Part shown: piece after piece, positions 1-64,000 of the stretch | Layout of the letters: each line of letters opens with the position of its first letter | How positions within the stretch are numbered: position 1 is the stretch's first letter | DNA from: Rubrobacter tropicus | GTDB lineage: Bacteria > Actinomycetota > Rubrobacteria > Rubrobacterales > Rubrobacteraceae | Length of the DNA stretch: 64,000 bases | Direction of reading: 5' to 3' | Assembly (NCBI RefSeq): GCF_011492945.1 | Contig: NZ_CP045119.1 | Span: forward strand, 3,162,001 to 3,226,000 | Notes under the pieces: generated by a model | Seen by the model: the letters and a program-made list of their open reading frames with translations, nothing else | What the model was told of the DNA's origin: nothing | Database searches by the model: none | Translations under genes and position numbers: made by a program

Positions 1-812
1 ACGTTCTCTTCGAGGTGGCCCACCGAGGAGGTGCCCGGGATCGGGAGCATCACCGGCGAGCGGCGGAGCAACCAGGCGAGCGCGATCTGCCCCGGGGTGG
101 CGTCGTGGTTGGAGGCGATCTCGTCCACGGGGCCACCCGGCCGCGAGAGGGAACCCGAGGCGAGCGGGAACCAGGGAATAAAGGCGATCCCGTCAGCCTC
201 GCACGCTTCGAGCACCGCTTCGGAACCCCGATCCGTGAGGTTGTAGCGGTTCTGCACGGAAGAGATCGGGAGGACCTCCTGCGCCCGCCGCAAGTCGTCG
301 ACGCCGATCTCCGACAGCCCGACGTGGCGAACCTTGCCCTCGTCTCTGAGGTCGGACATCGTGCCGAGCGACTCCTCAGCCGGCACGTCTGGATCTACGC
401 GGTGGAGCTGGTAGAGGTCTATCGTCTCCAGCCTGAGCCGCCTGAGGCTGCCCTCGATTGCCTCCCTGATGTGCTCGGGGCGGCCGTTCGGCCTCCAGTC
501 GCCGGGGCCGGGACGCACGAGGCCCGCCTTCGTGGCGATGACCATGTCCTCCGGGTAGGGCGCGAGCGTCTCGCCGATAAGGCGCTCGGAGACGTCGGGG
601 CCGTAGGAGTCTGCGGTGTCTATGAGGTTGATGCCGAGCTCCACACAGCGCCGGAGGACGGCCTTCGCCTCCTCGGGGTCCTCTGGCTCGCCCCAGATGC
701 CTTCGCCCGTGATCCTCATCGCCCCGTAGCCGAGACGGTTCACTTCGAGGTCTCCGCCGAGGGCGAAGGTGCCGGCGTCGGCCGCGTTTTGCGTCGTATC
801 CCGTTCGGTCAT
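1..812 (-). CDS. Aldo/keto reductase, 3' end cut by the window edge
   Basis: NAD(P)H-dependent oxidoreductase of the aldo/keto reductase superfamily, cytosolic. About 270 residues are present and the C-terminus lies outside the window. The catalytic tetrad is readable: Asp and Tyr in IDTADSYG, Lys in IATKAG and His in YQLHRVD, in the usual order. Near the cut end, LLRRSPVMLPIPGTSS matches the family's cofactor-binding segment. The ATG at 812 is followed by a Thr/Asp-rich N-terminus typical of these enzymes. The substrate cannot be inferred. The opposite strand is also open here but encodes Arg/Gly-rich nonsense. Confidence 0.9.
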   Translation of the reverse strand, partial: MTERDTTQNAADAGTFALGGDLEVNRLGYGAMRITGEGIWGEPEDPEEAKAVLRRCVELGINLIDTADSYGPDVSERLIGETLAPYPEDMVIATKAGLVRPGPGDWRPNGRPEHIREAIEGSLRRLRLETIDLYQLHRVDPDVPAEESLGTMSDLRDEGKVRHVGLSEIGVDDLRRAQEVLPISSVQNRYNLTDRGSEAVLEACEADGIAFIPWFPLASGSLSRPGGPVDEIASNHDATPGQIALAWLLRRSPVMLPIPGTSSVGHLEEN

Positions 813-1003
813 GTTAGGCCTCCTGTTTGCTCTCGGTCGGCGCAACGGTGGTCCACCGGGAATCCCGGTTGGGCTCCGGCGCTTGTTCTACTCTCTCGGA
901 TCTGGCTCCGGTCCAGGCAAGAGTGGACGGACGCCCCCGCAAGGGCGTCCCTGCTCATCCGCTTACCCGGATGGACCCCTGGCGTAAACGGGCTCCGGAC
1001 CCC

Positions 1004-1261
1004 TCAGCGCAGGGTGAGGCTGCGGCGCTCGTGGTCGACGGCGACCTCCAGGACGGGGATCAGGACGAGCCTCTGACCGAAGATGCCCACCCTCACCCTG
1101 ACGTACTGCGGGTCGCCGTTCCCGTTGCCGAACACTCTGTCTACACGCCCGACCTCCTGTCCGAGGGGGTCGAGTAGCCCGTAGTCCTTGCAGTATTCCA
1201 ACCCCACGGACCGGTCACCGCCGAGCTTCGTCCCCGCCATCGGCTCCTTCTCCAAAATCAC
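1004..1261 (-). CDS. PRC-barrel domain small protein
   Basis: An 85-residue protein made almost entirely of one small beta-barrel. Residues 27-75 (YGLLDPLGQEVGRVDRVF and following) have the glycine and aspartate pattern of PRC-barrel domains, which occur in RNA maturation factors, photosynthetic reaction centres and stand-alone actinobacterial stress proteins. No membrane segment is visible. The start may be the Met at residue 1 or at residue 8 (MAGTKLGG). It stands alone between oppositely regulated neighbours. The role is unknown; family assignment is by eye. Confidence 0.65.
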   Translation of the reverse strand: MILEKEPMAGTKLGGDRSVGLEYCKDYGLLDPLGQEVGRVDRVFGNGNGDPQYVRVRVGIFGQRLVLIPVLEVAVDHERRSLTLR

Positions 1262-1314
1262 CTCTCAAAAAATCGTACTGTCCTCGGGAATCCCCGGCCG
1301 GGTCCTATGGTTCC

Positions 1315-1692
1315 CTACGAGGCCGCGGCGGCCCGAAACCCGATAGCGCCGTCCCGGTAGGAAGCCAGGAAACGCACGAAACGCGACCGGCTCATGGTCG
1401 TGGACGTCGGCGCGGGGCCGGCGTCGAGCTCCTGCAACGGGTCCAGGGCCACGGAATCGAAACCGGACCACCGGCCCAACAGGAGCGTCCGCAGCCGCTC
1501 GGCCGGGAGCCGCCGTACCCGTAGCCCGTCCCCGCCGCTGAGGCCCAGGTAGAGGAGCGCCTCCTCTTGGAAGCCGAAGACCGGCAACGTCTCGCCGGTG
1601 CCGGCCGCCCCGATGGTCGGCGGCGCAGCCGGATCGTCCCGTTCCTCGCAGACCACCCAGAACTCGTGGACACCCCCGGATCTCGAAACCAT
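1315..1692 (-). CDS. Hypothetical protein of a three-member small paralogue family
   Basis: 125 residues. The ATG at 1692 is preceded by a very strong AAGGAGG ribosome site, which fixes the start. The protein begins with a strand-like segment (HEFWVVCEE), has a central ETLPVFGFQEEALLYL stretch and then a VALDPLQ segment. The same order of elements appears in the products at 20849-21187 and 35051-35413, so I group the three as paralogues; the shared core resembles a small alpha/beta fold of the SseB type, but this is inference. No catalytic residues or membrane segments are apparent. Function unknown. Confidence 0.7.
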   Translation of the reverse strand: MVSRSGGVHEFWVVCEERDDPAAPPTIGAAGTGETLPVFGFQEEALLYLGLSGGDGLRVRRLPAERLRTLLLGRWSGFDSVALDPLQELDAGPAPTSTTMSRSRFVRFLASYRDGAIGFRAAAAS

Positions 1693-1859
1693 CGCTTCCT
1701 CCTTCGACGAACCGGGAGACCCTGCGCGCTCCCGGACTCGTATTCTTGTACTTGTCATCCCCGAAACCCTGCATCGTTCGGGCCATTTTCCGCGCGGCAG
1801 GGCGGCTCTTGTGCCGTGGATCACCGTCCGTGGCCCTCGATCCGGGGTATCTGTTGCAT

Positions 1860-2150
1860 ATGGATCACGCCCACAGACGAACGGAGCGGGCGAAAGACCG
1901 CGGCCCGGACGGGACGGCGCCGGCCTTCGCCGCGTTCGTCCTCCGGCATGCCGGGTGCGGCCGGGGCGCGTCCGAATCCAGGCTGGACGGCGACACGCTG
2001 GCGTGCTGGTGCCCGCCGTGCGGGGAATTGATGGTCTTCGCCCCGGAGGGTCGCGAGGACGGAGAAGGGCGGAAGAAGATCGTTCCTTCCGGCCGTGCCG
2101 ACCAGGGTTTCGGCGACGCGAGGCCGGCGCAGCGGAGGAAGGCGCGGTGA
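1860..2150 (+). CDS. Small cysteine-motif protein coupled to a glycosyltransferase
   Basis: 96 residues with a short cysteine cluster (CWCPPC, about residue 50) that could bind zinc or be redox active. The rest is basic and low complexity. The stop codon overlaps the GTG start of the downstream GT2 gene by four bases (GTGA), which argues that the two are translated together. The ribosome site before the ATG is weak, so the start is uncertain. Not recognised as a named family. Confidence 0.5.
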   Translation: MDHAHRRTERAKDRGPDGTAPAFAAFVLRHAGCGRGASESRLDGDTLACWCPPCGELMVFAPEGREDGEGRKKIVPSGRADQGFGDARPAQRRKAR

Positions 2151-2857
2151 GCACGGTCAGCGTGGTGATACCGGCTTTGAACGAGGAGCGTCTCCTGGGC
2201 GGCCTCCTCTCCGACCTCGCCGCCCAGACGAGGCCGCCGGACGAGGTGATCGTCGTCGACGCGGGCTCCGGGGACGGCACGGTCTCCGTGGCCAAACGCT
2301 TCCCGTTCGTCGAGGTTCTGCACAGCTCGCCCCCCGTGGCCGTCGGCAGGAACGCGGGTGGCCGGCGGGCAGGCGGGGGCGTCTTGGTCTTCCTCGACGC
2401 CGACGCCAGGCTTTCGCAGGGGTTCCTGGAGCGTTTCCTCGCGGCCTTCGAGGGCCGCGGGTACGACATAGCCTGTCCGCAATACTATCCGCACGACTCG
2501 ACGTGGGCGGTGGAGAGATTCCACGACCTCTTCAACCTCACGACGCGGGCCTTCCAGAAGATCCTTCCGTCCGGGGCGGGGACGTGCATCGCCGTGCGGG
2601 GCCCGCTCTTCCGCGAGGGTTCCGGGTTCGATCCGGCCTACAAGTTCGACGACATAGAGCTGATCCGGCGCCTCGCCAGGGGACGGCACTTCGGCATAAT
2701 AGAGGAGACGGTCTTCTTATCCGACCGCCGCTACAGGGAGGGTGGCGTCGTCCGCACGATGGCCCAGTACTCTTTCATGGCCCTCGTCTTCGCCCTCGGC
2801 CGCTTCGAGTGGGCTGACGCCGTAGACTACGAGATCGGCCGCCACGATCAGCCGTAA
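2147..2857 (+). CDS. Family 2 glycosyltransferase
   Basis: 236 residues, a GT-A fold glycosyltransferase that transfers a sugar from a nucleotide donor. The N-terminus STVSVVIPALNEE is the standard GT2 opening, DEVIVVDAGSGDGT is the nucleotide-binding turn, and LDADAR (about residue 84) is the DXD-type metal site. A later acidic KFDDIELIRRL segment corresponds to the acceptor or catalytic region. The GTG start has GGAGGA seven bases upstream. It overlaps the preceding cysteine-motif gene by four bases. One hydrophobic C-terminal stretch may touch the membrane. Acceptor unknown. Confidence 0.88.
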   Translation: MSTVSVVIPALNEERLLGGLLSDLAAQTRPPDEVIVVDAGSGDGTVSVAKRFPFVEVLHSSPPVAVGRNAGGRRAGGGVLVFLDADARLSQGFLERFLAAFEGRGYDIACPQYYPHDSTWAVERFHDLFNLTTRAFQKILPSGAGTCIAVRGPLFREGSGFDPAYKFDDIELIRRLARGRHFGIIEETVFLSDRRYREGGVVRTMAQYSFMALVFALGRFEWADAVDYEIGRHDQP

Positions 2858-2969
2858 GGCCGAATTTGGACTTCGGGTCTTGAGGCCGTAGCCGAGGCCG
2901 GCCAACGGCGCGAAGAAGCGCCGATCTCCCGGAAGGCATCGGGCGGCGAACGCCGGCTACCGGCCAGCC

Positions 2970-3139
2970 CCTAAAGCGGTTTGCAAAGAGGTTGGGCCTC
3001 TTCGCGGGGCTATCAGCTTTCAGCCGTCAGCTTTCAGCAAAACCAAAAAGCTGACCGCTGAGAGCGGAGGCGAAGCCGGAGCGCGCTGATCGCTGACGGC
3101 GCGGATCGTGGAGGCGATGCCTCCACGATCCGCTTTAGG
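2970..3139. repeat. Palindromic intergenic element with nested heptad-repeat insertion
   Basis: Bounded by a perfect 10-bp inverted repeat, CCTAAAGCGG at 2970-2979 and CCGCTTTAGG at 3130-3139. Next to the left end is GCAAAGAGG-TTGGG-CCTCTTCGC, a hairpin also found at 11561-11614. In the middle (about 3010-3101) lies an array of AGCTTTCAGC / AGCTGACCGC heptad-type units that the 11.5-kb copy lacks, so one repeat family seems to have inserted into the other. A further perfect hairpin, GATCGTGGAGG / CCTCCACGATC, sits beside the right end. The remaining gap 2858-2969 shows no gene. Confidence 0.75.
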
Positions 3140-3168
3140 ATCTGAAACGGAACCCCGATGCCCACAGC

Positions 3169-4236
3169 CTAGCCCTCCGTCATCACGCGCCGGATCTTGG
3201 TCGCCTGTTCCCGCGACTTTCGGGCCCGGGCTTGGAAGCGTTCGGAGGCGCGGGGTTGGCCACCGCTTTGGGCGCGGGCGGCGAGTTTTTCGGCCATCTC
3301 CGCGGCCTCTTCGAGGGCGTTGAGGGCGGCGTAGAGGGCCTCCTCCAGCGCCCCGTTCTTGCCTTCGAGCACGGCCTCGGCGGTGTAGGCATGGCCGACC
3401 CGGCAGCGGAAGCGAGTAAGGGGGCCGTCCTCGATGCCGTAGAGCGGGCCCGAGCACTCCGGGCAGGTGAAGCCGGAGAGTTTCCCGGGGTGGCGCCCGC
3501 CCTCGATGACCGAGGGCTCCAGGCCGGAGATCTTCGCCTCCAGCACCAGGTCTTCGGGCGCGGTATAGGCCCCGACCTTTTCGGCCGGCCCGCGGACGAG
3601 GCGGGCCAGCAGGGGCGCCATCTCACCGACCGGCGCGCAGTAGTCGACGTCGACGTGGCGCAGGGCGCTCTCGGGCATCGGCCGGAAGAGGGCGTCGTCC
3701 GGGTCCTGCACGACCGCGACGCCGCCCATGCGCTTTATCGCCACGAGCCCCGCCGTCCCGTCGTCGTCGGCGCCCGTGAGCACGACGCCGACCGCCCGCG
3801 GGCCGTACGCGAGCGCCGCCGTCCGAAAGAGCGGGTCGACGGCGGGCCGGTGGCCGTTCTCTTTCGGCCCGCGCGCGAGGCGCACGCGCCCGTCCTCGAC
3901 GAGCAGGTGGAGCCCCGGCGGCGCGACGTAGACGCGGCCCCCCTCCAACCGGTCGCCGTCCTCGGGGTGGAAGGCCTCGAGCGGCCCCGCCCGGCCCAGG
4001 ATGCGCGGCAGCGCGCTCGGCGCCTCTTGCGGGAAGTGGAGCACGACGAGCACCGCCGCGGGCAGGTCGGCGGGCAGGCCCCCGACCAGCGTCGAGAGCG
4101 CCTCGACCCCGCCGGACGATGCGCCTATTGTTATCACGTCGTGTCCCGCCAGAACCTCCCTCCGCGACGCGGAGTATAGTAAGTCTACGCCCGCGCGGGG
4201 GACCGTGGGCCTGTCGAGGAGTGTAGAATACACCAA
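3169..4236 (-). CDS. cheB: CheB-type protein-glutamate methylesterase without receiver domain
   Basis: 355 residues. CheB methylesterases remove methyl groups from glutamates of chemoreceptors or related signalling proteins. The nucleophile Ser is in ITIGASSGG (about residue 40), the catalytic His in VVLHFP and the Asp in GADDDG. There is no N-terminal receiver domain. Instead the C-terminus adds a CPEC...CRVGH motif that looks like a zinc knuckle, followed by an Ala/Glu helix. It is divergent from the CheB-CheR-PAS gene and shares its 95-bp promoter region. A GTG at 4137 (residue 34) is an alternative start; a TATACT -10-like box lies inside the longer version. Confidence 0.88.
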   Translation of the reverse strand: MVYSTLLDRPTVPRAGVDLLYSASRREVLAGHDVITIGASSGGVEALSTLVGGLPADLPAAVLVVLHFPQEAPSALPRILGRAGPLEAFHPEDGDRLEGGRVYVAPPGLHLLVEDGRVRLARGPKENGHRPAVDPLFRTAALAYGPRAVGVVLTGADDDGTAGLVAIKRMGGVAVVQDPDDALFRPMPESALRHVDVDYCAPVGEMAPLLARLVRGPAEKVGAYTAPEDLVLEAKISGLEPSVIEGGRHPGKLSGFTCPECSGPLYGIEDGPLTRFRCRVGHAYTAEAVLEGKNGALEEALYAALNALEEAAEMAEKLAARAQSGGQPRASERFQARARKSREQATKIRRVMTEG

Positions 4237-4331
4237 ATTATGTAGACGCCAGGCTTGTCGGCCAGCGTACCATGCATAAAATTGTGCAACCAGCGTGACC
4301 GGATCGGGCGTCCGATAGGGAGGGAGAGATC

Positions 4332-6963
4332 TTGGCGGAGGCCCAAAGAAACCCGAACCTCGTCGTCGTCGGCTCGTCGGCCGGCGGGATAGAGGCGCTC
4401 TCGACGCTGGTCTCCACCCTTCCCGAGGGTTTCACCTCGCCGGTCGTAATAGCCCAGCACCTGGACCCCGCCCGCGAGAGCCGGCTGCGGGAGATCCTCG
4501 CCCGCAGGAGCAGCCTGCCCGTGCGTACCGTGGTCGACCACGACCACCTGGAGGCGGGGGTGGTTTACGTGATCCCCTCGGACCGTCACGTCAACGTAAC
4601 GCCGTCCGAGATAGACCTGCGGGTGGACACCAAGGGGCGGCCCAAGCCCTCGGTTGACATGCTCATGAGCAGTGCCGCCGAGGTCTTCGGAGAGGGCCTC
4701 GTCGCCGTGGTCCTGACCGGGATGGGCTCGGACGGGGCCGAGGGGGCAAGGGCCGTCCGCCAGGCCGGGGGAACGGTGGTCGTCCAGGACCCCGAGACCG
4801 CCGAGTTCGGCGCGATGCCGGGCTCCCTCGCACCCAACACCGTGGACATCGTCGCGGACCTCGAACGGATCGGCCCGATCCTGGGCGAGCTTCTCGCGGG
4901 CGTTCCCGTACGCGAAGAGCGGGTGCGCGAGGAAGAAGAACAATCCTTGCAGGACTTTCTCGAAGGGCTCAAGGAGCGCCACGGCGTGGACTTCACGAGC
5001 TACAAGACCTCGACCATCCTGCGGCGCCTCAAGCGGCGCATGGTCGCCACACACACGGGGACCATAGAAGACTACGCCTCCTACCTCGACGACCACCCCG
5101 AGGAGCTCCCGCAGCTCGTCAACACGCTCCTCATAAAGGTTACTCAGTTCTTCCGCGATCCCGAGCTCTTCGCACACCTGCGCGAGAAGGTGCTCCCCGC
5201 GCTCATAGAGGAGGCCGGGAGAGAGAACCGGCAGCTCAGGGTCTGGTCCGCCGGCTGCGCCACGGGCGAGGAGGCCTACACTCTAGCCATCATCCTGTCG
5301 GAGCTGCTCGGCCCGGAGGCCGCGCTCGCGGACGTGCGCATCTTCGCGACGGACATCGACGGGGCGGCCGTGGACTTCGCCCGCCGCGGGGTCTACCCGG
5401 CCGGCGCCCTCTCGGGGCTCAGCGAGGAACAGAAGGTGCGCTACTTTCTGGAAGAAGACGGGCGCTACGAGGTAAAGAAGCCGGTGCGCGGCATGATCGT
5501 CTTCGGCGAGCACGACCTGGCGCGCCGCTCGCCCTTCCCGCGCATAGACCTCGTGGTGAGCCGCAACGTCCTGATCTACTTCACCACCGAGCTGCAGCGG
5601 CGGGCCCTGGAGCTTTTCGCCTACTCTTTGCGCGACGGGGGCTGCCTGGTCCTCGGCAAGGCCGAGACGACCTCGCCCCTCTCCGAGTTCTTCGCGGCCC
5701 AGCAGGACCGCCCGCATAAGGTCTACCGCCGCAGGGGCAAACGCTTCCTGATGCCGAGCACGACCCCCACGCCGCCGCCGCGCTCCCGGCTCTCGCGCGC
5801 GGCGACGGCCGGCGGGTTCTCGGCCGATCTCAGGAACGCGGAGCCCAAAGTCCGCACCTCGGACGGGGGCCTCATAAACCGCCTGCCGGTCGGCGTGGTG
5901 GTGGTAGACCGGCGCTACGACATCCGGGACCTCAACGCCGCCGCCCGCGACCTCCTCTCCGTCCGAGGGCCCGCCATCGGGGAGGACCTGCTTCACGCCG
6001 TCCACGGGATGCCCTACGCCGAGGTGCGGGGCGCCATAGACTCGGCTTTCAGGGACGGCGTCTCTATCACGGGGGAGTTCTCCGTGGAGGACGCGACCTC
6101 GGGCGAGCCCCGCTACCTCCAGCTCGCCTGCCACCCCCACCGCGGCAAGGACAACAAGGGCCTCGCCGAGACCGTCGCCATAGTCGTCAACGACGTCACG
6201 GACATCGGACGGGAGCGGCGCGAGCTCGACGAGAGGCTTAAAAAGGCGGAGGCCGAGAGGTCGCGCCTGGAAGCACAGAACGGCCGCCTGATCGAATTCA
6301 ACCGCAGGCTGGAGGAGGCGAACGGCGAGCTGACGAACCTCAACGACGAGATGCAGGCCTCCTACGAGGACACCCTGCTCGCCGCCGAGGAGGCCCAGGC
6401 CGCCACCGAGGAGGTCGAGACCCTCAACGAGGAGTTGCAGGCGACCAACGAGGAGCTTGAGACCCTCAACGAGGAGCTCCAGGCGACCATCGAGGAGCTG
6501 AACACGACCAACGACGACCTCCAGGCCCGCACGGCCGAGCTGCAGGACCTCGCCCGCGTGCGCGAGGAGGAGCGGCGTTCCTCCGAGGCGTCGCGCCGGC
6601 GCCTGGAGGCCATCCTCTCGGCGATGAGCGACGCGGTGCTCGCCGTGGGCTCCGGGCAGAAGGTCCTCTTCAGCAACGACGTCTTCACCAGGACCTTCGG
6701 CGACGGCCAGCCGGGCGACCCCGACGGGGGCCGCAAGCTGGGTTTCGCGGTGCCGCTGACCGAGAGCGGGGGGAAGATGCCGACCGAGGAGATGCCCCAG
6801 AGGCGGGCCGCGCAGCGAGTCGTTCGACATGCGCTTCGCCGTGGCGGAGGAAGGCGGCCCGCTGCGACACTTCGAGGTCAGGGGCAGGCCCCTTGACGGC
6901 GGCGACGGCGGCGGGGTGCTCCTGATCCGGGAAGCCCGGCAGGATTCGGAGTCGCCGCGGTGA
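4332..6963 (+). CDS. CheB-CheR-PAS hybrid signalling protein, with apparent frameshift
   Basis: A multidomain sensor: CheB methylesterase (Ser16 in VVVGSSAGG, His43, GMGSDG near residue 133), CheR methyltransferase (LRRLKRRM, VTQFFRD, the SAM loop VWSAGCATGEEAYTL and SRNVLIYF), a PAS domain (about 510-630), a long coiled coil of ETLNEELQATNEE repeats, and a second PAS. Near 6811 the reading frame breaks: the original frame stops at 6896, while frame +1 continues as SESFDMRFAVAEEGG and stops at 6961-6963. A two-base CG loss within a GCGCG run would explain it. The second stop overlaps the next gene's GTG (GTGA), supporting the restored frame. TTG start after AGGGAGAG. Confidence 0.88.
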
Positions 6964-9900
6964 GGTTCCGTCACGCGACGGGTGGCCTGCCGCGCGACCA
7001 CCGGGACGTGGAGATAGAGCGCCTCAGGGCCCAGCTAGCCGAGGCGCGTACCCGGGAGGTCAGGGTCAGGGCCGAGGAGCGGGAGCGCTTCTCCCAGCTC
7101 TCGGCCGCCAGCAGGCGCTTCGCCCACTCCATGCGCTCCAGGATGGACGAGAAGCAGCGCCAGCAGCGCCGCCTGGACGCCCAGTACGCCGTCAGCCGCG
7201 TTTTGGAGGAGGCGGGCGACCTCGTCGAGGCCGGGCCCGGGATCTTCCGGGCCCTCGGGGCGGGCCTCGGGTGGGACGCGGGCGTGCTCTGGATCATCGA
7301 GAGCGGCGCCCTGCGCTGCGCCGGGATTTGGCGGCCGGGCGAGGTACCAGGCGGCTTCGAGGAGGCGTGCGGGGAATCGCGCCTCCGGCTCGGGGACGGC
7401 CTGCCGGGTCGCGTCTGGCGGCGGGAGGAGGCCTGCTGGGTCGAGGACGTGCTCGAAGACGAGGGCTACCCCATCAGGGAGGCGGCGGCCGAAGCGGACC
7501 TCAGGTGCGCCCTGGGGTTCCCGATCCAGGACGGCGGGCGCCTCGCGGGCGTCTTCGAGCTGCTAAAGAAGGATACCTCGCCCGTCGACGAGGACCTGCT
7601 GCGGGTGACCTACCTCGCTGGGCACCAGATCGGCCAGTTCGTCGAGCGCCGGAGGGCCGAGGAGGAGCGCGACCTGGCCCTCTCCCGCGAGCGGGAGGCC
7701 CGCCAGAGGATCGGCGGCATCTTGGAGAGCATCAACGACGCGTTCTTCGCCCTGGACCACGAGCTCAGGTTCACCTACCTCAACGACCGGGCCGAGGCGT
7801 TCTTCGGCAAACCCCGCCGCGAGCTGCTGGGACGCGACGCGTCCGGGGTGTTGCCCGAGGGCGAAGGCTCAGGGTCCTACGAGGGCATCGCGGAGGCCCT
7901 GCGCACGGGCGAGCCCGCCGGTTTCGAGGTTCTCACGCCGGTCACGGGGGCCTGGATCTCCGCGCGCGTCTACCCGAACTCCGACGGGGTCTCGGTCTTT
8001 TTCGAGGACATCAGCGAACGCAAGCGGTCGGAGGAGAAGCTGCGCGAGAGCGAGGAGCGATTCCGTCTCATGGCCGACGCCGTCCCGCAGATCGTCTGGC
8101 TGACCGACCCCGACGGGCGGGTCGAGTTCTACAACCGCCAATTCACCGCCTACACCGGCGTGCCCTACGAACCCGCGACCGCGGCGGAAGTCGTCGCGGA
8201 CCACGTCCACCCCGACGACGTGGCCGCAACGCTCGAGGCATTCGGGGAGGTGCTGCGGACGGGCGGGACCTTGCTCGTCGAGCACCGCATCCGCTCAAAG
8301 GAGGGCGATTACCGCTGGTTCCTCGTGCGGGCCGAGCCGTACCATGACCCGCGGACCGGGGAGATCATACGCTGGTTCGGCGCCTCGGTGGACATCCACG
8401 ACCGCAAGGTCGCCGAGGCCGCGCTCAGGAGCAACGAGGAGCGGTGGCGCGCGCTCGTGGACAAGGGCTCGGACGTCATCACCATAAGCGACGGCGACGG
8501 GACCGTCCGGTTCGCGACCCCCTCGATCGAGACCGTCTGCGGACACACGGTCGAGGAGTTCGTCGGCTCGAACCCGTTCGAGCTCGGCCGCATCCACCCG
8601 GACGACCTGGAACGGTGCAAGGAGGCCATGAGGGGGCTGGCAGACAACCCCGGCCGCAGCGTCGCCATCGAGCACCGCTACCTCCACAAGACGAAGGGGT
8701 GGCGCTGGCTTGAGGGGACGTTCACCGGGCTCTTCCACGACCCGGCCATCGGCGGCCTCGTGGCGAACTTCCGCGACGTCACGGAGCGCAAGGAGGCCGA
8801 GGAGGCGCTGCGCGAGAGCGAGGAGAAGTACCGCACCCTCTTCGGCTCGATAGATGAGGGCTTTATCGTCGTCGAGTTGGCCTTCGACGCGAAGGGAAGG
8901 CCTGCCGATTACCGCGTCCTGGAGACCAACGAGGCCTTCGAGCGGCAGACCGGTCTCGTCGACGCGGCGGGCAAGACCGCGCTCCGGCTCGCCCCGAACC
9001 TCGAGCTTTCGTGGATCGGCACCTACGGCGAGGTCGCGCTGACGGGCGAGCCGGTGCGCTTCGAGAGCTACGCCAAATCGCTCGACCGCTGGTGGAGCGT
9101 CTACGCCTCGCGCGTCGGCGGGGACGGCAGCAGCACGGTCTCCGTCGTTTTCGACGACATCACCGAACGCAAACGCCGTGAGGCGCACGCCGCCTTCCTG
9201 GCAGAAGTGCAGGACGCGTTCGCCCTCCCCTCGTCAGCCGACGAGATCATGCAGGCCGTCGGCGCGAAGGTCGGAGCTTACCTGAACGTAACCACCTGCA
9301 ACTTCCTCGACGTCGACGAAGGGCGGGGAGAGCTGACGGTCAGCCACAGCTGGGAAAAGACGGACGTATCGGGCCTGATTCGGACGTTTCGCACGGAGGA
9401 TTTCTTGACCGAGGAATTCGGACGGGCGAGTCGCGCCGGGGAGACGACCGTCGTGCGCGACACGCAGACGGACCCGCGCACCGACGCCCGCGCCTACGCC
9501 GAGCTCGACCTCGGCGCGTTCGTCGGCGTTCCTTTTCACCGCGATGGCGAATGGAGGTTCTTCCTCTCCGTCACCGACTCCCGGCCACGCGACTGGCGCG
9601 AAGACGAAGTCGAACTCTTTCGAGAGCTCTCGAACCGCGTCTTTCCGCGCCTCGAACGGGCCCGCGCGGAGGAGGCCCTGAAGGAGAACGACGATTGGCT
9701 CAGGCTCGCCCAGAGGTACGCCGGGTCGGGGACGTGGGAGTGGGAGTTGCGCACGGGCGAGATCCGCTGGTCGGGCGAGCACCGCGAGCTCTTCGGCTTC
9801 GACCCCTCTGACGAGCCCGTGGACCGCGAGGACTGGTGGGCCGCCGTCCACCCGGAGGACTTGCCCCGCATCGAGGAGGCCGGGCGGCGGTGCCTGGAGG

Positions 9901-10706
9901 AGGACGAGGAGTGGCCCGAGATCGACTACCGCATCTTCCGCAACGGGGAGATCCGCTGGATCGCCGCCAGGGGCCAGACCGAGAGGGACGAGGAGGGCAG
10001 GGCGGTCCGTATCCTCGGGATCTCCGTGGACGCCACGGGGCGCAAGGAGGCCGAGGAGGAGCGCGACCGGCTGCTGGCCCGGCAGTGGGTGGCGACCGCC
10101 GAGACCGCCGAGAGGGAGCGCATCAGCCGCGAGCTCCACGACCGCGTAGCCCACTCGATGGGCGTCGCCCACCAGAGCCTCCAGCTCCACGACGTCCTCG
10201 CACAGAAGAACGCAGACAGGGCCAGGGCCAAACTGGACCTCGCGAAGGAGATGACCAAGGCGTCGCTAGAGTCGACTAGGAACCTCTCCGCCGAGCTCAG
10301 GCGCCTGGACGCCGAGGATGGCCTGGAGGCCGAGCTCAGGTACCTCCTTGACGTCGCCGTGCCGCCAGGCATCCGGGCCGGCATCCGCGTGGAGGGCAAC
10401 GAGGCGGACGTCCCCGGGCACGTCCGCGGCCAGCTCTTCCTGGTGCTGCGCGAGGCGGTTCGTAACGCCGTGGCACACTCGGGCTGCCATTCGCTCTCCG
10501 TCGGGCTCGACATAGGACCGAAAAAGGTGGTGGGAAGCGTGCAGGACGATGGGCGTGGCTTCGATACGACGGACGGCAACGGGGGCGTGGGCCTGCGGTC
10601 CATGAGGGAGCGGACCGCGCTGCTCGACGGCGGCTTCGAGCTTGACTGCCGGCCCGGAATGGGGACGCGGGTCGAGGTCTCCATCCCGCTGGCATGGGGG
10701 CAATGA
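6960..10706 (+). CDS. Multi-PAS/GAF sensor histidine kinase (HisKA_3 type)
   Basis: 1248 residues, soluble. In order: a short coiled coil, a GAF-like domain (about 70-220), four PAS domains (about 250-730, each ending in an ERK-type linker), a second GAF (about 745-890), a fifth PAS (about 900-1025), then the kinase core. The phospho-accepting His is in RISRELHDRVAHSMG (about residue 1059), typical of NarX/LiaS-type HisKA_3 kinases that partner with LuxR-type regulators. ATP-site boxes are LREAVRNAVAHS, DDGRGFD and GVGLRSMRER. The GTG start overlaps the upstream stop and its own stop overlaps the regulator start. No transmembrane segment, so it senses an internal signal. Confidence 0.92.
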   Translation: MRFRHATGGLPRDHRDVEIERLRAQLAEARTREVRVRAEERERFSQLSAASRRFAHSMRSRMDEKQRQQRRLDAQYAVSRVLEEAGDLVEAGPGIFRALGAGLGWDAGVLWIIESGALRCAGIWRPGEVPGGFEEACGESRLRLGDGLPGRVWRREEACWVEDVLEDEGYPIREAAAEADLRCALGFPIQDGGRLAGVFELLKKDTSPVDEDLLRVTYLAGHQIGQFVERRRAEEERDLALSREREARQRIGGILESINDAFFALDHELRFTYLNDRAEAFFGKPRRELLGRDASGVLPEGEGSGSYEGIAEALRTGEPAGFEVLTPVTGAWISARVYPNSDGVSVFFEDISERKRSEEKLRESEERFRLMADAVPQIVWLTDPDGRVEFYNRQFTAYTGVPYEPATAAEVVADHVHPDDVAATLEAFGEVLRTGGTLLVEHRIRSKEGDYRWFLVRAEPYHDPRTGEIIRWFGASVDIHDRKVAEAALRSNEERWRALVDKGSDVITISDGDGTVRFATPSIETVCGHTVEEFVGSNPFELGRIHPDDLERCKEAMRGLADNPGRSVAIEHRYLHKTKGWRWLEGTFTGLFHDPAIGGLVANFRDVTERKEAEEALRESEEKYRTLFGSIDEGFIVVELAFDAKGRPADYRVLETNEAFERQTGLVDAAGKTALRLAPNLELSWIGTYGEVALTGEPVRFESYAKSLDRWWSVYASRVGGDGSSTVSVVFDDITERKRREAHAAFLAEVQDAFALPSSADEIMQAVGAKVGAYLNVTTCNFLDVDEGRGELTVSHSWEKTDVSGLIRTFRTEDFLTEEFGRASRAGETTVVRDTQTDPRTDARAYAELDLGAFVGVPFHRDGEWRFFLSVTDSRPRDWREDEVELFRELSNRVFPRLERARAEEALKENDDWLRLAQRYAGSGTWEWELRTGEIRWSGEHRELFGFDPSDEPVDREDWWAAVHPEDLPRIEEAGRRCLEEDEEWPEIDYRIFRNGEIRWIAARGQTERDEEGRAVRILGISVDATGRKEAEEERDRLLARQWVATAETAERERISRELHDRVAHSMGVAHQSLQLHDVLAQKNADRARAKLDLAKEMTKASLESTRNLSAELRRLDAEDGLEAELRYLLDVAVPPGIRAGIRVEGNEADVPGHVRGQLFLVLREAVRNAVAHSGCHSLSVGLDIGPKKVVGSVQDDGRGFDTTDGNGGVGLRSMRERTALLDGGFELDCRPGMGTRVEVSIPLAWGQ

Positions 10707-11380
10707 TGGAGAACGGGACCATAAAGATCCTGCTCGTGGACGACCACACGATGTTCCGCCAGGGGCTCAAGGAGATGCTCTCCACCGACGAGAAGATGCG
10801 GATCGTCGGGGAGGCCTCCGACGGGTCGGAGGCCGTCGCTCTGGCGGACGAAGAGGGGCCCGACGTGGTCATCCTCGACGTCGAGATGCCCGGCATAAGC
10901 GCGGCCGAGACGATGGAGGGCCTGCTCGGGCTCTCCCCCGCCCCGAAGGTGCTCATCGTCTCCATGTACGACAGCCCGCGCCTGGTGCGCGACCTGCTCG
11001 GGCGCGGCGCGAGCGGCTACCTCGTCAAAAGCGCCTCCATGGAAGAGCTCCTGACAGCCGTGCGCCGGGCCGCCGACGGCCCCCAAGGCCGGCGGGAGGA
11101 GAACGTGATCCTGGCCGTCCCCCGCGCCGTCCTGGAGAGGGTGAAGGGCGGCGACGAAGAGGGGCTCTCGGGCAGGGAGCAGGAGATACTCCTCCTCGCC
11201 GCCCGCGGCCTCTCCAACCGCCTAATAGCCGCCTCGCTCCACATCTCGGAAGCAACCGTCAAACGCCACCTCGCCAACGTCTACGAGAAGATGGGCGTAG
11301 GCTCCCGTGGCGAAGCCTCCCAGAAGGCCATGCGGGAGGGTTGGATCACCGCGGGCGACCTGACCCGCAACGACGGCTGA
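10703..11380 (+). CDS. LuxR/NarL-family response regulator
   Basis: 225 residues. Receiver domain at the N-terminus: acidic pair in ILLVDDHTMFRQGL, phospho-Asp about residue 58 in VVILDVEMPG, and switch Lys in SGYLVKSAS. The C-terminal LuxR-type helix-turn-helix includes LSGREQEILLLAARGLSN and EATVKRHLANVYEKMGV. It overlaps the histidine kinase by four bases (ATGA), so the two form a cognate pair. An in-frame ATG at 10694 is a possible alternative start; the overlapping one is preferred because of its spacing from the GGGGG stretch. Targets unknown. Confidence 0.92.
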   Translation: MMENGTIKILLVDDHTMFRQGLKEMLSTDEKMRIVGEASDGSEAVALADEEGPDVVILDVEMPGISAAETMEGLLGLSPAPKVLIVSMYDSPRLVRDLLGRGASGYLVKSASMEELLTAVRRAADGPQGRREENVILAVPRAVLERVKGGDEEGLSGREQEILLLAARGLSNRLIAASLHISEATVKRHLANVYEKMGVGSRGEASQKAMREGWITAGDLTRNDG

Positions 11381-11560
11381 AAAGCTCGTCACAGCGGCTT
11401 TCACACCTTCTTGGCCACGGGACAGGCACGGCGGTCGTCCGTGGGGTAAAGACGCTTGTGGGTGTAAGGTTTAGAGGTATCAGGGGACCTATTACGCGGC
11501 GTGTAGCCCGGCACCACGACCGCGGTCGGCCCCACCCAAAGAGAACCGTGTCCGCGGCAA

Positions 11561-11614
11561 CCTAAAGCGGATCGCCCCGCAAAGAGGCCCAACCTCTTTG
11601 CAAACCGCTTTAAA
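11561..11614. repeat. Compact copy of the CCTAAAGCGG hairpin element
   Basis: Begins CCTAAAGCGG and ends CCGCTTTAAA, with a perfect inner hairpin GCAAAGAGG-CCCAA-CCTCTTTGC. It is the reverse-oriented, uninterrupted relative of 2970-3139. It lies between the regulator gene and the convergent AI-2E permease, so it could also serve as a bidirectional terminator. The rest of 11381-11633 holds no convincing gene. Confidence 0.7.
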
Positions 11615-11633
11615 AGCCCCGGGCCGAAGCGAG

Positions 11634-12761
11634 CTACCGGAGGTGCCTCAGGGCCTTGCCGACAAAGTCAGGCAGTTTCCGGGACTTCGGCACGTGGGCC
11701 GGCGGGTTGGGGTCGGTGCCCATCCCGTCCATGCGGCTCACCCAGAGCTCGCGCACGAGCACCTGCACGACGGCCACCAGCGGGACGGCCAAAAAGACAC
11801 CCACGATGCCAAAGAGCGTGCCCATCGTGAGGATGGCGAAGACGACGAGGGCCGGGTGGAGATCCACGGCCCGGCTCATCAGAATCGGCTGCAGGATGTT
11901 GCCCTCGATCTGCTGGATGATGATGAAGGCCAGGATCACGTACACGGCATCGAACGGGTCTCCCGAAACGAGCGCCAGGAGTAGGGGCAACACCACGGAG
12001 ATCGTGGCGCCCACGTAGGGCACGAAGGAGACCAGGCCGCTAAAGATGCCCAGAAGTAGGGCGAACGGCACGTCTATGATCCAGAGCGAGACGGCCCAGA
12101 ACACGGCGATAAAGCTCATGGCGGCGAGCTGGCCGATGAACCACCGCTGGACCGTGTGGTACAGCTCGTGCAGGATCTCCCGGGTCCTCTGCCGCCACCC
12201 GGCGGGGAAGAGCGAGACGAAGCCGGAGACCCACGGCTCGGGCCGGATGACGAGGTAGACGGTAGCGATGAGAACCACCAACCCCAGCGAGACGGCCGTG
12301 GCGACGGTCAGCCCCACGCCGGCCGCCGTCGAGACCGCGCTCCCGGTGAGCGCCTGGCGCCCGATCTCGGGCAGGCTCCCCCCGTCGAGGCTGATCCTGG
12401 CGCCCAGGCCGAAGAAGCCCTGCACCCTGTTGAACAGGGCCAAGGTCTCCTCCAGAAGCACCGGGAAGTCTTCCGCGAGCTCCCTGGACTGCTCCTCGAC
12501 GACGGGGACGACCGCCAGGCCAAAGAGCCACACCGCCCCGGCCAGCGTCGCGATAACGGCCAGCATCCCCCAGGCCCGCGGCAGGCCCCGCCGGTGGAGG
12601 TAGTTGACCGGGGCGCTGAGTATGATGGATAGGAGTATCGTCAGCAAAAAGGCGAGCACGACCCCGGTGATCCGGTAAAAGAAGTACCCCCCCAGGAGCA
12701 GCGCGAAGACGAGCATGATGCCCCCGTATACCGTCCTCCCCGAAGAGGCGGGTCGCTCCAT
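11634..12761 (-). CDS. AI-2E family (PerM-like) membrane permease
   Basis: 375 residues with about eight hydrophobic segments. The family comprises exporters or channels variously linked to autoinducer-2 or sodium/proton transport, so the substrate is open. The N-terminal pair GGYFFYRITGVVLAFLLTIL and the C-terminal run VLPLLLALVSGDPFDAVYV are the expected topology, with a long amphipathic loop (residues about 75-130) between. Family length is normally 340-400. It converges on the upstream signalling operon and is followed on the same strand by nothing else. The ATG at 12761 follows a GAG-rich leader. Confidence 0.85.
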   Translation of the reverse strand: MERPASSGRTVYGGIMLVFALLLGGYFFYRITGVVLAFLLTILLSIILSAPVNYLHRRGLPRAWGMLAVIATLAGAVWLFGLAVVPVVEEQSRELAEDFPVLLEETLALFNRVQGFFGLGARISLDGGSLPEIGRQALTGSAVSTAAGVGLTVATAVSLGLVVLIATVYLVIRPEPWVSGFVSLFPAGWRQRTREILHELYHTVQRWFIGQLAAMSFIAVFWAVSLWIIDVPFALLLGIFSGLVSFVPYVGATISVVLPLLLALVSGDPFDAVYVILAFIIIQQIEGNILQPILMSRAVDLHPALVVFAILTMGTLFGIVGVFLAVPLVAVVQVLVRELWVSRMDGMGTDPNPPAHVPKSRKLPDFVGKALRHLR

Positions 12762-12843
12762 CTCGCTAATCCTCCAGACAACCCGATGGCGCCACCGGGG
12801 TCCCTACAGTATCTCCGATCCGGCCCCGGCCCACACCGCCGCC

Positions 12844-13605
12844 CTAGAGGGCCGGCATCGGTGTGACGCGACTGAGGGAGAGCCCGGACTCGTAGGCCAG
12901 TATGGTCCCGGAGTGCTTGGACTGCGCCCGCCTGAGCGCCACCGACGACCACCCTTCGACGGCCTCTTCGAGCGCGGCCGTCTTGACGACGAGCTGCTTG
13001 GCGTCGACGAGGCCGGCGAGCCTCTCCTGCTGCTCCAGCGCCGTCTCCAGCCCGACCTGCTTGACCCAGTCGAACGAGGCCCACACCGTCCGTCCCTCCC
13101 CCACGCCCTCCTCGATGAGCCGGCCGAGCTGGTCCTCTCGTCCTCCCAGGGGGTTCTCTTCCGGCCTCATGAGGAGCCGTCGCTCACGCTGCAGGCGCCC
13201 GGCTTCCAGACCGTTCTCCTCGAACCGGGCGATCAACTCCTCCGCCGGGCTGTCCTCCCCGCCATGAAACTTCACCAGCAGCCCGTCCCGGGCCTCGCCG
13301 ACCCGGAAGAACGCGGCGTCCAGACGGTGCAGAAGTTCGAGGTTCTGGGCGATGGCGAGCACGTTGTCGGGAACCCGCAAAAAGGAGCCCAACTGCCCGA
13401 CGAGCGTGGTCGGACGCTCCTTCTCCCTGAGAAAGTCATCCAGAGCATCCCGCCGCACGCGCCAGTGCTTGCCGACCTTCAGGCACGGCAGCCTCCCCTC
13501 CCGACACCAGCGCCAGATCGTGCTCTCCTTTACCCCGAGAACCCCCGCCACCTCTTCCGCGCCCAGTAACTCGATTCCCCGCCCGCTCTCCTGAGATACC
13601 GCCAA
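12844..13605 (-). CDS. Excisionase-type HTH regulator with unknown C-terminal domain
   Basis: 253 residues. Residues 13-60 form a MerR/excisionase-like winged helix: LLGAEEVAGVLGVKESTIWR followed by a wing GRLPCLKVGKHWRVRRDAL. The remaining 190 residues are alpha/beta, soluble, and could be a ligand-sensing domain; some features recall DcmR-type MEDS domains, but I cannot confirm this. It is divergent from the membrane-stress cluster starting at 13806 and separated by an AT-rich promoter region, so control of that cluster is plausible. No cysteine clusters or membrane segments. Confidence 0.72.
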   Translation of the reverse strand: MAVSQESGRGIELLGAEEVAGVLGVKESTIWRWCREGRLPCLKVGKHWRVRRDALDDFLREKERPTTLVGQLGSFLRVPDNVLAIAQNLELLHRLDAAFFRVGEARDGLLVKFHGGEDSPAEELIARFEENGLEAGRLQRERRLLMRPEENPLGGREDQLGRLIEEGVGEGRTVWASFDWVKQVGLETALEQQERLAGLVDAKQLVVKTAALEEAVEGWSSVALRRAQSKHSGTILAYESGLSLSRVTPMPAL

Positions 13606-13805
13606 TTCTCAAATCCTTCCCCGACACCCGACCACGCGCCCATTGTGCCCTACGACACCCTCCGCGGCGTGATCGTTACACCTTTAGATGCATTTTTACC
13701 GTATTTTGGTCTTGTTTAGTTGACTATACCTTAGTTTGACGTATGTTGATGTACGTAAAGGCAACGATTCGCCGCGGAGTGGCCGGGGCGACAGAGAGGA
13801 GAAGC
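13606..13805. promoter_or_regulatory. AT-rich divergent promoter region
   Basis: This 200-bp gap is the most AT-rich stretch nearby. Between about 13710 and 13760 it contains three related direct repeats, TTGACTATA, TTGACGTATG and TTGATGTACG, that could be -35 or regulator sites for the rightward cluster. A TATACC hexamer may be a -10. Exact start points cannot be fixed by eye. The segment just before 13806 carries the ribosome site GAGAGGAGAAGC. Confidence 0.4.
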
Positions 13806-14087
13806 ATGACCGAGCAGCATGCGGCACCCAGGGTTCACACGCGTGAGCGGGACGGGGATCTGAGGGGTGCGGACACCCGGAAGGGCACGGAGACCAAGCC
13901 GTCCTTCAAGACCACCGAGTTGATCGTGTACGTGCTGGCGGTTGCCGGCGTGCTGATCGCCTCCGCGATCGTCGACAACAGCTTCGGCGCGGACCCGGCG
14001 TGGCGGTACGTCACGTACCTGACGGTCGGCTACATGATCAGCCGCGGCCTGGCGAAGGCCGGCTCCAGGTACCCCCAGGACGACTAA
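13806..14087 (+). CDS. Small two-helix membrane protein
   Basis: 93 residues. A polar N-terminal half (residues 1-40) precedes two predicted transmembrane helices, LIVYVLAVAGVLIASAIV and a second around WRYVTYLTVGYMISRGLA. The C-terminus is short and charged. The ATG at 13806 follows GAGAGGAG and is preferred over an upstream in-frame start. It opens the co-oriented membrane-stress group and is followed by a strong terminator, so it may be separately transcribed. Not assigned to a named family; function unknown. Confidence 0.75.
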   Translation: MTEQHAAPRVHTRERDGDLRGADTRKGTETKPSFKTTELIVYVLAVAGVLIASAIVDNSFGADPAWRYVTYLTVGYMISRGLAKAGSRYPQDD

Positions 14088-14111
14088 AGTTCGGGCGGCG
14101 ATCTTGGAATC

Positions 14112-14150
14112 GGGCGGGGCCGGGGTATCTGATCCCGGCCCCGCCCTTTC
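14112..14150 (+). terminator. Rho-independent terminator
   Basis: Perfect 13-bp stem GGGCGGGGCCGGG / CCCGGCCCCGCCC with a nine-base loop, followed by TTTCT. It lies 25 bases after the stop of the small membrane protein gene. Confidence 0.85.
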
Positions 14151-14199
14151 TCGGCCGCCGGGGGCGAACGACGGGCTGCGGAAAGGGAGGCGAGTTTAG

Positions 14200-14301
14200 A
14201 TGATACGGGTTCCTGGTGGGTGCCTGTTCTGGGTGCTGATCAGCATCGTCCTGAGCGTGGGCCTGACGGTCCTCGCGAACCTCGTCTTGGTCCTGTTTTG
14301 A
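14200..14301 (+). CDS. 33-residue membrane peptide (MIR...GC type)
   Basis: A very small gene with a clear GGGAGG ribosome site nine bases before its ATG. The peptide starts MIRVPGGCLFWVLISIVLS and continues as a single hydrophobic helix to the stop. A second peptide at 16311-16430 has the same opening MIR, a Gly-Cys pair and one hydrophobic helix, so the pair is probably homologous. It lies between a terminator and the next gene of the membrane-stress group. Probably a single-pass inner-membrane peptide; function unknown. Confidence 0.6.
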   Translation: MIRVPGGCLFWVLISIVLSVGLTVLANLVLVLF

Positions 14302-14364
14302 ACCGGGGGGCGTTAACGAGGTGTTTGTTGGTGGCAGTGGGTAGCGACTGAGAGGAGAAAGACC

Positions 14365-14898
14365 GTGGAGAGTAGCGAGACCGCGCAGAAGGCGAAGCAG
14401 CAGGGGCAGCAGTTGACCCGGCAGGCCCGGCAGCAGGCCGGGGAGCTTGCGACCCGGGGCGGCGAGCAGGTCAAGTCCCAGCTCGCGAGCCAGAAGCACG
14501 AGGCTTCGCAGAGGCTGACGCCCATACAGGTGGCGCTCAGGGAGACCGCCCAGCAGCTGCGCAAGCAGGGCCAGGCGCCGGTCGCCCAGTACGCGGACAA
14601 GGCCTCGGATCAGGTCGAGCGGGTCTCCGGCTACCTCCGGGAGACCGAGGTCGACGAGATGGTCGACGAGGCGCGCGGTTTCGCGCGCAGCAGGCCGGCC
14701 CTCTTTCTCGGCGGCGCCCTGGCGCTCGGTTTTCTCGGCGCCCGCTTCCTGAAGAGCTCCTCCCAGGAGGCCTCCAACGGCCAGCCGGTCGCGGCGCTCC
14801 CCCCCGCCGAGGCCGCCCCCCCGACGGCGAGGCGCACCCCGACGGCCGGCGGGTCCGTGGACGGGGCGGACCGTCCCGTGTCCCCCCGGGGAATCTAG
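14365..14898 (+). CDS. Gln-rich amphipathic protein with one membrane anchor
   Basis: 177 residues. Residues 1-105 are a charged, Gln/Ala-rich amphipathic helix (repeats such as TRQARQQAGELATRGGEQV) resembling LEA, apolipoprotein or YtxH-like stress proteins. One membrane helix follows (ALFLGGALALGFLGARFL, about 113-130). The tail is Pro/Ala rich. The GTG start is supported by GAGAGGAGAAAG upstream. The next gene begins nine bases after the stop with its own AGGAGG site, so they are co-transcribed. Likely coats or shapes the membrane; this is inference. Confidence 0.75.
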   Translation: MESSETAQKAKQQGQQLTRQARQQAGELATRGGEQVKSQLASQKHEASQRLTPIQVALRETAQQLRKQGQAPVAQYADKASDQVERVSGYLRETEVDEMVDEARGFARSRPALFLGGALALGFLGARFLKSSSQEASNGQPVAALPPAEAAPPTARRTPTAGGSVDGADRPVSPRGI

Positions 14899-14907
14899 GA
14901 GGCTTCG

Positions 14908-15306
14908 GTGCAGGGTAGGAACGGTAGGGACGACCGCACGCTCGGGGAGCTCTTCTCCGAGCTGGCGCGGGAGACCTCCACGCTCGTCCGCCAGGAGGTG
15001 AACCTCGCCAAGACCGAGATGGGTCAGAAGGCCTCGCGGGTCGGCAAGGACGTGGGCTTTCTGGCGGCCGGGGGCGTCTTGGCCTACGCGGGGCTGCTGG
15101 CGATCCTCGCCGGGTTGATCGTGCTGCTCGGACAGGTCATCCCCATGTGGCTCTCGGCCCTCCTGGTCGGGCTCGTGGTGGCGGCCGTCGGCTACTTCCT
15201 GATCAAGAAGGGTCTGGACGCCCTCAAGAGGGAAGACCTGGCACCGCGGCAGACGATAGAGACGCTAAAGGAGGACCAGCAATGGATCAAAGACCAGGCG
15301 AAGTAG
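14908..15306 (+). CDS. Actinobacterial holin-X family (holin superfamily III) protein
   Basis: 132 residues. A soluble N-terminal helix with TLGELFSELARETSTLVRQE is followed by two transmembrane helices (about 52-74 and 80-100) and a charged tail ending near KEDQQWIKDQAK. This matches the putative holin-X family, widespread on actinobacterial chromosomes away from phages, where it is not a lysis protein as far as known. GTG start six bases after AGGAGG. The next gene starts 25 bases inside its 3' end, indicating tight coupling. Confidence 0.82.
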   Translation: MQGRNGRDDRTLGELFSELARETSTLVRQEVNLAKTEMGQKASRVGKDVGFLAAGGVLAYAGLLAILAGLIVLLGQVIPMWLSALLVGLVVAAVGYFLIKKGLDALKREDLAPRQTIETLKEDQQWIKDQAK

Positions 15307-16238
15307 TGCGGCGGGACCCTCTCGGGGGCGGCACCCCGGGGTTCGACCCGGCCACCGACGCCTTCGATCCCGACGCGGTGAGAGACCCAGCGCTCGGCGG
15401 GGCGGACGTAGATCGGGTCGAAGTGGATCAAGTCGAGGTGGACCGGGTCGAGGTGACCAAGGTCGAGATCGAGCGCACCAGGGCCGACATGAGCGAGACG
15501 GTGGACGCCATCCAGGAGAGGCTCTCCCCGCAGAACCTCAAGGAGCAGGCGAAGGACAAGGTTAAGGAGGCAACCGTGGGTAGAGCCAGGGAAGCAAGGT
15601 CCGGCGTGGTCGAGACCGTCAGGGCCAACCCGCTGCCGGCGGCGCTGACGGGCATCGGCCTCGGCTGGCTACTGATGAGCGCGCGCCGGCAGAGCCCGCA
15701 GCCGCGCTACCGGGACGACGTCTACCGTTACCGTACCCCCACCAACGAGTACGCCCGCGAGGTCGACGAGTACCCGCTTCATGAGGGCGAAGCGGCGGAC
15801 GGCTCCTCGGCGGGCGAGTCCCTCGGGCGCGCCAGGGACAAGGTCGGGGAGACCGCCACCCAGGCCCAGGACAAGGCGCAGGACGTCGCCGGTCGTGCCC
15901 AGGACAAGGCGGGGGATCTCGGCAGCCGGGCGCGAGACGGGGCGAGCCGGCTGGGCAGCCAGGCCAGGCAGCAGGCCGGGCGGGCAGGCGGAGGGTTCCA
16001 GCGGATGCTCAACGAGAACCCCCTGACCGTCGGCGCGCTTGCCGTCGGCGCCGGCGCGGCGATAGGGCTCGCCATTCCCGAGACCTCCAAAGAGCACGAG
16101 GTCATGGGCGAGGCCCGCGACACCGTCGTGGAAAAAGCCCAGGAGAAGGCCCAGGAGGCCCAGCAGAGGGTCCAGCGGGTCGCAGAGGAGGCCCAGGGCG
16201 CGGCCCAACAAGAGGCCGAGAACCAGGGTCTGAAGTAG
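15282..16238 (+). CDS. DUF3618-type membrane protein with amphipathic repeats
   Basis: 318 residues. Near residue 43 there is a five-residue tandem repeat (DRVEV-DQVEV-DRVEV-TKVEI). Next comes the DUF3618 core, ERTRADMSETVDAIQERLSP, and a short membrane helix (about 112-128). The middle is a run of AQDKAQDVAGRAQDKAGDLG-like 11-residue amphipathic repeats as in LEA proteins, and a second hydrophobic glycine-rich segment lies near 250. DUF3618 proteins usually sit beside holin-X genes, as here. The ATG at 15282 follows AAAGGAGGACC within the previous gene. A strong terminator follows, so the operon ends here. Confidence 0.82.
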   Translation: MDQRPGEVVRRDPLGGGTPGFDPATDAFDPDAVRDPALGGADVDRVEVDQVEVDRVEVTKVEIERTRADMSETVDAIQERLSPQNLKEQAKDKVKEATVGRAREARSGVVETVRANPLPAALTGIGLGWLLMSARRQSPQPRYRDDVYRYRTPTNEYAREVDEYPLHEGEAADGSSAGESLGRARDKVGETATQAQDKAQDVAGRAQDKAGDLGSRARDGASRLGSQARQQAGRAGGGFQRMLNENPLTVGALAVGAGAAIGLAIPETSKEHEVMGEARDTVVEKAQEKAQEAQQRVQRVAEEAQGAAQQEAENQGLK

Positions 16239-16256
16239 AACGAACCCCAGGATAGC

Positions 16257-16296
16257 GAGCGGGCGCGGCCGGTTTCGGCCGCGCCCGCTCTTCTTT
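16257..16296 (+). terminator. Rho-independent terminator
   Basis: Perfect 14-bp stem GAGCGGGCGCGGCC / GGCCGCGCCCGCTC with a six-base loop and TTCTTT tail, 18 bases after the stop of the DUF3618 gene. Confidence 0.92.
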
Positions 16297-16310
16297 AGAG
16301 GGGAGGGCGG

Positions 16311-16430
16311 ATGATACGTTGGGGAAGGGGCAACCGCGGCGGCTGTTGCGTGGTGATACCCATAGGTTGCCTCACGTCGGTGGGGCTGGTGCTGCTGTTC
16401 GCGGGTCTTGCCGTCGCAAGGATGCTGTAG
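16311..16430 (+). CDS. 39-residue membrane peptide (MIR...GC type)
   Basis: Small gene directly after a terminator, with GGGGAGGG seven bases before the ATG. The peptide starts with MIRWGRGNRGGCC, continues into VVIPIGCLTSVGLVLLFAGL as one membrane helix, and ends VARML. The basic Gly-rich head gives an inside-positive orientation. It is related in layout to the peptide at 14200-14301. Three cysteines next to the membrane are notable. The gap to the next gene (16431-16514) holds that gene's leader only. Confidence 0.6.
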   Translation: MIRWGRGNRGGCCVVIPIGCLTSVGLVLLFAGLAVARML

Positions 16431-16514
16431 AGGCGTCGGACCGGGGCGGGAAGTTCCCGCCTTCTCCGAAACGGGTACGAGGTTCCATGAAGTGAGCCAA
16501 CGAGAGGAGCGCGA

Positions 16515-17069
16515 ATGACCGAAAGAGGCATAGACAGGATGGAGCAGGCGCCGGAAGAGGCCAGGCAGCAGTGGCTCGGCATGCTGCAAACGCTCGCCGA
16601 GCAGATCCAACGCCAGCAGCAGACCTCGCAGCAGATGACCCAGGAGATGATGGAGACCTACATGCAACTCCTGCAAACCCCGGGCTCCTACCTCTCCGGC
16701 CAGGCCGAGCAGCAGCAACAGACCCTCCAGCAGACGGCCCAGCAGTGGATGGAGCAGGCCCAGCAGCAACGGCAGACCTTCCAGCAGCAGGCCCAGCAAC
16801 AGCAGCAGGCCTTCCAGCAGATGACCCAGGAGGTGATGAGCACCTACGCGCAGCTCTTCAACATCCCCCTCTCCTACGCCCAGAAGGGCCTGCGGGACAC
16901 GGGGTTCCCGATCCAAAACTACGACGACCTGAACGCGGACGATATCATCAGGCGTACCTCCGGCCTCTCCGCCGAAGAGCTTCGGGTGGTCCGCGACTAC
17001 GAGGAGCGCAACAAGAACCGCGAGACGGTGCTGGAGCAGCTCGACCGCAGGATAAGGTCGGGTTCCTAA
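16515..17069 (+). CDS. Gln/Met-rich phasin-like coiled-coil protein
   Basis: 184 residues. Residues 25-120 are a Gln-rich helix containing two related units, QQMTQEMMETYMQLLQTPGS and QQMTQEVMSTYAQLFNIPLS, separated by long glutamine runs. The C-terminal 50 residues (YDDLNADDIIRRTSGLSAEE then VRDYEERNKNRETVLEQLDR) form a compact domain that recurs at the end of the protein at 20099-20524. The layout of an amphipathic helix plus small domain resembles phasin or granule-associated proteins. The start follows GAGAGGAGCGCG. A strong palindrome follows the gene. Function unknown. Confidence 0.75.
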   Translation: MTERGIDRMEQAPEEARQQWLGMLQTLAEQIQRQQQTSQQMTQEMMETYMQLLQTPGSYLSGQAEQQQQTLQQTAQQWMEQAQQQRQTFQQQAQQQQQAFQQMTQEVMSTYAQLFNIPLSYAQKGLRDTGFPIQNYDDLNADDIIRRTSGLSAEELRVVRDYEERNKNRETVLEQLDRRIRSGS

Positions 17070-17114
17070 CCGGCCGGTCCCGCAGGGGACCCGAAGAAGG
17101 TGACCACGCGCGAA

Positions 17115-17154
17115 GGGAGCCGGCGCGGGGATCGCGATCCCCGCGCCGGCTCCC
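17115..17154 (+). terminator. Long perfect palindrome, possible terminator
   Basis: A 40-bp perfect palindrome with arms reading GGGAGCCGGCGCGGGG and its complement around ATCGCGAT. It lies 46 bases after the Gln-rich gene. The T-tract is poor (GCGGTCC follows), so it is either a weak terminator or a binding or structural site. Confidence 0.6.
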
Positions 17155-17256
17155 GCGGTCCGGGCCGTCTTACGGATGGCGTAAAAGAGCGACCTTCGGG
17201 TACGTGCCCGTTGGCCGGGCCCTCGAAGGGCACGACTACCGATTGAGAGGCGACCC

Positions 17257-17934
17257 ATGGACGAGACGAACCTGAACCAGTTCAAAGAGGTGACCCCCAG
17301 CGGCACCTTCACCCTGCAGAACTCGTCGCTGCTCAAGGTCCGGCTGGACGGGAACTCCGTGCAGGCGAAGCTGGGCTCGATGGTCGCCTACCAGGGCGGG
17401 GTGCGCTTCGACCACAAGGGCGGGGGCCTCGGTCGGTTCTTCAAGAAGGCCCTCACAGGTGAAGGCGTCGACCTGATGGTCGCCGGGGGGACCGGGGACC
17501 TCTTTCTGGCGCACAACGCCCGCAAGATCATGATCCTCGAGCTCGAAGGCGAGACGATGACGGTCAACGGGGACAATATCCTCGCGTTCGAGGAGGGCGT
17601 GGACTGGGACACCGTCCCGCTGGCGGGGGCCGGGAGGCTCGCCGGCGGGGCGTTCAACGTGGTGCTGCAAGGCACCGGCAAGGTGGCCGTCACGGCCCAG
17701 GGAGATCCGGTCCTGCTCGACACGAGCACCCCCACCTCCGCGGACCCCGACTCGGCCATAGCGTGGAGCGGCGGGGTGCACACCCGCGTCAAGAGCGACG
17801 TCTCCTTCAACACCTTCCTCGGGCGCGACTCGGGAGAGACGTTCCAGATCGCCTTCGAGGGCCCTGGCTGGGTCCTGATACAGCCCTCCGAAGGCCCCAC
17901 GGTGCCCCCGCACACCCACGCCAGGCAGGGCTGA
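17257..17934 (+). CDS. AIM24 family protein
   Basis: 225 residues, a beta-rich protein of the AIM24/TIGR00266 family. The sequence alternates short strands with glycine turns (for example SMVAYQGGVRF, DLMVAGGTGDLFLAHNA and NVVLQGTGKVAVTAQGDP), as expected for its double-stranded beta-helix-like fold. The mitochondrial namesake is involved in membrane organisation; bacterial members are uncharacterised. The ATG follows GAGAGGCGACCC. It is 36 bases upstream of the lipid kinase gene and probably co-transcribed. The family assignment is secure, the role is not. Confidence 0.85.
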   Translation: MDETNLNQFKEVTPSGTFTLQNSSLLKVRLDGNSVQAKLGSMVAYQGGVRFDHKGGGLGRFFKKALTGEGVDLMVAGGTGDLFLAHNARKIMILELEGETMTVNGDNILAFEEGVDWDTVPLAGAGRLAGGAFNVVLQGTGKVAVTAQGDPVLLDTSTPTSADPDSAIAWSGGVHTRVKSDVSFNTFLGRDSGETFQIAFEGPGWVLIQPSEGPTVPPHTHARQG

Positions 17935-17970
17935 CCCGTCGCTTCGCCGGAGGGCCGCGCCGGAGCAGAG

Positions 17971-18894
17971 ATGAAAAAAACACGCGACACCACCACGGCG
18001 GCCGTCATCATCGGAAACCCCAACTCGGGTAGCGCGGGCGACGAGGGCTATCTCGAGGGTTTCGCCGACACCCTGCGCGCCGGCGGCCTCACGGTCGAGG
18101 TGCTGAACACGGAGCGCCCGGACCACGCCACCGAGCTCGCCGCCGCGGCCGGCGACCGACTCGTGATCGCCGCCGCGGCCGGCGACCGACTCGTGATCGC
18201 CGCCGGGGGCGACGGGACGGTGAACGAGGTCCTGAACGGCCTCTCGGCGGGCGCCACTTTGGGCATCCTGCCGCTCGGCACGGCGAACGTGCTCGCGCGG
18301 GAGCTCGGGCTGCCGCTGGAGCCGCAGGGGGCCTGCGAGAGGATCCTGACCGGCTCGGCCTCCCGGATGGACGTCGGGGTGGCGACGGACGACGACGGGG
18401 CCGAGCGACGCTTCGCCTGCATGGCCGGCATCGGCTTCGACGCCGACGTCGTGCGCGAGGTGGGCCCGCGCCTGAAACGCTACCTCAGGTCGCTCGCCTT
18501 CCCGCTCGTCGCGCTGAAGGTGTTCTTCCGGGGCGACAGGCCCCAACTGCACATCAAGGACGGCGACACCACCCACGTGGTCCAGTACGCCGTCGTCGCC
18601 AACGGCCAGTACTACGGGGGAGACTTCGAAACGGCGGAGGACGCCTCGCTGAGGAGCGGGGAACTCCAGGTCGTCCTCGTCGAGAAGGTGGGGCACCTGA
18701 TGCGCCCCGACGTCCTGGCCCACGTACTGGCCAAGAAGCCCCTGGACCGCACCATGAAGTCGTTCGCCTCGGGCCGGGTCGTGGCCGAGTCCCCCTCCGG
18801 TGGACGGGTCCCGGTGCAGATAGACGGCGAAGTCTGGGGCCGCCTGCCCATGTCCTTCCGGATCGAACCGGCCGCCGTGGCCGTGATCCGTTAG
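17971..18894 (+). CDS. Diacylglycerol/lipid kinase (DagK/YegS family)
   Basis: 307 residues. Lipid kinases of this fold phosphorylate diacylglycerol or related lipids with ATP. Visible motifs are IIGNPNSGSAG at the N-terminus, the catalytic GGDGTVNEVLNGL (about residue 77) and PLGTANVLARELGLP. A conserved GIGFDADVV follows near residue 155. Directly before GGDGT there is an exact 30-bp tandem duplication (18139-18198) that repeats ten residues, AAAAGDRLVI, and would lengthen the strand-loop leading to the active site. The reading frame is kept. Follows AIM24 in the membrane-stress group. Confidence 0.88.
   Translation: MKKTRDTTTAAVIIGNPNSGSAGDEGYLEGFADTLRAGGLTVEVLNTERPDHATELAAAAGDRLVIAAAAGDRLVIAAGGDGTVNEVLNGLSAGATLGILPLGTANVLARELGLPLEPQGACERILTGSASRMDVGVATDDDGAERRFACMAGIGFDADVVREVGPRLKRYLRSLAFPLVALKVFFRGDRPQLHIKDGDTTHVVQYAVVANGQYYGGDFETAEDASLRSGELQVVLVEKVGHLMRPDVLAHVLAKKPLDRTMKSFASGRVVAESPSGGRVPVQIDGEVWGRLPMSFRIEPAAVAVIR
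18139..18198 (+). repeat. Exact 30-bp tandem duplication inside the lipid kinase gene
   Basis: Two identical 30-bp units, 18139-18168 and 18169-18198, each beginning GCCGCCGCGG and ending CTCGTGATC. A third, partial copy of the first six bases follows. The frame is preserved. Confidence 0.95.
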
Positions 18895-18937
18895 AGCAGT
18901 CGCCCCGGCGAAGAGCGCCCAGCTTGGACGACGCTGG

Positions 18938-19019
18938 ACACATCAAGACACATAAGTTACTAATATACGGTACACTACGAGCACGCTAGACACGCTTGCA
19001 CGCACGGTTGCACGCACGG
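18938..19019 (+). promoter_or_regulatory. Probable promoter and 12-bp tandem repeat upstream of the Crp/Fnr gene
   Basis: Locally AT-rich. TACACT at 18971-18976 or TATACG at 18964-18969 may be the -10. Two ACACAT(C/A)A-type direct repeats lie upstream (about 18938-18954), and TTGCACGCACGG occurs twice in tandem (18996-19007 and 19008-19019). The latter sits in the leader and could be an operator for autoregulation. Confidence 0.4.
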
Positions 19020-19088
19020 GTCGATTCCCTTCCCCGGCACGGGGAGGCGCTCGGGTTGCGTTTCTGCAGAAGGAGAGAGACGGCGAAG

Positions 19089-19790
19089 ATGGCGATGTCG
19101 CAGGAAGAGCAGGTACGTCTGCTCTCGATGGTGGACATCCTCGAGCCGCTTTCGCCCGAAGAGTTGGAAGAGTTGGCCCGACGAGCACCGGACACATACC
19201 TCGACGAGGGAGAGATCCTCTACACCCCCCAGGAGACGGGCGAGAAGCTGTTCATACTCAAGAAGGGCAGGGTGCAAGTCTACGAGATGAACCCCGAAGG
19301 GTCGGAGATCACGCTCTCCGTGGTGGAGAGCGGGGCCGTGTTCGGGGAGATGACCCTGACCGGCCAGAGCTTCCGGGGGGTGTACGTCAGGGCGCTCGCG
19401 CCCTCGTACGTGTGTTCGCTCGGGTTGCCGGACTTCGAGGGCCTGGTGATGAGGAACCCGCAGGTAGGCCTGAGGCTCGTGAGGGTGCTCGCCGGGAGGC
19501 TGCGCCAGTCCGAGCTTCGCATGGCGGACCTAGTCCACAAAGAAGTCCCCGCCCGCCTCGCCACCCTGATCCTGACGCTCGTGGAGAGCGAGGGGCTGGT
19601 AAGCGGCGAGAGCTACAGGATAGCCACCCGCTACACCCACGAGCAGCTCGGCACCATGATCGGGGCGAAGCGCGTGGCGGTGAGCCGGGCCTTCTCCCAC
19701 CTCAAGGAAGCCAGGGCCGTCGAGTTCAAGAACCGCTACATCCACATCACCGACATGGAAAAGCTCCGGGAGGTCTCCACGGCCGGCTAG
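19089..19790 (+). CDS. Crp/Fnr-family transcription regulator
   Basis: 233 residues. The N-terminal cyclic-nucleotide-like beta-roll spans about 20-135 (GEKLFILKKGRVQVYEMN, GAVFGEMTL) and a dimer helix is followed by a winged helix (YTHEQLGTMIGAKRVAVSRA, about 185-205). The usual phosphate-binding Arg-Ser/Thr pair after FGE is not obvious, and there is no Fnr-type cysteine cluster, so the ligand is unknown. A start at 19089 is preferred over an upstream in-frame TTG because AAGGAGAG lies just before it. A CRP-like palindrome lies 100 bases downstream of the stop. Probably regulates neighbouring stress genes. Confidence 0.9.
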   Translation: MAMSQEEQVRLLSMVDILEPLSPEELEELARRAPDTYLDEGEILYTPQETGEKLFILKKGRVQVYEMNPEGSEITLSVVESGAVFGEMTLTGQSFRGVYVRALAPSYVCSLGLPDFEGLVMRNPQVGLRLVRVLAGRLRQSELRMADLVHKEVPARLATLILTLVESEGLVSGESYRIATRYTHEQLGTMIGAKRVAVSRAFSHLKEARAVEFKNRYIHITDMEKLREVSTAG

Positions 19791-19889
19791 AGGGCCGCTA
19801 GCTCCACCCTCTGGCCTCGCGCAAGACGGGACGCCTGCCCGCCGGCGGGGGCTCACCCGGGCGAAAACTACCGAACTCGCCAACGTAAG

Positions 19890-19940
19890 TGTGTTTTGTA
19901 TCACAGGATACGGCGATCTCGTCCCCCCTATATATTGTGG
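19890..19940 (+). promoter_or_regulatory. CRP/FNR-type operator with downstream -10 box
   Basis: TGTGTTTTGTATCACA at 19890-19905 matches the TGTGA-N6-TCACA consensus in nine of ten positions. A TATATT hexamer follows at 19931-19936. If that is the -10, the operator is centred about 45 bases before the start point, near the class II activator position. It would be the promoter of the gene at 20099 and lies right after a Crp/Fnr gene. Confidence 0.55.
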
Positions 19941-19943
19941 TGG

Positions 19944-20098
19944 CGGGTGAAAAGTGACGCCCATCAAGAGATGGGCTGGGAAGGGGAAACTCAACCTTCG
20001 GGTCGGCGCTTTGCCGTGCCGGGCCCCTGCCACGGCGGGGCCCGACCCGGGGGTGGTTCCCGGCGGAAAGCATGCAAACTCGGGAGTCTGGAGGTCCG
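19944..20098 (+). other. Long GC-rich leader with several hairpins
   Basis: About 155 bases between the presumed start point and the GTG at 20099 contain no convincing reading frame. It holds CGGGCCCC-(9)-GGGGCCCG at 20020-20044 and other potential stems. I compared it mentally with cobalamin, c-di-AMP and c-di-GMP riboswitches and saw no match. It could be a structured 5' UTR. Confidence 0.3.
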
Positions 20099-20524
20099 GT
20101 GATCCGCAACGAGGCAAGACGCGACCCCTACAGAACGCTCGTGGAGGCGGCCATCAAGGTCCAGGAACGGAACGTGAGGGTCACCGTGGACATGCTCGAC
20201 ATGCTAACCGGTCAGGCCGGGGCGACCCGCGCCTTCCTGGAGCACTTGAGGGAGCAACAGGAGGCCTTCTGGGCGCTGGCCGAGGGATCGTTCAAGACCT
20301 GCCTGGGCCTCCCCCACGACGGGGCCCCGGAAGGAGAAGCCCCCTCCACCGGCCACCGTGATTCGGGGTTGCCCGTGGAGGACTTCGACCGTCTCGGCGT
20401 CGAGGAGCTGGGCCGCAAGCTGGAGGGGCTCTGCGCGCGGGACGTCGAGAGGCTCAAAGACCACGAGAGGCGCACGGGGAACCGCCGCGCCGTGATGGAG
20501 CGCCTGGACCGCGCGCTCGTCTAG
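20099..20524 (+). CDS. Helical protein sharing a C-terminal domain with the Gln-rich protein
   Basis: 141 residues. The N-terminal helical half (about 5-65, ARRDPYRTLVEAAIKVQERN) is followed by a variable linker. The C-terminal 48 residues (FDRLGVEELGRKLEGLCARD and HERRTGNRRAVMERLDRAL) align with the end of the product at 16515-17069: both read (Y/F)D-x-L near the start, a GL(S/C)A turn and a final NR-x-x-V-x-x-x-LDR. The GTG start is supported by GGAGG four bases upstream. A CRP-like promoter precedes it. Phasin-like role is a guess from layout. Confidence 0.65.
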   Translation: MIRNEARRDPYRTLVEAAIKVQERNVRVTVDMLDMLTGQAGATRAFLEHLREQQEAFWALAEGSFKTCLGLPHDGAPEGEAPSTGHRDSGLPVEDFDRLGVEELGRKLEGLCARDVERLKDHERRTGNRRAVMERLDRALV

Positions 20525-20558
20525 GGACCGCGGGACGCTTAAGAAAGGAGAGGCAGGG

Positions 20559-20773
20559 ATGCGTTCGGATGAGGCCGTGGTGGGCAAGAAGGTGCGGGTA
20601 CTTCCTCAACACCGGCGGGAACAGTTTCGGGGGCATCGGGCACGATCCGTCAAAGGTACGGCGCCCCGGATTACCTGGCCCTGGACGTGGAGTTCGGGGA
20701 CGGGAGATCCGTGCTCTTCTGGCACTACGAACTCGAGGAGATGAATGACGCGTCGACCCTCGACCGCCGCTAG
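20559..20773 (+). pseudogene. Small conserved protein gene broken by a one-base frameshift
   Basis: The N-terminal part reads MRSDEAVVGKKVRVLPQHRR from 20559; then, at the G run 20629-20633, the frame must slip by one missing base to continue as GTIRQRYGAPDYLALDVEFG and end at TAG 20771-20773. The restored 71-residue product has the beta-rich pattern of a small actinobacterial family with a VG-x-x-VRV opening and a LFW...ELEE ending. The ATG follows AAAGGAGAGG. Homopolymer position suggests either a sequence error or a very recent mutation. Confidence 0.65.
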
Positions 20774-20848
20774 CGGCAGGGTCTCGGCCAGGGGAGGGGG
20801 TCCCGAACGCGGGCCCGCGTCTCCGACAAGCGAGGAGAGGTTCGTATC

Positions 20849-21187
20849 GTGTACTGGTTGATAGTGGCGCGGGAAGGCTTCCGCATGCGCGTGTGCACCG
20901 TCCGGGGCGAGGACGCTATGCCGGTCTTCAGCCGGGAGGGAGATGCCGCCTCGTTTCTGCGGGTCGCGGGCCTGGAGGACGGTTGGTGGGCCAGGGAGAC
21001 CAGCCTCGGCGAGCTCGTCTCCCTGCTTCTGGGTCCCTACGCGGGCGTCTCGAGGATCTTGCTCGACCCCCCAGCCGGGGACGCCGGACCGCCGGAAGGC
21101 GCCGCGGGCGTGGAGCGTAGGGCTTTCGTGGATCACCTGATGCGGGACTCCCGGGCCGGTGCGGCGGAGGTGGGCGCGGGCCGCTAA
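20849..21187 (+). CDS. Hypothetical protein, second member of the small paralogue family
   Basis: 112 residues. Opens YWLIVAREGFRMRV, continues with MPVFSREGDAASFLRVAGLE and a later SRILLDPPAGD; this order of elements matches the products at 1315-1692 and 35051-35413. The C-terminus is a charged helix. The GTG start has GAGGAGAGG about ten bases upstream. No catalytic or metal motif is evident. It closes the membrane-stress region before lutABC. Confidence 0.7.
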   Translation: MYWLIVAREGFRMRVCTVRGEDAMPVFSREGDAASFLRVAGLEDGWWARETSLGELVSLLLGPYAGVSRILLDPPAGDAGPPEGAAGVERRAFVDHLMRDSRAGAAEVGAGR

Positions 21188-21277
21188 CCGGGTGCTCCGT
21201 CGGGCGGTTCGGGCGATGAGGCCCGGGGCGGCGGCATAGGCTATCATTCGGCCGAAACCGAGAGGCGAGGAGGCCGT

Positions 21278-21334
21278 TTGACCCGCACCCGTAGGCACGC
21301 CGTTACCGCCCGGGGCCCGCGAACGTGCGCGTAG
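21278..21334 (+). CDS. Possible 18-residue leader peptide overlapping the lutA start
   Basis: A TTG at 21278 follows the strong site GCGAGGAGG by five bases and opens an 18-codon frame, MTRTRRHAVTARGPRTCA, whose TAG at 21332 lies just inside lutA. The lutA GTG itself has no good ribosome site, so translation of lutA may depend on ribosomes ending this frame. A TATCAT -10-like box at 21242-21247 precedes it. The peptide need not have a function of its own. Confidence 0.4.
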   Translation: MTRTRRHAVTARGPRTCA

Positions 21335-22059
21335 CCCTCTTTATAACCTGCTTCAACGACACGCTCTTTCCAGAGACGGGCAGGGCCACCGTCGGGGTGC
21401 TGGAGCGGCTCGGTCACGAGGTCGAGTTCCCCATGGAGCAGACCTGTTGCGGGCAGATGCACTTCAACACCGGGTACCAGAGGGAGGCTATTCCGCTGGT
21501 CCGTCGCTTCGTCGAGGTCTTCGAGCCCTACGACGCCGTCGTCGCCCCCTCGGGCTCGTGCGTGGGCATGGTCCGCGACCTCTACCCGATGGCCGCCGAC
21601 CTCGCCGAAGACGCCGACCTGGCGCGCCGGGTAGCCGACCTCGCCCCCAGGGTGTTCGAGCTCTCCGAGTTCCTCGTAAAGAAGACGGGCGTCACGGACG
21701 TCGGGGCCTACTACCCGCACCGGGTCACCTACCATCCGACCTGCCACTCCCTGCGGATGCTCAAGGTCGGGGATGCGCCGCTGGAGTTGTTGAGGAACGT
21801 GCGGGGAATGGAGCTCGTCGAGCTCGGCGAGGCGGAACAGTGCTGCGGGTTCGGGGGGACGTTCGCGGTAAAGAACGCCGAGACCTCGGCGGCCATGCTC
21901 GGGGACAAGATCCGGCGCGTCCTGGATACGGAGTCCGAGGTCTGCACCGCCGGGGACAACTCCTGCCTCATGCACATCGGCGGCGGCCTCAGGCGCCTGC
22001 AGGCGGGGATAAACACGGTCCACCTGGCCGAGATACTCGCTTCCACGGAGGAGAGATGA
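21325..22059 (+). CDS. lutA: Lactate utilisation protein A, (Fe-S)-binding
   Basis: 244 residues. LutABC oxidises L-lactate to pyruvate. LutA carries two cysteine-rich CCG-type motifs: EQTCCGQMHFNTGY (about residue 40) and EQCCGFGGTFAVKN (about 172), plus SGSC and CHSLR cysteines, as in heterodisulfide-reductase-like subunits. Length is typical (about 240). The GTG start overlaps the end of a short upstream frame. The stop overlaps the lutB ATG (ATGA). No dedicated lutR regulator is adjacent. Confidence 0.92.
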   Translation: MRVALFITCFNDTLFPETGRATVGVLERLGHEVEFPMEQTCCGQMHFNTGYQREAIPLVRRFVEVFEPYDAVVAPSGSCVGMVRDLYPMAADLAEDADLARRVADLAPRVFELSEFLVKKTGVTDVGAYYPHRVTYHPTCHSLRMLKVGDAPLELLRNVRGMELVELGEAEQCCGFGGTFAVKNAETSAAMLGDKIRRVLDTESEVCTAGDNSCLMHIGGGLRRLQAGINTVHLAEILASTEER

Positions 22060-23510
22060 CCATCAAACCGCCAGACGCCTTCTCCCCCGGCGAGACCCCG
22101 ACCTTCGAGGCCTCGGCGAAGACGAGCCTCGCCGACTCCCAGCTACGCCGCAACCTCGGCAAGGCGACCCAGACCATCCGCCGCAAGAGGGCGGCGGTCG
22201 TCGAGGAGATGCCCGACTGGGAGGAGCTGCGCGAGGCGGGCCGCGCCCTCAAGGAGCGCACCCTGCGCCACCTCGACGCGTACCTCCTGCAGCTGGAGGA
22301 GTCGGTGACGAAAGCGGGCGGCGTCGTCCACTGGGCGCGCGACGCCGACGAGGCGAACCGTATTATCTCCGGCATAGTCAGGGAGAAAGGCGCGAACGAG
22401 GTCGTAAAGGTCAAGTCGATAGCCACCGACGAGACCAAGCTCAACGAGCACCTGGAGTCGGAGGGCATCCACGCGTTCGAGACGGACCTCGCGGAGCTCA
22501 TCATCCAGCTCGCCGGGGAGACCTCGTCCCACATACTGGTGCCGGCGATCCACAAGAACCGGGCGGAGATCCGGGAGCTGTTCCTGCGCGAACTCGACGT
22601 CGAAGAACTCTCAGACGAGCCGAAAGACCTCGCGAACGCGGCCCGCCTCTACCTGCGCAAGAAGTTCCTGAACGCGAAGGTCGGCATCTCGGGGGCCAAT
22701 TTCGCCGTCGCGGAGACGGGCACCGTCGCCGTCGTCGAGTCCGAGGGCAACGGCAGGATGTGTACGACGCTGCCGCCGGTCCTGGTCACCCTGATGGGGG
22801 TCGAGAAGATCGTACCCGCGTGGCGGGACTTCGAGGTCTTCATGCAGCTCCTCCCCCGCTCCTCGACGGCCGAACGGATGAACCCCTACACCTCGTTCTG
22901 GACCGGGGTATCCGAGGGGGACGGCCCCGAAGAGTTCCACCTGGTCTTGCTCGACAACGGGCGGACCGACGTCTTGGCGGACGAGATCGGGCGCCAGACC
23001 CTCAACTGCATCCGGTGCTCGGCGTGCCTGAACGTCTGCCCCGTCTACGAGCGGACCGGCGGCCACGCCTACAACTCCGTCTACCCCGGTCCTATCGGGG
23101 CGATCCTGACGCCCCAGCTCGTCGGGATCGGCAAGCCGGGGTCTGACTCCCTGCCCTACGCGTCCTCGTTGTGCGGGGCCTGCTACCAGGTGTGCCCCGT
23201 CAAGATCAACATCCCCGAGGTCCTCATCCACCTGCGTGGCAGGGTGGTCCGCCACAAGCAGGACAGGGGCGGCCTGCGCGAGAGGCTCGATCCGGAGAAC
23301 GCGGCGATGCGGGCGATGGCGAAGGCCTTCTCGGACCCCGAGCTCTACGAGAACGCCCAGAGGCTCGCCAGGGTGGGACAGTGGCCGCTCGTCCGCGGCG
23401 GCAAGATCGGCAGCCTCCCGGGGCGTCTCGCCGGCTGGACGAAGGTGCGCGACCTGAAGCCCGTCCCGAAGCAATCCTTCCGGGAGTGGTGGAAGGAGGA
23501 GCGGGGCTAG
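22056..23510 (+). CDS. lutB: Lactate utilisation protein B, iron-sulfur subunit
   Basis: 484 residues. N-terminal LUD domain (about 60-290) with conserved GANFAVAETGTVAVVESEGN, followed by a ferredoxin-like segment with two 4Fe-4S motifs: CIRCSACLNVCPVY (about 317) and CGACYQVCPV (about 373). This is the electron-transfer subunit of the LutABC complex in the cytosol. ATG overlaps the lutA stop by four bases, and its TAG overlaps the lutC GTG by one base, so the three form one operon with translational coupling. Confidence 0.93.
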   Translation: MTIKPPDAFSPGETPTFEASAKTSLADSQLRRNLGKATQTIRRKRAAVVEEMPDWEELREAGRALKERTLRHLDAYLLQLEESVTKAGGVVHWARDADEANRIISGIVREKGANEVVKVKSIATDETKLNEHLESEGIHAFETDLAELIIQLAGETSSHILVPAIHKNRAEIRELFLRELDVEELSDEPKDLANAARLYLRKKFLNAKVGISGANFAVAETGTVAVVESEGNGRMCTTLPPVLVTLMGVEKIVPAWRDFEVFMQLLPRSSTAERMNPYTSFWTGVSEGDGPEEFHLVLLDNGRTDVLADEIGRQTLNCIRCSACLNVCPVYERTGGHAYNSVYPGPIGAILTPQLVGIGKPGSDSLPYASSLCGACYQVCPVKINIPEVLIHLRGRVVRHKQDRGGLRERLDPENAAMRAMAKAFSDPELYENAQRLARVGQWPLVRGGKIGSLPGRLAGWTKVRDLKPVPKQSFREWWKEERG

Positions 23511-24166
23511 TGGCGAGCGCGAAAGAGACGATCCTGTGGCGCGTCCGACGCGCCACCCGCGACGTGCCGGAAGACGAGAGGCCCGAAGACGTCGCGGTCG
23601 CACGCGGCTACCGCAAGGAGGGGGAAGACGCGCGGGCCGAGGTCGTCGACCGCTTCGCCGCCCACGTCGCCGAGTACGAGGCGACCGTTCACCGGGTGGC
23701 GGAGGACGACCTGCCGGGCGTCGTGGAGAAGATCCTGGCCGGCCGCGGCATACAGCGGCTAGTCGTCCCCCCGAAACTGCCGCAGTCCTGGGTGCCCGAT
23801 GGCGTCGAGGTCTTGCGGGACGCGGCCAGGCCTCGCCTCACCAACGAGGAGCTAGACGGCGCGGACGGCGTGCTGACCGGCTGCGCGCTAGGTATCGCCC
23901 AGACGGGCACCATCGCGCTCGACGCCGGGCCGGGGCAGGGCCGCCGGGCGCTCACCCTGCTGCCGGACTACCACCTGTGCGTGGTGCGCGAGGAGCAGGT
24001 GGTGGACCTCGTGCCCGAGGCGTTCGCGAAGCTGGAAGAGGCCGTCGGGGTCGAAGGCAGGGCCGTCACCTTCATCTCCGGTCCCTCCGCGACCTCGGAC
24101 ATCGAGTTGAACCGCGTAGAGGGCGTGCACGGGCCGCGGGTGCTAGAGGTCCTGATCGTCGGATGA
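23510..24166 (+). CDS. lutC: Lactate utilisation protein C
   Basis: 218 residues of the LUD family, third component of lactate oxidation. The core is LTGCALGIAQTGTIALDAGP, LTLLPDYHLCVV and the terminal FISGPSATSDIELNRVEGVH, all typical of LutC. The GTG start overlaps the lutB stop. Followed after 12 bases by the small DUF1330-like gene. Length agrees with the family (about 200-240). Confidence 0.92.
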   Translation: MASAKETILWRVRRATRDVPEDERPEDVAVARGYRKEGEDARAEVVDRFAAHVAEYEATVHRVAEDDLPGVVEKILAGRGIQRLVVPPKLPQSWVPDGVEVLRDAARPRLTNEELDGADGVLTGCALGIAQTGTIALDAGPGQGRRALTLLPDYHLCVVREEQVVDLVPEAFAKLEEAVGVEGRAVTFISGPSATSDIELNRVEGVHGPRVLEVLIVG

Positions 24167-24178
24167 GAGAAGGATAAC

Positions 24179-24514
24179 GTGAGCTTTTACGCCCTCAACC
24201 TGTTCGACCTGGCGGACAACGACTCGTACCTGCGATACTCGCGCCGCTCGCCCGCGGCGGTCGCGAAGCACGACGGGCGCGTGGTCGCCCTGGGGCTGCT
24301 GGACGAGGCGCTCGAGAAGGAGCCCGACGTCGAGCCGCGGAGCGCCATGATCCTGGTCGAGTGGGCCTCGCGCGAGTCGTTTCGCTCTTTTCTGGAGGAC
24401 CCGGAGCTCGCCGACCTACACCCGCTGCGCGAAGACGGGACGCGCAACTACCTGTGGTGGACCTACGAGAGCCTCGACGACCTCAGGCCGTTGTTCGCGG
24501 CCGGGGACCGTTAG
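24179..24514 (+). CDS. Small DUF1330/ABM-fold protein
   Basis: 111 residues of ferredoxin-like alpha-beta fold: FYALNLFDLADNDSYLRYSR at the start, then VVALGLLDEA and SAMILVEWASRESFRSFLED. The arrangement resembles DUF1330 or antibiotic-biosynthesis-monooxygenase domains. GTG start after GAGAAGGA, 12 bases behind lutC, so it is probably the last gene of the lut operon; a role in lactate metabolism is not established. The stop overlaps the convergent DoxX gene by three bases. Confidence 0.65.
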   Translation: MSFYALNLFDLADNDSYLRYSRRSPAAVAKHDGRVVALGLLDEALEKEPDVEPRSAMILVEWASRESFRSFLEDPELADLHPLREDGTRNYLWWTYESLDDLRPLFAAGDR

Positions 24515-25110
24515 GGACGTTTTTTCGGGGGCGGGTTTGAGACCCGCCCCCGACGGGCGGGGGCGGAAGAGGCCGGGTTGTTTTTGGTTTGTTCCTTCTC
24601 CTGGGACTCGGTTTGCCTGGCGCCTTCTATACCTTCCGGGTGGGCCGTGAGGCCGCCGCCGCGGACGGTGGCGCCTATTATTAGGCCGGCGCTGACGAGG
24701 ACTATGTTCTTGATGATGTACTGGCCTTCGAGGGTGGGGGCGTAGGGGAAGGCGGTGAAGACCTCGCCGGGGAAGAGGAAGAGCGGGGAGGCCGCGCCGA
24801 CCATCTGGAAGGCGAGGAGGAGCAGGGTGAGGCGCATGAGCCGGCCGGAGATCAGGCCGAGCCCGATGGCGCATTCGAGCGTCGCGAGCAACACCAGGCT
24901 GACGCTTCCGGGCAGGAGGCCGAGGGTGAGCACGTCTATGGTGTCGACGGCCAGCGTCTGGGCGGGGCTGAGGCCGGGGAAGAACTTGAGCAGGCCGAAC
25001 CAGAGGAAGACTACGCCCAGAGCGACGCGCAGGATGACGACGCCGTGGCGGGCCATCCAGTGCGTGATCCCGACGTCCACCGACTCTAGCGGGCCAGGCA
25101 ACGTTCTCAT
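24511..25110 (-). CDS. DoxX family membrane protein
   Basis: 199 residues with four transmembrane helices: ILRVALGVVFLWFGLLKFFP, LLPGSVSLVLLATLECAIGL, MRLTLLLLAFQMVGAA and IIKNIVLVSAGLIIGATV. DoxX proteins are quinone-linked or oxidoreductase-associated membrane subunits. A Lys-Phe-Phe after helix 1 and the acidic Glu in helix 2 are typical. The C-terminal 45 residues are polar and unusual in length. ATG at 25110 follows ACGGAGG. An inverted repeat of GGGGGCGGGT type lies inside its 3' end. Confidence 0.82.
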   Translation of the reverse strand: MRTLPGPLESVDVGITHWMARHGVVILRVALGVVFLWFGLLKFFPGLSPAQTLAVDTIDVLTLGLLPGSVSLVLLATLECAIGLGLISGRLMRLTLLLLAFQMVGAASPLFLFPGEVFTAFPYAPTLEGQYIIKNIVLVSAGLIIGATVRGGGLTAHPEGIEGARQTESQEKEQTKNNPASSAPARRGRVSNPPPKKRP

Positions 25111-25246
25111 CGCGCAAACCTCCGTAAGGGCTCGACCGCTGGCACAAGTATCGTACGCGCCGGCGGACCCGTCGGATGACGGTTTCGCACCATTGCGTCG
25201 GCTTTGTGAGCTTTCTAACGCCCGGCTCGCGTGGTAGTTTAAGTTC

Positions 25247-26731
25247 ATGGAGAATAACGAGATCCGGGTCCGGTACGCGCCGAGCCCGACGGGGATGCTG
25301 CACGTCGGCGGGGTCAGGACCGCCCTCTTCAACTGGCTCTTCGCCCGCAAGAACGGCGGCACGTTCGTCCTGCGGATAGAAGACACCGACCTGGCCCGCT
25401 CGACCGAAGCGTCCGTGGACCAGCTGGAGCGCTCCCTGCGTTGGATCGGCCTGGACTGGGACGAGGGCCCGGGCATCGGCGGCCCGCATCCCCCGTACCG
25501 CCAGACCGAACGCTTCGACCTCTACCGCGAGGCGGCCAAAAAGCTGCTCGACTCGGGCGCGGCCTACTACGACTTCGCCACCTCAGAAGAGCTGGCCGAG
25601 ATGCGGGAGCGGGCCAGGGCCGAGAAGCGTCAGCCGATCTACACCGGCGGCGAGTACAGGGAGATGGACCCCGCCGAAGCGAGGAAGAAGATCGAAGCAG
25701 GGGAGCCCTACACCGTTCGGTTCAAGACCCCGCGCGAGGGGCAGACCGTCGTCGAGGACATGATCCGGGGCCCCGTCACGTTCGAGAACTCGAACCTCGA
25801 AGACTTCGTCCTCATGAAGTCCACGGATACCCCGACCTACAACTTCGCGGCGGCGGTCGATGACGCGGAGATGAGGATCAGCCACGTCATCCGGGGCGAC
25901 GACCACCTCTCCAACACGCCGCGCCAGATTCTGATCCTCGAAGCCCTCGGCAACACCCTGCCCGGCTTCGCCCACGTCCCGATGGTCCTCGGCCCGGACA
26001 AGAAGAAACTGTCCAAGCGCCACGGCTCGGCCCACGTCGAGGAGTTCGCGGCCCAGGGCTACCTGCCGGACGCCCTCTTCAACTACCTGGCCCTGCTCGG
26101 CGCCGGCTACGCGGCGGACGAGGAGATCTTCTCCCGCGACGAACTGGCTGAACGCTTCCGCGTAGACCGCGTGAGCGGCAACCCGGCGGTCTTCGACGAG
26201 AACAAGCTCCGCTCCATAAACGCCGTCTACATCCGCCGCATGAGCCCGTCCGACCTCGCGGACATGGCGACCCCAATGCTCGTCGAGTCCGGTGCAGCGA
26301 CGCAAGAAGAGCTGGAAGCGGACAGGCCGCGCCTGGAGAACATAATGGACCTCCTCAAGGAGCGCATCGCCCTCACCACCGACATCCCCGACGCCGTCGG
26401 CTACTTCTACGGCGGGACCCTCGACTACGACGAGGCCGAGTTCGAGAAGCAGTTCGGCAAGGACTTCGTCCGCGAGAACTTCCCCGAGCTCGCCGAACGC
26501 CTCAAGGCGCTGCCGGAGTGGACCGAGGAGTCCATAGAAGAAGCCGTGCGCGGCCTCGCCGCGGAGAAGGAGAAGGGCGCGCGGCACCTCATCCACCCCC
26601 TGCGCTTCGCCACGACCGGCCGCACCGTGAGCGCCGGCCTCTTCGAGACGATGCTGCTGCTCGGCCGCGAGCGCAGCCTGGCGCGGATCGAAGACGCCGC
26701 GCAGAAGATGCAGCGGCTCTCGGTGGGCTAG
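25247..26731 (+). CDS. gltX: Glutamyl-tRNA synthetase
   Basis: 494 residues, class I aminoacyl-tRNA synthetase charging tRNA-Glu (and possibly tRNA-Gln). HIGH-type motif in APSPTGMLHVGGVRTALF at residues 9-26, KMSKS-type motif in KKLSKRHG (about 247). The anticodon-binding region fills the C-terminal third. A tRNA-Glu gene lies 147 bases downstream on the same strand, so the enzyme and its substrate are neighbours. The weak ribosome site before the ATG at 25247 leaves a little doubt about the start. Confidence 0.95.
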   Translation: MENNEIRVRYAPSPTGMLHVGGVRTALFNWLFARKNGGTFVLRIEDTDLARSTEASVDQLERSLRWIGLDWDEGPGIGGPHPPYRQTERFDLYREAAKKLLDSGAAYYDFATSEELAEMRERARAEKRQPIYTGGEYREMDPAEARKKIEAGEPYTVRFKTPREGQTVVEDMIRGPVTFENSNLEDFVLMKSTDTPTYNFAAAVDDAEMRISHVIRGDDHLSNTPRQILILEALGNTLPGFAHVPMVLGPDKKKLSKRHGSAHVEEFAAQGYLPDALFNYLALLGAGYAADEEIFSRDELAERFRVDRVSGNPAVFDENKLRSINAVYIRRMSPSDLADMATPMLVESGAATQEELEADRPRLENIMDLLKERIALTTDIPDAVGYFYGGTLDYDEAEFEKQFGKDFVRENFPELAERLKALPEWTEESIEEAVRGLAAEKEKGARHLIHPLRFATTGRTVSAGLFETMLLLGRERSLARIEDAAQKMQRLSVG

Positions 26732-26832
26732 TCAGCGTCTCAGCCTGTCAGCACTTCAGCTTTTTCTCTTGCTGACAGGCTGAGAGCCGCCGCGGGCGGC
26801 GTGCTGACCGGCTGACCGGCCGAAACCGCTTT
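26731..26832 (+). repeat. Heptad-repeat element and gltX terminator
   Basis: Contains TCAGC/GCTGA units and ends GAAACCGCTTT. CAGCCTGTCAGCA at 26741 pairs with TGCTGACAGGCTG 17 bases later, with a T-rich loop, and can act as a terminator. Second stem GCCGCCGCGGGCGGC follows. Confidence 0.6.
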
Positions 26833-26877
26833 GACGTAGCCCCTCTCTTCCGATAAACTCTGCCGGCTTCTAAGCAC

Positions 26878-26950
26878 GGCCCCATCGTCTAGAGGCCAAG
26901 GACATCGCCCTCTCACGGCGAAAACCCGGGTTCGAATCCCGGTGGGGTCA
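26878..26950 (+). tRNA. tRNA-Glu (anticodon CUC)
   Basis: Acceptor GGCCCCA pairs with TGGGGTC, discriminator A. D-arm starts TCTAGAGGCC, anticodon loop CCTCTCACG gives CTC, and the T-arm GGGTTCGAATCCC is canonical. No CCA is encoded. Confidence 0.95.
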
Positions 26951-26989
26951 CTCTTTCCGGTTCGCGTTCGGGCGGGCCTTCTGCGTACC

Positions 26990-27541
26990 TTATCGGTTTT
27001 TGACCCACCGTTGGGATCGGGGGAATTCCAGGATCGTCACCACGCGGGCATCTGTTTGCGAAGGGTACGACGTCGCGACGTCGTACCCCGTGTAATCGGC
27101 GCTGACTTTGGTTCCCTTCTGGAGATCGGCACCGGACGCCCTCGCTCTTTGGGTGTTTTGTTTTTCCCGGAAGATGTCGGTCTTTCCCGTGATATCGAAG
27201 TACATCTTTTCGCAGCCGGGCTCGAGCGGTCCCCTGTCTCCTCCGCAGTCTGCGTCGGGATCTTCTTCGACAAGTATCCAACTACCCGGGCTATTTGGCA
27301 CCTGGAAAGAACCCTCGCCTCGCTCCGTTATGACGCCGGTCAAGATTTGCCGGGCGTCCTGCTTGACCGTGGGTTCTTGTAGCATGGCACTGCTCTGCTC
27401 CGTCGTGCCCTTCGGCCTGTCGTCGTTGGCTCCTCGCGCCCGCGTGTTTTGACCATCTCGGACGCAGGCAGACGTCGCGACGAATATGAGCATTAGCATC
27501 GCCAGGCCAACCTTCGAGGTTTTGGGGATCAAGTCACTCAT
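26990..27541 (-). CDS. Hypothetical lipoprotein
   Basis: 183 residues. The N-terminus GLAMLMLIFVATSAC is a lipoprotein signal ending in a Cys (about residue 25), suggesting attachment to the outer face of the membrane. The mature part is polar, with a DADCGGDRGPLEPGCEKMYF segment containing two further cysteines that could form a disulfide. It resembles small OB-like secreted domains but I cannot assign it. The ATG at 27541 has only a weak ribosome site; a later Met is possible. It is preceded by the PAP2 gene on the same strand. Confidence 0.65.
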   Translation of the reverse strand: MSDLIPKTSKVGLAMLMLIFVATSACVRDGQNTRARGANDDRPKGTTEQSSAMLQEPTVKQDARQILTGVITERGEGSFQVPNSPGSWILVEEDPDADCGGDRGPLEPGCEKMYFDITGKTDIFREKQNTQRARASGADLQKGTKVSADYTGYDVATSYPSQTDARVVTILEFPRSQRWVKNR

Positions 27542-27587
27542 CCTGGTGTAGGGTACGCTGGAGATTCGGAGTAGATTCCTGTCAGCT

Positions 27588-28160
27588 TCATGCCAAAAAC
27601 AGAAACGCAAAGGCGGCCCCCACAGCCGTCCCCGCGAGCGTCTGCGACGGGGTATGCGCGGTGAGCTTGAGGCGGGACCAGACCACGAGCGGTAGCGCGA
27701 ACAGGAAAAGCAACCCCAGAGGACCGAGCAGGAGAAGCCCCGCAACGGCCGCGTGGCCGGCGACGGCGCAGTGGGCGCTTGCCTTCCAGACGAGGGTGAT
27801 GGCGGCGACGGCGGCGCTGGCGAGGCCCATCGAGAGGGTCAGGAGGAAGAGGTCGCGCGGGGCGTCGAGTAGCGCGAGCGCGACCAGGAGCGCCACAAAC
27901 GCCGAGAGCAGGACCAGCGCGGGTATCAGGCGTTCGGCCCTGGCCGAGATCCAGAAGTCCCCGACCCGCCTGCGGCGGCGCATCAGGAACACGTACCCGG
28001 CGACGACGGCCGCCGCGAGGAGTTCGAGCGCCACGTAGAGGACAGCTCTTCCGGTTCCGGCCTCGGCTAAGGCCACGAGGGCGTAGAGCGCGGTGAAGAT
28101 GAAGAAGGGGTTGAGGAGGTTGGTGGCGGCCCGGGCTAGGGTGGGGGTGTGTTTATCCAT
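27588..28160 (-). CDS. PAP2-like membrane protein
   Basis: 190 residues and six hydrophobic helices. The second half carries remnants of a PAP2 phosphatase site: KASAHCAVAGH around residue 125 and SRLKLTAHTPSQTLAGTAVG near 165, where the histidines sit as in motifs 2 and 3. The first motif KxxxxxxRP is not seen, so activity is doubtful. Probably a phosphatidic-acid-phosphatase-related lipid or undecaprenyl phosphatase relative. The ATG at 28160 overlaps a divergent start inside CCATGG, so one start is probably different. Confidence 0.68.
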   Translation of the reverse strand: MDKHTPTLARAATNLLNPFFIFTALYALVALAEAGTGRAVLYVALELLAAAVVAGYVFLMRRRRRVGDFWISARAERLIPALVLLSAFVALLVALALLDAPRDLFLLTLSMGLASAAVAAITLVWKASAHCAVAGHAAVAGLLLLGPLGLLFLFALPLVVWSRLKLTAHTPSQTLAGTAVGAAFAFLFLA

Positions 28161-28983
28161 GGTGGGTAGAATAGGGCGCGTGCAACGCCCGCGCACACCC
28201 GAGGTTCCGGACGAGGAGACGATCGCGCTGTGGTACGAGATCGGCCGCGCGCACTCGGAGGCCGGGGGCGGCGGGCGTCTGGCCTGGAAGCTCGGGCTTA
28301 CGGTGGTCTGCGTGGTGGCGGCGCTGGTGCTGCTGTCCGCGCCGGTCTTCGGGACGGCGTGGGCCGGGCCTTTCGCCCCCGTGGTGCCGATCGTGGTCGG
28401 GGCGTCGATCGGCGGCGGGGCGTTCGCGTGGAAGCGGTTGCGGCTGCGGGGGAGGATCGAGGCGCCCCGGCGGTTGCTGGCCGAGAAGGGGCTGGACGCC
28501 TCGCGCCCGGCGCGGGACGGTCTTGGCGCGTACTACGACGCGCAACTCGTGCTGCTGAGGTGCGAGTACGAGTTTCTGCTGGGCCGCGGCGCGGCCAAGT
28601 CCGCGCGGCTCTTCGAGGAGTCGTTCGGGTTCGCGCCGGAGGACGCGTTCGAGGCCGGGCCGTTGAGCGTGTTGCCAGACACGGAAGAGATGAGAAAGCT
28701 CAGAGAGGGGTGGGAGACCAGGATCTCCTCCCGCGTCCGACGCGGCGCGCAGCCGCCGGTCCTGGGCCTGCGGGAGGACGCGGCGTATCGCGTCTTTCCG
28801 CGGGAGATGACCGTGCCGGCGGAGTTGGCGACGCGGCGGGCGTACCTGGAGATCTCGAACAAGCTGCTCGTGGAGCGTTACGGGAGGGAACCCGGCGCCG
28901 TGCCGGAACCGTTGCGGCGCAGGGCGGGGCGGGACCTGCGGGAGTACGGGGCGCTGGTCAGGAAGTCAGGGCGACGGCCGTGA
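28159..28983 (+). CDS. Hypothetical protein with two membrane helices
   Basis: About 274 residues. A pair of transmembrane helices (about 40-75, LGLTVVCVVAALVLLSAPVF and PVVPIVVGASIGGGAF) precedes a soluble, Arg/Glu-rich C-terminal domain of about 180 residues. I do not recognise the family. The first ATG overlaps the divergent PAP2 gene; a GTG at 28180 is an equally good start and would leave room for promoters. It converges with the Yip1 gene, overlapping its end by 26 bases. Confidence 0.6.
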   Translation: MVGRIGRVQRPRTPEVPDEETIALWYEIGRAHSEAGGGGRLAWKLGLTVVCVVAALVLLSAPVFGTAWAGPFAPVVPIVVGASIGGGAFAWKRLRLRGRIEAPRRLLAEKGLDASRPARDGLGAYYDAQLVLLRCEYEFLLGRGAAKSARLFEESFGFAPEDAFEAGPLSVLPDTEEMRKLREGWETRISSRVRRGAQPPVLGLREDAAYRVFPREMTVPAELATRRAYLEISNKLLVERYGREPGAVPEPLRRRAGRDLREYGALVRKSGRRP

Positions 28984-29539
28984 CCCAGACGAGCGCGCTC
29001 CCGACAGGCACGAAACCGACTAGCGCCGCGATGACGGCCGTAAGAAAAGAAGCCTCGTAGACCTCCTTGATGGCGATGCCCATAAGGACCAGCAGCGCGT
29101 AAGGCACGGCTATGGAGCCCAGGATCGGGACCCACGCCAGCGCGAAGGCCGCGTAGGAATAGGCCAGGAGCCTGTACACTTGCGAGAACTCGGCGACCTT
29201 GCCGACGAACGTCCTGATCGAGAGCAGGTAGACCCCGGCCGCGACTCCCACGCCGGCCGGGGAGAGCAGCGCGAAGAGGAGCCCCTCGACGACCGCGGCC
29301 CTGAGGTCGCTGGCGCTTATCCCCCCGGAGACCGCGTTGGAGACGAGGGCGACCGCCGCGGCGAGAACGGCGAAGACGGAGCCGACGAGCAGCGTGAACA
29401 GGACGGGTTCCTTCAGGGGCCCATCGGCCCGGAAGTTCGAGAAAAAGACCCTGGGAGAGAAGAGGACGGCCCGAACCGTCGCGAGGGCGCTGGCGACGGG
29501 ACGGTTTAGGCTGAACTCCGGGGCTTTGGAATTCTGCAT
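28958..29539 (-). CDS. Yip1-domain membrane protein
   Basis: 193 residues with five hydrophobic helices after a short soluble head (SLNRPVASALATVRAVLFSP, then FFSNFRADGPLKEPVLFTLL). The helix pattern and the conserved FRADGPL-x-EPVLF entry fit Yip1-like bacterial membrane proteins. Function in bacteria is unknown. The ATG at 29539 is preferred over an upstream in-frame Met. Ends inside the opposite-strand gene. Confidence 0.75.
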   Translation of the reverse strand: MQNSKAPEFSLNRPVASALATVRAVLFSPRVFFSNFRADGPLKEPVLFTLLVGSVFAVLAAAVALVSNAVSGGISASDLRAAVVEGLLFALLSPAGVGVAAGVYLLSIRTFVGKVAEFSQVYRLLAYSYAAFALAWVPILGSIAVPYALLVLMGIAIKEVYEASFLTAVIAALVGFVPVGSALVWVTAVALTS

Positions 29540-29630
29540 GGGTCGAAGTATACCTTCCGGCGGGGAAATTCTTGCCAAACCGCCGCCCGAAAACTAGACT
29601 AGGGTTCTTCGCAACAGCGGTGGCGGAAAG

Positions 29631-30164
29631 ATGAGGCGAGGGATGTTCAAGCTCGGGGTGGCGGTGGTCCTTGTGGTCGAGGTCGTTGGTTTTTTGCTGC
29701 TCACGCTGGTAACCCCGGCGGTTCCGGCCTGGGTACTCGTTCTCCTCCTCCCTTTGACCGTCGGCATCGCGCTCGTCGTTCGCCGCGAACTAGACAGCCC
29801 GGCCCACAGGCTCAGGCGCCTCTCGCCCGAGGCGATCACGGGCCACAGGCCCCGCCGCCCGGCCGCGGAGTCTCCCGAAACCCTCTCCCGCTCCATCGCC
29901 GAGCGGGCGGGCGAGATCCGGCGCGCCCTCACCGAGCTCCCCGCCGACGAGACCCGCGTCGAGATGTGCGCCCTCGGCTACCGCGCCTGCGCCAACGACA
30001 TGATCACGCTGACCCACCTCATCAATGAAGCCCTCCCGAACGCCCCCCTCCTCCGCCGCCTCAAGCTCCGCCGCGCCCGCAAGAGGGCCATAGACGCCCT
30101 CGCCGAAGCCCGCGAAGCGATACCGTCCGAAGCGCTAAGGGCATCGCGACAGGAACAGCAGTAG
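29631..30164 (+). CDS. Hypothetical membrane-anchored helical protein
   Basis: 177 residues. Two hydrophobic helices (about 8-28 and 32-50) are followed by a basic linker and a soluble helical domain with LTELPADETRVEMCALGYRA. No known domain recognised. It is the only gene between two divergent or convergent pairs, and its stop lies just before a heptad-repeat element. Start at 29631 is supported by GGCGGAAAG upstream only weakly. Confidence 0.6.
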   Translation: MRRGMFKLGVAVVLVVEVVGFLLLTLVTPAVPAWVLVLLLPLTVGIALVVRRELDSPAHRLRRLSPEAITGHRPRRPAAESPETLSRSIAERAGEIRRALTELPADETRVEMCALGYRACANDMITLTHLINEALPNAPLLRRLKLRRARKRAIDALAEAREAIPSEALRASRQEQQ

Positions 30165-30332
30165 AGCTGTCAGCCATCAGCCTTCAGCTATCAGCCTTTT
30201 AAGACCCTAGGCGCTGCGCTACGCGATCCAGGATATGCGGGAACCGCTTCGGCTCGACTGGGCTAAGCCCGGCATGTCCCTGCTGAAAGCTGACAGCCAA
30301 AAGCTGACAGCTGAGAGCTACCAGCTAAACCG
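30165..30332. repeat. Heptad-repeat element with inverted arms
   Basis: Left arm about 30166-30200 is AGCTGTCAGCC, ATCAGCCTTCAGC, TATCAGCC; right arm about 30280-30326 is the inverse (GCTGAAAGCTGACAGCC, AAAGCTGACAGCTGAGAGC). The right end CTAAACCGCT overlaps the last codons and stop of the NifU-domain gene. The centre is unique sequence. Confidence 0.75.
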
Positions 30333-30567
30333 CTACTATTTCGCGGACTTCCGGCACTTCGCGCCGGATCAGGCTCTCTATGGCGTAGGCGAAGTCTAGT
30401 TGGGAGAGGGGGCAGCCTTTGCAGGCGCCTAGCATCTGGATGCTGACGGTGCCGGTCTTCTCGTCGCAGGCGACTATACGGGCGTCTCCGCCGTCGGCTT
30501 TCAGGGCGGGGCGCACTTTGTCCAGGGCTTCCTGGATCCGGCTCCGCATGTCGCGCTTTTCCTGCAT
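30325..30567 (-). CDS. NifU C-terminal domain Fe-S scaffold protein
   Basis: 80 residues, all one NifU-type domain. The core LKADGGDARIVACDEKTGTV, then MLGACKGCPLSQLDFAYAIE carries the CxxC pair that binds a transferable Fe-S cluster. Such stand-alone Nfu proteins mature other iron-sulfur enzymes, which would suit the Fe-S-rich lut complex nearby, although that link is inference. The short stop region lies in a repeat arm. No promoter visible before 30567. Confidence 0.85.
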   Translation of the reverse strand: MQEKRDMRSRIQEALDKVRPALKADGGDARIVACDEKTGTVSIQMLGACKGCPLSQLDFAYAIESLIRREVPEVREIVAV

Positions 30568-30662
30568 CCCGCGAAGATTATATACGAGCGATCCGACGTG
30601 TCTGTGACGGGCGGTAGTAGAATGTAGCGCCTTGCAGGGTTTGTCTTTACGGGAGGAAGAGC

Positions 30663-31823
30663 ATGACGGACGATGGACGGAACCTGCTCGTGATCGGGGC
30701 GCCCGAGCACGACGCTTACGCCTACCACCTCTCCGGGTTCATGGCGCCGGATGACGTGATCTGCCTCCGCATAGACGGCGAGACGCACCTCGCGGTCTCC
30801 TCCCTGGAGTACGGCCGCGCGAAGAAGGCCGCCCCCGTGGACGAACTGCTCTCCTACGAGGAACTGGAGATCCCCAAACTGGCCCGCGAGCTGAAGAGCG
30901 GCTCGAAAGCCTACGCCCGGGCGATCCGGAACCTCCTGGAGAGGCTCGGCGCCCCCGACCCGACCCTGCACGTCCCCCCCACCATGGCCGTCGTCTACGC
31001 CGACGCCCTTCGCGAGAGCGGCCTCACGCTCGTCCCGGACGGCAAGCTCTTCGACGGCCTGCGCCGCGCCAAGTCGCCGGAGGAGGTGGACCACGTCGAG
31101 AAGGCCCAGAGGGCGGTCGAGGAGACCTGCGAACACGCCGTCGGCATCCTGAGGGATGCGGAGGTTGGCGAAGACGGCGTGCTTCTCTGGCGCGGCGAGG
31201 CCCTGACGAGCGAGACTCTACGCTCCGAGATAAACGTGGAGCTTCTGCGCCGCAACTGCCTCGGCGACGGCACGATAGCCGCAGGCGGCTCACAGGCCGC
31301 AGACCCACACGAGAGGGGCAGCGGCCCCTTGAAGGCCGGCGAGGCGATCATCCTGGACATCTTCCCGATGGACCTTTCGAGCCGCTACTACGCCGACATG
31401 ACCCGCACCTTCGTCAAGGGCGAGCCGGGCGCGGAACTCCGAAAGATGTACGAAGCCGTCCTGGAGAGCCAGGAGGCCGCCCTCGCCATGATCGGGCCGG
31501 GCGTCGACGGCAAGGACGTCCACGAGAAGGTGTCCGAAATCTTGCACGACGCCGGCTACAAGACGCAGGTCCACGACCGCGAAGAAGGCAAACCGCTCAC
31601 CGAGGGCTTCTTCCACGGCACGGGGCACGGCGTCGGCCTGGAGATCCACGAAGCCCCCCGCCTCGGCGTAACCGGACAGAAGCTCATCCCGGGCGACATA
31701 GTCTCCGTAGAACCAGGCCTCTACTACCCCGAGGTCGGCGGCGTCCGCATCGAAGACCTCGTCCTCGTCACCGAGGACGGCAGCCGCAACCTGACCCGCT
31801 TCCCGAAACAGTTTGTTGTTTAG
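30663..31823 (+). CDS. M24 family metallopeptidase (Xaa-Pro type)
   Basis: 386 residues. Creatinase/aminopeptidase-P fold with an N-terminal creatinase-like domain (about 1-140) and a pita-bread catalytic domain. The five metal ligands are visible: Asp in IILDIFP, Asp in YYADMTR, His in HGTGHGVGLEIHE, Glu in VSVEPGLY and Glu in GGVRIED. It probably trims Xaa-Pro from peptides in the cytosol. ATG has GGGAGGAAGAGC immediately upstream. Length is typical. Confidence 0.92.
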   Translation: MTDDGRNLLVIGAPEHDAYAYHLSGFMAPDDVICLRIDGETHLAVSSLEYGRAKKAAPVDELLSYEELEIPKLARELKSGSKAYARAIRNLLERLGAPDPTLHVPPTMAVVYADALRESGLTLVPDGKLFDGLRRAKSPEEVDHVEKAQRAVEETCEHAVGILRDAEVGEDGVLLWRGEALTSETLRSEINVELLRRNCLGDGTIAAGGSQAADPHERGSGPLKAGEAIILDIFPMDLSSRYYADMTRTFVKGEPGAELRKMYEAVLESQEAALAMIGPGVDGKDVHEKVSEILHDAGYKTQVHDREEGKPLTEGFFHGTGHGVGLEIHEAPRLGVTGQKLIPGDIVSVEPGLYYPEVGGVRIEDLVLVTEDGSRNLTRFPKQFVV

Positions 31824-32019
31824 GTTTTAGGCTTCAGATTCGAAACGGACACTTGTCCTTGTGGAGCATTCGGAGCCTGTTTTGGAGCCGGGTGTGGCCC
31901 CGAATCGGTAGGTTCTTTCGGGGAGGGGACGTCGGGGGAGCGTCTTGCTGGGCGAATGCCTGGGGGAGTACGGACCCGGGGTTCTTGTGTCCAGCGAGGA
32001 GCCGAAGGCTTGTGAGCCG

Positions 32020-32535
32020 TCGTCACGCTCCACTCGGAGGGTTGGAGCGCGAAGGCCAGCCGGCTACCTGAGGGCACACAAATCCACGGTACACCGTGCC
32101 CTAAAGCGGTGGGCGGAAGAAGGGCCGGAAGGGCTCGAAGACAGGCGCCCGGCTCGGCCCCCCGGGGTGCGCAAGGTGACCCTGCGGGTAATGGAGGCGG
32201 TGAGGCGACTGCAGCAGAACCCCGATCTCGGCGAGTTCCGCGTACACGCCGCCCTGGCGCAGATAGGCATACAACTGAGTCCGAAGACCTGCGGGCGCAT
32301 CCTTGCCCTGAACCGCGAGCTCTACGACCTGGAGAAGCCGAAGGGTCCGGCCAAGGAGAAGAAGGAGATGCCCTTCGTCGCGCGCCTTGCCCCGAACGCG
32401 GGACCTCGCCTCCTACCTCAGCGTGCTCTACGCCGCGGTGGAGCGCTACGGCTCGCCCGAGGCGCTGGTGACCGACGGCGGCGGTATCTTCCGGCAGGCG
32501 CTGTTCGCATACACGAGGCCTGGGGTTAGCTTCTC
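32020..32535 (+). pseudogene. Degraded DDE-type transposase (IS481/rve-like)
   Basis: A helix-turn-helix remnant (GYLRAHKSTVHRALKRW) is followed by EGLEDRRPARPPGVRKVTLR and GEFRVHAALAQIGIQLSPKT, typical of IS481/IS3-like transposases. At about 32380 the sequence jumps, after KEKKEMPF, to a different frame reading YLSVLYAAVERYGSPEALVT and DGGGIFRQ, the second acidic block. The first catalytic Asp region is missing, so an internal deletion and frameshift have inactivated it. No terminal inverted repeats were found. The gap 31824-32019 holds unreadable, probably decayed, sequence. Confidence 0.75.
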
Positions 32536-32618
32536 GGCCTACCTGTTCTCAGAACTTCGCGGTGCCCGGATAGGGGCCGAGGCAGTACCGCACGCGGGCG
32601 GTCCTTCGGACGGCGTCC

Positions 32619-33824
32619 CTAGGTTTCCGCGGGCCTGGTCCGCCCCGCGATGATCGCCAGCGCGACGGCCGCCAGGAGCATGGGCGCCACGATGGCGAAC
32701 GCGGGACCTATGCCGACCCGGTCGGCCAGCGCCCCCAGCGCGAACGGGGCGAGGAAGACCGCGCCGCCACCGCCGAGCGAGAGCCTGGCCGCGGCGGCGT
32801 CGGCGTTGCCGGGGGCCGCGGCCAGGGCCGCCGAGACCCCGAGCGGGTAGATGCTGCCGATACCGAGTCCGGTAATGAATAGTCCGGCCAGGGCGGGGGT
32901 GGTCCCCCCGGAGAGCCAGAACACGGGGAAGCCCACGAGGGCCACGCAGAGGGTCGCGACCAGGAGCGTCGTCGGGGGGACGGCGCGCGCCAGCCGGCTG
33001 CCCAGGAGGCGCCCGACGAGCATGGCGACCAAGAACAGGGTGAGGGCCGCCGCCGCCCCGGGGCGGGTGAGGCCGGCGCTGTCGTCGAGGAAGTCCGCCC
33101 CCCAGTACCCGACGCACCACTCGGAGGCCACGCCCAAAGAGACGAGGGCCCAAAAAGCCCAGTAGCGGGACGATAACGTCCGCGACCCGGCCCCCGAGGC
33201 GGCGCCCTTCTCGACGACGGTGGCGCGCTCGGGGCGTGCCCGTGACCGGGAGAAGGAGAGGGCCGCCAAGAGGATTAGCGCCACCACGGGGGCCCCTAGC
33301 GCGGCGCGCCAGCCGAGGCCCGCCGCCGCGAACGCCCCGACGAGCAGAGGGGCGGAGATGGCGCAGGCGCTGGCCGCGACGTTGGATTCGGAGAGGGCGA
33401 CCGCGGACCACTCGCCGTGCCTGTCGGAGAGCAGCGCCTCGGAAGCGACGAGCAGCAGGGCGCCGCAGAGGCCCATGACGAACGTGGCGGGGACGGTGGC
33501 CCAGGCGCCGGGGCTCAGGACGAGCAGCAGGGTGCCCAAGGCTATGCCGGCAGCCCCGCCCCAGAGCCCGGTCCACCTGCCCCAACGTTGCAGCAGCCGG
33601 TCGCCTAGGACCCCGACGAGCAAGCCGCCCAGCGCGAAGGCGCTGAAGTGCAGGCCCGCGGCGGCGTATCCCAGGTCCTGCTCCTCCCGGAGGAAGGGCA
33701 TGATCGGTCCGAGTACGGTCTCCGTGAAGGCGAAGTAGCCCACCAGCCCGTAGGTCGTCCAGGTGATCGGGTCGCGGACGAAGCCGCCCTGCATACGCTC
33801 ATTGGCCTTCGGCTCCTCGCGCAC
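32619..33824 (-). CDS. Major facilitator superfamily transporter
   Basis: 401 residues and about 12 transmembrane helices. The loop after helix 2, GVLGDRLLQRWGRWTG, fits the MFS motif GxxxDRxGRR. The second half has the equivalent MLVGRLLGSRLAR. The two six-helix bundles are separated by a charged loop around ATVVEKGAASGAG. Substrate unknown. GTG start at 33824 follows AAGGGGG. The downstream end lies next to the transposase relic. Confidence 0.88.
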   Translation of the reverse strand: MREEPKANERMQGGFVRDPITWTTYGLVGYFAFTETVLGPIMPFLREEQDLGYAAAGLHFSAFALGGLLVGVLGDRLLQRWGRWTGLWGGAAGIALGTLLLVLSPGAWATVPATFVMGLCGALLLVASEALLSDRHGEWSAVALSESNVAASACAISAPLLVGAFAAAGLGWRAALGAPVVALILLAALSFSRSRARPERATVVEKGAASGAGSRTLSSRYWAFWALVSLGVASEWCVGYWGADFLDDSAGLTRPGAAAALTLFLVAMLVGRLLGSRLARAVPPTTLLVATLCVALVGFPVFWLSGGTTPALAGLFITGLGIGSIYPLGVSAALAAAPGNADAAAARLSLGGGGAVFLAPFALGALADRVGIGPAFAIVAPMLLAAVALAIIAGRTRPAET

Positions 33825-33933
33825 TTACCCCCTTCATCGGCCGGACCGGCGCGAGCATAGCACGCACCCCGGAGGGCGTCCACGCCACTAGTTTAGCGGC
33901 ATCCCCTGAGGATCTCCGGCGGACCCAGCCGCG

Positions 33934-34041
33934 CTACTCAGCCAAGTGCGGGTAGGGGCCGGCCGAGGCCCGCGCGAAGGCCTCCTCGAACTCTCTGGCC
34001 TTGCCGGGCACGACGTCCGGCAGGGCGACTTCGAGGATCAT
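33934..34041 (-). CDS. Truncated monooxygenase-fold (ABM-type) peptide
   Basis: 35 codons reading MILEVALPDVVPGKAREFEE and ending PYPHLAE. Full-length antibiotic-biosynthesis-monooxygenase-type proteins open in the same way and run to about 95 residues, so this looks like a 3' truncated copy. Its ATG overlaps the upstream deaminase stop by four bases (ATGA), so it is probably still translated. Function unlikely to be enzymatic. Confidence 0.5.
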   Translation of the reverse strand: MILEVALPDVVPGKAREFEEAFARASAGPYPHLAE

Positions 34042-34655
34042 CGCGGGTCTTCGCGCTCGCCCTGGCGGGAGTTGTAGACCTCGCCTCCCAGTTCGGCGTA
34101 CTCTTGAAGGACCGAGACCGCTTCCCCGCGCAAGACGTCTCGCCGGACGGAGATGCCGCGGTCTTCAAGGGAGCCCGCCCACGCGGACATCTTGGCGCCC
34201 TCGTCGAAGCCGACGGCGCGGGCGTCCTCGTCGCGGGCGCCGCAGACGAGTCCCCTCACGCCCGACCAGGGGGTCGCCCCGAGGCACATCGCGCAGGGCT
34301 CGGTCGTGGCGACCAGCTCGTAGGCGGGCAGGCTCTCGGCGCCTAGATCGAAGGTTCCGACGACCTTCTGGGCGACCATGATCGCCACCATCTCCGCGTG
34401 GAAGACCGAGCATCCGGAGCCGACGACGAGGTTCACGCCCGGCGCGAGCAGCCGCCCGGTCTCCCTCTCGAAGACGGCGGCCCCGAACGGCCCCCCGGTC
34501 CCGTTGCGCACGTTCGACCGCGAGAGCTCTACCGCGAAGCGCATCCTGTCCTCGATCGACGCAAAGGTGGGGTTTGTGTCCGAGACGAGCTCATCCACCC
34601 AGCCGGGGAGACGAAGGGTTACGTCGGGAAACCTGCTGTCGCCGGTCCTCTCCAT
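34038..34655 (-). CDS. Zinc-dependent nucleoside deaminase
   Basis: 205 residues of the cytidine/guanine deaminase superfamily. Zinc site: HAE in FHAEMVAI (about residue 84) and the cysteine pair in TTEPCAMCLGATPW (about 112). Glu of HAE is the proton shuttle. The length and PFGAAVFERETGRLL resemble guanine or tRNA adenosine-like deaminases; the exact base is not clear. ATG at 34655 on the minus strand. The stop overlaps the downstream truncated ABM-type frame. Confidence 0.85.
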   Translation of the reverse strand: MERTGDSRFPDVTLRLPGWVDELVSDTNPTFASIEDRMRFAVELSRSNVRNGTGGPFGAAVFERETGRLLAPGVNLVVGSGCSVFHAEMVAIMVAQKVVGTFDLGAESLPAYELVATTEPCAMCLGATPWSGVRGLVCGARDEDARAVGFDEGAKMSAWAGSLEDRGISVRRDVLRGEAVSVLQEYAELGGEVYNSRQGEREDPR

Positions 34656-34727
34656 GAGACGCGCATGATAGCAAGCCCCCGGAGGGATGCTAGAGTGAGA
34701 GAGAACCGAGAGACGGAAGGAGCGGGT

Positions 34728-35048
34728 TTGGAGAGCAGACGGATCGTGGATCACATCTCCTTCTCGGAGGAGAAGATGCGGAAGAACGCCCTCTTCGACT
34801 CTCCCCACCTCTTCTACGACGCCTACTGCCTCCTGCCGGGCCAGGCCCAGAAGGTCCACTCCCACGACGGCTCGGACAAGGTCTACTTCGTCATGAGGGG
34901 CACGGGGCGCTTCACCGTCGGCGACGAGGAGGAAGACCTCACCGAAGGCAACGCCGTCATCGCCCGCGCCGGCACCCCCCACGGCGTCCGAAACGACTCG
35001 GAAGACCAGTTGATACTCCTCGTCACGATGGCCCCGAGGCCGACTTAG
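34728..35048 (+). CDS. Small cupin domain protein
   Basis: 106 residues. Cupin motif 1 is GQAQKVHSHDGSDKVYFVM with G(x)5HxH(x)3-4E-like spacing (His, His and Asp/Lys), and motif 2 is ARAGTPHGVRNDSE with its His. Likely a metal-binding beta barrel; substrate unknown. The TTG at 34728 is chosen because GGAAGGAGCGGGT lies directly upstream. The next gene starts two bases after its stop. Confidence 0.78.
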   Translation: MESRRIVDHISFSEEKMRKNALFDSPHLFYDAYCLLPGQAQKVHSHDGSDKVYFVMRGTGRFTVGDEEEDLTEGNAVIARAGTPHGVRNDSEDQLILLVTMAPRPT

Positions 35049-35050
35049 GG

Positions 35051-35413
35051 ATGCCTGCCAGGGAAGCACCGCAGCCGCCCTACGTGCTCCTCTTCGAGGA
35101 GGCGGCCCCCGGCCTCGAGCCACTCCTCATCTCCATAGACGACCGCCCCTCGCTGCCCCTGTTCGACTCCGCGTTAAAGGCTCAGGCCTTCCTCGACTCC
35201 ACGGACTTCGGCCCCGACTGGAGACCCGTGGAAGTCTCGGGGGCCGGCCTGCTCGTCGCGCTGGAGACCGTCAGGGACAGGGCAGCTTACGTCGCCCTGA
35301 GCCCGCCGCCCGCAGGTGTTGGCGGCATGAAGGTCGAGATGGGGCGTTTGGAAGAACTTATAGAAGCGCTCCAGACGGGCCGGGACGAGACGGATCTGTT
35401 CGGACTGAATTAG
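35051..35413 (+). CDS. Hypothetical protein, third member of the small paralogue family
   Basis: 120 residues. PPYVLLFEEAAPGLEPLL is followed by SLPLFDSALKAQAFLDSTDF, a WRPVEV strand and YVALSPPPAGVG, the same order as the proteins at 1315-1692 and 20849-21187, although identity is low. The last helix (LEELIEALQTGRDE) is acidic. Transcribed with the cupin gene. Its stop lies at the edge of a heptad-repeat element. Confidence 0.65.
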   Translation: MPAREAPQPPYVLLFEEAAPGLEPLLISIDDRPSLPLFDSALKAQAFLDSTDFGPDWRPVEVSGAGLLVALETVRDRAAYVALSPPPAGVGGMKVEMGRLEELIEALQTGRDETDLFGLN

Positions 35414-35589
35414 AGCTGTCAGCTACCGGCTATCAGCCGTCAGCTTTCGAGTCCTCCGATGGCAGACGGCGAGGTTTTTCAGGGTGGCCTCCGGGAATCT
35501 GGTGTCCCCGTAACCCGCGTCAACGAGTGTCGACACGCTCCGACTTACGTCCTCTGCCGCGCCAATCAGGCTGACAGCTGACAGCTTTA
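35413..35589. repeat. Heptad-repeat element with inverted arms
   Basis: Left arm 35413-35449 contains AGCTGTCAGC, TATCAGCC and GTCAGCTTTC units; right arm about 35566-35588 reads CAGGCTGACAGCTGACAGC. The centre (about 115 bases) is unique. Both flanking genes end inside or next to the arms; the gamma-glutamyltransferase stop lies in the right arm. Confidence 0.75.
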
Positions 35590-37491
35590 CAACCCGGTCG
35601 CGGCCCCTTCGCCGCGCGGGTCAGCGCCGCCCGTGAACCTTTCGGGCTTGCCTTGTGCATCGTACTCGATGGTGAGGCCGTGGGCGTTGCCGAAGCCGAG
35701 TTCGTCCACGTAGACGTCGTGGCCGAGGGCTTCCAGATCGCCCTGGACGGCGGCCGGTATCCCCGGCTCGACGCCGAGCAGGTCGGGGATGACGAAGCTG
35801 AAACGGGGGGCCGAGATGGCCTCCTGGACGTCCATGTCGAAGGCTTCCATGTTCGTGATCATCTGCGTCGTGGTCTGCGGGATGGTGCGCCCGCCCGGCG
35901 TGCCGAGGGCGATGACGGGCCTGCCGTCGCGCAGGACTATCGTCGGGCAGAGGGCGTAGAGGGTCTGGCGGCCGGGATAGACGTCGAAGACGTTGCCCTG
36001 GGGCTCGAAGCGGCTCCAGGCGAGCTGGTCGTTGAGCCACAGCCCCGTTCCTTCGGGCATGAGCTTGCTCCCGAAGACGTTGCCTAAAGTCTGGGTCGAG
36101 GAGACCACGTTGCCCTCCCCGTCGGCGACGACGAAGTGGGTCGTGTGCCCGACGCTCGCCTGGGCGCTGGCCGAGGCCGAAGAGCCGTCGGCCGTCGGGA
36201 CGTAGCCGGTCGGGGAGCAGCTCGTGGCCGAGTCGAAGGTCACGGGCGGCTCGTAGGGGGCGACGCCGGAGAAGTCCACGGTGGCGGCCTGCCGGGCGAG
36301 GTAGCCCTCCGACAGTAACCTGTCGAGCGGCGGGTCGTCGGCGTAGCGGCTGGTCTGGGAGAAGGCGCCCTTGGAGATCTCGGTGAGCGCGTGGACGTAG
36401 GGGGAAGTGTTCTGGCCGAGGGAGACGGGGTCGAGCTCTTCCATCGTCCCGAGACGGACGAGGGAGCCCCACGCGGTCGCCGGCGGGCCGGCCGTGACCA
36501 CCCTGTCGCCCCGGTAGTCCGCGCCTATGGTCTCCCGCCACCGGGCCCTGTTCTCCCTCAAATCTTCTTGGGTCAGAGAGCTGCCGTTCTCCCGCGCTTC
36601 GGCGACCATCGCGCGTCCCAACTCGCCGCCGTAGACGGCGCCGGCGCCGTTCTTTGCTATGGTCCTCATGGAGCCTGCCAGGTCGTCCTGGACCAGGCGG
36701 TCGCCGGTCTGCAAGGGGGCGCCGTCTCTGCCGTAGATCTCCTGCGCGTACGCGGGGAAAGCGGGGTACTCCGAGCCGATCCAACCCGCCGTCTCCCCCC
36801 CGATGACGAACCCGTCCTCGGCGTAGCCGATGGCAGGCTCGAAGAGCCTGGACCACTCCTCCTCCCCGTACTCCTCCCACATCAGCTCCCACGCGTTGAG
36901 GTTGCCCGGCGTGGAGACGACCGGCCCGCCGCAGCGGTTCTCCTGGTAACCCGGCGCCGGCGGTCGGAACATGGAGGGGTCCAGAGACTCGGGCGTCCTG
37001 CTTCCCGTCTCCAGGAAGCGGGTCTCCCCCTTCTCGGCATCGTAGACGACCGTGGCGCCGTACCCGCCGACGCCGCTCATCATCGGCTCGACGACGTTGA
37101 GGGCGGCGCCGACGGCGACGGCCGCGTCGAAGGCGTTGCCGCCGCCTTCCAGGACCTCGACGCCAGCCCGCGCGGCCAGCGGGTGCGCCGCGCTCACCAT
37201 CCCGTTCGTCCCGACTGCGGCCCGCGTCGCCGTGCTCGTCGTCGCCGGCCCATCCCGCAACTCCGGCCCCGGAGGCCGCTTCCTGGCCTCATCCTCCTTC
37301 GCGGCGTCGCTACCGCCCGCGGCCGTAGTCTCGCCGGCGCTTTCTTCGACCGTGGACTCCTCCGTGACCGTCCCACCGGCGGTCGCCGGCCCTCGGCCCG
37401 CTTCCTCGCCGGAACGGTCTTGCTCCGGCGAGGGTTGGGTCCCACAGGAACAGAGAACGAAAACGAACAGCGCGAAGAGGAGCCTCTTCAC
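35587..37491 (-). CDS. ggt: Gamma-glutamyltransferase, secreted lipoprotein
   Basis: 634 residues. Gamma-glutamyltransferases cleave glutathione and related gamma-glutamyl peptides and are made as a proenzyme that cuts itself before a Thr. The autocatalytic site is GHTTHFVVADGEGNVVSSTQ (about residue 450). The N-terminus MKRLLFALFVFVLCSC is a lipoprotein signal with the Cys at about 16, so the protein should be anchored outside the membrane. A Glu/Ala/Gly-rich spacer (about 20-85) follows. GxPGG and the substrate Arg region are in the C-terminal half. Located next to msrA, consistent with thiol or redox stress, but that link is inferred. Confidence 0.9.
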   Translation of the reverse strand: MKRLLFALFVFVLCSCGTQPSPEQDRSGEEAGRGPATAGGTVTEESTVEESAGETTAAGGSDAAKEDEARKRPPGPELRDGPATTSTATRAAVGTNGMVSAAHPLAARAGVEVLEGGGNAFDAAVAVGAALNVVEPMMSGVGGYGATVVYDAEKGETRFLETGSRTPESLDPSMFRPPAPGYQENRCGGPVVSTPGNLNAWELMWEEYGEEEWSRLFEPAIGYAEDGFVIGGETAGWIGSEYPAFPAYAQEIYGRDGAPLQTGDRLVQDDLAGSMRTIAKNGAGAVYGGELGRAMVAEARENGSSLTQEDLRENRARWRETIGADYRGDRVVTAGPPATAWGSLVRLGTMEELDPVSLGQNTSPYVHALTEISKGAFSQTSRYADDPPLDRLLSEGYLARQAATVDFSGVAPYEPPVTFDSATSCSPTGYVPTADGSSASASAQASVGHTTHFVVADGEGNVVSSTQTLGNVFGSKLMPEGTGLWLNDQLAWSRFEPQGNVFDVYPGRQTLYALCPTIVLRDGRPVIALGTPGGRTIPQTTTQMITNMEAFDMDVQEAISAPRFSFVIPDLLGVEPGIPAAVQGDLEALGHDVYVDELGFGNAHGLTIEYDAQGKPERFTGGADPRGEGAATGL

Positions 37492-37548
37492 CCCCGCCGC
37501 GCCCTGCTCAACTATCCCCTGAAACCGGATACCTGAAGCCTGAAACCT

Positions 37549-38112
37549 CTAGGCCTTCAGCCTTTCGAGGTGCTCCCGGCGGAACTTCGCGACCTTCGGG
37601 GCGATGATGACCTGGCAGTAGGGCTGGTAGCCGTTGCTGGCGAAATAGTTCTGGTGGTAGTCCTCGGCCACGTAGAACTCCTCGAACGGCACGACCTCGG
37701 TCACGATGGGATCTTCCCAGATCCCCTGCGCCCCGAGTTCGGAGATGACGGCCTCGGCGGCCTCCCGCTGCTCCTCGTCGTGGTAGAAGACCGCGGAACG
37801 GTACTGCGTCCCGACGTCGGCGCCCTGACGGTTCAGCGTCGTCGGGTCGTGGGTGGCGAAGAAGACCTCCAGGATCTCCCGGTAGGAGATCACCTCCGGG
37901 TCGAACGTGACCTGCACGACCTCGGCGTGCCCCGTCGTCTCGCTGCACACCTGCCGGTAAGTCGGGTTCGGGACGTGCCCGCCCGAATACCCGGACTCGA
38001 CCTTCTCGACGCCCCGCACCTCGAGGTACACGGCCTCCGTACACCAGAAGCACCCGCCCCCGAGCGTCGCAATCTCCGTGCGCCCCGCGCCACCGTTGGA
38101 TTCCGCCATCAT
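37549..38112 (-). CDS. msrA: Peptide methionine sulfoxide reductase A
   Basis: 187 residues. Reduces methionine-S-sulfoxide in proteins using thioredoxin. Catalytic Cys in [16 protein letters not shown] (about residue 21) with the conserved GCFW and the GYSGG turn; further conserved EVVQVTFDP and AEDYHQNYF. The second Cys (QPYCQV) near the end may resolve the disulfide. ATG at 38112 overlaps a second ATG at 38109. Downstream is the gamma-glutamyltransferase on the same strand. Confidence 0.94.
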
Positions 38113-38197
38113 TCCTCTTTCCGTATACTTCCTGCGATTCCGGTATACCGCATCCGGGGCCAGGGTGCAGAGGAAGCCTCCACAACCCGACCCAACC

Positions 38198-38253
38198 GCA
38201 CGCCAAAAGCCGAAAGCTGAAGGCTTATAGCTGAAAGCGCGGCTCGCGAACCG
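38198..38253. repeat. Short heptad-repeat copy
   Basis: AAAAGCCGAAAGCTGAAGGC, then TTATAGCTGAAAGCGCGG and the tail GCGAACCGCTAA. A partial member of the AGCTGA family with the AACCGCT end. The surrounding gap 38113-38372 shows no other recognisable feature. Confidence 0.5.
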
Positions 38254-38372
38254 CTAATCGTCCGTTTCGCCCTCGAAGACGCAGAATGCGACGCCGAGGG
38301 AGTCGTGGGCGGCCGCGATAGCCCAAACCGTTCGATAAAGCCGCGAGGTCCGGAGCGGAGTCTAGCTTCGAG

Positions 38373-38918
38373 TTAGTGCCCGGCGTCTCGCGGGGAGTTG
38401 GAAGGGCGGGTCGTTTCGGGGGACGGGAGGCCGCGTGGTTTGGCCGGCCCATCCTCGGCGTTCGCGAGGTCCTTCGGCCCGACCTCGCGCCGGTCGGCGA
38501 AGCGCAGGGCGTAGGTAAGGTGCCCCTCCCTGGCGCGGACTTCGACGTGGCCGCCGGCGGCCAGCTTCGTCAGCATCTTCTCCGCCTCCGCGACGCTCAA
38601 GGTCGTCTCCAAAGCGGCGCGGGCGGCGGTGATCTCCTCGTTGCGCTCCAGCGCGCGGAGCAGCTCTTTCTCCCCGCCATCCCGGGCCGGGCGTACCTCC
38701 GGCGCGCCTTGCGGCCTCCCGCCGCGCGGCGTGAGGAAGAACAGCACGAAAAACAGCGGGATCAGAGGGACGAACGGGAAATACGGGCCGGCCGACGCAA
38801 GCGCCAGGAATCCCGCAAGGATCAGGACCGGCGCGAACCCCAGCGGGAACCTCCCAGGCGGACGCCGGAAATGGACAGCCCTACGCCCCACCGGTTTCAT
38901 ACCATACATTCCGTACAC
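38373..38918 (-). CDS. Membrane protein with winged-helix-like C-terminus
   Basis: 181 residues. Two hydrophobic helices (about 28-45 and 48-65, PVLILAGFLALASAGPYFPF and FVPLIPLFFVLFFL) are followed by a soluble domain with EITAARAALETTLSVAEAEK and VEVRAREGHLTYAL, which has a helix-helix-wing pattern. GTG start follows GGAGG by seven bases. It follows another small membrane gene by 33 bases, and the pair is downstream of the 36-bp operator at 39302-39337, so it is a probable target of the adjacent two-component system. Confidence 0.62.
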   Translation of the reverse strand: MYGMYGMKPVGRRAVHFRRPPGRFPLGFAPVLILAGFLALASAGPYFPFVPLIPLFFVLFFLTPRGGRPQGAPEVRPARDGGEKELLRALERNEEITAARAALETTLSVAEAEKMLTKLAAGGHVEVRAREGHLTYALRFADRREVGPKDLANAEDGPAKPRGLPSPETTRPSNSPRDAGH

Positions 38919-38951
38919 TCTAACGCCTCCGTCCCGCTCTACTGGCCCCTC

Positions 38952-39215
38952 CTAGAGAAGAACGGGCGGCTCTTCCCCGCGGCGGGGGGCGTGGCCCATG
39001 GCTCCCCGGGGCGGCCCGGCGCATCCTCGCGCCGACGGGCCCCAGGCACCCTCGAACCGGCGCTTCATTCCCGACATCCTGCCGAGGGCGAACGCCGCCA
39101 GCAACGCGAGCGCGAGGAAAGGCGGCGGAACGGGCGAATTGTAGAGTCGCCCGTGCATCCGGGGTCCGCCTCGACCGTACCCTGCGTGCCGGTGGCCCAT
39201 CGTTCCCTTCCTCAC
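38952..39215 (-). CDS. Small Gly/His/Arg-rich membrane protein
   Basis: 87 residues. A His/Gly/Arg-rich head (MGHRHAGYGRGGP) precedes one transmembrane helix (PPPFLALALLAAFALGRM, about 32-49) and a basic tail. GTG start at 39215 follows GGAGAGGAG; an internal ATG at 39200 is possible. Divergent from the response regulator at 39385, and first gene downstream of the operator 39302-39337. Metal binding by the His-rich head is conceivable but unproved. Confidence 0.5.
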   Translation of the reverse strand: MRKGTMGHRHAGYGRGGPRMHGRLYNSPVPPPFLALALLAAFALGRMSGMKRRFEGAWGPSARGCAGPPRGAMGHAPRRGEEPPVLL

Positions 39216-39301
39216 GGCTGGCTCCTCTCCGTTCCGTGGACGTTGTTTGATCCAACAAACTCACCCTAAGAGGCTTCGGTTCGAGCCGTCTCAAGCCGGG
39301 C

Positions 39302-39337
39302 TCAAGGTTCCGTCATGGGCGTCAAGATAGGGTCAAG
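39302..39337 (-). promoter_or_regulatory. 36-bp operator, copy A (three CTTGA half-sites)
   Basis: Read on the minus strand it starts CTTGACCCTATCTTGACG and contains CTTGA at offsets 1, 12 and 32. It matches copy B (41156-41191) at 30 of 36 positions. In both copies a TAnnnT hexamer lies exactly 34 bases past the operator end (TAGGGT at 39268-39263 here). It precedes the minus-strand membrane genes and lies 48 bases before the divergent response regulator. Confidence 0.6.
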
Positions 39338-39384
39338 CGGGGCGATGCGGGGTCGGGGAGCGGTTAGACTTGTCCTGGAGAACC

Positions 39385-40074
39385 ATGACGATCCGGGCGC
39401 TCATAGTCGAGGACGAGCAGAACCTTGTGGGGCTCTTGCGCCTGCACCTCGAGAGGGAGGGCTTCGAGGTGCACGAGGCCCTCGACGGCCGGGCGGCGCT
39501 CGAGGTCGCCCGCCGGGTGGCCCCCGACGTGGTAGTCCTCGACTGGATGCTCCCCGGCCTCGGCGGCATGGAGGTGCTGCGGGAGCTCAGGGGCTCCTCA
39601 GACGCCTACGTCATAATGCTCACCGCGCGGAGCGACGAGGTGGACAGGGTGGTGGGCCTCTCTACCGGCGCCGACGATTACCTTACAAAGCCCTTCTCCC
39701 CGGCGGAGCTCGTCGCCCGCATCCGGGCGATGCTCCGCAGGCCGCGCGGCGGCGCGACCGGGCAACAGGACGCCCCTTTGGGGTTCGGCGCGCTGACGGT
39801 GGACACGGCGCGGCGCGAAGCGAGGCTCGACGGCGAAGCGGTGGCCCTCACGGCGATGGAGTTCGACCTGCTCGCGACGCTGGCCTCGGAGCCCGGAATC
39901 GTGTTCGGCCGGGACCGGCTCCTGGAGAAACTCTGGGGCGGGAGCTACTTCGGCAGCGACCACGTCATCGACGTCCACGTAGCCAACGTGCGCAAAAAGC
40001 TCGGGGACGACCCGCAAGACCCCCGCTACGTCCAGACCGTGCGCGGCGTCGGCTACAGGTTCCGTGCCCCGTGA
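39385..40074 (+). CDS. OmpR/PhoB-family response regulator
   Basis: 229 residues. Receiver: acidic pair LIVEDEQNLV, phospho-Asp near residue 53 in VVVLDWMLPGLGG, switch Lys in YLTKPFSPAE. C-terminal winged helix: LTAMEFDLLATLASEPGIVF, IDVHVANVRKKLGDD and VRGVGYRF. ATG at 39385 is preferred over an upstream Met because CTGGAG lies just before. The stop overlaps the kinase start by four bases. Direct-repeat operators around the operon (39302-39337 and 41156-41191) are probable binding sites. Confidence 0.94.
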   Translation: MTIRALIVEDEQNLVGLLRLHLEREGFEVHEALDGRAALEVARRVAPDVVVLDWMLPGLGGMEVLRELRGSSDAYVIMLTARSDEVDRVVGLSTGADDYLTKPFSPAELVARIRAMLRRPRGGATGQQDAPLGFGALTVDTARREARLDGEAVALTAMEFDLLATLASEPGIVFGRDRLLEKLWGGSYFGSDHVIDVHVANVRKKLGDDPQDPRYVQTVRGVGYRFRAP

Positions 40075-41171
40075 GACGGTCCAGGCGGGGCGGGGGCCTC
40101 GGCGCGAGGCTCTTCGTCTCGCACTTCCTGGTCGCCGCGGTGGTGGCGCTGACGGTGCTCACGGCCGTCCTGCTGGTGGCGCCGCTCTTCCTCGGAGACG
40201 TGACGGGCGGGGCGGGCAGGAGCCCGGGCCAGGCGCTCCTGCTCTCCCTGCTCGTTGCCGGCCTCGCCGCCGGTGCGACGGCCGCGGCGGCGAGCCTGCT
40301 CGTCTCGCGCAGGATCGTGGACTCCTTGCGCTACGTGCTCGACGCCACCCGCCGCGTTGCGGCCGGTAGCTACGGGGAGCGCGTGCCGGCCGGGGACGCG
40401 GACGACGAGATCTCCGAGCTCTCAGAAGGCTTCAACGCCATGGCGCGGGCGCTCGAAGAGGCCGAGAGGCGGCGGGTCGAGGTGATCTCCGACGTCTCCC
40501 ACGAGCTCCGCACCCCCCTCTCCACCCTCCGGGGCTACCTAGAAAGCCTCATGGGCGGGACCGTCGAGCCATCGGAGAAGACCTTCTCCCTGCTGTACGC
40601 GGAGACCATGCGCATGGAGCGCCTCGTCAGGGACCTCCGCCAGCTCTCCCGCGCGGAGGCGGGCCAGCTCGCCCTGGACATAGCCCCCGTCTCCCCGGGG
40701 GAGGTGGCGGATCGGGCGTCGGGGAGGATGCGCCCGCTGTTCGACGAGAAGGGCGTCGAGTTGGGCACCAGGAAAATCGGGGAGCCCCCGCCCGTCCTGG
40801 CCGACGCCGACAGGGTGATACAGGTTCTGACGAACCTTCTGGACAACGCCCTGAGGCACACGCCTCCGGGGGGACGGGTCACGGTCGAGGTCGGGACCGG
40901 GGCAGGCGTAATCGAGTTCGGGGTGGCGGATACCGGAGAGGGCATACCGGCCGAGCACCTGCCCCGCGTCTTCGAGCGGTTCTACCGGGCAGACAGGTCG
41001 CGCTCGCGGGAGGGCGGCGGCTCCGGTGTGGGCCTGTCCATCTCGAGGGCGCTGGTCGGCGCGATGGGTGGTGAGATCCGGGCCGAGAGCCCCGGAGCCG
41101 GGCGCGGGGCGACCTTCCGCTTCACGCTGCCCGCGGCGGGCCGGGGTCGGGGGAGCTTGACCGGATCTTGA
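40071..41171 (+). CDS. Membrane sensor histidine kinase (HAMP type)
   Basis: 366 residues. Two transmembrane helices (about 15-38 and 55-80) bound a very short extracytoplasmic segment, then HAMP (DATRRVAAGSYGERVP region), a HisKA domain with the phospho-His near residue 143 in VISDVSHELRTPLSTLRGYL, and an ATPase domain with LTNLLDNALRHTPPGG, VADTGEGIP and GSGVGLSISRALV. The tiny sensory loop suggests membrane or envelope stress sensing. GTG start overlaps the regulator stop. The operator copy B lies across its stop codon. Confidence 0.93.
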   Translation: MRRSRRGGGLGARLFVSHFLVAAVVALTVLTAVLLVAPLFLGDVTGGAGRSPGQALLLSLLVAGLAAGATAAAASLLVSRRIVDSLRYVLDATRRVAAGSYGERVPAGDADDEISELSEGFNAMARALEEAERRRVEVISDVSHELRTPLSTLRGYLESLMGGTVEPSEKTFSLLYAETMRMERLVRDLRQLSRAEAGQLALDIAPVSPGEVADRASGRMRPLFDEKGVELGTRKIGEPPPVLADADRVIQVLTNLLDNALRHTPPGGRVTVEVGTGAGVIEFGVADTGEGIPAEHLPRVFERFYRADRSRSREGGGSGVGLSISRALVGAMGGEIRAESPGAGRGATFRFTLPAAGRGRGSLTGS

Positions 41172-41191
41172 CGCCCGTTACGGGATCTTGA
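41156..41191 (+). promoter_or_regulatory. 36-bp operator, copy B (three CTTGA half-sites)
   Basis: Starts CTTGACCGGATCTTGACG with CTTGA at offsets 1, 12 and 32, matching copy A in 30 of 36 positions. It overlaps the histidine kinase stop and precedes the small membrane gene at 41267. A TAAGCT hexamer at 41225-41230 lies at the same 34-base spacing as the hexamer of copy A. Confidence 0.6.
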
Positions 41192-41266
41192 CCCGGCCAA
41201 GAGAACGGGGCCGGGGGCCCGCCGTAAGCTGAAGCCACCGAACCCGAAAAGGAGGCGACGAGAGAG

Positions 41267-41617
41267 ATGGAGACCATCGCGCAGGCGTTCTTGCACGGTC
41301 CGCCCGGGGGCTTTGACGGGCCCGGCCCGTTCATCTTCCCCTTCATATTCCTGTTCTGGATCCTGATCCTGGGCTCCCTTGCCTGGGCCGCGTTCCGCCT
41401 GGTCCCGCGGTGGCGCGAGGGTGGCGGCGGCTGGACCGGTGGCCGCAGGGACCCGGCGGAGGAGATCCTGCGCGAGCGTTTCGCCAGGGGCGAGACGAGC
41501 GCAGAGGAGTACGTGCGGGCCATGAGGACCCTCCGCGGGGACGGGCCGGCCGACTACGAAGACTACGTGCGCGAGGCCGAGGAGAGGCCCGACCCGAACC
41601 GCGAGCCCGGTACGTAG
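41267..41617 (+). CDS. Membrane protein with SHOCT-like C-terminus (first of a pair)
   Basis: 116 residues. One transmembrane helix (about 20-48, with FPFIFLFWILILGSLAWAAF) and a C-terminal SHOCT-type motif, RDPAEEILRERFARGETSAEEY. SHOCT motifs are short C-terminal helices often attached to membrane proteins. The next gene is a paralogue with DPAEEILRERLARGEITTDEYL. ATG follows GGAGGCGACGAGAGAG. It is downstream of operator B, so likely activated by the adjacent two-component system. Function unknown. Confidence 0.7.
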   Translation: METIAQAFLHGPPGGFDGPGPFIFPFIFLFWILILGSLAWAAFRLVPRWREGGGGWTGGRRDPAEEILRERFARGETSAEEYVRAMRTLRGDGPADYEDYVREAEERPDPNREPGT

Positions 41618-41633
41618 GTAAGATCCAACCGCC

Positions 41634-41996
41634 ATGCAAACCCTGACAGAAACCCTGAGCGCGGGCCTCCTCCTGGTCCAGTCCGGTCGCGACTGGGGCG
41701 GAGGCCCCCCCTGGGCCGACGGAGACCACGGGATGTCCTGGGGACCGTGGGTGCTGTTTCCATTCCTCTTCTGGGTCGGGCTGCTGGCGCTCGTCGCCTG
41801 GATCGTAACGCGCCTCTTCCCGAGCCGGCGCGGCGGAACCGGGCCCGCGAGCAGGGACCCGGCCGAGGAGATCCTGCGCGAACGCCTCGCCCGCGGCGAG
41901 ATCACCACAGACGAATACCTGAGATCCCTGCAGATACTCCGCGGCGAAATACCAAACAACCTCGGCAGCCCGGACGAAGATCAAGAGACGAAGTAA
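41634..41996 (+). CDS. Membrane protein with SHOCT-like C-terminus (second of a pair)
   Basis: 120 residues. A Gly/Trp/Asp-rich head containing GRDWGGGPPWADGDHGM precedes a transmembrane helix (WVLFPFLFWVGLLALVAWIV) and the SHOCT motif RDPAEEILRERLARGEITTD. About 40% of the C-terminal half matches the upstream paralogue, so a tandem duplication is likely. It is 16 bases after that gene and probably co-transcribed. Followed by a heptad-repeat element. Confidence 0.7.
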   Translation: MQTLTETLSAGLLLVQSGRDWGGGPPWADGDHGMSWGPWVLFPFLFWVGLLALVAWIVTRLFPSRRGGTGPASRDPAEEILRERLARGEITTDEYLRSLQILRGEIPNNLGSPDEDQETK

Positions 41997-42025
41997 AGGC
42001 CCGGCTGACCGTCCGGAACGATCTC

Positions 42026-42138
42026 TCCGGAGATCAGCCGTCAGCTATCAGCTTTCAGCAAGAGCAAGAAAGCCGACCGCTGAGAGCGGAGGCCGAAGCG
42101 GGCCGACAGCTAACAGCGCGGTTCGCTCCGCGAACCGC
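42026..42138. repeat. Heptad-repeat element, full type
   Basis: TCAGCCGTCAGCTATCAGC and GCTTTCAGC units are followed by GACCGCTGAGAGCGGAGGC, very close to the sequence inside the element at 2970-3139. The end GCGAACCGCTT is the same as in other copies. It separates the convergent SHOCT gene and tyrosine phenol-lyase, whose stop codon is at 42140. Confidence 0.75.
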
Positions 42139-42139
42139 T

Positions 42140-43525
42140 TCACAGCCTCTCGAAGCGGGCCTGGAAGAAGCGGAGGTGCTTGGGCTCGTGGACCATCCGG
42201 AGGCCGCGGACGTTCTCTCTGTTGTTCCAGACTTCGAGGACGGACTCGACGGTTACGTCGCAGTGGGCCTGGGTGTAGACGCGGCGGGGGAAGGTGAGGC
42301 GGACGAGCTCCAGGCTCGGGTAGTTGTGCTCGCCGGTCTCCCTGTTACGGCCGGCGGAGACGACGCCGCGCTCCATCGCCCGGACCCCCGAGTCGAGGTA
42401 GAGCTCGGCGGCCAGGGTTTGGGCCGGGAAGTGGTCCTGGGGCATCTCGGGGAAGAAGCCTTTCGCGTCGAGGAAGACGGCGTGGCCCCCTACCGGACGG
42501 ACTATCGGGATGCCGGCCTCGGCGAGCTTCTCGCCCACGTACTCGACCTGTCCTATGCGGGAGTGGAGGTAGTCCTCGTCGACCATCTCCACTATCCCGC
42601 GGGCCATCGCCTCCAGGTCGCGGCCGGCGAGGCCGCCGTAGGTGTGGAGGCCCTCGTAGACGACCACTAGGGCGCGGGCCTCCTCGAAGAGCTCCTCGTC
42701 AAAGGTTGCGAGAAAGCCGCCGATGTTGGTGAGGAGGTCCTTCTTCGCGCTCACGGTCGCCGCGTCTGATAGGGAGCAGGTCTCGTGCAGGATCTCCGCG
42801 ACGGTCCTGCCCTCGTGGCCGGCCTCCCGATGCTTGACGAAGTACGCGTTCTCGACCGCGCGCGTCGCGTCCAGGACTACCTTTATACCGTGCGACCTCG
42901 TCAACTCCCGCACGGCGCGGAGGTTCTCGAGCGAGATCGGCTGCCCCCCCGCCATGTTTACCGTCGCCGCGACGCTGACGTAGGGGACCTTCTCGGCCCC
43001 GACCTCTTCGATGAGCGACCCCAGCTTGCCGAGGTCCACGTTCCCCTTGAACGGGTGCTCGCTCTTCGGGTCGTGGGCCTCGTCGATGATGACGTCGACG
43101 AAGGTGCCGCCGGCGCGTTCCTGGTGCTCGCGGGTGGTCGTGAAGTACATGTTGTTGGGGACGTGGTCGCCCGGCTCTATCCAGACCTGGGAGAGGATGT
43201 GCTCCGCCCCGCGCCCCTGGTGGGTCGGGACGAGGTAGGGGTAGCCGTAGTATTCGGCCACGGCCCTCTCCAGGTTGTAGAAGTTCACCGAGCCGGCGTA
43301 GGCCTCGTCGCCCAGCATCATGCCGGCCCACTGGTCCTGGCTCATGGCGTTCGTGCCCGAGTCCGTCAGCAGGTCTATGTAGACGTCCTCGGAGCGCAGG
43401 AGGAACGTGTTGAAGCCGGCCTCTTCGATGGCGCGTCTTCGCTCTTCACGAGTCGTCGTTTTCAGGGGTTCCACTACCTTGATCTTGTACGGCTCGGCCC
43501 ACGAACGACGGCCGTTCTTCGCCAC
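42140..43525 (-). CDS. tpl: Tyrosine phenol-lyase (PLP enzyme)
   Basis: 461 residues of the beta-eliminating lyase family. Tyrosine phenol-lyase cleaves tyrosine to phenol, pyruvate and ammonia; tryptophanase is the close relative. PLP Lys in VSAKKDLLTNIGG (about residue 261). The signature DLLTDSGTNAMSQDQWAG is near the N-terminus. The segment VRAMERGVVSAGRN carries the Arg that binds the phenol hydroxyl; in tryptophanases this Arg is replaced by a hydrophobic residue, so tyrosine phenol-lyase is preferred. GTG start at 43525 after GGAGAGGAG. An unexpected enzyme for this lineage. Confidence 0.82.
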   Translation of the reverse strand: MAKNGRRSWAEPYKIKVVEPLKTTTREERRRAIEEAGFNTFLLRSEDVYIDLLTDSGTNAMSQDQWAGMMLGDEAYAGSVNFYNLERAVAEYYGYPYLVPTHQGRGAEHILSQVWIEPGDHVPNNMYFTTTREHQERAGGTFVDVIIDEAHDPKSEHPFKGNVDLGKLGSLIEEVGAEKVPYVSVAATVNMAGGQPISLENLRAVRELTRSHGIKVVLDATRAVENAYFVKHREAGHEGRTVAEILHETCSLSDAATVSAKKDLLTNIGGFLATFDEELFEEARALVVVYEGLHTYGGLAGRDLEAMARGIVEMVDEDYLHSRIGQVEYVGEKLAEAGIPIVRPVGGHAVFLDAKGFFPEMPQDHFPAQTLAAELYLDSGVRAMERGVVSAGRNRETGEHNYPSLELVRLTFPRRVYTQAHCDVTVESVLEVWNNRENVRGLRMVHEPKHLRFFQARFERL

Positions 43526-43613
43526 GATGGCTCCTCTCCGCCCCGGACAATGGATCAACGCAACCTACCCCGGCCGGCGGTCAGGGGCAAGCCGTGTTGC
43601 CAAACGGGACGAA

Positions 43614-44033
43614 ATGGGCAAAGATCTACCCATGATCAAGAGCCTCAAAGGCCACTGGGAAGAGTTCAAGGAGAGCAAGCCGGGCGAGCGCTTCAAGGAC
43701 CGCTACCACCGCCGGCAGCAAGAACCGGGCCACATCGTCAAGAGGGTGGTGCTGGTGATCTTCGGCGCCATCCTGGCGGTCGGCAGCCTCGTTACCGCCC
43801 CGTTGCCCGGCCCCGGCTTCGCTACCGTCTTTCTCGGGCTTGCGATCCTGGCCGGCGAGCTCCTCCCCGCGGCCCGCCTCCTCGACTGGTCGGAGGTCCG
43901 CCTCAGGCTTCTCTGGCAGTTCGTCACGGACGTCTGGCGGACGAGCCTCTTCGGCAAGATCTCCCTCGTCGTGATCGCCGCGATCCTCGCCTCCGGCTTT
44001 GCCTACTTCGTCTACCTGCTGCTGTTCGCCTAA
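43614..44033 (+). CDS. PGPGW-type membrane protein
   Basis: 139 residues. A basic N-terminal amphipathic part (KGHWEEFKESKPGERFKDRY) is followed by two pairs of hydrophobic helices around the conserved APLPGPGFATVFLGLAILAG motif of PGPGW/TIGR02611 proteins. Uncharacterised inner-membrane proteins. The ATG at 43614 is used; a second Met at residue 7 is an alternative. Lies between tyrosine phenol-lyase and the PH-domain gene; no functional link. Confidence 0.8.
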   Translation: MGKDLPMIKSLKGHWEEFKESKPGERFKDRYHRRQQEPGHIVKRVVLVIFGAILAVGSLVTAPLPGPGFATVFLGLAILAGELLPAARLLDWSEVRLRLLWQFVTDVWRTSLFGKISLVVIAAILASGFAYFVYLLLFA

Positions 44034-44039
44034 CCCCGA

Positions 44040-44417
44040 TCAGTCCAGCACGTAACCGGCGAGGACGCTCTGGACGTCGTAGATGTTCAGCTGCTTGTTG
44101 AAGCGCTTCTGGATGGGCATCGGGCTGCCCGAGATCCAGACCTTCAGCTCCGCGTCCAGGTCGAAGTGCCCGGCGGTCTCGACGCTGAAGTGGGTGATGC
44201 TCCTGTAGGGCAGCGAATGGTACTCGACCTTGCTGCCGGTAAGACCCTGCCTGTCCACGAGTATCAGGCGCTTGTTCGTGAAGACGAAGAGGTCCCGGAT
44301 CAACTGGTAAGCCTTCTCGATCCGCTCGCCCGCGGCAAGCACCCGCGCAAAATCCCCTTCTATCTTCGCCGGATCTACCTCCGACGCGTTCCCCATCAAC
44401 CCGTCCAACAACCCCAT
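44040..44417 (-). CDS. Bacterial PH domain protein
   Basis: 125 residues. The whole protein is one PH-like beta-sandwich: AYQLIRDLFVFTNKRLILVD, then QGLTGSKVEYHSLPYRSITH and ELKVWISG. This pattern is the bPH_1 (YvbH-like) family. Cytosolic, maybe lipid or protein binding. ATG at 44417 follows GAGGGTAT only weakly. Convergent with the PGPGW gene; gap of six bases. Confidence 0.85.
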   Translation of the reverse strand: MGLLDGLMGNASEVDPAKIEGDFARVLAAGERIEKAYQLIRDLFVFTNKRLILVDRQGLTGSKVEYHSLPYRSITHFSVETAGHFDLDAELKVWISGSPMPIQKRFNKQLNIYDVQSVLAGYVLD

Positions 44418-44582
44418 ATACCCTCCCGTCGACCGTTCTCTTACGCGATCCTACGCCGGCGACCGGGGCGCGGGCTACGCTTCTCCCTCACCCCGCGTTA
44501 ACTTTGCATTAAATGCTTTAGAACTCGTCGCGGCGTTGGTATCTTTGCAGAAGTAGACGCACCACGCACGAGACCTGACGGA

Positions 44583-46136
44583 GTGAAGGACGTGGACAGA
44601 GAGCGGGGTAGGGTGGGCGCTGAGGTCACGCGGCGGACCTTTCTGCGGGCTGCGGGCGCGGGGGCGGCCTGGGTCGCGCTGGTCGGTACGCTCGGCTGCG
44701 AGCCGGGTGAGCGGGAGGAGCGGGCCGGCGCCTCGCCCCTGAAGCCTGGGGAGTCTTCCGTTCGCGGCCTGCAGCCCGCGCGTTCTGGGCCGGCACACGT
44801 CTTCCGCTCGCGCCCCGACCTCGACCCGCCGGCCGTGACGGTAGGCACGCCCGCAAACGGCACCGCTCCGGGGTACGTCTTCGTAGCGCCGAAGAAGGGG
44901 CCGGGGCGGGACGGGCCCATGATCCTGGACAACAACGGCGACCCCGTGTGGTTCCGTCCCATGCGGGAAGAGCAGGACGCCATGGACTGCAAGGTTCAGG
45001 AGTACAGGGGCGCGCCCGTGCTGACCTGGTGGGAGGGCGTCCACCTCGGGTACGGGCAGGGGGAGTACGTGATCTGCGACGCGGGGTACCGCGAGCTCGC
45101 CCGCGTCCGCGCCGGCAACGACCTCGACGGGGACCACCACGAGTTTCTCATCACCAAGAACGACACGGCCCTAATCACCATCTACGCCGAGGTGCCTTAC
45201 GACCTCTCCCCCCTCGGCGGCCCCGAGGGTGGCACGGTCGCCGAAGGCGTGATCCAGGAGCTGGACATCGAGACCGGCGAGGTCCTCTTCGAGTGGCGCA
45301 GCCTGGAGCACGTCCCCGTAGAGGAGACCCACGGCGATCTGCCGGACGACCCGGCCAACGCCTTCGACTACTTCCACATAAACTCCATAGACGTGGACGA
45401 AGACGACAACCTGCTCGTCTCGGCCCGCAGGACGTTCACCGTGTACAAGATCGACCGCAAGACGGGCGAGGTGATCTGGCGCCTCGGCGGCAAGAAGAGC
45501 GACTTCGAGATGGGCGACGGCACTAAAACCCTCTACCAGCACGACGCCCGCCGCCAGCCCGACGGCACCATCACCCTCTTCGACAACGGCGGCATGTACG
45601 TGAGCGAGGAGTCGAGGGTAGTGGGTATTCGGACGGACGAGGGCGATATGACGGCCACCGTTGCCAGGGAGTACACCCACCCTGACGGCGTCCTCTCCCT
45701 CACCCAGGGCAACGCGCAGAGGCTCCCGAACGGCAACGTGTTCGTCGGCTGGGGCAGCGAGCCCGTCTTCTCAGAGTTCGACGAGGACGGCGGGCTCCTT
45801 TTCAGCGCCAGCCTCCCGGCGGAGGTCGAGTCCTACCGCGCCTTCCGCCACCCCTGGACCGGCCGTCCCGACACCCTCCCCGACCTGATAGCCACCCCCG
45901 CCCACGACGGCGGCGTAACGCTCCACGCGAGCTGGAACGGCGCCACCGAGGTCAAGACCTGGGAAGTCCTCGCTGGCCCGGCCACGGACGAGCTCGAACC
46001 CGTGGGTTCAGTTCCCCGCACCGGCTTCGAGACCGCCATCGCCCTCCGCACGGGCGACGCACTCGTCGCCGTTCGCGCCCTGGACGGCTCGGGGCAGGCG
46101 CTCGGCACGTCGAGGGCCATAAACATCCGGGGCTAG
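44583..46136 (+). CDS. Tat-exported lipoprotein of the arylsulfotransferase (ASST) family
   Basis: 517 residues. TRRTFLRAAGAGAAWVALVG ending in LGC is a Tat signal with twin arginines and a lipobox, so the protein is exported folded and lipid-anchored. Several aligned blades (for example DNNGDPVWFRP, YGQGEYVICDAGY, IDRKTGEVIWRLGG) mark a beta-propeller of the arylsulfotransferase type 2 family. His in TLYQHDARRQPDG is placed as the catalytic His. Enzyme activity on sulfate esters is expected but unproven. GTG start at 44583; another at 44592. Intergenic 44418-44582 has AT-rich promoter-like TTTGCATTAAATGC. Confidence 0.82.
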   Translation: MKDVDRERGRVGAEVTRRTFLRAAGAGAAWVALVGTLGCEPGEREERAGASPLKPGESSVRGLQPARSGPAHVFRSRPDLDPPAVTVGTPANGTAPGYVFVAPKKGPGRDGPMILDNNGDPVWFRPMREEQDAMDCKVQEYRGAPVLTWWEGVHLGYGQGEYVICDAGYRELARVRAGNDLDGDHHEFLITKNDTALITIYAEVPYDLSPLGGPEGGTVAEGVIQELDIETGEVLFEWRSLEHVPVEETHGDLPDDPANAFDYFHINSIDVDEDDNLLVSARRTFTVYKIDRKTGEVIWRLGGKKSDFEMGDGTKTLYQHDARRQPDGTITLFDNGGMYVSEESRVVGIRTDEGDMTATVAREYTHPDGVLSLTQGNAQRLPNGNVFVGWGSEPVFSEFDEDGGLLFSASLPAEVESYRAFRHPWTGRPDTLPDLIATPAHDGGVTLHASWNGATEVKTWEVLAGPATDELEPVGSVPRTGFETAIALRTGDALVAVRALDGSGQALGTSRAINIRG

Positions 46137-46203
46137 GGTTAAGACATAGCAGCCGGCGCCTGTGCCGTAGGAAAGACGTGCCGCGGGTGGGTCCTTCGGG
46201 GTC

Positions 46204-46575
46204 TCAGTCTCGGGAACGGGAGACGGTGCGGACCCACGCTACGAGCGCCAGTTGCAGCGGGAGGCGCAGCCACAGGAGCGCCGTCCACCACGAGGGTTTG
46301 CCCGCGGCGCGGGCGTCCAACAGCATCTGCACGTTGGCTGGGAGGACCGAGATCAGCAACAGGATCAGGCCGATCCCGGCCGCGGTACGGGTGCGCTTCG
46401 GAAAGAGTCCCAGCCCGCCCAGAACCTCGCAGGCACCGCTCAGGTAGACGAGTTCGCGGTGGAGCGGCAGGTATGGCGGCATGATCTTCTCGTAAGCCGC
46501 GGGGGCCGCGTAGTGCAGCAGCCCGGCCACGACGAAGACCAGCCCCGTCGAAGCGCGCGAAAACGACGAGCCCAC
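46204..46575 (-). CDS. DoxX-like small membrane protein
   Basis: 123 residues with four hydrophobic helices. The first, STGLVFVVAGLLHYAAP, and the ELVYLSGACEVLGGLGLFPK segment (with a conserved Glu) fit DoxX-like proteins. The helix-4 region ends with TVSRSRD. Convergent with the arylsulfotransferase-like gene, with no shared function seen. ATG at 46575. Confidence 0.75.
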   Translation of the reverse strand: MGSSFSRASTGLVFVVAGLLHYAAPAAYEKIMPPYLPLHRELVYLSGACEVLGGLGLFPKRTRTAAGIGLILLLISVLPANVQMLLDARAAGKPSWWTALLWLRLPLQLALVAWVRTVSRSRD

Positions 46576-46739
46576 GTTCGTATGTCCCTTCTGGATTGCC
46601 GTCCGGCCAGCACGTAAGACTACCCCAGACGCACCGCGCCGCGGTGGACGCGCCAGGCGGCACAGGTGCTACTTGGGACGGGGCGCGCGCTCCCGTAGAC
46701 TTACCGCATCTTTCGGCACCGGCTCTCGGAGGGAGTTTT

Positions 46740-47321
46740 TTGGCCGCCAAACCGGAACTTCCGATCATCCCCTTCGCATCGCGGGAAGCCTGGGAGACCT
46801 GGCTCGACGGGCAGCACGCCGTCTCGGAAGGGCTGTGGCTCAAGATCGCCAGGAAGGGCTCCGGCATCGAGACGGTCACCTTCGCGGAGGCGCTCGACGT
46901 GGCCCTGTGCTACGGCTGGATCGACAGCCAGAGAAGCGGCTTCGACGGGCAGTACTTCTTGCAGCGTTTCACCCCCCGCAAACCGAGGAGCAAGTGGTCG
47001 AAGGTGAACCGCGGCAAGGTCGCGAAGCTCATCGAGGCGGGCAGGATGAAGCCGGCCGGCCTGCGGGAGGTCGAGCGGGCCAGGGCAGACGGCCGGTGGG
47101 ACGCCGCGTACGAGCCGCAGAGCACCATGACGGTGCCCGACGACCTGAGGCTGGAGCTGGAGAAGAGCGAGGAGGCCCGCGAGTTCTTCGAGACGCTCAA
47201 CAGCGCCAACAGGTACGCGATCCTGCACAGAATCCAGGACGCCAAGAAGCCCGAGACCAGGGCGAGGCGCATCGCCAAGTTCGTGGCGATGCTGGCGGAG
47301 CGAAAGAAACTCTATCCCTGA
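46740..47321 (+). CDS. YdeI/OmpD-associated family protein
   Basis: 193 residues. PFASREAWETWLDGQHAVSE, then GLWLKIARKGSG, FAEALDVALCYGWIDSQRSG and RFTPRKPRSKWSKVN form the YdeI-like domain. The C-terminal half (PDDLRLELEKSEEAREFFET and YAILHRIQDAKKPETRARRI) matches the same family. Roles in antimicrobial tolerance have been reported for relatives; here unknown. TTG start at 46740 after GGAGGGAG. Followed by a hairpin terminator at 47384. Confidence 0.87.
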   Translation: MAAKPELPIIPFASREAWETWLDGQHAVSEGLWLKIARKGSGIETVTFAEALDVALCYGWIDSQRSGFDGQYFLQRFTPRKPRSKWSKVNRGKVAKLIEAGRMKPAGLREVERARADGRWDAAYEPQSTMTVPDDLRLELEKSEEAREFFETLNSANRYAILHRIQDAKKPETRARRIAKFVAMLAERKKLYP

Positions 47322-47383
47322 AGCCGCAACCCCGGCACGGGTCGGGTAGTCGTCTGCGCCTTATGCGGTAGAATCACGGCCTG

Positions 47384-47409
47384 AAGGCCCGCGCCGCGCG
47401 GCCTTTTTT
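47384..47409 (+). terminator. Hairpin terminator before typA
   Basis: AAGGCCCGCGCCGCGCGGCC with a TTTTTT tail. A TAGAAT hexamer at 47367-47372 just upstream could be the typA -10, in which case the hairpin would lie in the typA leader. Confidence 0.6.
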
Positions 47410-47475
47410 GTTGCTCGAACCCCCCAGACGCGCTTCGGAGAGCCGTGTGCCTGGAGGACTTTGTCAGGAGAACGC

Positions 47476-49257
47476 GTGGACTACCGCAACATCGCCATCA
47501 TCTCGCACGTCGACCACGGCAAGACCACGCTCGTCGACGCCTTGCTGCGCCAGACGCTGGAGCTCGGGCATGGGCAGGAGATCGCCGAGCGCGCCATGGA
47601 CTCGAACGTGCTGGAGAAGGAACGCGGCATCACCATCCTGGCCAAGAACACGGCCGTGGAGTACGGGGGCGTCAAGATCAACATAGTCGACACCCCCGGC
47701 CACACAGACTTTGGCGGCGAGGTCGAGCGCGTCCTCGGCATGGTAGACGGATGTTTGTTGCTGGTGGACGCGGCCGAAGGCCCCATGCCCCAGACCCGCT
47801 TCGTCCTGCGCAAGGCGATAGAGCTCGGCCTCAAGCCCATAGTCGTCATAAACAAGATAGACCGTCAGGACGCCCGCCCGGAAGAGGTAGTCGACCTCAC
47901 CTTCGACCTGATGGCCGACCTCGGCGCCTCCGACGAGCAGCTCGACTTCCCGATCCTCTACGCTGTGGCTCGGGAGGGCAAGGCGTTCAAGGACATGGAC
48001 GCCCCCCGCGACGACATGCAGGAGCTCTTCGAGACCGTGCTCGGGGAGATACCGGCGCCCGGCACGGACCTCGAGGCGCCGTTCCAGATGCTCGTCACGA
48101 ACCTGGACTACTCGGACTACCTCGGCCGCATCGTGATCGGCCGCGTCCAGCGCGGCGAGGTCCGAAAGGGCGAGTTCGTCAACCTCGTCCACAAGGACGG
48201 CACGCGGACGAAGACCCGCGTCGTCCAGCCCTTCACCCACCTCGGCCTGCAGCGCATCGAGTCCGAGAGGGTCGGCGCCGGGGACATAGTTGCGCTCTCC
48301 GGCATCGAGGACGCGCAGATAGGCGAGACCGTCGCCGACCTCGCGGACCCGGAGGCGCTCCCGATCATCACGGTGGACGAGCCGACCGTCAGCATGACCT
48401 TCGGCCCGAACACCTCCCCCTTCGCGGGCAAGGAGGGCCGCTACGTAACCAGCCGCCACCTCCGCGACCGCCTGATGCGCGAGGTCCAGACCAACGTTTC
48501 CTTGCGCGTCGAAGAACTCAGCCCCGAGGAGTTCGAGGTCTCCGGGCGCGGCGAGCTCCACCTCTCCATCCTGCTCGAGACCATGCGCCGCGAGGGCTAC
48601 GAGGTCCAGGTCGGCTCGCCCCGGGTCATAGTGCGCGAGATAGAGGGCAAGAAGCACGAGCCGTTCGAACACCTGGTCCTCGACGTGCCCGAGCGGTTCT
48701 CCTCGACCATCATCGGAACGCTCTCCGGCCGCAAGGGCCAGCTCGTCGACGTGGAGCCGCAGGGTTCCCGCACCCGCATAGAGTTCAAGATACCGGCGAG
48801 GGCCCTCTTCGGCTTCCGAACCCAGTTCCTCTCCATGACGCAAGGAGAGGGCATCATGAGCCACGTTTTCGACGGCTACGCCCCGTGGGCCGGCGACCTC
48901 AAGACCCGCACCAACGGCAGCATGGTCGCGATAGAGGCCGGCACGGCCTACGCCTACTCCATCTGGAAGCTCCAGGAGCGCGGCGTCTTCTTCATCCAGC
49001 CCGCCACGGACGTCTACGTAGGCATGGTAGTCGGCTCTTACAGCCGCGAGAACGACCTCAACGTCAACGTCTGCAAGAACAAGAAGCTGACCAACGTCCG
49101 CTCCGCCGGCGCCGACGACGCCCTCAACCTGACACCTGTCCGCAAGCTGACGCTAGAGGACGCTCTAGAGTACATCGGTGAGGACGAGCTCGTGGAGATC
49201 ACGCCGGAGTCCATCCGCCTGCGCAAAAAGGTCCTCGAGCCCGGGATGCGCAAGTAG
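47476..49257 (+). CDS. typA: Ribosome-associated GTPase TypA/BipA
   Basis: 593 residues, translational GTPase related to EF-G and LepA that assists ribosome assembly under stress. G1 SHVDHGKTT (residues 10-18), switch region [11 protein letters not shown]3 DTPGHTDF and G4 NKIDR. The C-terminal TypA domain ends with [24 protein letters not shown] start at 47476 follows CAGGAG; a TTG at 47461 would add five residues. Length matches the family (about 600). Confidence 0.95.
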
Positions 49258-49428
49258 CCCCGACCCGCCCGACGGGGTTGGCGGATCCGGTGAACCAGTC
49301 CTTATCCGACCCCGTTTCGGCGATGGTCGGGGTGGGTACGCTTGCAGCCGCCGACGGAGCGCACCCGAGTTTCGTCAGCGGATTTCAGAAGGACAGTTGT
49401 ACGCTTCGTATCAGAAAGGTTTCAGGAT

Positions 49429-50166
49429 ATGACCGGAATAGAGGACAAAGTAGTAGTCATAACGGGTGGCAGCAGCGGTCTCGGCGAGGCGACCGCGAAG
49501 CTGCTCGCGGAGCGTGGGGCGAAGGTGATGCTCGGTGCTCGGCGCGAGAAGAACCTGGAGAGGATCGTCTCGGAGATAAAGGACGGCGGCGGCGCGGCGG
49601 CCTACAGGGTCACGGACGTGACGAGCCGGGATCAGGTCGAGAACCTGGTCGCGGGCGCGGTCGAGGAGTTCGGCCGGGTCGACGTTCTGGTCAACAACGC
49701 CGGACTGATGCCGCTCTCGCCGCTCGACGCCCTCAAAGTCGACGAGTGGGACCAGATGGTTGACGTGAACATCAAGGGCGTCCTGTACGGCATCGCGGCA
49801 GCGCTCCCCAGGATGAGGGAACAGCACGACGGCCAGATCATCAACCTCTCCTCGGTGGCAGGGCACGTCGTGTTCGAGAACTCCGCCGTCTACAGCGGCA
49901 CCAAGTACGCCGTGTGGGCCATCTCCGAGGGGCTCAGGAAAGAGGCCGGGGATGAGATACGGGTAACCACCATCTCGCCCGGCGCGGTGCAGAGCGAGCT
50001 TACGGACAAGATCACCCACGAAGAGTCGGCACAGAACGCCAGCGCGTTCGACGAGATAGCCATAGACGCCGACGCCGTCGCCCGCGCCATAGCCTACGCC
50101 ATGGAGCAGCCGAAGGACGTGGACACCAACGAGATCGTCCTTCGACCCACCGCCCAGCCCCTGTAG
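49429..50166 (+). CDS. Short-chain dehydrogenase/reductase
   Basis: 245 residues. Classical SDR: cofactor motif TGGSSGLGEATAKLL (residues 12-26), NNAGLMPLS, catalytic Ser and Tyr/Lys in YSGTKYAVWAISEG, and the substrate-loop PGAVQSELTDK. Arg in GARREK (about 38) indicates NADPH preference. Substrate unknown. ATG at 49429. Gap 49258-49428 shows no gene. Confidence 0.92.
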   Translation: MTGIEDKVVVITGGSSGLGEATAKLLAERGAKVMLGARREKNLERIVSEIKDGGGAAAYRVTDVTSRDQVENLVAGAVEEFGRVDVLVNNAGLMPLSPLDALKVDEWDQMVDVNIKGVLYGIAAALPRMREQHDGQIINLSSVAGHVVFENSAVYSGTKYAVWAISEGLRKEAGDEIRVTTISPGAVQSELTDKITHEESAQNASAFDEIAIDADAVARAIAYAMEQPKDVDTNEIVLRPTAQPL

Positions 50167-50195
50167 CCCGAACTACCCTGTCGGCCTCCGGGTCA

Positions 50196-50340
50196 TCTTT
50201 CATACGGCACCGTGAGCCTGGAGGCCATCGGGAAGTGACGCCGGTTGAAGGTTACGAGGTCAGCGCCGTTCTCCTCCAAGGTCGCCGGTGCTGTTCGGTT
50301 AGATAGATGTGCATCCGCTCCATGACACCCCCGATGTATA
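50196..50340 (-). pseudogene. Degraded PIN-domain toxin remnant
   Basis: A C-terminal tail reads LEENGADLVTFNRRHFPMAS then RLTVPYER and stops at TGA 50196-50198, as in PIN ribonucleases (LVTFNRRHF is typical). A shifted frame upstream reads MERMHIYLTEQHRR, the normal preceding segment. The catalytic N-terminal part is absent. Next to a DUF4926 gene and a HicAB pair, so it is part of a toxin-antitoxin islet. Confidence 0.6.
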
Positions 50341-50402
50341 CGGGCGACGTGTAACGCGATTTGAGGTCGGGGATCAGAATCTCCGGCGTAGAGAGTGGGC
50401 GG

Positions 50403-50621
50403 CTAGCCTGCCTGCACCGGTTCGTAGTGAAGTACGAGAAGCCGGCTCTCGCTCAGGGCGAGCGAAGCGTAAGAACGACCTTCGTCGTCGGAGAACTCGA
50501 CCTCGAAAACGTCTGGAGCCAGGGCTTCGAAGACCGTGCCGACCTGCCATCGGTAGAGGCCGCGTTCGGGAAGATCTTCAATGAGGGTTACTACGTCTAA
50601 AACGTTTGCCGCGTCGCTCAT
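50403..50621 (-). CDS. DUF4926 small protein
   Basis: 72 residues. LDVVTLIEDLPERGLYRWQV is followed by GTVFEALAPDVFEVEFSDDE and SLALSESRLLVLHYEPV, the pattern of DUF4926, a small beta-barrel protein often found beside toxin-antitoxin genes. The minus-strand reading is chosen because the opposite frame has no family pattern. ATG at 50621. Confidence 0.78.
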   Translation of the reverse strand: MSDAANVLDVVTLIEDLPERGLYRWQVGTVFEALAPDVFEVEFSDDEGRSYASLALSESRLLVLHYEPVQAG

Positions 50622-50667
50622 CCTTCTGAATTTGTTTGATGGATCGCAGCCCCCGCGATTCGATACC

Positions 50668-51009
50668 TTACCCGGCCTGCTCGAGCCTCTCCGAGATCCA
50701 CTGGTTCAGGCTCTTGCCCTCCTGCCGGGCGCGCGTGTACGCCTGGCGGTGAAGCTGCGGCGACACTCGGAGCATCAACCGTCCGGAGAAAGGCCTGTCG
50801 GGCTCTTCACCGCGCTCCTCGCAGAACTCCAGGTAATCGTCAACGGAATCCCGAAAAGCTTCCTCCAGTTCCTCGACGCTAGTACCCTGAAAAGTGACGA
50901 CGTCTCGTAGGTCGACCACCTCACCGTGGAAAAGACCCGCCTCATCGTCGAACTCGACCTGCCCCGTGTAACCTTTGTATTGCAGCATTTCTCTACTCTC
51001 CCGGCTCAT
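50668..51009 (-). CDS. hicB: HicB-type antitoxin
   Basis: 113 residues. N-terminal RNase-H-like half (YKGYTGQVEFDDEAGLFHGE, VVDLRDVVTFQGTSVEELEE) binds and blocks HicA. The C-terminal SGRLMLRVSPQLHRQAYTRA region is a ribbon-helix-helix DNA-binding end, so autoregulation is likely. The start overlaps the end of hicA by 17 bases. Order toxin then antitoxin, as usual for HicAB. Confidence 0.9.
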   Translation of the reverse strand: MSRESREMLQYKGYTGQVEFDDEAGLFHGEVVDLRDVVTFQGTSVEELEEAFRDSVDDYLEFCEERGEEPDRPFSGRLMLRVSPQLHRQAYTRARQEGKSLNQWISERLEQAG

Positions 51010-51259
51010 AGCCAGCTTCTACCAGGAACCTCCGTACCGACATGAGCGCACCCTTGTCGGTCTCCTTCTGCGGGTGCGGACGATGGAAGACTGCCCGAAT
51101 CCCTCCCAGGTACACACGCACCCGCGAACCTCGTCCCTCGCTGACCTCGGCTCCCAACGCCCTAAACAGCCTTTCTACATCTGCCCAGGCTACGTTCGGG
51201 CGCACCGGAACCTCGAAGACGGCCTGGAGCGTCTTGTGGTGTTTACTACTGAGGTTCAT
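50993..51259 (-). CDS. hicA: HicA-type mRNA interferase toxin
   Basis: 88 residues with a double-stranded-RNA-binding fold. HHKTLQAVFEVPVRPNVAWA, GAEVSEGRGSRVRVYLGG and the catalytic His region AVFHRPHPQKETDKGA. HicA cleaves mRNA in an antitoxin-controlled manner. Upstream (51260-51300) TATAGT is a likely -10, with weak palindromic features around it. Longer than minimal HicA (about 60) but within the family. Confidence 0.9.
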   Translation of the reverse strand: MNLSSKHHKTLQAVFEVPVRPNVAWADVERLFRALGAEVSEGRGSRVRVYLGGIRAVFHRPHPQKETDKGALMSVRRFLVEAGYEPGE

Positions 51260-51321
51260 AGTATCACTTTACGACACTATAATCGAGCAGGTCAACCGAC
51301 CTGCTGGAGCAAGCAGCCGAA

Positions 51322-54300
51322 TCAATCCGCTGACAGCTCGATGTCGAGCAGGAGCCGTACGCGCTCGAACTCCCTCTCCAGCAGAGCGAGCAGGTCCGGG
51401 GCGCGCGTGAGGTCGCCGGAGTCGCCTAGCCTTTCGAGTTGGAGGCAGAGTGAACCCATGCGGCCCGCTCCGACGGAGCGGCAGGTGCCGTTGAGGGCGT
51501 GCGCGGTCTGCCAGAAGGCTTGGGGCTCTCCCCGCTCGGCGGTGGCGTGCAGGGCGGCGAGGTAGGACGGCGCCTCGTTCAGGAAGGTCCCGACGAGCCT
51601 GGCCACGATCTCGCCCCCGCCTTCCTGCTGGATCAGGCGCAGGCTCTCCAGCACGGTGCGGTCCAGCGAGCCGCCCGAGTCCGCGTCGGCGTCCGGGGCT
51701 CGACCGGGGACTTCGCGTGGACCCGGCGTCCGGGCTACCCAGCGTTTGAGCACCCTGTCGAGCTCTTCGGGCCTGATGGGCTTCGAGAGGTGGTCGTCCA
51801 TGCCGGCCTCGATGGCCTTCTCGCGGTCGCCCTGCAGGGCGTGGGCGGTCATGGCTATTATCGGGATGCGGCGTTCCCCGGCCTCGCGCTTGCGGATCTC
51901 GCGGGTCGCCTCGTAGCCGTCCATCTTCGGCATCTGAACGTCCATGAGCACGGCAGCGTAGGGACCCTTGGAGAAGACCGCCTCGACAGCCTCCTCCCCG
52001 TCGGAGACAACGCTCGCGCCGTAGCCCCGCCTCTTCAGCAACTCCACGGCGACCAACTGGTTCGTCAGCGTGTCCTCGGCGACGAGGACGTTGGCAGCGG
52101 ACCGGTCGGCTTCCGTCGCCCCGGCATCCTGTCCGGCCGGCGGCGACGGGTCCGCGGGCGCGGGAACGGACGGTATCGGGGTCGTCGCCGCGCCAGGCCT
52201 CTCGGTCAGGGGCAGGGTGAAGGAAAAGGTGCTGCCCGCGCCGGGTTCGCTCTCCACGTCCATCTCGCCGCCCATCATGCCGACGAGCTGGGCGCTGATC
52301 GCCAGCCCCAGGCCCGTGCCGCCGTAGCGCCGCGTCGTCGAGGCGTCGGCCTGGGAGAAGGGCCGGAACAGCCGCGCTCGCTGCTCGTCGGTGATCCCTA
52401 TCCCGGTGTCGGCCACTTCGAAGCGAACCGTGGCCGCGTCTCCCCGCCCCTCCGCGCGCCCGACCCGCAGGGAGACGCGGCCATTCTCCGTAAACTTGAC
52501 GGCGTTGGAGAGCAGATTGGTCAGGACCTGCCTGATACGGAACGGGTCGCCGCCAACGCGGGCGGGCACGTCGCTTGCGACAGAGCTCGTGAGTTCGAGC
52601 CCCTTCTCCCTGGCCCGTTCGTCGAACACCGCGACCGTCTCCCCCACGAGCGCCGGCAGGTCGAAGTCCACGGTCTCCACGCGGACCTTGCCGGCCTCTA
52701 TCTTCGAGAAGTCCAGGATGTCGTCGAGCAGGGCGAGCAGCACGTCGCCGGAGGAGCGCGCAATCTCGACGTACCTGCGCTGCTGGGGCGACAGCTCCGT
52801 GCCGAGGAGCAGCTCGGTCATGCCTATGACGCCGTTCATGGGGGTGCGTATCTCGTGGGACATGTTCGCCAGGAACTCGCTCTTGGCCTTGTTGGCCGCG
52901 TCGGCCTCCTCTTTGGCCCGGCGCAACTCCTCCTCGAACCGCCTTCGCCCGGTGACGTCGTGGACGGTGCCGAGCATCCGAGAGGGCTCGCCCTCCTCGT
53001 CCCTTACGACCTCGCCCCGGCGGTGCACCCAGCGCACCGTCCCGTCCGGCCAGACCACCCGATGCTCCAGGTCGTAGGGCTCGTTGTCGCGGAGCGCCCC
53101 GGTCACGGCCCGCCTCACCGTCGCCCTGTCGTCGGGGTGGACCGCTTCTATCATCCTCTCGAAGCTCGGCACGAACGCGCCTGGCTCGAAGCCGTAGATC
53201 CTGAAGACCTCGTCCGACCACGAGGTCACGCCGGCCTTTATGTCCCAGTCCCAGCTGCCCAGTTGCGCCACGCGCTGCGCCTCGGCCAGGACGGCCTCGC
53301 TCCGCCTCAGGGCCTCCTCGGCTCGCTTGCGCTCGGTGATGTCGACCATGAACCCCTGCCAGTAGCGGGCCCCGGTCGCCTCGTCCTCGAAAAGGACCGC
53401 CTCGTTGCGCACCCAGACCGTCCGGCCATCCCGGTGCAGCACGCGGTACTCCGTCGCGAAGACCTCCCCGGGCTCGCCGACCTGCCCGCCCGTCTCCTCT
53501 TCTTCGGACCGCATCGGCCCGCGGTCCTCGGGGTGGACCATGCGCCACCTCAGGTCCGGGTCCCCGCACTCCTCTGGCGTGTAACCCGTGAGACGCTCTA
53601 TCTGGGGGCTCATGTACATCGCCGAATCGGGGCTGCCGATCTCCTGTATGTAGGTGACGGCCGGCATCCGCTCCACGAGCGAGCGGTACCGCTCCTCGGC
53701 CTCCCTTATCCTCTGCTCCGAACGTTTTCGTTCCGTGATGTCGCGGGCGACGTAGAGGACCCGGTCGGCGCTGATGGGTGAGACCGTGCCGGCGAACCAG
53801 ACCTCCCGGCCCCCGATCTCCAGGGTGTACTCCGTGTTTACCGGCCTCCCCTCCTCCAGCGCCCGCCGGATGTGCCCCAGAAACGCGTCGGCCAGATCCT
53901 CATCGAAGACCTCCCGAATCGAACGGCCGATCAGGTCCTCGGAGGGCTTGTAGAGCAGCGATGGGTTGGTCGGGGCGATCCTGAGGTAGCGCCCCTCGGC
54001 GTCGAGCACCATGATGAGATCGCTCATCGCCGCGAAGAGCGCCCGCAGCTCGGCCTCGGAGGCTCTCAGGGTCTCCTCCGATCGCCGGCGCTCGGTGACG
54101 TCCATCATGGAGCCGACGACCCTTACCGGCTCTCCCCCGGCCCCGCGCACGACGTACCCCCGGTCCACGACGGTCGCGTAGGCGCCGTCGGCGCGCCTGA
54201 AGCGGTACTCGTCAGACCAGGTCTCCCCCGTGCCCCCGAGAACCTCCTCGATGCCGGACACGACCCGACCCCTGTCTTCGGGGTGAATGTGGTCCTCCCA

Positions 54301-54885
54301 CCACGCGCCGTCGGTCACGATCCCGACGGGGTAGCCGAACATCTTCTCGACGGCCCCGTTCCAGGTCTGCCGGTCGGCCGGGAGATCTGAGTCCCAGATC
54401 GCCTCGTTGGTGGCCCGGGCGACCAGCCGGTAGCGCTCCTCGCTCTCGCGCAGCGCCTCCTCGGTGTGCTCGCGGTCGGTGGCGTCCCGCACGATGGCGA
54501 GCACGAAGCGGCCCTCCGCCGCCCCGCTCGTGACCTCCATGGGGCTCAGGGTCAACTCGACCCTGATCTCCTCGCCGCCCTTTCGCACGGCGGGCAACGC
54601 GAGAACCGCGTTCGAGTCCACGTATCGCCCGTGGCCCGTATCGCGGTACCCCGCCATGCCGGCCCGGTGGAGCTCCTTGAGCCGGCCGGGGACGAGCTCC
54701 TCGACGCTCATCCCGAGGGCCTCGGCGGCCGAGTAGCCGAAGATCTCCCGCGCGGCCGGGTTCCAGAGGACCACCCCGCCGGTGTCGGCGTCCGCGACGA
54801 TCACGGCGTCGCGGACGCTCTCGAAGAGGCGCCCCATCCCGAGATCACGCGGCGTCAGCAAGTCTTTTCCGTCCGAACGGGCCAC
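51322..54885 (-). CDS. Hybrid PAS histidine kinase with receiver and HPt domains
   Basis: 1187 residues, soluble. Five PAS domains (about 20-640) precede HisKA ([12 protein letters not shown], His near 677), an ATPase domain ([32 protein letters not shown]), a receiver (phospho-Asp near 980 in [20 protein letters not shown]) and a C-terminal HPt domain ([12 protein letters not shown], His near 1128). This is a phosphorelay. GTG at 54885 follows GGGGAGCGAAGGATC. A much longer open frame continues past it through fumC, but lacks any homology. Output unknown; no orphan regulator next to it. Confidence 0.92.
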
Positions 54886-54989
54886 GATCCTTCGCTCCCC
54901 GACGCTGGTTCCCGCGCCAATTGTGCCACCAGGGGAGTTTACGGCATCTTGGGCCGGGAGGGTATCTCGGGGTACGGCCCTCCGGGGCG

Positions 54990-56399
<1,410 letters not shown>

Positions 56400-56435
56400 G
56401 TGAGTCCTCCTGTCGAAGCCGGTACGCTCGCGTCA

Positions 56436-56470
56436 TATAATCTCTGTGTAACTTTGCCGGTCGCATTATA
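56436..56470. promoter_or_regulatory. Divergent -10 boxes for fumC and the DUF1802 gene
   Basis: TATAAT at 56436-56441 on the plus strand and TATAAT on the minus strand (56470-56465) are both perfect -10 hexamers. Clear -35 boxes were not seen. They serve the two divergent genes. Confidence 0.6.
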
Positions 56471-56484
56471 CGAGAGGTGGTCTT

Positions 56485-57069
56485 TTGGATTCTCTACGGT
56501 ACGCGCTGAAGGAGTGGGCTGTAACCGTCGAGGCGCTGGAACGGGGAGCCACGGCCCTCGTGGTCCGAAAGGGCGGCATCCGGGAGAAGGCCTTCGCCGT
56601 GCCGAAGACCCGCTTCTTGCTGCTGCCCGGCTACGAGCACCAGCGGCCGGAACTCGTGAAGCCGGAGTACAGGCACGTACTCGACGAGATACCGGACCTC
56701 ACGGACGACGGGCCTTTACGCTTCTCGTCGTTCGCCGAGGTCCATGGGGCGTACGAGATCTCCGAGGCCGAAGACCTCGAAAGGCTCAACGGGCAGCACA
56801 TGTGGACGCACGAGTACGCCGAGAGCCGCTTCAAGTGGCGCCCGAAGAAACCGCTGACGGTGCTGGTCCTGAGGACATACGTGCTGCCCGAGACCGTGGA
56901 GTTGCCTTTCCGCGAGGGCTACGGCGGGTGCAAGTCCTGGATCGAGCTCGAAGATTCCGTCTCTATCGGAGGGGCGCGTCCGGCGCTTTCGGACGAGGAT
57001 TTTGATGGCCTGACCTCGCAGGCGCTCGGGGTTTTGCGGGGGCTCGAGCCGGCCCCGGTGGGTTCGTAG
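56485..57069 (+). CDS. DUF1802 family protein
   Basis: 194 residues. [20 protein letters not shown], then [13 protein letters not shown] and [17 protein letters not shown], with a later [12 protein letters not shown], match DUF1802, a family of unknown function. TTG start at 56485 after GAGAGGTGG. Divergent from fumC. No membrane segment. Downstream TPR genes follow 10 bases later. Confidence 0.85.
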
Positions 57070-57079
57070 GGAGTCGGTT

Positions 57080-57682
57080 TTGGGTTCCGCCGCCGTCCCG
57101 GTCGTTCTGATCTTCTTGATAGTCGTCTTTAGCGGCGTGACGATCTACTCGGCCAACAGGGATCTGGCCAGGGCGAAGGCGTGGGGCGACCTCGCGCGGC
57201 GGTTCCTGCCCTTCGTCGTGCTGGCGTTCATGGCCATGAGCCTCTACTTCGTGCGGGCCTTCGCGGAAGGCTCGGTGGTGTTCGTGTGGATGGTCGTCTT
57301 CGGCATCCTGATAGTCGCCTCCAGCCTCTTCTCGGTCCCGGCCCTGGAGCGCCGCGCCAACGGCGTCTTCCGCCGCGGCGACTACGCCCTGGCGGCCGAG
57401 CTCTACGGGAAGCTGGTGGAGGAGAGGCCGCTCGCCCGCAACCACGCCTTCTGGGGCGCGGCCCTCGGCGCCTCGGAGCGGTTCGACGAGTCGATCAACG
57501 CCTCCACGAAGGCCGTGGACATCGACCCCGAGTACGGCCTCGCCTACTACAACCGCGCCCTCGTCCTGCGCCGCATGGGCAAGAAGGGCCGGGCCGTCAA
57601 GGATTTAAACAGGGCGCTCGAGGTCGACATGCCGCGGCGGTTCCGGTCGGCGGCGAAGAAGATACTCCAGGAGCTTCAATGA
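57080..57682 (+). CDS. Membrane-anchored TPR-like protein, first of a tandem pair
   Basis: 200 residues. Three hydrophobic helices (about 5-22, 40-62, 66-84) are followed by TPR-like repeats: NGVFRRGDYALAAELYGKLV, then DESINASTKAVDIDPEYGLA and YYNRALVLRRMGKKGRAVKD. The TTG start follows GGGAGT. It overlaps the next gene by four bases (ATGA). Likely a scaffold on the cytoplasmic face. Confidence 0.75.
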   Translation: MGSAAVPVVLIFLIVVFSGVTIYSANRDLARAKAWGDLARRFLPFVVLAFMAMSLYFVRAFAEGSVVFVWMVVFGILIVASSLFSVPALERRANGVFRRGDYALAAELYGKLVEERPLARNHAFWGAALGASERFDESINASTKAVDIDPEYGLAYYNRALVLRRMGKKGRAVKDLNRALEVDMPRRFRSAAKKILQELQ

Positions 57683-58293
57683 GGCTCCTCTACCCGACGC
57701 TCGGCGCCCTCGCGATACTCGCGGTCTTTACCGCCCTGATCTGGCGCCAGAACCGCGACCTTTTGCGCATCGGCGCCTACAGGGAGTTCTTCCTGCGCAT
57801 GATCCCACCCCTCTCGACCGGCGTCTTCGTCGCGGGCCTCCCCTTCGTGATGGACCTCGCCACGGTCGAAAATTACCTGCCCGTACTCCTCGTCTACCTC
57901 GGCGGCGCCGCCGTCCTCACGGCCCTGATGACCCGCGCCGTAACCCCGGAAGAACGCCGCGCCGGGACCGCCTTTCGCAACGGCGACTACGAGCAGGCGG
58001 CCCGCCTCTACGACGACCTGACGGGCCGCCGCCCCCTCCCCCGCTACTACTCGGCCCTGGCCGCAAGCCTCGACGCCTCGGGCAACCCGGAGGCCGCCCT
58101 CGAAGCCGCCGACCAGGCCATAAAGCAAGACCCCAAACTGGGCATCGCCTACTACAACCGCGCCTCCGCCCTCGCCGCCACGGGCGAGCGGGCAAAGGCC
58201 CGCGGCGACCTGCAGAGGGTCTTCCAGGTGGACTCTGGCCGCGCCTTGAGACGGGCCGCTGGGGAGGCGATGGAGAGCCTGGAGAAAGGCTAA
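57679..58293 (+). CDS. Membrane-anchored TPR-like protein, second of a tandem pair
   Basis: 204 residues. Same layout as its upstream neighbour: hydrophobic helices (about 5-21, 38-60, 66-84), then GTAFRNGDYEQAARLYDDLT, EAALEAADQAIKQDPKLGIA and YYNRASALAATGERAKARGD. The similarity of order and motifs shows a tandem duplication. ATG overlaps the preceding stop. Its end lies just before a heptad-repeat element. Confidence 0.75.
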   Translation: MRLLYPTLGALAILAVFTALIWRQNRDLLRIGAYREFFLRMIPPLSTGVFVAGLPFVMDLATVENYLPVLLVYLGGAAVLTALMTRAVTPEERRAGTAFRNGDYEQAARLYDDLTGRRPLPRYYSALAASLDASGNPEAALEAADQAIKQDPKLGIAYYNRASALAATGERAKARGDLQRVFQVDSGRALRRAAGEAMESLEKG

Positions 58294-58303
58294 CGCCTTT
58301 CTC

Positions 58304-58445
58304 CGCTGTCAGCTTTCAGCGGTCAGCAAGAACGTTGGTGACGGACCCGACGCGGGAAAGACACCAGTTCGCGCCGCCTCTCGCGTATCGGTCATCGTCA
58401 GCGCACAGACGTCTCGGAAACCGGCAGGCTGAGAGCTGACAGCTA
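58304..58445. repeat. Heptad-repeat element with inverted arms
   Basis: Left arm GCTGTCAGCTTTCAGCGGTC at 58304; right arm CAGGCTGAGAGCTGACAGC at about 58425-58443. The centre is unique. The stop codon of the Rieske gene lies inside the right arm. Confidence 0.75.
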
Positions 58446-59342
58446 TTCCACCTTCTCCTGCACGTTCTCCTCCACCGCCTTCACCTCGATCTTGCCCTCC
58501 CTCACCCTGGTCTCGTAGCCGGATTGGGGGAAGACGGCGGGGCCGTCTATTACCTTGCCGTTGCACAGGTCGAAGCGGGACTTGTGCCGGGGGCAGACCA
58601 CGGTGTCGCCCTCGCGGTCGCCCTGTTCGAGCGGGCCGGAGAAGTGGTTGCAGGTGGCGGCTATGGCGCAAACCCTCCCGTCTTTTTCGGAGCGGCTCAG
58701 GAGCACGCCCACGCCGTCGACCTCGATGCGTCGCATCTCGTCGGTGCCGAGTTCGGACTCGTCGAGGACGGGGGTGTAGTCGTCGGGACCCGTGGCTTCG
58801 AAGGTGTTGCGGTTGACGCGGAGGCCGTATTTGTAGGAGAGCTCGCCGCCGAGGTGGGCGCCCATGCCGTTGAGGGAGTAGCCGGCGAGGAAGGCGAGCC
58901 TGCCGGCGTTGCGGCGGCCGGCGGCGCGCAGCACGAGGGAGGAGGTGCTGAGGGTGAGGCCGACGGCGTTGAGAAGGGCGTGGGCCATGCCCATCCTGCG
59001 CGAGCCGCCCGAGGTGTAGCGCCAGTCGGAGAAGCCGACGGCGGCGGCGGCGAAACCGCCGGCGACGCCGAGGGCGAGCGAGGCGTCGGCCGCGTTGCGC
59101 ATGGCCTGCTTCCCGCTGACGATGTCTAGCCCGTCGAAGACGAGCGCCGCCGTCCACGAGCCTATGGGCACGTCGGTCAGCACCGGGTGAAGCGGCACCT
59201 CCATCCATACGCCGTCCAGCACGTTGCGCGCCGTCGTGCCCCCGGCGGCCACGAGGTCCTGAACCCTGGGCTGGACGGCATCGGAGGCCCTGTCCAGGAA
59301 GGGCATCGCCTCGACTATGATCTCGCCTATGGTCTTCTCCAC
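58443..59342 (-). CDS. DUF2231 membrane domain fused to Rieske iron-sulfur domain
   Basis: 299 residues. Residues 1-180 form a DUF2231-type membrane domain with about four helices (VPIGSWTAALVFDGLDIVSG and LALGVAGGFAAAAVGFSDWR). Residues about 195-299 form a Rieske 2Fe-2S domain with CNH (about 229) and CPRHKSRFDLCNG (about 250). The arrangement suggests a membrane-bound electron-transfer protein. GTG start after GGAGGAGC. Stop lies in a repeat arm. Fusion is uncommon but has a plausible physical role. Confidence 0.85.
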   Translation of the reverse strand: MEKTIGEIIVEAMPFLDRASDAVQPRVQDLVAAGGTTARNVLDGVWMEVPLHPVLTDVPIGSWTAALVFDGLDIVSGKQAMRNAADASLALGVAGGFAAAAVGFSDWRYTSGGSRRMGMAHALLNAVGLTLSTSSLVLRAAGRRNAGRLAFLAGYSLNGMGAHLGGELSYKYGLRVNRNTFEATGPDDYTPVLDESELGTDEMRRIEVDGVGVLLSRSEKDGRVCAIAATCNHFSGPLEQGDREGDTVVCPRHKSRFDLCNGKVIDGPAVFPQSGYETRVREGKIEVKAVEENVQEKVE

Positions 59343-59424
59343 GCTCCTCCGCCTCTCTTCCGGTGGCCTGTGTCCCCCGCGGGAGGGATTATGCCCCGCC
59401 GACGTCCATCCTAAGTGTTCGACG

Positions 59425-60636
59425 TCACGCCTTGGCGGCCCCGGGGTCCACGTTCGCCGGCCCCACGGCGAAGAAGAAGACGGCCCAGTGCGCCAGCAGC
59501 ACGTAAAGGTAGAGGGTGAGCGCGAAGGTAGCCGGGATCGTGCGCTCGTCGTTCCAGAGGAGGACCCACTGGGCCGGGATCGCCTGGAGCGCGAGCAGGA
59601 GAAGCGCGGGCGCCCCACGCCCCCTGGCGAGCAGGAGCAGAATCCCCGGTCCGAGCAGCACCAGGTAGTTGTGCCAGGCGATGGGCGACACGAGGAGAGA
59701 GGCCGCCACCAGCGCCCAGAGCCCGGCCTCCCCCCCGTCCCGGACCCTCACGGCCGTCAGGACCAGAACCCCGATCCCCAGCGCGTAACCCACGTAGACC
59801 ATCCAAGGCAACGTGAAGAGGTTCTGGCCGTAGGGATGCTCCGTAAAGAACCGGGCCATCGCCGCGGGGATCGAGGCGTTGTCCCAGTAGGGGTTGGCCG
59901 ACCCCTCGCTGAGTATCCCGACGTAGCGCAGCGTCGCGGACGGCCCCGCCACCACGAAGCCGAGGAGCGACGCCGCGAGTCCCGAGACGCAGGCCGCCGA
60001 GAACGAGTCCCACCGCCGCCGCACGAGCGGCCAGAGCAGGACAGGCGCCAGGGACGGCTTCAGGGCTACGACCAAACCGAGGGCGACTCCGGAGAGCCGC
60101 TGGTCGTCCCTGCGGTCCGAGATCCAGGCGGCGACCAGACCGAGCGTCAGCACCGGGTACACCTGACCGAGCGCCAGCGTCGAGAGCAAGGGGGACGAAA
60201 GGAGCAACAAGCCGGACCCGACGACCGCCCACGCGGACCGCAGCCTTAGCTCCTCCGCCGTCCACGCGAGGTACCCGATCACGCCGAGCACGGATAACAA
60301 AACGAAGAGCCGGTAAGCGTCTAAAGCCTCCAAAAGCCCGAGGGGCGAGATGAGCACGGTCCAAACCGGCGGGTTCAGGTTGACGAGCCGCGCCCCCGCG
60401 TCATAAATATCCCCCCCACCGAGCAACGCCCGCGCCGACCGCCAGAAAGAATCGAAGTCCACGTGCACGTTCATGGACTCGGTCGAGATCCTGTCCAGAA
60501 CCCCACCCAGAAACCACACGTCCATCCACAAGGCCCCCGCAAACACCCAGAACGCCACCGTATAGAGCACAGCGTCCCGCAAGCCGCCCCGCACCTCTAA
60601 CCGACCTGTAGATAGAACAGACTCACAGCCAGACAT
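59425..60636 (-). CDS. GT87-type membrane glycosyltransferase
   Basis: 403 residues with about ten hydrophobic helices. MNVHVDFDSFWRSARALLGG carries the aspartate pair of polyprenol-dependent GT87 mannosyltransferases (DUF2029) in the first extracytoplasmic loop; NLNPPVWTVL and LVVALKPSLAPVLLWPL are further family segments. It would transfer mannose from a polyprenyl donor to a cell-envelope glycan. ATG at 60636. Acceptor unknown. Confidence 0.82.
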   Translation of the reverse strand: MSGCESVLSTGRLEVRGGLRDAVLYTVAFWVFAGALWMDVWFLGGVLDRISTESMNVHVDFDSFWRSARALLGGGDIYDAGARLVNLNPPVWTVLISPLGLLEALDAYRLFVLLSVLGVIGYLAWTAEELRLRSAWAVVGSGLLLLSSPLLSTLALGQVYPVLTLGLVAAWISDRRDDQRLSGVALGLVVALKPSLAPVLLWPLVRRRWDSFSAACVSGLAASLLGFVVAGPSATLRYVGILSEGSANPYWDNASIPAAMARFFTEHPYGQNLFTLPWMVYVGYALGIGVLVLTAVRVRDGGEAGLWALVAASLLVSPIAWHNYLVLLGPGILLLLARGRGAPALLLLALQAIPAQWVLLWNDERTIPATFALTLYLYVLLAHWAVFFFAVGPANVDPGAAKA

Positions 60637-60653
60637 GATACGCGCTTGGAGCC

Positions 60654-60890
60654 CGTCAGCACGCTCCGCCCTACGGGCTCCGCTTTCGGCACGCCTCGGC
60701 CTGCTGCGCAGTCCTCGCTTTCAGCGGTCAGCTTTCGGCCTCCCGAAGTCCTACCTGGCAACGCCTTGCGCAACGGTTCGAATGCAGTGTGGCGCATGTA
60801 CACAGACGACCTGCTGACGGGCTGAAAGTCCCCGGTAGGGGACGTGCTGAGAAGGCGCGGTAGCGCCGGCTGACAAGCCCACGAAGCGAG
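60654..60890. repeat. Decayed heptad-repeat region
   Basis: Scattered CGTCAGCACGC, CTTTCAGCGGTCAGC, TGCTGACGGGCTGAAAG and GGCTGACAAGCC units, some inverted. It includes GTCCCCGGTAGGGGAC, a small hairpin. No gene is visible. Confidence 0.5.
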
Positions 60891-60916
60891 CGTGCCGCCG
60901 GCCGCTACGCGGCCAG

Positions 60917-61006
60917 CGGAGAGGGGGGGATTCGAACCCCCGATGCCGGGGTTACCGACATAACGGTTTTCGAGACCGCCGCATTCAACCGCTCTGCCAC
61001 CTCTCC
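60917..61006 (-). tRNA. tRNA-Ser (anticodon CGA)
   Basis: Reading the minus strand: acceptor GGAGAGG, D-arm GCAGAGCGGTTGAATGC, anticodon loop TCTCGAAAA giving CGA, long variable arm, T-arm GGGGGTTCGAATCCCCC and acceptor CCTCTCC with discriminator G. Long variable arm is typical of tRNA-Ser. Confidence 0.94.
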
Positions 61007-61295
61007 GCGAGGGAGTTTATCTATCGAGCTGGGTCCCTTCAACCATCCTGGGTGCCGTCTTTTTTGATCGAACCCCGTTGGACTTCTGGTTCAAGGTTAC
61101 CATGGCCGGCCCGCCGGCGACCGCACTCCCCTCTCGCTATAACCCTGCGGCCTCTTCTCCATAGTCAAATAGCCCGCAAATCAGCGTGTTTTCGTCATAC
61201 TATCTGGTGGTGCCTCGGATACTTTTGGATGGTTCGGCACTCCCGTGCTCTAACCGTATGGTTTAGGGTTGTATGCTGGGTCACGGTGCCGACAC

Positions 61296-61313
61296 GGGTT
61301 AGGGTGGGTTGGG
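61296..61313 (+). other. Candidate G-quadruplex in a C-poor, gene-free gap
   Basis: GGGTTAGGGTGGGTTGGG fits the G3-N(1-7) x4 quadruplex rule. The gap 61007-61441 has no convincing gene, and from about 61295 onward the plus strand is strongly G and T rich. It lies about 130 bases before the cation transporter start. Confidence 0.55.
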
Positions 61314-61441
61314 AGGAGCGTTTGTGGCTGGTATTTGTGGTAGGTATTTGGGCTCTTTGAGTTGTATGGGGCGTCGTGGGGGGCGGGGCTCGCGGTGACG
61401 TTGGCGGTGAGGTTTTTGGTGGTTTCTCTGGGAGAAGGCTT

Positions 61442-62404
61442 TTGACGGGGATCGTTGGAGGCGGGCGGTCCGCCCGGTTCTACGCGGTGCTGTCCATCGT
61501 GGCGGCGGTGGTCACGATCGGGCTCAAATTCGGGGCTTACCTGTTGACCGGGTCCGTCGGGTTGTTTTCGGACGCGGCCGAGTCGGTGGTGAACCTGGTG
61601 GCGGCTTTGACGGCGTTATGGGCATTGACGCTCGCGGCCAGGCCGCCGGACGAGGAGCACGCGTTCGGGCACAACAAGGCCGAGTACTTTTCGAGCGGGC
61701 TGGAGAGCGCGCTCGTCCTGATCGCGGCGGCTTTGATCGCCGCAACCGCGATACCGAGGTTGTTCGAGCCGCGGCCGCTCGAGAACGTCGGGGTTGGGCT
61801 CGCCGTCACGCTCGTCGCGTCGGCGATCAACGGCGGCGTCGCCCTCGTCCTCCTGCGCGCCGGAGGCCGGCTGCGCTCCATAACCCTGGAAGCCGACGCC
61901 AGGCACCTGTTGACGGACGTGTGGACCTCAGTTGGTGTGGTGCTCGGCGTCGTGCTCGTGGGGCTCACGGGCTGGCTCGTCCTCGACCCCCTCATAGCCC
62001 TGCTCGTCGCGGCCAACATCGTCTGGACCGGCGTCAGGCTCCTGCGGGATACGGGGCAAGGGTTGTTGGACAGGGCTTTGCCCGGAGAGGATCAGGCCAA
62101 GATCCAGAAAGTCCTGGCCCGTTACGAGGAGAGGGGCATCCGGTTCCACGCCGTCCGCACCCGCGCGGCGGGACAGCGCCGCTTCGTCTCCATGCACGTG
62201 CTCGTGCCCGGCGGGTGGACCGTAAAGCGGGGCCACGACCTCGCCGAAGAGCTGGAAGCCGGCATCGCCCGCGACCTCCCCCAGAGCACCTTCTTCATCC
62301 ACGTCGAGCCGGCCGAAGATCCCGCCTCCTTCGCGGACCAGGCCCTCGACCGCGAACGTTCGGACGGGGAGACCGGGACGACGGAAGAGGGGCGGACCGG
62401 GTAG
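61442..62404 (+). CDS. Cation diffusion facilitator family transporter
   Basis: 320 residues, six transmembrane helices. Metal site residues: [16 protein letters not shown] with the HxxxD/E-type spacing of CDF zinc or iron transporters, and [17 protein letters not shown] (HxxxD) in helix 5. The C-terminal cytoplasmic domain ends [15 protein letters not shown] start at 61442 after GGAGAAGG is preferred to an ATG upstream in a G-rich stretch. Metal specificity unclear. Confidence 0.87.
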
Positions 62405-62415
62405 GTCCGCCCCTC
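62387..62415. terminator. Bidirectional terminator between transporter and nrdJ
   Basis: GAGGGGCGGACC / GGTCCGCCCCTC with a five-base loop; the transporter stop lies in the loop. Both converging genes could use it. Confidence 0.75.
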
Positions 62416-62437
62416 TCAGGCCGCTTGAGCCGGTCTT

Positions 62438-64000
62438 CTAGCTACACTTCGAGTAGCCGCAGGAGTGGCAGACTACACAGCCCTCCTGGCGGGTCAGGCC
62501 GCTGGCGCAGTCGGGGCAGGCGCCGATGATCGGGAGCTCCCGGGTGTCCGGCAGGCTGTCCTCGATCAGGTAGTGCTCGCTCATCGCCTTCGCAACACCG
62601 TCGGGGACCGACAGGGTGGCGGCGGGCCCCACGCCGGCCGGGTGGCCGTCCTGGATGCCGCGGAGCTGGTGGACCAGCTCGGCGGGCGTCGCGCCGTGGG
62701 TCATGGCCAGCGAGATCATACGCCCCAACGCGTCAGAGAAGGCCGCAGCCGTGCCGCCGGGCTTGCCAAGGATCACGAAGCACTCCCTTGGGCCGAACTC
62801 GTCGTCGTTCATGGTGACGTAGAGCGGGCCGTGGCCGGTCTGGATCTTCTTGGTGACCCCCGTGAGCGTCCGCGGCCTGCCGTTCCGGGCCTCGGCCAGC
62901 GAGTTGAACCGCGGCCCGTTGTCCTGCGCCGCGACGGGCGGCGTGACGGAGGGCGCGGTCGGCGCCTCGGGGGAGGCCGGCGTCATGGTCGGCTTCTCGC
63001 CGGCGCTGGTCTTGCCGGTCGAGAGGACCTGGGCGTCGCGGGAGCCGTCACGGTAGACGGCGATGCCCTTGCAGTTGGTGGCGAAGGCCTGCATGTAGGC
63101 GGCCTCGACGTCCTCGACCGAAGCGTCGTTCGGCAGGTTGATGGTCTTGGAGATGCCCATAGAAGTGTACTTCTGGAACGCCGCCTGCATCTTGACGTGC
63201 CACTCGCTGCTTATGTCGTGCGAGGTGACCCACACGCTCCTGAGGTCGGCCGGAACCTCCTCGACGTCGCGCACGGAGCCGTGCTCGGCGACCTTCTTCA
63301 TGAGGTCCTCGGAGTAGAAGCCGCGCTCCTTGGCGATCTTCACGAACTCGGGGTTGACGTCGGGCATCTCCATGTCGGCCTGGCGGCGCATGAAGGCGAC
63401 GGCGAAGAGCGGCTCGATGCCGCCGGAGCAGCCGGCGATCATGGAGATGGTGCCCGTGGGGGCTATGGTGGTGACGGTCGCGTTGCGGACCCTGTCGCCG
63501 CGCATCTCGTGGCGCGAACCCTCGAAGTTCGGCATCACGCCGCGCTCCTCGGCGAGGTTGCGGCTCTCCTCCCACGCCTCGTCGTCCACGAACTTCATAA
63601 CCTTCTCGGCGAAGGCGAGGCCCTCGTTCGAGTCGTAGGTGATGCCGAGCTTTATGAGGAGGTCGGCGAAGCCCATCACGCCGAGGCCTATCCTGCGGTT
63701 GCCGCGGCTCATCTTGTCTATCTCGGGCAGCGGGTAGTTGTTCTGCTCGATCACGTTGTCCAGGAAACGGATCGCGGTGTGGATCGTCTCGCGCAGGTCG
63801 TCCCAGTCGACGTCCCCGGTCTCTTCCCTGTAGAACTTCTCCAGGTTGATCGAGCCGAGGTTGCACGAGTCGTAAGGCGGCAGGTGCGCCTCGGAGCACG
63901 GGTTGGTGCTCTCTATCGGGAACTGCGGCGTCGGGTTGTCGCCGTTGATCTTGTCTATAAAGACGACGCCGGGTTCGCCGTTGAGCCAGGCGCCCTCGAC
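62438..64000 (-). CDS. nrdJ: Vitamin B12-dependent ribonucleotide reductase, N-terminus outside window
   Basis: About 520 C-terminal residues of a class II adenosylcobalamin-dependent ribonucleotide reductase, which makes deoxynucleotides without oxygen. Visible: NPCSE active-site loop near the window end, then NLGSINLEKF, GLGVMGFADLLIKLGITYD, APTGTISMIAGCSGGIEPLF and YRDGSRDAQVLS. The very C-terminus has CPDC and CVVCHSCGYSKC, the shuttle and zinc cysteines. The N-terminal ATP-cone region is missing by truncation. Stop at 62438. Confidence 0.93.
   Translation of the reverse strand, partial: VEGAWLNGEPGVVFIDKINGDNPTPQFPIESTNPCSEAHLPPYDSCNLGSINLEKFYREETGDVDWDDLRETIHTAIRFLDNVIEQNNYPLPEIDKMSRGNRRIGLGVMGFADLLIKLGITYDSNEGLAFAEKVMKFVDDEAWEESRNLAEERGVMPNFEGSRHEMRGDRVRNATVTTIAPTGTISMIAGCSGGIEPLFAVAFMRRQADMEMPDVNPEFVKIAKERGFYSEDLMKKVAEHGSVRDVEEVPADLRSVWVTSHDISSEWHVKMQAAFQKYTSMGISKTINLPNDASVEDVEAAYMQAFATNCKGIAVYRDGSRDAQVLSTGKTSAGEKPTMTPASPEAPTAPSVTPPVAAQDNGPRFNSLAEARNGRPRTLTGVTKKIQTGHGPLYVTMNDDEFGPRECFVILGKPGGTAAAFSDALGRMISLAMTHGATPAELVHQLRGIQDGHPAGVGPAATLSVPDGVAKAMSEHYLIEDSLPDTRELPIIGACPDCASGLTRQEGCVVCHSCGYSKCS

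Follow-up and report, generated by a model that had tools for sequence, protein, structure and literature searches.

The closest described relatives of the locus analyzed here are the yqjCDEK operon of E. coli and PA3040-3042 of P. aeruginosa, in which genes for a helical protein of the tail-anchored type, a YqjE/Holin-X protein and a third small protein follow one another in one operon. YqjD is tail-anchored and binds ribosomes, and overexpression of YqjE arrests growth (PMC10746276; PMC11302039). The yqjD gene is under sigma-S control (PMC10746276), and PA3040-3042, under AlgU control, is induced in stationary phase as well as by envelope stress (PMC11302039). In Actinoplanes, PF07332 and PF12277 genes stand side by side in ACSP50_3380-3383 and ACSP50_4921-4923. 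These two Holin-X/DUF3618 operons are raised by sigma-H, which is homologous to an osmotic-stress sigma factor (PMC11205660).

Both arrangements recur in a 64,000-nucleotide stretch of Rubrobacter tropicus DNA (the window, to which all positions refer). A gene for an amphipathic-helix protein, q177, is followed directly by a Phage_holin_3_6 gene (PF07332) and, on the same strand, by a PF12277 gene; these three are referred to as the triplet (Table 1). In contrast to the proteobacterial operons, q177 falls below the Pfam cut-off for DUF883, the third gene encodes a DUF3618 protein, and the unit adds p93, two membrane peptides, a divergent HTH_17/MEDS-like regulator and, often, an adjacent lipid kinase gene (lipK). 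ACSP50_3380-3383 differs in containing DUF4235 and BrkB genes, where the Rubrobacter unit has q177, p93, pep33 and pep39. We judge it slightly better than an even bet that the region is composite, with a stress-responsive inner-membrane module as its core and a granule coat set (phasA, and phasB with p112) alongside, which need not act with the core.

Table 1. Features of the region, with positions in the window
Feature	Position	Strand	Basis or remark
HTH17 regulator	12844-13605	-	HTH_17, 60 bits; C-terminal domain, residues 62-250
Candidate operator dyad TACACC-TTTA-GATGCA	13677-13692		Between HTH17 and p93
Predicted sigma-A type promoter TTGACT-N16-TATGTT for p93	13720-13747	+	Promoter scan and alignment
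p93, small membrane protein (93 aa)	13806-14087	+	Orthologues at same place in L009-L012, L014-L016, L023
GC hairpin 3' of p93	14115-14150	+	Read in sequence; orthologues have GC hairpins at same place
pep33, 33-aa membrane peptide	14200-14301	+	Motif GGCLFWVL; conserved in 8 loci; pN/pS 0.32
q177, amphipathic-helix protein	14365-14898	+	C-terminal membrane segment (YqjD-like arrangement); triplet gene 1
Holin-X (Phage_holin_3_6, YqjE type)	14908-15306	+	PF07332, 114.4 bits (cut-off 28.4)
DUF3618 protein	15282-16238	+	PF12277, 48.2 bits (cut-off 24.9); gene caller's start
Predicted strong intrinsic terminator 3' of DUF3618	16257-16290	+	15-pair stem, TTCTTT tail, -36.8 kcal/mol
pep39, 39-aa membrane peptide	16311-16430	+	Motif RGCCVVxPIGCL; conserved in 8 loci; pN/pS 0.41
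Sigma-B type promoter-like site GTTC-N16-GGGTAC	16453-16478	+	Upstream of phasA; sequence alignment
phasA, Q-rich helical phasin-like protein	16515-17069	+	C-terminal granule-type domain; part-time member
AIM24-family protein	17257-17934	+	PF01987, 118.8 bits (cut-off 25.7); part-time member
lipK, YegS/DgkB-type lipid kinase	17971-18894	+	PF00781 (DAGK_cat), 99.3 bits (cut-off 23.6); PF19279 (YegS_C), 56 bits
Crp/Fnr regulator	19089-19790	+	PF00027 (cNMP_binding), PF13545 (HTH_Crp_2); not in conserved block
phasB, phasin-like protein	20072-20524	+	C-terminal domain as in phasA; gene caller prefers start 20099
p112, small protein (112 aa), unnamed family	20849-21187	+	Recurs beside C-domain phasins and HTH17 paralogues

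Composition of the region and order of its core

The same-strand run from 13806 to 21187, with a divergent HTH gene upstream, is as originally predicted; the fourteen genes once counted in it come down to 12 intact genes and one broken ORF (about 20559-20748), which is split over three frames. By comparison of loci, these genes are not one unit: some form a core, some join it part of the time and others are bystanders. To the core belong HTH17, p93, pep33, q177, Holin-X, DUF3618 and pep39, often then lipK; AIM24 and phasA are part-time members, and Crp, phasB and p112 lie beyond the conserved block. The family assignments of Holin-X, DUF3618, AIM24, the lipid kinase and Crp/Fnr all have Pfam support, above the cut-off where one is given, and the two small peptides are real conserved genes that keep both length and motif. 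"LEA-like", by contrast, describes an amphipathic-helix resemblance and not a family membership: Apolipoprotein and LEA_4 matches are subthreshold, no LEA profile matches q177 or the DUF3618 protein, and LEA_4 is matched in one of 16 q177 relatives (0.0063). The DUF3618 protein combines hydrophobic segments with a long amphipathic C-terminal part. A Pfam search with q177 gave no match above cut-off; p93 has no Pfam match and is a member of no known family.

In the fetched genome stretches used for the synteny comparison, the core order is kept, with single gaps, in the Rubrobacteraceae loci L009-L016 and L023, far beyond chance expectation for 13806-16430, often extended by lipK. The module is also present in a cultured strain, R. 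marinus SCSIO 52915 (L061). Genomes G003 and G007 each carry two copies with the same order in both, although these are metagenome-assembled genomes and mixed bins could explain the duplicates. The core can come apart, because G005 (L023) is without the triplet yet retains p93, pep33, pep39, phasA and lipK. The module is also patchy, with close Holin-X relatives in 11 of 35 family relatives. The gene order from 14365 to 17934, named in the original prediction as a check on a joint module, is largely conserved for HTH17, p93, pep33, q177, Holin-X, DUF3618 and pep39, and in several genomes for lipK too, but AIM24 is at the module in three loci (the window, L014 and L012, the last copy cut by a contig end) and phasA in only two of the six genomes with orthologues. 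Between 18900 and 21187, no conservation of gene order was found in the compared loci, and Crp is missing between lipK and lutA in L014 and L023.

The region could also be merely gene-rich, with unrelated units that point one way by chance and have no joint function. Such a reading would accommodate the hairpins that divide the region after p93 and DUF3618, as well as the independent variation of phasA, AIM24, Crp, phasB and p112. It is unlikely, however, given that the core order persists across genera while its flanks change and that duplicate copies repeat it.

The triplet itself extends further, its order and strand being kept in contigs of Chloroflexota, Acidobacteriota, Armatimonadota and Desulfobacterota; in L021 and L022 it adjoins DUF2382- and PRC-barrel-type genes, as read from sequence. 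Its arrangement is the same as that of yqjD-yqjE, which, together with the ribosome binding of YqjD and the growth arrest by YqjE, speaks for a different function: in stationary phase, q177 and the DUF3618 protein would hold idle ribosomes at the inner membrane, Holin-X would help growth arrest, and membrane shaping would be secondary. We consider this rather unlikely, since similarity to DUF883 is weak (2 of 16 q177 relatives, best 0.0047) and the P. aeruginosa homologues were overexpressed without growth inhibition (PMC11302039).

The lipid kinase carries a GGDGT motif and scores slightly under the TIGR00147 cut-off (117.8 against 118.65). A 10-aa tandem duplication before GGDGT is strain-specific, being found neither in relatives nor in the paralogue from the same genome.

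Transcription units and the divergent regulator

Because hairpins follow p93 and DUF3618, the region probably yields several transcripts, and the sequence argues for several transcription units as opposed to a single operon. The hairpin at 14115-14150 is likely a terminator or attenuator, and strong hairpins 3' of DUF3618 also occur in L009, L010, L011, L015, L016 and L059. The only promoter found by the promoter scan is that of p93, which is conserved in an alignment of seven intergenic regions. No conserved stress box was found in the triplet's own upstream region, and a sigma-B box common to the regions upstream of q177, p93 or AIM24 was rejected, as its position is not conserved.

The C-terminal domain of HTH17 is predicted to adopt a KaiC/RecA fold that is related to MEDS and is without the Walker A motif. 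An AF2 model (pLDDT 82) matches FlaH (4yds, Z 16.9) and KaiC (Z 16.4), and MEDS (PF14417) is matched in 6 of 11 members of the HTH17 family (best 3.2e-4), the window protein itself not being listed among them. Like the DcmR/MEDS regulators, HTH17 would join an HTH domain to a MEDS-related sensory domain; unlike them, it has no listed MEDS match of its own, its HTH is of the HTH_17 type, and its neighbors are stress genes rather than genes of C1 metabolism. HTH17 paralogues adjoin PRC/DUF2382 genes (L036, L041, L043 and L044) and Hsp20 genes (L045 and L048). These neighborhoods, and what is published on how these gene families are regulated, support stress control of the module by analogy. The dyad between HTH17 and p93 is a weak candidate operator that recurs with at most one mismatch in L009, L011, L014 and L015. 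As a genome-wide HTH17 operator it was rejected, with two exact matches versus four for the backward control and hence no enrichment.

Phasin-like proteins and their C-terminal domain

As predicted, phasA and phasB have a C-terminal domain of about 48 aa in common, and this domain recurs in seven proteins of the genome. No phasin family profile matches either protein above cut-off, and Phasin_2 is matched in only one of ten members searched (0.012). The "phasin" label derives instead from paralogy to genes beside PHA-synthesis genes: C-domain phasins adjoin a PhaC-type gene (L034), and phasins that neighbor a thiolase gene (L035) are their paralogues. A weakly common C-terminal domain and a phasin-like helical N-terminus also recall the Rv1109c-type lipid droplet proteins (LipDrop_Rv1109c, NF033649), to which 8 of 10 members show weak similarity (best 8e-5). 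The scores of the phasA/phasB type nevertheless stay far under the cut-off (15.2 bits for phasA versus 110), and the C-domain is also carried by a DUF5872-like protein. A model of phasA built without an alignment is of low confidence (65) and contains helices only. Upstream of phasA, GGGTA is the sole invariant run in all six orthologues, and the genome contains a SigBFG gene (261 bits, cut-off 234). Membership of p112 in the SseB family was rejected (one weak match among eight relatives).

In line with the original prediction of a joint module, these proteins could be united with the core in one envelope-plus-granule operon, in which the lipid kinase, AIM24 and the phasins would jointly build or coat membrane-derived granules. 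Adjacency lends it something, as phasA adjoins lipK in L023 and lies one gene apart from it in the window, and AIM24 adjoins lipK in the window and L014. This operon is nonetheless highly unlikely: phasA lies elsewhere in four of six genomes, a search found no syntenic orthologue of phasB, and hairpins stand between genes. The evidence does not support a granule role shared by the whole region; the granule half is a layer of its own beside the envelope half. The original prediction is partly supported, by the conserved order of the core, but Crp, phasB and p112 fall outside the conserved block, and the hairpins argue against one operon.

Proposed roles and implications

In the composite reading, an envelope-stress role of the core is likely by analogy. 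The degenerate KaiC-like (MEDS-related) domain would let HTH17 sense a signal, and the protein would act at the divergent promoter region. With Holin-X and the two peptides in their midst, the q177 and DUF3618 proteins may run along the membrane as tail-anchored amphipathic helices and would stabilize or remodel it in osmotic, desiccation or stationary-phase stress, with lipK turning diacylglycerol back to phosphatidic acid during the remodeling. Alongside, phasA, read from a putative sigma-B type promoter of its own, could form with phasB and p112 a coat set for PHA or lipid granules, marked by the common C-terminal domain.

The new points are the predicted pseudo-KaiC/MEDS-related domain of HTH17, the phasA GGGTA box, and the recurrence of the C-terminal domain with its weak Rv1109c match. 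More generally, and quite tentatively, pseudo-KaiC (MEDS-like) one-component regulators may switch several stress loci of the Rubrobacteraceae, including the two-peptide Holin-X/DUF3618 module, with sigma-B switching in parallel granule proteins marked by a C-domain common to PHA phasins and mycobacterial lipid-droplet proteins.

Some of the bacteria most tolerant of radiation and desiccation are Rubrobacter species, and little is understood of how their envelope withstands such conditions. With two conserved peptides of fewer than 45 residues and a predicted pseudo-KaiC sensor-regulator, this compact conserved module offers a clear, directly testable expression hypothesis. The C-terminal domain common to Rubrobacter phasin-like proteins and, weakly, to mycobacterial lipid-droplet proteins could serve generally as a tag that targets proteins to granules.

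Gene content and conserved order

In a Rubrobacter-type source genome of 4.58 Mb (two contigs), whose named relatives belong mostly to Rubrobacter or Rubrobacteraceae, the original prediction placed fourteen same-strand genes at 13806-21187 of the window. The shared strand stands, but the count comes to 12 intact genes plus one broken ORF, whose coherent protein is spread across three frames and which, from the sequence, would be a pseudogene or a sequencing error. The divergent HTH_17 regulator ahead of the module (HTH17) was confirmed, and assignments to the Holin-X, DUF3618, AIM24, lipid kinase, and Crp families were borne out by Pfam matches above or well supported by cut-offs. The YegS-type lipid kinase gene (lipK) contains a 30-base tandem duplication that repeats AAAAGDRLVI just ahead of the GGDGT motif; the repeat is absent from relatives in L010 and L014 and from the own-genome paralogue (L037), and may represent an active-site disturbance or an assembly error.

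Features with coordinates (bare positions within each locus)
Feature	Locus	Positions	Remark
HTH17 gene	window	12844-13605	divergent
lipK tandem duplication	window	18145-18205	
Broken small ORF	window	~20559-20748	
Third Gly-rich peptide	L010	11412-11600	
Third Gly-rich peptide	L011	7579-7773	
p112 family	L055	2554-2955	
p112 family	L015	6700-7179	
p112 family	L021	4420-4809	
p112 family	window	1315-2484	
DUF5872-like gene	L032	6620-7183	
DUF5872-like gene	L016	11653-12246	convergent with module
HTH17 paralogue	L036	4116-5569	own genome; divergent from PRC-barrel and DUF2382 stress genes

To assess gene order, stretches were fetched around relatives of Holin-X and of phasA, a phasin-like helical protein, and the window proteins were mapped onto them. 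A block of HTH17 and, in order, p93 (a 93-residue membrane protein), pep33 (a 33-residue membrane peptide), q177 (an amphipathic-helix protein), Holin-X, DUF3618, and pep39 (39 residues) recurs in L009, L010, L011, and L014. It is also present in L012, L013, L015, and L016, where single members are absent or contigs end. lipK lies downstream in L009, L010, L014, L015, and L023. In L014 (genome G004), HTH17 to pep39 is followed by AIM24, lipK, and directly by lutABC; L023 (G005) lacks AIM24 and q177-Holin-X-DUF3618 while keeping p93, pep33, pep39, phasA, lipK, and lut. Thus, the conserved core is real, but the predicted boundaries were wrong: AIM24 and phasA, variably present in these two loci, are part-time members, and the same loci indicate that Crp, the second phasin-like protein (phasB), and p112 (112 residues) were added in the window genome. 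In L024-L027, phasA orthologues occupy other positions. Close Holin-X relatives (≥58% identity) occur in 11 of 35 family relatives searched; G003 and G007 carry two diverged copies of the block apiece, which may come from mixed bins, as both are MAGs.

Both peptides are conserved in length, motif, and position across eight loci each (pN/pS 0.32 for pep33, 0.41 for pep39). In L010-L012, L016, and others, DUF3618 is followed by a third membrane peptide, Gly-rich and related to pep33, which the window lacks.

In a named-genome search, q177-Holin-X-DUF3618 was found with order and strand kept in contigs labelled Chloroflexi, Herpetosiphonaceae, Thermomicrobiales, Pyrinomonadaceae, other Acidobacteria, Bryobacterales, Armatimonadetes, Abditibacterium, and two desulfobacterial groups, these contigs being mostly MAG and some labels possibly wrong. 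p93, pep33, pep39, HTH17, and lipK turned up in no contigs other than Rubrobacter-type ones and actinobacterial MAGs.

Transcription signals and the HTH17 family

p93 is preceded by a conserved TTGACT-N16-TATGTT-like promoter and by the dyad TACACC-N4-GATGCA, which four orthologous loci match with no more than one mismatch and which shows no enrichment in a genome-wide count. GC hairpins follow p93, and downstream of DUF3618 lies a hairpin of 15 pairs whose tail is T-rich; orthologous loci have GC hairpins of differing sequence at both sites. Because T tails are often poor, these may reflect attenuation or mere structure.

Gram-positive sigma-B type promoters consist of GTTT, a spacer of ~14-16, and GGGTA. 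Six regions upstream of phasA resemble each other only weakly (31-56% identity) apart from GGGTA, their sole invariant run, and most have a GTT- or GATT-like element ~16 bases ahead of it, a putative promoter that fits this type. GGGTAY occurs in 8/128 upstream regions of own-genome stretches, and the genome encodes a SigBFG protein scoring above cut-off.

An AF2 model of HTH17 (8 sequences, pLDDT 82) aligned over residues 62-250 with FlaH (Z 16.9, rmsd 3.0) and KaiC (Z 16.4, rmsd 2.9), 171 residues each; Foldseek was also run. Inspection of the sequence showed no Walker A motif. MEDS (PF14417), hypothesised to regulate SigB negatively in actinobacteria (PMC11507031), matched 6 of 11 family members (best 3.2e-4), the window protein not among them. 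HTH17 paralogues adjoin PRC-barrel/DUF2382 and Hsp20 genes; the divergent arrangement in L036 suggests a regulator family for stress loci.

Phasin-like proteins and the stress reading

The C-terminal domain common to phasA and phasB recurs in five more own-genome proteins. It is carried by 8/10 members of alignment A1; LipDrop_Rv1109c also matched eight of the ten, a fit in number, and its best match (8e-5) was far below the 110-bit cut-off. The domain also occurs on hydrophilic DUF5872-like proteins. One copy adjoins a PhaC-type gene (L034); two phasin-like proteins without it adjoin a thiolase and a PadR regulator (L035). p112-like genes adjoin phasins with this domain (L033, L034) and HTH17 paralogues (L036, L041, L042, L043), and more family members lie near the module or its neighbourhood. 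Rubrobacter is a PHA granule producer (PMC8146576). The proposed joint granule role is unsupported.

The stress role is plausible for the core. PA3040-3042 is under AlgU control, with expression induced under envelope stress and in stationary phase (PMC11302039); E. coli YqjD is tail-anchored, ribosome-binding, and sigma-S controlled (PMC10746276); and Actinoplanes sigma-H upregulates two Holin-X/DUF3618 operons (PMC11205660). On this basis, the core is best classed with a known type of stress-membrane operon, of which it is a lineage-specific variant; its mechanism is inferred.

Follow-up and report, generated by a model that had tools for sequence, protein, structure and literature searches.

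Two genes of the window (the whole 64,000-nucleotide stretch of Rubrobacter tropicus DNA that was analysed) probably encode diverged paralogues from a phasin-like set of seven genes, in which N-terminal helices would coat storage granules and a C-terminal tail domain would dock a shared protein partner. We put the probability of this reading at roughly 0.55. The features discussed are the following.

16515-17069, + strand: subfamily A phasin-like gene (ORF, 184 aa), with a glutamine-rich helical N-terminal part followed by the tail domain
16548-16859, + strand: two long predicted helices of the 16515 N-terminal part (residues 12-115; structure model)
16899-17066, + strand: tail domain of the 16515 product, three helices (residues 129-184; sequence comparison, structure model)
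20072-20524, + strand: subfamily B phasin-like gene (ORF, 150 aa); the GTG at 20099 is a possible start
20363-20521, + strand: tail domain of the 20072 product (sequence comparison)
20849-21187, + strand: small gene of an unnamed family, here 'YWLI', directly 3' of the subfamily B gene

The two C-terminal ends are related

A preliminary description had aligned the ends of two products, at 16515 and 20099, through an opening, a turn and a final motif. All three are present in the letters (NYDDLN/DFDRLG, GLSA/GLCA and NRETVLEQLDR/NRRAVMERLDR, respectively), and the 16515 start is that of the ORF, but the second ORF begins at 20072, position 20099 being an in-frame GTG. The proposed common C-terminal domain of about 50 residues is borne out by a Smith-Waterman score of 110, against 25±5 for shuffled sequences, with none of 20,000 shuffles reaching 110. 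BLASTP aligns the 16515 and 20072 products with 28/98 identical residues (E 5e-17, in a single comparison), and when the whole genome is searched in six frames, the 16515 end retrieves the 20072 end with an E value of 3.1e-8. The profile relation between the two ends, on which the claim had been made to depend beforehand, is significant.

Structure prediction, the other check proposed for the ends, yields three helices for that of 16515: the AlphaFold2 model of the domain piece, built with ten sequences, has helices at 13-20, 25-38, and 42-54 and a mean pLDDT of 87.4. In the model of the full 16515 product (mean pLDDT 61.5), two long helices at residues 12-54 and 63-115 precede three short ones. 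Glutamine makes up 32% of the 16515 N-terminal region. Among 30 diverse copies of the domain, the glutamate of 'YE' and the arginine of 'NR' never vary, and the opening Y hardly does. The domain sequences are rich in charged rather than hydrophobic residues, with a net charge near zero or acidic (mean -1.6 over 82 copies, and -2 to -11 in haloarchaeal copies, whose acidity may be a salt adaptation).

The Pfam copy used has no model for the tail domain, and annotation with Pfam and NCBIfam assigned no domain model to the tail. A more recent DUF family, DUF8129, may correspond to it; a literature search for DUF8129 found nothing. Comparison with solved structures gave no convincing fold relative: Foldseek against the PDB returned no match under E 2.9, and the best VIA-align match, AND-1 SepB (Z 7.5, rmsd 2.3 over 55 residues), falls in the range seen for common arrangements of helices. 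In a viral fold library, the best match was a 140-aa protein of HSTV-2 (E 0.12, probability 1.00, TM 0.82). A search of the first 30 kb of HSTV-2 with the sequence profile found nothing, and because the fold match has no sequence backing it is left as a lead only.

The N-terminal parts and the paralogous set

Compared directly, the two N-terminal halves are only weakly similar (93/5000 shuffles reach their score; hhalign E 0.015). Both types connect, however, to a Rubrobacteraceae set 'C' of N-terminal parts, the 20072 type with an E value of 1e-17 over 90 columns and the 16515 type with 2e-6 over the 36 residues that precede the tail domain; the A-, B-, and C-type sets compared here are small, hand-chosen alignments. 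The 16515 and 20072 products are therefore paralogues and, judged by sequence, their N-terminal parts represent one phasin-like helical region in two diverged forms. The statement that these parts differ thus stands as far as direct similarity goes, but they belong to one helical family, linked through paralogues.

Six-frame and profile searches identify seven copies of the tail domain in the R. tropicus genome (G000, 4.58 Mb). An eighth match (E 0.8), in a frame that runs opposite a UvrA-like gene, was discarded. The domains fall into two subfamilies. Subfamily A comprises 16515, L002, L003, and L004 (44-56% identical within the group) and subfamily B comprises 20072, L005, and L007 (52-62%), with 27-40% identity between the two; the 20072 domain is 52-54% identical to those of L005 and L007 and 35% identical to that of 16515. 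The paralogue L004 has a DUF5872-like N-terminal part instead of phasin-like helices.

For the 16515 gene, five orthologues were found in named genome contigs (74-89% identity), which are labelled Rubrobacteraceae (two contigs), Rubrobacter sp., 'Actinobacteria bacterium', and Solirubrobacterales. The idea that the 16515 and 20072 genes form a conserved pair is not supported: contig L101 carries a 16515 orthologue, DAGK, and a lutA-like gene, and no 20072-like gene was found there.

The YWLI family, which has 10 copies in the genome at E<=1e-4 and no Pfam match at E 0.1, accompanies subfamily B. A YWLI gene lies downstream on the same strand of all three subfamily B genes of R. tropicus, with one intervening gene in the case of L007, and the subfamily B gene L122 of the relative G013 likewise adjoins one. 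A fifth subfamily B gene, L127, sits at a contig end and was not counted. Five subfamily A-type genes have no same-strand YWLI gene within the stretch read; near the subfamily A-type gene L123 there is one about 1 kb away on the opposite strand.

Occurrence of the tail domain

Two profiles were used, A1, made from the seven R. tropicus copies (seven rows), and A6, a wider one made from 30 diverse copies. With A1, the domain was detected in 20/31 genomes searched as relatives, including 19/19 of the same family, and in 109/396 genomes sampled from the phylum, including 23/23 of the family. With A6, 38/39 genomes of the class match, and all 22 of the good-quality ones do. A set of 88 domain sequences, from which identical sequences and loci longer than 6,500 bases (except L114-L117) were left out, include 82 that are not haloarchaeal. 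In 75 of these 82 actinobacterial copies, the domain ends at most 12 residues from the C-terminus; of the other seven, five are the leading member of a tandem pair.

The N-terminal partners in the carriers include phasin-like helices, a DUF5872-like part (E 1.7e-5, just under the cut-off), a DUF892 ferritin-like part (E 2.3e-12), one part that weakly matches a PHA-granule model (TIGR01837, E 4.8e-4, below the cut-off), and others. By sequence comparison, the tail domain is a module that is reused across proteins and moves as a unit, since it is found without the phasin-like N-terminal parts, on DUF892, DUF5872-like, Rv1109c-type and haloviral proteins and in tandem pairs. The preliminary description had pictured a small domain attached to different granule- or membrane-binding helices. 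The domain is indeed self-contained, joined to several N-terminal parts, and has a relative among lipid-droplet proteins; the two N-termini from which the picture was drawn are not independent of each other.

A mycobacterial lipid-droplet family carries the domain

The closest named relative is NF033649 (LipDrop_Rv1109c), whose C-terminus corresponds to the tail domain and which is the sole NCBIfam model with matches that recurrently span it. The C-terminal part of NF033649 picks 6/7 of the R. tropicus copies (E 2e-4 to 0.16), and the model matches in two relatives with E values of 4e-7 and 6e-7. Across the phylum, 104/396 genomes have matches, 21 of them over the cut-off. In the reverse direction, the seven-row profile finds a C-terminal match in 20 of the 21 full NF033649 members fetched (E 1e-6 to 0.18); the widened profile, itself partly built from NF033649 members, gives E values of 1e-8 to 1e-14. 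The window proteins are not members of this family: they score 15.2 and 12.9 bits against a whole-protein cut-off of 110 bits, the R. tropicus genome has no NF033649 match over the cut-off, and the N-terminal part of the family is unlike theirs. The control genome, Haloferax volcanii, has an NF033649 match below the cut-off.

Mycobacterial lipid droplets hold triacylglycerol. We take BCG1169c to be the same protein as Rv1109c. According to the excerpted text of a review, BCG1169c is among the proteins isolated with the lipid inclusions of M. bovis BCG (PMC6333902). Neither Rv1109c nor BCG1169 is mentioned in PMC10699116.

Links to polyhydroxyalkanoate and phasins

PHA can make up as much as 50% of the dry mass of Rubrobacter, which has synthases of classes I and III (PMC8146576); the excerpted text of this paper mentions phasins once, in general terms, and names no Rubrobacter phasin. 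The R. tropicus genome has one strong and three weaker PhaC_N matches, and copy L007 lies 2 kb from a PhaC match. Within the family, PhaC_N occurs at E 1e-5 in 22/23 genomes and the tail domain in all 23. Co-location of the domain with PhaC is rare: among the best matches listed, close pairs were seen in two genomes (G000, about 2 kb; G006, about 6 kb). Outside the family, the domain is present in 12/33 genomes with PhaC and 74/340 others (Fisher p 0.08, hand tally), and the domain therefore has no fixed link to PHA; just 12/86 domain carriers there have PhaC_N (hand tally). On these phylum-wide co-occurrence and location counts, a general linkage of the domain to PHA synthase was rejected.

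Phasins (PF09361 Phasin_2, TIGR01837 PHA_granule_1, PhaE/PhaR) have a long helical N-terminal part, as these proteins do. Nevertheless, none of the phasin profiles (PF09361, TIGR01837, and TIGR01834) scores over its cut-off with either the window proteins or those relatives that were scanned. Matches below threshold include PF09361 for the paralogue L002 (E 0.05) and TIGR01834 for 16515 (E 0.065), and phasin-model matches do not span the tail domain. The proteins are probably a variant of phasin-like granule proteins, with a tail domain whose distribution is broader than the two ends.

A relative in haloarchaeal viruses

A tblastn search of phage records with the tail domain returned five records, all Halobacterium myoviruses of the PhiH and ChaoS9 kinds (E 2e-4 to 3e-3), and the domain also occurs on one Halobaculum plasmid, beside head-tail genes. 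It corresponds to the N-terminal half of phrog_22690, a haloarchaeal myovirus family that includes PhiH1_065, ChaoS9_065, and PhiCh1 ORF15. PHROG 22690 matches the 16515 product with an E value of 1.5e-4 over 48 residues (133-180 of 184 to positions 2-49 of 93), and has no match to the 20072 product. In a set of just three sequences, the A1 profile recognises the viral proteins (E 3e-14 and 3e-12) together with the plasmid protein, the E values spanning 5e-17 to 3e-12. In a search of IMG/VR with the actinobacterial profile, none of 132 pattern matches was confirmed.

The architecture differs between the two settings. The viral proteins, of 93-95 aa, start with the domain and continue with another short part, whereas in the window proteins the domain is C-terminal; the viral gene sits between head-closure and neck genes, and the window proteins lack this two-part head-neck architecture. 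The gene is uncharacterised in the virus genome papers, as far as their excerpted text goes (PMC6471424, PMC6210493). It is conceivable, although we regard it as doubtful, that a single docking domain is common to actinobacterial granule coats and the head-neck proteins of haloarchaeal tailed viruses, working as a plug between a helical or structural protein and a partner surface of one common kind. Were this so, it would be an undescribed adaptor domain crossing bacteria, archaea, and viruses.

Proposed role and alternatives

In the preferred reading, the N-terminal helices would coat storage granules, with PHA as the most likely cargo here, and the three-helix tail of 50 residues would point outward from the granule and dock a shared protein partner. 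That these proteins bind granules or membranes is suggested by the helices, the NF033649 relation, and the PHA biology of Rubrobacter; we infer PHA as the cargo, and docking as the job of the tail, in the same conditional sense. Granule coating is the best reading because the PHA biology and PhaC co-occurrence, the helical N-termini, and the lipid-droplet link coincide. The near-zero or acidic net charge suits contact with protein rather than nucleic acid, and the fact that ferritin-like proteins, DUF5872-like proteins and halovirus genes also carry the domain shows that it is not solely a granule part.

The charge bears on the proposal that the tail, by binding DNA, holds granules to the nucleoid. 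There is precedent for such a tether in MLDS, which is reported to mediate DNA binding of Rhodococcus lipid droplets (PMC5504291), and profile comparisons give the domain a weak resemblance to the Maf region, which binds DNA (PDB E 0.0036 with the seven-row profile; Pfam bZIP_Maf in 5/30 members, best E 5e-4) and to SAP (2/30 members, best E 0.028). However, with the 30-row profile the match to Maf weakens to E 0.12, so that homology to Maf was rejected, the 20072 product scores 17.1 bits against a Pfam gathering score of 22 for bZIP_Maf, and the mean charge of -1.6, falling as low as -11 in haloarchaea, does not favour DNA; we consider a tether unlikely. It is quite improbable that the tail is itself the granule or lipid anchor, with the N-terminal helices serving to oligomerise only. 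What the window proteins have in common with the mycobacterial lipid-droplet family is indeed the tail and not the N-terminal part, but the tail is highly charged, and it occurs on ferritin-like, DUF5872-like, and haloviral head-neck proteins, where no lipid or polymer surface is expected.

The simplest alternative is that 16515 and 20072 are two diverged members of one family and that the tail has no separate meaning. The relation of their N-terminal parts through set C and the division of the domains into two subfamilies, with higher identity within than between, would both follow from plain paralogy. The same domain, however, is found apart from these N-terminal parts (DUF892, DUF5872, Rv1109c, haloviral proteins, tandem pairs), which makes this account improbable as the whole explanation.

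For Rubrobacter, the seven domain carriers in one genome are a concrete candidate family for the granule coat, and the tail domain ties these candidates to a mycobacterial lipid-droplet protein and a halovirus gene. As the tail has no model in the Pfam copy used, defining the domain would help to annotate the 109 of 396 sampled genomes of the phylum that carry it, and would turn the identity of its binding partner into a direct experimental question.

Genes around the phasin-like genes

The window holds the following features near its two phasin-like genes (subfamily A, 16515-17069, +; subfamily B, 20072-20524, +).
14365-17934, +: stretch with a run of helical genes upstream, plus an AIM24 gene
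17257-17934, +: AIM24 gene (PF01987), between the 16515 gene and the diacylglycerol-kinase-like gene
17971-18894, +: diacylglycerol-kinase-like gene with a GGDGT motif
20849-21187, +: unnamed 'YWLI' family gene

The upstream run comprises, in order, a YtxH-like gene (weak match), a member of the Holin-X family (PF07332 at E 4e-33), and another helical ORF. Immediately ahead of its GGDGT motif, the kinase-like gene carries an in-frame 30-bp tandem repeat (about 18139-18203, +; AAAGDRLVI twice).

Within the interval 20524-20849, the stretch 20560-20775 (+) resembles a short gene with two frame changes, and from its reading it looks either broken or affected by sequence errors. The 'YWLI' family, with 10 copies in the source genome, adjoins subfamily B phasin-like genes there and also lies close to two PHA synthase (PhaC) genes.

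The shared C-terminal domain occurs in both members of a gene pair on a Halobaculum plasmid (locus L116), which are mutually adjacent and lie next to head-tail genes.
L116:3932-4531 and 4532-5197: domain-bearing pair

PHA synthase partner subunit

Identifying PhaE in Rubrobacter is described as problematic in PMC8146576. A partner subunit gene adjoins a class III-type PhaC.
L099:16986-18020, G000:C1:986988-988019 (locus and source genome), -: PHA synthase partner subunit gene

Its product (L099:16986-18020) matches PhaR (E 7e-17), and its C-terminus matches dihydrolipoyl acyltransferases in their peripheral-subunit-binding part (E 1e-8). In many Rubrobacteraceae genomes, matches extend over both of these parts.
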